A stretch of DNA of 6,300 nt from Oscillospiraceae bacterium. GTDB taxonomy: Bacteria; Bacillota_A; Clostridia; Saccharofermentanales; Saccharofermentanaceae. Below are positions 1-6,300 of this stretch, piece after piece. Every line of letters starts with the position of its first letter. Position 1 is the first letter of the stretch. Position numbers and translations under genes: made by a program. The stretch covers positions 1-6,300 of the forward strand of contig CADCPU010000255.1 of NCBI GenBank assembly GCA_902803365.1. Reading direction: 5' to 3'. Below the pieces are notes generated by a model. It searched no databases. It was not told where the DNA came from and was given only the letters and a program-made list of their open reading frames with translations.

Positions 1-3
1 AGA

Positions 4-1086
4 TCAGAGAAGGTCTTCTCTTCCCTCTTCCTTAAGCTTATCAACCATGAGCTTAACGTCCTGTGCCTTGTCCTTCGAGCATACCATGATGGTGTCCTCA
101 GTCTGGACGATGACAAGATTCTCAACTCCGATCGTAGTGATGAGCTTGTCGTTTGACTTGTTGAAAACAAGGCAGTTCTTCGTATTGATGCCCATGTGAT
201 CACCGACGGAAACGTTGCCTTCTTCGTTCTGAGGAAGTACCGTGCTCAATACATCCCAGGATCCGACGTCGTTCCAACCGAACTCAGCAGGGATACAGTA
301 AACGTCCGAAGCCTTCTCCATGATGCCGTAGTCGACGGAGATCTTCTCGAGCTCAGGATATACGCGTGCGATAGCCTCAGCTTCTTTAGGTGTTCTCAAG
401 TCATCGAAAATAGCTTCCATCTTCGCATATGTATCAGGGAGATATTCCTTGAACGCATCGAGGATAACTGATGCCTTCCAGATGAACATACCGGAGTTCC
501 AAAGATACTTACCGGAATTGATGTACTCGCGTGCAACCGGCTCGGTTGGCTTTTCGACAAAACGTCTGAGGTGATAGACCTCGCCGCCCTGCTCGACAGG
601 GTTGGTTGAGAAACGGATATAGCCGTAACCCGTTGACGGGAATGTAGGCCAGATACCGATCGTTACGATCTTGTCTGTCTCTTCAGCCGTCTTGAATGCA
701 AGATCCAATACTCTCTTATACTCCTTGATATCGGAGATGTGGTGGTCTGCGGCAAGAACAGCCATAAGGGCGTCGCCGTAGAGTTTCTTCAATGTCATTG
801 CCGCATAGATGATGCAAGGTGCGGTATTTCTCTGGACAGGTTCGATCAGGATGTGGTCTCTGTTTACTTCCTTGTAGAGGACCTTGTCCATAAGCTCTGC
901 CTGCTTGGCATTAGTTACGATAAATGTGTCTTCACGTCCGACGACACCTTCGTAATGCTTGATCGTCTCGTTGATCATAACGTCGTCGCCCGTGAGCTTA
1001 ACGAGCTGCTTTGGAGTTGTCATCCTGGATACAGGCCAGAAACGTGTTCCTCCGCCGCCTGCCATTATTACTGCTGTTTTTTTCAT
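4..1086 (-). CDS. manC: Mannose-1-phosphate guanylyltransferase (GDP-mannose pyrophosphorylase), monofunctional
   Basis: Predicted to make GDP-mannose from mannose-1-phosphate and GTP in the cytoplasm, supplying mannosyl (or GDP-fucose/GDP-rhamnose-derived) units for a surface glycan. Seen in the 360-aa product: the nucleotidyltransferase signature GGGGTRFWPVSR at residues 10-21 followed by PKQ at 25-27; EPVQRNTAP at 82-90; AADHHI at 112-117, whose Asp114 is the expected metal ligand; FVEKP at 176-180, whose Lys179 is the usual sugar-phosphate contact; NSGMF at 197-201; and FGWNDVGSW at 269-277. The length fits the nucleotidyltransferase plus a short C-terminal beta region. It lacks the extra cupin-type phosphomannose isomerase domain of the ~480-aa bifunctional AlgA/ManC enzymes. 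The ATG is preceded on the minus strand by GAGGA (1093-1097) with 6-nt spacing. It is transcribed away from the HAD gene at 1181 and lies in the same orientation as the glycosyltransferase operon, but on a separate transcript. Family assignment is very secure; the final glycan is unknown. Confidence 0.95.
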   Translation of the reverse strand: MKKTAVIMAGGGGTRFWPVSRMTTPKQLVKLTGDDVMINETIKHYEGVVGREDTFIVTNAKQAELMDKVLYKEVNRDHILIEPVQRNTAPCIIYAAMTLKKLYGDALMAVLAADHHISDIKEYKRVLDLAFKTAEETDKIVTIGIWPTFPSTGYGYIRFSTNPVEQGGEVYHLRRFVEKPTEPVAREYINSGKYLWNSGMFIWKASVILDAFKEYLPDTYAKMEAIFDDLRTPKEAEAIARVYPELEKISVDYGIMEKASDVYCIPAEFGWNDVGSWDVLSTVLPQNEEGNVSVGDHMGINTKNCLVFNKSNDKLITTIGVENLVIVQTEDTIMVCSKDKAQDVKLMVDKLKEEGREDLL

Positions 1087-1114
1087 GTTAGTTCCTCGAT
1101 ATAGATCTGATTCA

Positions 1115-1128
1115 CCGCAACTTTGCGG
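1115..1128. promoter_or_regulatory. Short palindrome between the divergent promoters (possible operator or 5' leader hairpin)
   Basis: CCGCAA and TTGCGG form a 6-bp inverted repeat separated by 2 nt. It lies just downstream of the predicted manC start site, so in the manC leader it could form a hairpin with five Watson-Crick pairs and a 4-nt loop, extended by an outer G-U pair. As DNA it occupies the -35 position of the HAD promoter, so a bound regulator could affect both genes. A palindrome this short can occur by chance. Confidence 0.3.
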
Positions 1129-1134
1129 CTTGTA

Positions 1135-1143
1135 TGCTATTAT
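1135..1143 (+). promoter_or_regulatory. Extended -10 promoter for the HAD phosphatase gene
   Basis: The plus strand reads TGCTATTAT: a TGn extension followed by the hexamer TATTAT (1138-1143), one mismatch from TATAAT. There is no recognisable -35 at 16-18 nt spacing, which is tolerated by extended -10 promoters. The predicted start is near 1150, about 31 nt before the ATG at 1181. It uses the same AT-rich bases as the manC -10 on the other strand. Confidence 0.45.
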
Positions 1144-1144
1144 A
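1139..1144 (-). promoter_or_regulatory. -10 element of the manC promoter
   Basis: Reading the minus strand, this is a perfect consensus TATAAT. The predicted start of transcription is near 1131-1132, giving a leader of about 45 nt to the manC ATG. The -35 region is poor: TTTCAT (1161-1166, minus strand) sits 16 nt upstream and matches TTGACA only weakly. The element overlaps the plus-strand -10 of the HAD gene almost completely. Called from sequence alone. Confidence 0.55.
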
Positions 1145-1180
1145 CCCTAATAGAACGATAATGAAACTTCTGAGGTTGTT

Positions 1181-2002
1181 ATGGAATATAAATTTTTGGT
1201 TGCGACGGATATCGACAATACGCTCCTCATTACGGGAACTGACGTAAGCGCGGAGAACAGAAGAGCCATCAAGGCTATCGAAGACGCAGGCGGTGCCTTT
1301 ACTCTCGCGACCGGCAGGAGCTTCTATCTCATAGGCAAATACGCGGAGGATCTAAAGCTCACCGTTCCCTGCATCGTAAGTAACGGAGGCGGACTTGCGG
1401 ACCCTGTCGCAAACAAAGAGATCAAGTCTTATATCATCGATAAGGCTCTCGTAAGAGAACTGATGCTGATGCTCTGGGAGCGCAAGATAAACTTCGCGGG
1501 CTACTCGTCCGAGGGCGTGTTCTTCGCTCCGACCAGCGACCGCAGGGAGTTTTTTGAAAACTACAACAGGACTGCGCCCGAAGGAAGGAAAGCCGTCCTG
1601 TGCGACCTCACACTTGATATGATACAAAGCGGTAATATGCCCGCATTTAATAAGATACTGACTGTTGAGGCTGATCCCGATACATGCCGCGAGCTAAGAG
1701 CCAGGAAGGATATCTCATGCTGTGCATCGACTGCGACTTTCCTGGATATCATGGCACCGGGTGCGACAAAGGGCAGAGCACTCCTTGACCTCGCTGACCT
1801 TCTCGGGGTAAGCAGAGACATGACTTTCGCGCTCGGTGATAACGAGAACGATATAGAGATGCTGAGAGATGCCAAGTACGGCATAGCAATGGGCAACGCT
1901 ACTGAGGAGACCAAGGCAGCCTGCGATTACGTAACGGCTGACTGTAAGGATGACGGATTCGCGAAGGCCGTGTTCGACATCATCTTGCCGAAGATCGGTT
2001 GA
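1181..2002 (+). CDS. HAD-superfamily phosphatase, Cof/subclass IIB type
   Basis: Predicted cytoplasmic Mg2+-dependent phosphatase acting on a small phosphorylated metabolite, often a sugar phosphate in this family. All four HAD motifs are present in the 273-aa product. Motif I is ATDIDNTL, with nucleophile Asp10 and acid/base Asp12. Motif II is TLATGR, with Thr44. Motif III is ATKGRAL, with Lys197. Motif IV is LGDNENDIEML at 218-228, with Asp220 and Asp224. The ~150-residue insert between motifs II and III is the type IIB cap. Length is typical of Cof-like proteins (~270 aa). Motif I has Asn13 where Gly is usual (DxDGT). The start is supported by GAGG at 1172-1175 with 5-nt spacing. It is the only plus-strand gene here. 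It is divergent from manC and convergent with the glycosyltransferase operon, overlapping the last gene by 23 bp. A role in mannose or sugar-phosphate metabolism is only suggested by location; it could be an unrelated housekeeping phosphatase. Confidence 0.9.
   Translation: MEYKFLVATDIDNTLLITGTDVSAENRRAIKAIEDAGGAFTLATGRSFYLIGKYAEDLKLTVPCIVSNGGGLADPVANKEIKSYIIDKALVRELMLMLWERKINFAGYSSEGVFFAPTSDRREFFENYNRTAPEGRKAVLCDLTLDMIQSGNMPAFNKILTVEADPDTCRELRARKDISCCASTATFLDIMAPGATKGRALLDLADLLGVSRDMTFALGDNENDIEMLRDAKYGIAMGNATEETKAACDYVTADCKDDGFAKAVFDIILPKIG
1980..2002. other. 23-bp tail-to-tail overlap of the glycosyltransferase operon and the HAD gene
   Basis: The minus-strand TGA (1980-1982) lies inside the HAD coding sequence, and the plus-strand TGA (2000-2002) lies inside the glycosyltransferase coding sequence. 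No GC-rich hairpin with a T-tract is visible on either strand around the junction, so both transcripts probably continue into antisense of the opposing gene. Confidence 0.8.
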
Positions 2003-3182
2003 TGACCTTCTGGCACAGTTCCGTATAACCTCTGACGATCTCTTTCCAACTGTAGTTCTCGTCTACATACTTGATGCCGTTTTGTCCCATGGCGGAAACA
2101 GTTGCCGCGTTTGACGGATCCAGGAGCCAGTTGAGCTCGCCTTCGAATTCGAAGAAGTTTCTGTAGTAGAATCCCGCGTCGCTTCTCTTTACGTGACCTT
2201 CAAGGACATCGCAGTTGCCGTTTACGAGTACAGGCTTACCAAGTGCCATCGCCTCGAGTACGACGATCGACAGGCTCTCGAATCTTGAAGGAAGGACGAG
2301 GAAGCGGGATGCCGCGATACCGGAGAACTTGTCTTCCTCGGACACGAATCCCAGAGATATGATATCGTCGCGCTTCGGAACTTCGATGACTTCCTTGCCC
2401 ATGAGAACGAGCTTGGTCTTGGAGTCCGGATTGCGCTTCTTATATTCTGCGAAGTAATCGAAAAGTATATTGCAGCACTTATTCTCATCTATCCTTCCGA
2501 CATAGATAAAGAAATCATCAACGCCGAACTTTTGCTTGAAGCCTTCGGGATCGATCTTGGAAGGAAGCTCGATACCTACGCCGCCGCGGCCGTCGTTATC
2601 AGGCTTGCCCGTAACGTCGAAAAGGTCGTTCGTAAGTTCCTTCTCTTCAACGGTGTTGTAGTAGAATGCCGCAGGATAAGAGAACATCTTGTTGAATATA
2701 TCAAGGTAGATCGGCGCTTCGTCGTGAGCGGTCGGGATAAGGATAGCCTTGTCCTTTACGCGCGGCAGACCGAAGTATGTCGAATAGTAAAGATAGCATA
2801 CGAAGATGAAGCAATCATAGTCGTCCTTTACGGATTCGACGAAGTCAGCCAGAGCTGGCGAATTCGGTCCCTGCTGACGCATCCACTCTTCCTGCTCTTC
2901 AACTGTTGAAGGACTCGTCAGGATGCGTGCGGAGAGCTTATTGAAGCTTGCCGTATCGCGCTCTTTTATTACAGGGAATCTGTAGACATGAACACCGTTT
3001 ATGTCTTCTTCATCCTTCTCGTATTCGTTCTTCCATGTGACATAGTCGACGGCCTTGGTGGTGATGCAGCTGACATCGTGGCCTCCGATGGATGCCATAT
3101 GCTCGGCAACCTGACGGGCGTATGCTTCCGCACCGCCGTTTACTTCAGTACCGTATCTTTGAACTACAAAACATAATCTCAT
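1980..3182 (-). CDS. GT4-family glycosyltransferase (400 aa), paralogue of the 403-aa enzyme at 5023-6234
   Basis: Predicted retaining glycosyltransferase of the GT-B fold, adding a sugar from a nucleotide-sugar donor to a growing glycan on the cytoplasmic side of the membrane. The N-terminal domain begins with a beta strand and the loop VNGGAEAYARQ (14-24), typical of the acceptor half. The donor half contains YVGRIDENK (227-235; Arg230 and Lys235 are the usual phosphate contacts) and the EX7E motif, Glu302-Glu310, in RFESLSIVVLEAMALGKPVL. NSPAL (107-111), AHDEAPIYLDIF (152-163), AEYKKRN (245-251) and FFEFEGEL (343-350) are shared with the paralogue at 5023. It is the last gene of the operon. 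Its ATG overlaps the TGA of the preceding gene (ATGA, 3179-3182), with only a weak GGTGA as ribosome site, so translation is probably coupled. Its 3' end overlaps the opposing HAD gene by 23 bp. Donor sugar and linkage cannot be told from sequence. Confidence 0.9.
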   Translation of the reverse strand: MRLCFVVQRYGTEVNGGAEAYARQVAEHMASIGGHDVSCITTKAVDYVTWKNEYEKDEEDINGVHVYRFPVIKERDTASFNKLSARILTSPSTVEEQEEWMRQQGPNSPALADFVESVKDDYDCFIFVCYLYYSTYFGLPRVKDKAILIPTAHDEAPIYLDIFNKMFSYPAAFYYNTVEEKELTNDLFDVTGKPDNDGRGGVGIELPSKIDPEGFKQKFGVDDFFIYVGRIDENKCCNILFDYFAEYKKRNPDSKTKLVLMGKEVIEVPKRDDIISLGFVSEEDKFSGIAASRFLVLPSRFESLSIVVLEAMALGKPVLVNGNCDVLEGHVKRSDAGFYYRNFFEFEGELNWLLDPSNAATVSAMGQNGIKYVDENYSWKEIVRGYTELCQKVINRSSAR

Positions 3183-4261
3183 ATCGCTTCACCACGCATA
3201 AATCTGTTGAGCTGCTCCATGAAGAGAGCTGAGATGCTCTCGTAGGAGAAGTCCTTAAGTCTTTCTCTCTGACCCTTCAGGATATCTTCCTTGAGTGACT
3301 CGTTATGAAGGATCTCGTGAAGGCAATATGCTGCCTTCTTCGGATCGCTGTCTTCAAGGAGAATTCCCGTGCCGCCCAGTGTATCCGGGACTGCGGCATA
3401 AGGAGCTGCGACTATCGGCTTATCAAAGCACATTGCCTCGACGAGCGGAACGCAGAATCCTTCGTGTTCGCTCATGCAAAGGAACGCATCGCAGGTCTTA
3501 TAGTAAGCAAGGATCGCCTTGAAGGATACCTGACCCGTAAATATCACGTTATCAAGCTCCATGAGCTCGGCATAGTCCTTAAGTCTCTTGTCGTAGTTTT
3601 CGGTTCCCGTGCTCGATCCTACGAGGATGAGCCTGATTCTCTCATCGAACATCTTGTTGTAGCAATAGAGGACCTTCAGAAGATCTTCCTGCTTCTTGTT
3701 CGGAGCGATACGTCCTACGAAGACGACGTTCTTAACTCCGTCGCTCATCTTGGAGACAACTTCGGGATCGGGTTCCTTCTTGTAGTCATCAAAAGGGATC
3801 AGGATCGGACGCACGGCCATCGGACATGTATAGCCCATCTGACGAAGTTCGTCCATGTTGTATTTGGAATCGCACATACATGCATCAAAGGTCGAGTTTA
3901 AGTTCTTTACTTCCCTCCTGCCCTTTGAGCACAGTCTTGCCGTAATTCCGGAATAAGCGGAGAAGTACTTGGAAGGCGTGATGTTATGGTAGATCATGAG
4001 CTTTCTGCCCTTGAAGTTCTTGATCTGCCTGTTAAGCTCGGAACCCGTAGACAGATGGTAGATGATGATGTCGTCATCGTTCAGGACAGGGAGCTGATTT
4101 ATGCCCTTGACGCCCGGCTCGTTTTCGAGACGCTTATCAAGGTTTTCCGCGTAGGTAACGACCTTATGCCCCTGAGAGTTCAGGAGCTTCATGATGGCAA
4201 GCGCGTCATTACTGACCGCATCGCCGAATGACAGAGTTGTCAGCAGTTGGATCATCTTCAT
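3179..4261 (-). CDS. GT4-family glycosyltransferase (360 aa)
   Basis: Predicted retaining GT-B glycosyltransferase, of a different subgroup from the two ~400-aa enzymes in this operon. The N-terminal domain carries YHLSTGSELN (68-77) and LMIYHNITP (88-96; His92), a pattern common in mannosyl- and rhamnosyl-transferase-like members, though not diagnostic. The donor domain has VVFVGRIAPNKKQEDLL (179-195; Arg184 and Lys189) and the EX7E motif, Glu267-Glu275, in SEHEGFCVPLVEAM, followed by the usual KPIVAA (281-286). It starts inside the preceding coiled-coil gene (ATGA overlap, 4258-4261). A GGAGA site (4269-4273, minus) is 7 nt upstream; a second ATG two codons in is a less well spaced alternative. 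No signal peptide or clear membrane span is seen, so it is probably cytoplasmic or peripheral. With ManC in the neighbourhood, GDP-mannose is a plausible donor, but this is inference. Confidence 0.9.
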   Translation of the reverse strand: MKMIQLLTTLSFGDAVSNDALAIMKLLNSQGHKVVTYAENLDKRLENEPGVKGINQLPVLNDDDIIIYHLSTGSELNRQIKNFKGRKLMIYHNITPSKYFSAYSGITARLCSKGRREVKNLNSTFDACMCDSKYNMDELRQMGYTCPMAVRPILIPFDDYKKEPDPEVVSKMSDGVKNVVFVGRIAPNKKQEDLLKVLYCYNKMFDERIRLILVGSSTGTENYDKRLKDYAELMELDNVIFTGQVSFKAILAYYKTCDAFLCMSEHEGFCVPLVEAMCFDKPIVAAPYAAVPDTLGGTGILLEDSDPKKAAYCLHEILHNESLKEDILKGQRERLKDFSYESISALFMEQLNRFMRGEAI

Positions 4262-4629
4262 TTGCCGGTCTCCAATTCTATCAGTTTGGCTTCAAGGTCT
4301 GTTATCCTTCTTCTCAACCTGTCGCGCTCCTTGTTGAGCTCATAGAGTTCATCAAGTGCAGTCGTGAAATTGCTGTCGATATTATTCTGCGCGCAGACGA
4401 TCGGGTCGATCAGGAAAGCCATAAACTTTCGAACGATCCTGCCCTTCTTGTCGAGCGCGTTATATGATGTGCCTCGGTTCTTCTTGATATAGAACATGCA
4501 CTGTCTTAAGTTTCTGGAACTGCCGCCGCCCAGGTATGTGAGCTTTACGGACTCGAAGTCAGGGACGTCAAAGTCCTTGCCGCCTGTAAATGCGTCATAT
4601 CCTTTTTTCAAGATCTCGGAAGAATTCAT
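4258..4629 (-). CDS. Small coiled-coil protein of the glycosyltransferase operon (123 aa), paralogue of the next gene upstream
   Basis: Not recognised as a named family; no catalytic motif is visible. Three parts can be seen. Residues 1-60 are mixed and probably partly ordered, with a GGGSS turn at 34-38. Next comes a basic/hydrophobic helix, roughly 62-82, containing RKFMAFLIDPIV and then QN. The C-terminal coiled coil runs from about 88 to 120, with heptad core positions L95, L98, R102, L105, I109, L112, L116 and L119, and dense Glu/Arg on the other faces. From residue 63 to its end it aligns without gaps to residues 75-135 of the 137-aa protein encoded just upstream (17 of 61 identical by hand count). 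Translation is supported by AGGAAGG (4637-4643, minus) 7 nt before the ATG, and ATGA overlaps join it to both neighbours. Likely a scaffold, anchor or partner for the glycosyltransferases; function inferred only. Confidence 0.82.
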   Translation of the reverse strand: MNSSEILKKGYDAFTGGKDFDVPDFESVKLTYLGGGSSRNLRQCMFYIKKNRGTSYNALDKKGRIVRKFMAFLIDPIVCAQNNIDSNFTTALDELYELNKERDRLRRRITDLEAKLIELETGK

Positions 4630-5039
4630 CTTGCTGCCTTCCTCTCAAGTTCGCTGATGCGCTTTTCGAGAAGATCGGCGCGCTTTTTGAGATCCTCGTT
4701 GTCATTCTTAACATCAACGATCGTCTCGGAGATCCTGTAATAGTAATAGTTGAGCGTGTTCTGCTGTCTTACGATCGGCAGGATGAAAAATCCCGTGACC
4801 TTTCTTATGCAGCGCTTGAAGAATACTGCGATCTTATTTCCGCGCAGCACCTCATAAGGCTGCACTTCGTAATTGCAGGAGATATAATCGACGGCCTCTT
4901 CGAGGTCGTTGTTCGTCTTGCCCTTGTCTTCGGCCGCTTCAAGATCGATGAAGTTCAGCGGTTCCTTGTCCCTGCCGTTCTTCACGATGTCCTCGCGGAT
5001 CTTGCTCATGATACTTTCAACATCAACTGTCTTTTCCAT
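4626..5039 (-). CDS. Small coiled-coil protein of the glycosyltransferase operon (137 aa)
   Basis: Not recognised as a named family. The N-terminus, VDVESIMSKIREDIVKNG (5-22), is an amphipathic helix. Similar helices are remembered at the start of polysaccharide-cluster methyltransferases and glycosyltransferases (from memory, not searched). Residues 23-60 are acidic and probably flexible. Residues 66-97 contain RGNKIAVFF, KRCIRKVTGFFILPIV and QQN, a basic then hydrophobic helix that could lie on the membrane but is too short and charged for a confident transmembrane span. The C-terminus is a coiled coil with core positions I107, V110, N114, L117, A121, L124, I128 and L131; the core Asn is typical of dimeric coils. 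The ATG has the best ribosome site in the operon, GGAGG with 6-nt spacing, located inside the preceding glycosyltransferase gene, which it overlaps by 17 bp. Probably forms a pair with the 123-aa protein that follows. Confidence 0.85.
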   Translation of the reverse strand: MEKTVDVESIMSKIREDIVKNGRDKEPLNFIDLEAAEDKGKTNNDLEEAVDYISCNYEVQPYEVLRGNKIAVFFKRCIRKVTGFFILPIVRQQNTLNYYYYRISETIVDVKNDNEDLKKRADLLEKRISELERKAAR

Positions 5040-6234
5040 TCAAAGCCTCCGAACACAACTTGAAAAATTCCATATACCTGCTGACGACAACGTCCCATGC
5101 AAAGTTCTCCGTAACCGCCTTCTGTCCCAGAAGTCCCATCGTATCCGCAGTCTCGGGATTACGTGAGATATAGTCGACGCAGCCTTCAAACTCGAAGTAT
5201 GTCTTAAAGTAAAGACCGCCTCCGAAGTCCGTGACGAACCTCTGCGTGACCTTACAATCCTCATGCACGAGAACGGGGCGCCTGTTGATCCAGCTCTCCA
5301 TTATTACGAGCGAGAAACTCTCGTTCTTGGAAGGCTGGCACAGGAGGAGCGAAGCCGCCTGCGCGTCGTATTTATCCTGAAGGTCCACGAAGCCGAGATC
5401 CCTGATATCGCCCGAATCGACATATTCGCGCGGCAAGTCGATATTACCTCCGCCGATCAAAACGAGCTTAAGGTCCGTTCCGTTTCTCTTCTTATATTCA
5501 ACAAAGTAATTGACCAGCGTGTGGACATTCTTGCCCTCGTCCTTACGTCCCGCATAGAGGATAAATGGTTCGTTTATCTTAAACTTCTCCCTGAACCTCT
5601 GCGCGTCACCCGTGCCGTTGATGTCAACGCCAACACCGATCGTCTTTTTATGAACGCGCGAAAGATCGAATATCGATCCTGCGAGTTCCTCCTCCGGGCG
5701 GGCATTAAATACCATTCCCGCGAGAGACTCAAAAGGCTGTTTAAGGATATCCATATAGGCATATGCCTCATCGTGAAGGCACGGGATCAGGACTGACATC
5801 TCAGGAGCTACCTTGATGCCGTTTACTGTCGTGCCGAACATGTACGGGATAAATACAAAGAGCGAATATTCGTCTTTGTGTGCTGCCATATATTCATAGA
5901 GAGCCGGGCTGTTTACCATCTCGCGGATGAAGGTCTCCTGATCTTCGGGCTTGATCCTCTTGCCGCGCATGAGCATGGAGTTAACGCGGTCGAATGCCGC
6001 AACGTCCCTCTTCCTGACCTTAAAGCGCATGACTTCGATGCCGCCTTCAACGGTCAGACCTTCCTTGTGGTAGTTCTCGTTCCAGTCGCTGTCGAACTGC
6101 TTTACGCAGGTCGTGAGTATGCGAAGATCAACCCCTGCATCCTTAAGATGCGAGGTAAGTCCGCGAAGCTCCATCTCGGCTCCGCCCGGAATCTTCTCAC
6201 CGTACCACGGAACGACAAAACCCAACTTCTTCAT
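5023..6234 (-). CDS. GT4-family glycosyltransferase (403 aa)
   Basis: Predicted retaining GT-B glycosyltransferase of the polysaccharide operon. The N-terminal domain starts LGFVVPWYGEKIPGGAEMEL (4-23), with the GGAE loop typical of GT4 acceptor domains. The donor half has LYAGRKDEGKN (226-236; Arg230 and Lys235) and the EX7E motif, Glu305-Glu313, in KNESFSLVIMESW. A Trp-containing ESW replaces the usual EAM after the motif, but both glutamates are intact. It shares NSPAL (108-112), LHDEAYAYMDIL (153-164), VEYKKRN (245-251) and YFEFEG (346-351) with the 400-aa enzyme at 1980-3182, at nearly the same residue numbers, so the two are paralogues. The ATG is 1 nt after the TAA of the upstream gene and has no good Shine-Dalgarno, which points to coupled re-initiation. 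Its end overlaps the 137-aa coiled-coil gene by 17 bp. Donor and acceptor are unknown. Confidence 0.9.
   Translation of the reverse strand: MKKLGFVVPWYGEKIPGGAEMELRGLTSHLKDAGVDLRILTTCVKQFDSDWNENYHKEGLTVEGGIEVMRFKVRKRDVAAFDRVNSMLMRGKRIKPEDQETFIREMVNSPALYEYMAAHKDEYSLFVFIPYMFGTTVNGIKVAPEMSVLIPCLHDEAYAYMDILKQPFESLAGMVFNARPEEELAGSIFDLSRVHKKTIGVGVDINGTGDAQRFREKFKINEPFILYAGRKDEGKNVHTLVNYFVEYKKRNGTDLKLVLIGGGNIDLPREYVDSGDIRDLGFVDLQDKYDAQAASLLLCQPSKNESFSLVIMESWINRRPVLVHEDCKVTQRFVTDFGGGLYFKTYFEFEGCVDYISRNPETADTMGLLGQKAVTENFAWDVVVSRYMEFFKLCSEALNGKDS
5046..5050 (-). promoter_or_regulatory. Strong ribosome binding site for the 137-aa coiled-coil gene, inside the upstream CDS
   Basis: The minus strand reads GGAGG, 6 nt before the ATG at 5039, within the last codons of the 403-aa glycosyltransferase. 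It is the strongest Shine-Dalgarno sequence among the operon genes and settles the start of the coiled-coil gene despite the 17-bp overlap. It suggests that this protein is translated at a higher rate than the enzymes around it. Confidence 0.75.
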
Positions 6235-6235
6235 A

Positions 6236-6300
6236 TTACTTGCCTATTACTTCTTCGATCCTTGATATATATGCCTTGGCAATGACCTTCCAGTCGAAGA
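6236..6300 (-). CDS. C-terminal end of another glycosyltransferase (partial, runs off the right edge)
   Basis: On the minus strand one frame from the right edge reads FDWKVIAKAYISRIEEVIGK and then stops at TAA (6236-6238), 1 nt before the ATG of the next gene. This has the layout of a GT4 C-terminal helix: compare YSWKEIVRGYTELCQKVI (377-394) at the end of the 400-aa enzyme and FAWDVVVSRYMEFF (378-391) at the end of the 403-aa enzyme. The other two minus-strand frames give no such match. Only about 20 codons are visible, so the assignment rests on this similarity and on the operon position. Confidence 0.7.
   Translation of the reverse strand, partial: FDWKVIAKAYISRIEEVIGK

Follow-up and report, generated by a model that had tools for sequence, protein, structure and literature searches.

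Why would a row of glycosyltransferase (GT) genes carry, between its enzymes, two small adjacent genes for coiled-coil proteins? The question is raised by a stretch of 6,300 nucleotides, probably from one of the Clostridia, which we analysed as a whole and call the window. An earlier note had described two open reading frames there as a tandem pair of coiled-coil proteins with a likely structural or regulatory role, perhaps similar to that of WbdD from Escherichia coli O9a. The frames are as it described them: on the minus strand, 137 and 123 residues long, at 4626-5039 and 4258-4629, among GT genes. The minus-strand row runs GTa, P1, P2, GTb, GTc, with ManC further on and a HAD hydrolase gene on the opposite strand between GTc and ManC.

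4..1086, minus strand: ManC-like mannose-1-phosphate guanylyltransferase (GDP-mannose supply); Pfam NTP_transferase and ManC_GMP_beta-helix
1980..3182, minus strand: GTc, GT4-like glycosyltransferase; Pfam and gene order in relatives
3179-3182, minus strand: overlap of GTb and GTc, 4 bases; ORF coordinates
3179..4261, minus strand: GTb, GT4-like glycosyltransferase, downstream of P2; Pfam and gene order in relatives
4258-4261, minus strand: overlap of P2 and GTb, 4 bases; ORF coordinates
4258..4629, minus strand: P2, 123 aa, a diverged paralogue of P1 with an RK..F...PIV..QN motif, a coiled coil and a shorter N-terminal part
4626..4629, minus strand: overlap of the P1 stop with the P2 start, 4 bases (ATGA); ORF coordinates and sequence
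4626..5039, minus strand: P1, 137 aa, with an N-terminal IMxxIR helix, a DKxPLSF-like segment, NYEVQPY, a basic/hydrophobic helix with RK..F.ILPIV.QQN.LN, and about four coiled-coil heptads; ORF list, Pfam, NCBIfam, AlphaFold monomer, heptad analysis
5023-5039, minus strand: overlap of GTa and P1, 17 bases; ORF coordinates
5023..6234, minus strand: GTa, GT4-like glycosyltransferase, upstream of P1; Pfam Glycos_transf_1
6236..6298, minus strand: C-terminus of the gene next upstream of GTa, ending FDWKVIAKAYISRIEEVIGK; likeness by eye

Judging from the overlaps, the genes are likely to be translationally coupled. The ManC of the window matches TIGR01479 (NCBIfam) below the cut-off of that model.

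Results

P1 and P2 are diverged paralogues

The hand count that had first linked the two proteins, 17 identities in 61 positions when residues 75-135 of P1 are laid without gaps on residues 63-123 of P2, is exact. This alignment scores 71 in BLOSUM62, whereas shuffled sequences average -50 (standard deviation 17); none of 20,000 plain and none of 20,000 heptad-class shuffles came as high. In addition, one single BLASTP comparison of P1 with P2 returned an E value of 2e-7. When the families were compared profile to profile, using 15 P1 and 11 P2 sequences, they matched with a probability of 98.5% and an E value of 3.4e-15, which speaks for related rather than unrelated families. Because the match spans 109 columns, the N-terminal parts align as well, if weakly. 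The claim that these parts differ therefore holds in that they have diverged, but they are not plainly unrelated.

It could be objected that such likeness is generic coiled-coil similarity alone, and MreC coils do reach E values of 4e-4 to 7e-3 with the P1/P2 profile in whole-genome searches. Yet the non-coil motif by itself has 10 identities in 24 positions, a number as high in none of 20,000 shuffles; the coil part by itself has 7 in 37 (as high in 5 of 20,000). Together with the strength and span of the profile match, and with the full-length alignment of P1 to a methyltransferase module (see below), the motif leaves generic similarity next to no probability.

A tree of 75 modules (with L004, L033, P1 of L005 and the truncated P1 of L051 excluded) agrees with the duplication and subsequent divergence that the earlier note had proposed, under a warning from the program about few columns and long branches. 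Specifically, the 28 P2 rows are split off by one branch (support 100/98), and the 27 rows of P1 orthologues by another (support 100/99). Matching subclades of P1 and P2 point to one old duplication and to joint inheritance since. The two copies in genomes G102 and G103 make up a group of their own (98/92), so placed that a separate duplication apparently gave rise, once again, to two modules.

The proteins contain a helix and a coil and no recognisable enzyme

Neither protein matched an enzyme family above cut-off in Pfam or NCBIfam, as expected from the view that they have no catalytic part. Matches to DivIC, JAKMIP, Pox_A_type_inc and the like fell under the Pfam and NCBIfam cut-offs, lay mostly within the coil and were rejected. 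The idea of a Wzz-type polysaccharide co-polymerase was also dropped: at E values up to 1, neither Pfam nor NCBIfam listed a Wzz domain for either protein, and the clusters of relatives carry Wzm/Wzt. Across 19 module sequences, no Pfam model matched more than one at E 0.01 (best E 0.0014). Likewise, NCBIfam had no match to the stand-alone modules scanned, namely P1 and P2 of the window (best 0.13) and those of L069 and L074.

The proposed heptad register was the best of the seven in both families, but some of its core positions fail. In P1 (29 sequences), hydrophobic residues make up on average 84% at the eight core positions and 27% elsewhere; in P2 (30 sequences), the figures are 81% and 30%. 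P1 position 110 and P2 position 102, however, are hydrophobic in just 17% and mostly polar, and P2 position 98 is hydrophobic in 53%. Counts of e-g charges average 2.8 for hetero pairing and 2.3 and 1.2 for homo pairing, which does not clearly split the two; in 19 of 29 pairs the hetero count is higher than the homo average, a proportion that is not decisive. In the AlphaFold monomers, motif and coil form a single long helix, at positions 68-135 of the P1 model and 60-121 of the P2 model (the first Met is missing from the models, so that one has to be added), although with mean pLDDT values of 65 and 63 these models are weak. The basic amphipathic helix has a hydrophobic moment, calculated without a control, of 0.64 in P1 and 0.54 in P2. 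Of the architecture typical of WbdD, the heptads and the basic amphipathic helix are visible in the sequence, and contact of the helix with the membrane is predicted.

The pair is kept beside the same glycosyltransferases

At an E value of 0.01, a large protein database held 27 homologues of P1 and 6 of P2, and a scan of named genomes produced six loci, every one of them from Clostridia MAGs. We then sampled 188 genomes, MAGs included, of the Clostridia order to which one of these loci belongs, and 41 of them matched the P1/P2 profile at E 0.01. The P1-P2 tandem is present in 29, two P1-like genes in each of G102 and G103, a single one in G130, and a methyltransferase fusion in G167. Among the remaining eight, G145, G146, G151 and G159 are MreC by scan and G160 and G162 are alike by eye; the weak matches in G150 and G073 were assigned no identity. 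A match in G304 was set aside as MreC-like by eye.

The earlier note had suggested a survey of whether the two genes always occur together beside GT4 genes. Among the 32 genomes that have a stand-alone module, 29 carry the tandem, always ahead of the same GT4-like gene; the P1-like proteins of the other three (G102, G103 and G130), which are without a P2 orthologue, still adjoin these GTs. No strong match away from sugar loci was found in the order searched. Furthermore, the order P1-P2-GTb holds in all 29 pair genomes (the L006 contig contains just the first codons of GTb). On long contigs, the full cluster reads Gmd-Rmd-Wzm-Wzt-(GT0-(methyltransferase)-(double GT))-(GTa)-P1-P2-GTb-GTc-HAD-ManC. 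What lies directly upstream of P1 is Wzt in 20 of the 29, GTa in five (L001-L005) and a half-length GT remnant in four. The window stops short of its own wzt; in its clade (L001-L005), P1 follows GTa and other genes stand between wzt and P1.

This gene order invites another reading, in which P1 and P2 are private subunits or chaperones of single GTs (P1 of GTa or GTc, P2 of GTb) that work as separate pairs with homomeric coils. It would fit P2 lying directly before GTb in every pair genome, with overlapping codons in the window, the two modules of G102 and G103 each directly preceding a GTb gene of its own, and the GT-like half domain that is in frame with P1 at L041. Nevertheless, P1 is kept in the 20 pair genomes that show neither GTa nor a remnant at that place. 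The methyltransferases described next have the same Q-N motif as P1 and P2, which suggests a shared partner, and the fused forms have one module beside three GTs. We consider private subunits unlikely, though they are the most credible of the alternatives weighed here.

P1 matches the N-terminal module of coiled-coil methyltransferases

P1 shows sequence homology along the whole N-terminal module of fused SAM methyltransferases found in other Bacillota. In a P1-only profile, positions 2-134 cover residues 21-154 in the methyltransferase frame of L070, with a best-domain E value of 1.6e-14, and the same profile recovers the fused frames of L072 (1e-11) and L073 (1.3e-10), against 0.024-0.069 for MreC decoys; database size was set to 1000 in all comparisons of P1 and P2 profiles with methyltransferases. 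P2 matches the methyltransferase module over motif and coil only, with a whole-sequence E value of 2.7e-6 at best versus 6e-4 for decoys. Because this match is weak, it is mainly the homology between P2 and P1 that connects P2 with the methyltransferases. Fused proteins encoded in the pair genomes themselves have a similar but further diverged N-terminus: they gave weak matches to the P1 profile in L002 (1.6e-5) and L005 (0.0014) and, in L003, a value worse than the decoys (0.092). When the three N-termini (L002, L003 and L005) were compared profile to profile, they matched P1 at 91% (E 1.2e-6) and P2 at 85% (E 5.8e-6).

The fused proteins are roughly 390-530 residues long from stop to stop, the L052 frame being longer, and their methyltransferase domain was called by Pfam in those scanned and by phmmer to the L002 protein in the rest. 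Samples of 188, 391, 398, 30 and 146 genomes yielded 12 fused loci outside the pair genomes. In 10 of these (L070, L072, L073, L084, L086, L087 and L089-L092) the gene comes directly after Wzt; in E. coli O9a, wbdD follows wzt. Of the other two, L052 has Wzm/Wzt about 7 kb off and L088 has none within 19.5 kb; L071 and L085 are cut off by contig ends and do not enter the counts. Downstream of the fused gene, L070, L072 and L092 have homologues of GTa, GTb and GTc, and single stand-alone modules come directly after Wzt in L069, L074 and L093. In the pair genomes, the fused gene lies one gene (GT0) past Wzt in G002, G003, G005 and contig C79 of G004 (L051), and in G001 it adjoins a double GT gene on a separate contig. 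A plasmid search returned seven records for the fused L092 methyltransferase, in which the methyltransferase part alone matched, and no match for P1. The module looks like a domain that methyltransferases of several Bacillota groups carry and that is not covered by any Pfam model.

The recurrent position next to wzt could also mean that P1 and P2 tune the exporter, binding Wzt/Wzm and coupling synthesis to export with the GTs uninvolved. The immediate upstream neighbour of a module gene is wzt in 20 of the 29 pair genomes, 10 of the 12 fused loci outside them and the three loci with single stand-alone modules. In the clade of the window, however, genes intervene between wzt and P1, and the P1-like gene of G130 adjoins GTs on a 12.4-kb stretch that shows no Wzm/Wzt. 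This makes a purely exporter-directed role improbable, more so than private subunits. Since the P1 profile aligns end to end with the N-terminal region of fused methyltransferases, and since outside the pair genomes the fused genes mostly come directly after wzt, P1 and P2 look, by homology and position, like chain-terminator scaffolds minus the enzyme. To that extent the WbdD-like structural role first suggested for the pair gains support.

A possible capping enzyme and the probable exported glycan in relatives

In the relatives, L002 encodes a Gmd that scores above the TIGR01472 cut-off, and L003 encodes an Rmd that is closest to a solved GDP-6-deoxy-D-lyxo-4-hexulose reductase (E 1.6e-52; 2pk3, the Aneurinibacillus enzyme). 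With Gmd and Rmd present, the donor is probably GDP-D-rhamnose, and the glycan is a probable D-rhamnose polymer. The Wzm/Wzt genes in the clusters indicate export by an ABC transporter. L026 has extra genes for an initiating sugar transferase, a GT2, two further GT4-like proteins and a phosphomannomutase, and no methyltransferase occurred among its ten proteins scanned.

We searched the 32 genomes with a stand-alone module using a methyltransferase-domain profile at E 1e-8. Strong matches were obtained in seven: G001-G005, which are the nearest relatives of the window, and G100 and G138, where the methyltransferase is alone, with no module detected. Matches in G101 (39 bits) and G113 (37 bits) were weak. 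By this profile search, a clear methyltransferase copy is missing from 22 of the 29 pair genomes, some of which may be incomplete or have other kinds of cap. In the close relatives of the window, capping probably takes place in trans, through the separate coiled-coil methyltransferase. Over 20 residues compared by eye, the gene end at 6236..6298 is similar to that of the double GT genes in L003 and L094, so the organism of the window may share the L003 arrangement and, as in these relatives, have a separate methyltransferase.

In some cap-less systems, Wzt has no binding domain. Here, the carbohydrate-binding domain Wzt_C was found in all ten Wzt proteins tested (seven of them encoded in pair genomes that lack a clear methyltransferase, the others in G103, L069 and L070, one each) and also in that of L002. 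The seven, all of which keep Wzt_C, represent 7 of the 22 methyltransferase-lacking pair genomes and describe relatives, beyond the window.

Without an enzyme part, P1 and P2 might be viewed as functionless, decayed remnants of a former methyltransferase. Decay does occur at this locus, as seen from the half-GT remnants, and the L005 copy of P1 has an in-frame stop. But both genes are in place in 29 of the 32 genomes with a stand-alone module, 26 columns are invariant among 15 P1 sequences, and two deep clades have been maintained side by side. We regard decay as a very improbable explanation of the pair.

Discussion

Starting from the homology, gene order, pathway genes and absence of catalytic domains in P1 and P2 reported above, we think it rather probable that the two proteins act as a coiled-coil scaffold that holds the polymerase GTs at the membrane, comparable to the non-catalytic part of WbdD. 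P1 and P2 would be stand-alone, catalytically empty copies of a module that consists of a docking segment, a basic amphipathic helix and a coiled coil and that other Bacillota have fused to a methyltransferase. The helix would sit on the cytoplasmic face of the membrane, the short coil would join P1 with P2, most likely as a heteromer, and the N-terminal segments would dock GTs. Such a scaffold could gather GTb and GTc, along with GTa where present, at the lipid-linked chain beside Wzm/Wzt. The coiled-coil methyltransferases may act as terminators, and the scaffold may affect chain length. A ruler role for P1 and P2 is doubtful, given a short coil with no enzyme at its far end, and we claim none.

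The working principle is already known. In excerpts of the literature on E. coli, the non-catalytic part of WbdD recruits WbdA, and a helical bundle of WbdD drives trimerisation (PMC3482155). Similarly, the coiled-coil protein of the Klebsiella systems has been termed a membrane-associated scaffold, and in the Klebsiella and E. coli systems discussed in the same paper the terminating enzyme sits "in all cases" at the end of this protein that is far from the rest of the scaffold (PMC11231755). According to these same sources, WbdD of E. coli O9a/O8 and its functional relatives (K. pneumoniae O3, O4 ORF7, O7 ORF6 and O12 WbbB) belong to ABC pathways with a carbohydrate-binding Wzt, as do P1 and P2 judging from relatives of the window; proteins of the WbdD type combine a coiled coil and an amphipathic helix associated with the membrane, and recruit the polymerase through a non-catalytic part (PMC3482155, PMC11231755), a design of which we predict P1 and P2 to be an analogue. 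Unlike WbdD, however, P1 and P2 have no catalytic domain that we could find, are two proteins instead of one and have a much shorter coil, and their fused relatives run from module through coil to methyltransferase, the reverse of the WbdD order. Because no catalytic domain was found in P1 or P2, we reject the idea that they are members of the WbdD family. WbdD was also not among the best 60 of 104 PDB matches of the module profile, all 60 of which were of coiled-coil type and lay over the coil end.

The coiled-coil SAM methyltransferases of other Bacillota offer a further comparison: in the best cases P1 shares their N-terminal module from end to end, the gene position is mostly the same, and homologous GTs lie downstream in several. 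They differ in that P1 and P2 end at the coil, with no methyltransferase domain after it. The S-layer glycan of Geobacillus stearothermophilus (WsaE/WsaF, Wzm/Wzt) is likewise, in excerpts of the work on it, an ABC-exported rhamnan of a Gram-positive bacterium with methyl capping. Its rhamnose, in contrast, is L-rhamnose from rml genes, and its methyltransferase shares one polypeptide with two GT domains; those excerpts mention no stand-alone coiled-coil pair. The stand-alone, duplicated and enzyme-free version seems to be new: we found no description of enzyme-free stand-alone modules in the open-licence literature, as judged by titles and the openings of abstracts.

A broader scenario can be put forward only tentatively. 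Most of this lineage might export a D-rhamnose glycan through the ABC transporter with a heteromeric coiled-coil scaffold and without a methyltransferase cap, such that the P1/P2 scaffold and the GTs set chain length and the Wzt domain reads a signal other than a methyl cap. Two-module scaffolds would then have arisen at least twice from a single-module ancestor.

In Gram-positive bacteria, an additional length factor has been suspected, according to an excerpt of PMC2943079. According to our results, 29 genomes of one Clostridia order retain the putative scaffold part by itself and in two copies; its GTs are those of the fused form, and so, mostly, is its gene position. If the interpretation of P1 and P2 as a scaffold is true, nature has separated the scaffold from the terminator, so that the share of the scaffold in chain length and export would become testable in Gram-positives. 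One may also ask, then, what tells these bacteria that a sugar chain is complete.

Gene content around the P1 module

Between the export gene Wzt and P1, the first of the tandem coiled-coil genes, four related genomes carry a diverged, half-length glycosyltransferase (GT) remnant. Its likeness is to the C-terminal half of one of two GT4-like enzymes around P1-P2, GTa or GTc:

L028, 9074-9700: GT remnant
L030, 10019-10486: GT remnant
L039, 2356-2967: GT remnant
L041, 9651-10730: GT remnant

The likeness is weakest at L030 (22 residues, E 7e-5). At L041, no stop separates the remnant from P1 and both lie in one frame, a possible fusion. The P1 copy of L005 (9992-10390, metagenome-assembled genome) contains an in-frame stop codon; the gene may be broken, or the assembly may be wrong at this point.

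Further along, the interval between GTc and ManC contains the following:

Window, 1181-2002, opposite strand: Cof-type HAD hydrolase
L002, 13264-14016: ~250-260 aa protein, between GTc and the HAD gene
L004, 3965-4741: same
L005, 13205-13987: same
L042, 6251-7033: same

The hydrolase occupies the same place in most relatives' loci whose contigs are long enough to show this interval. The four ~250-260 aa proteins resemble one another by eye, and a Pfam search with the L002 copy returned no match.

Methyltransferases whose enzyme domain is of the type found in the coiled-coil methyltransferases also occur in genomes G100 and G138 (one locus each), away from sugar clusters within the 19 kb examined:

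L095, 8789-9961: methyltransferase
L096, 8599-9714: methyltransferase

No P1 module was detected in either; their N-termini look coil-like by eye.

Finally, the genes run Wzm-Wzt-P1like-GTb-P1like-GTb at L048 and L049 (two genomes), where the module duplication is apparently a separate one.
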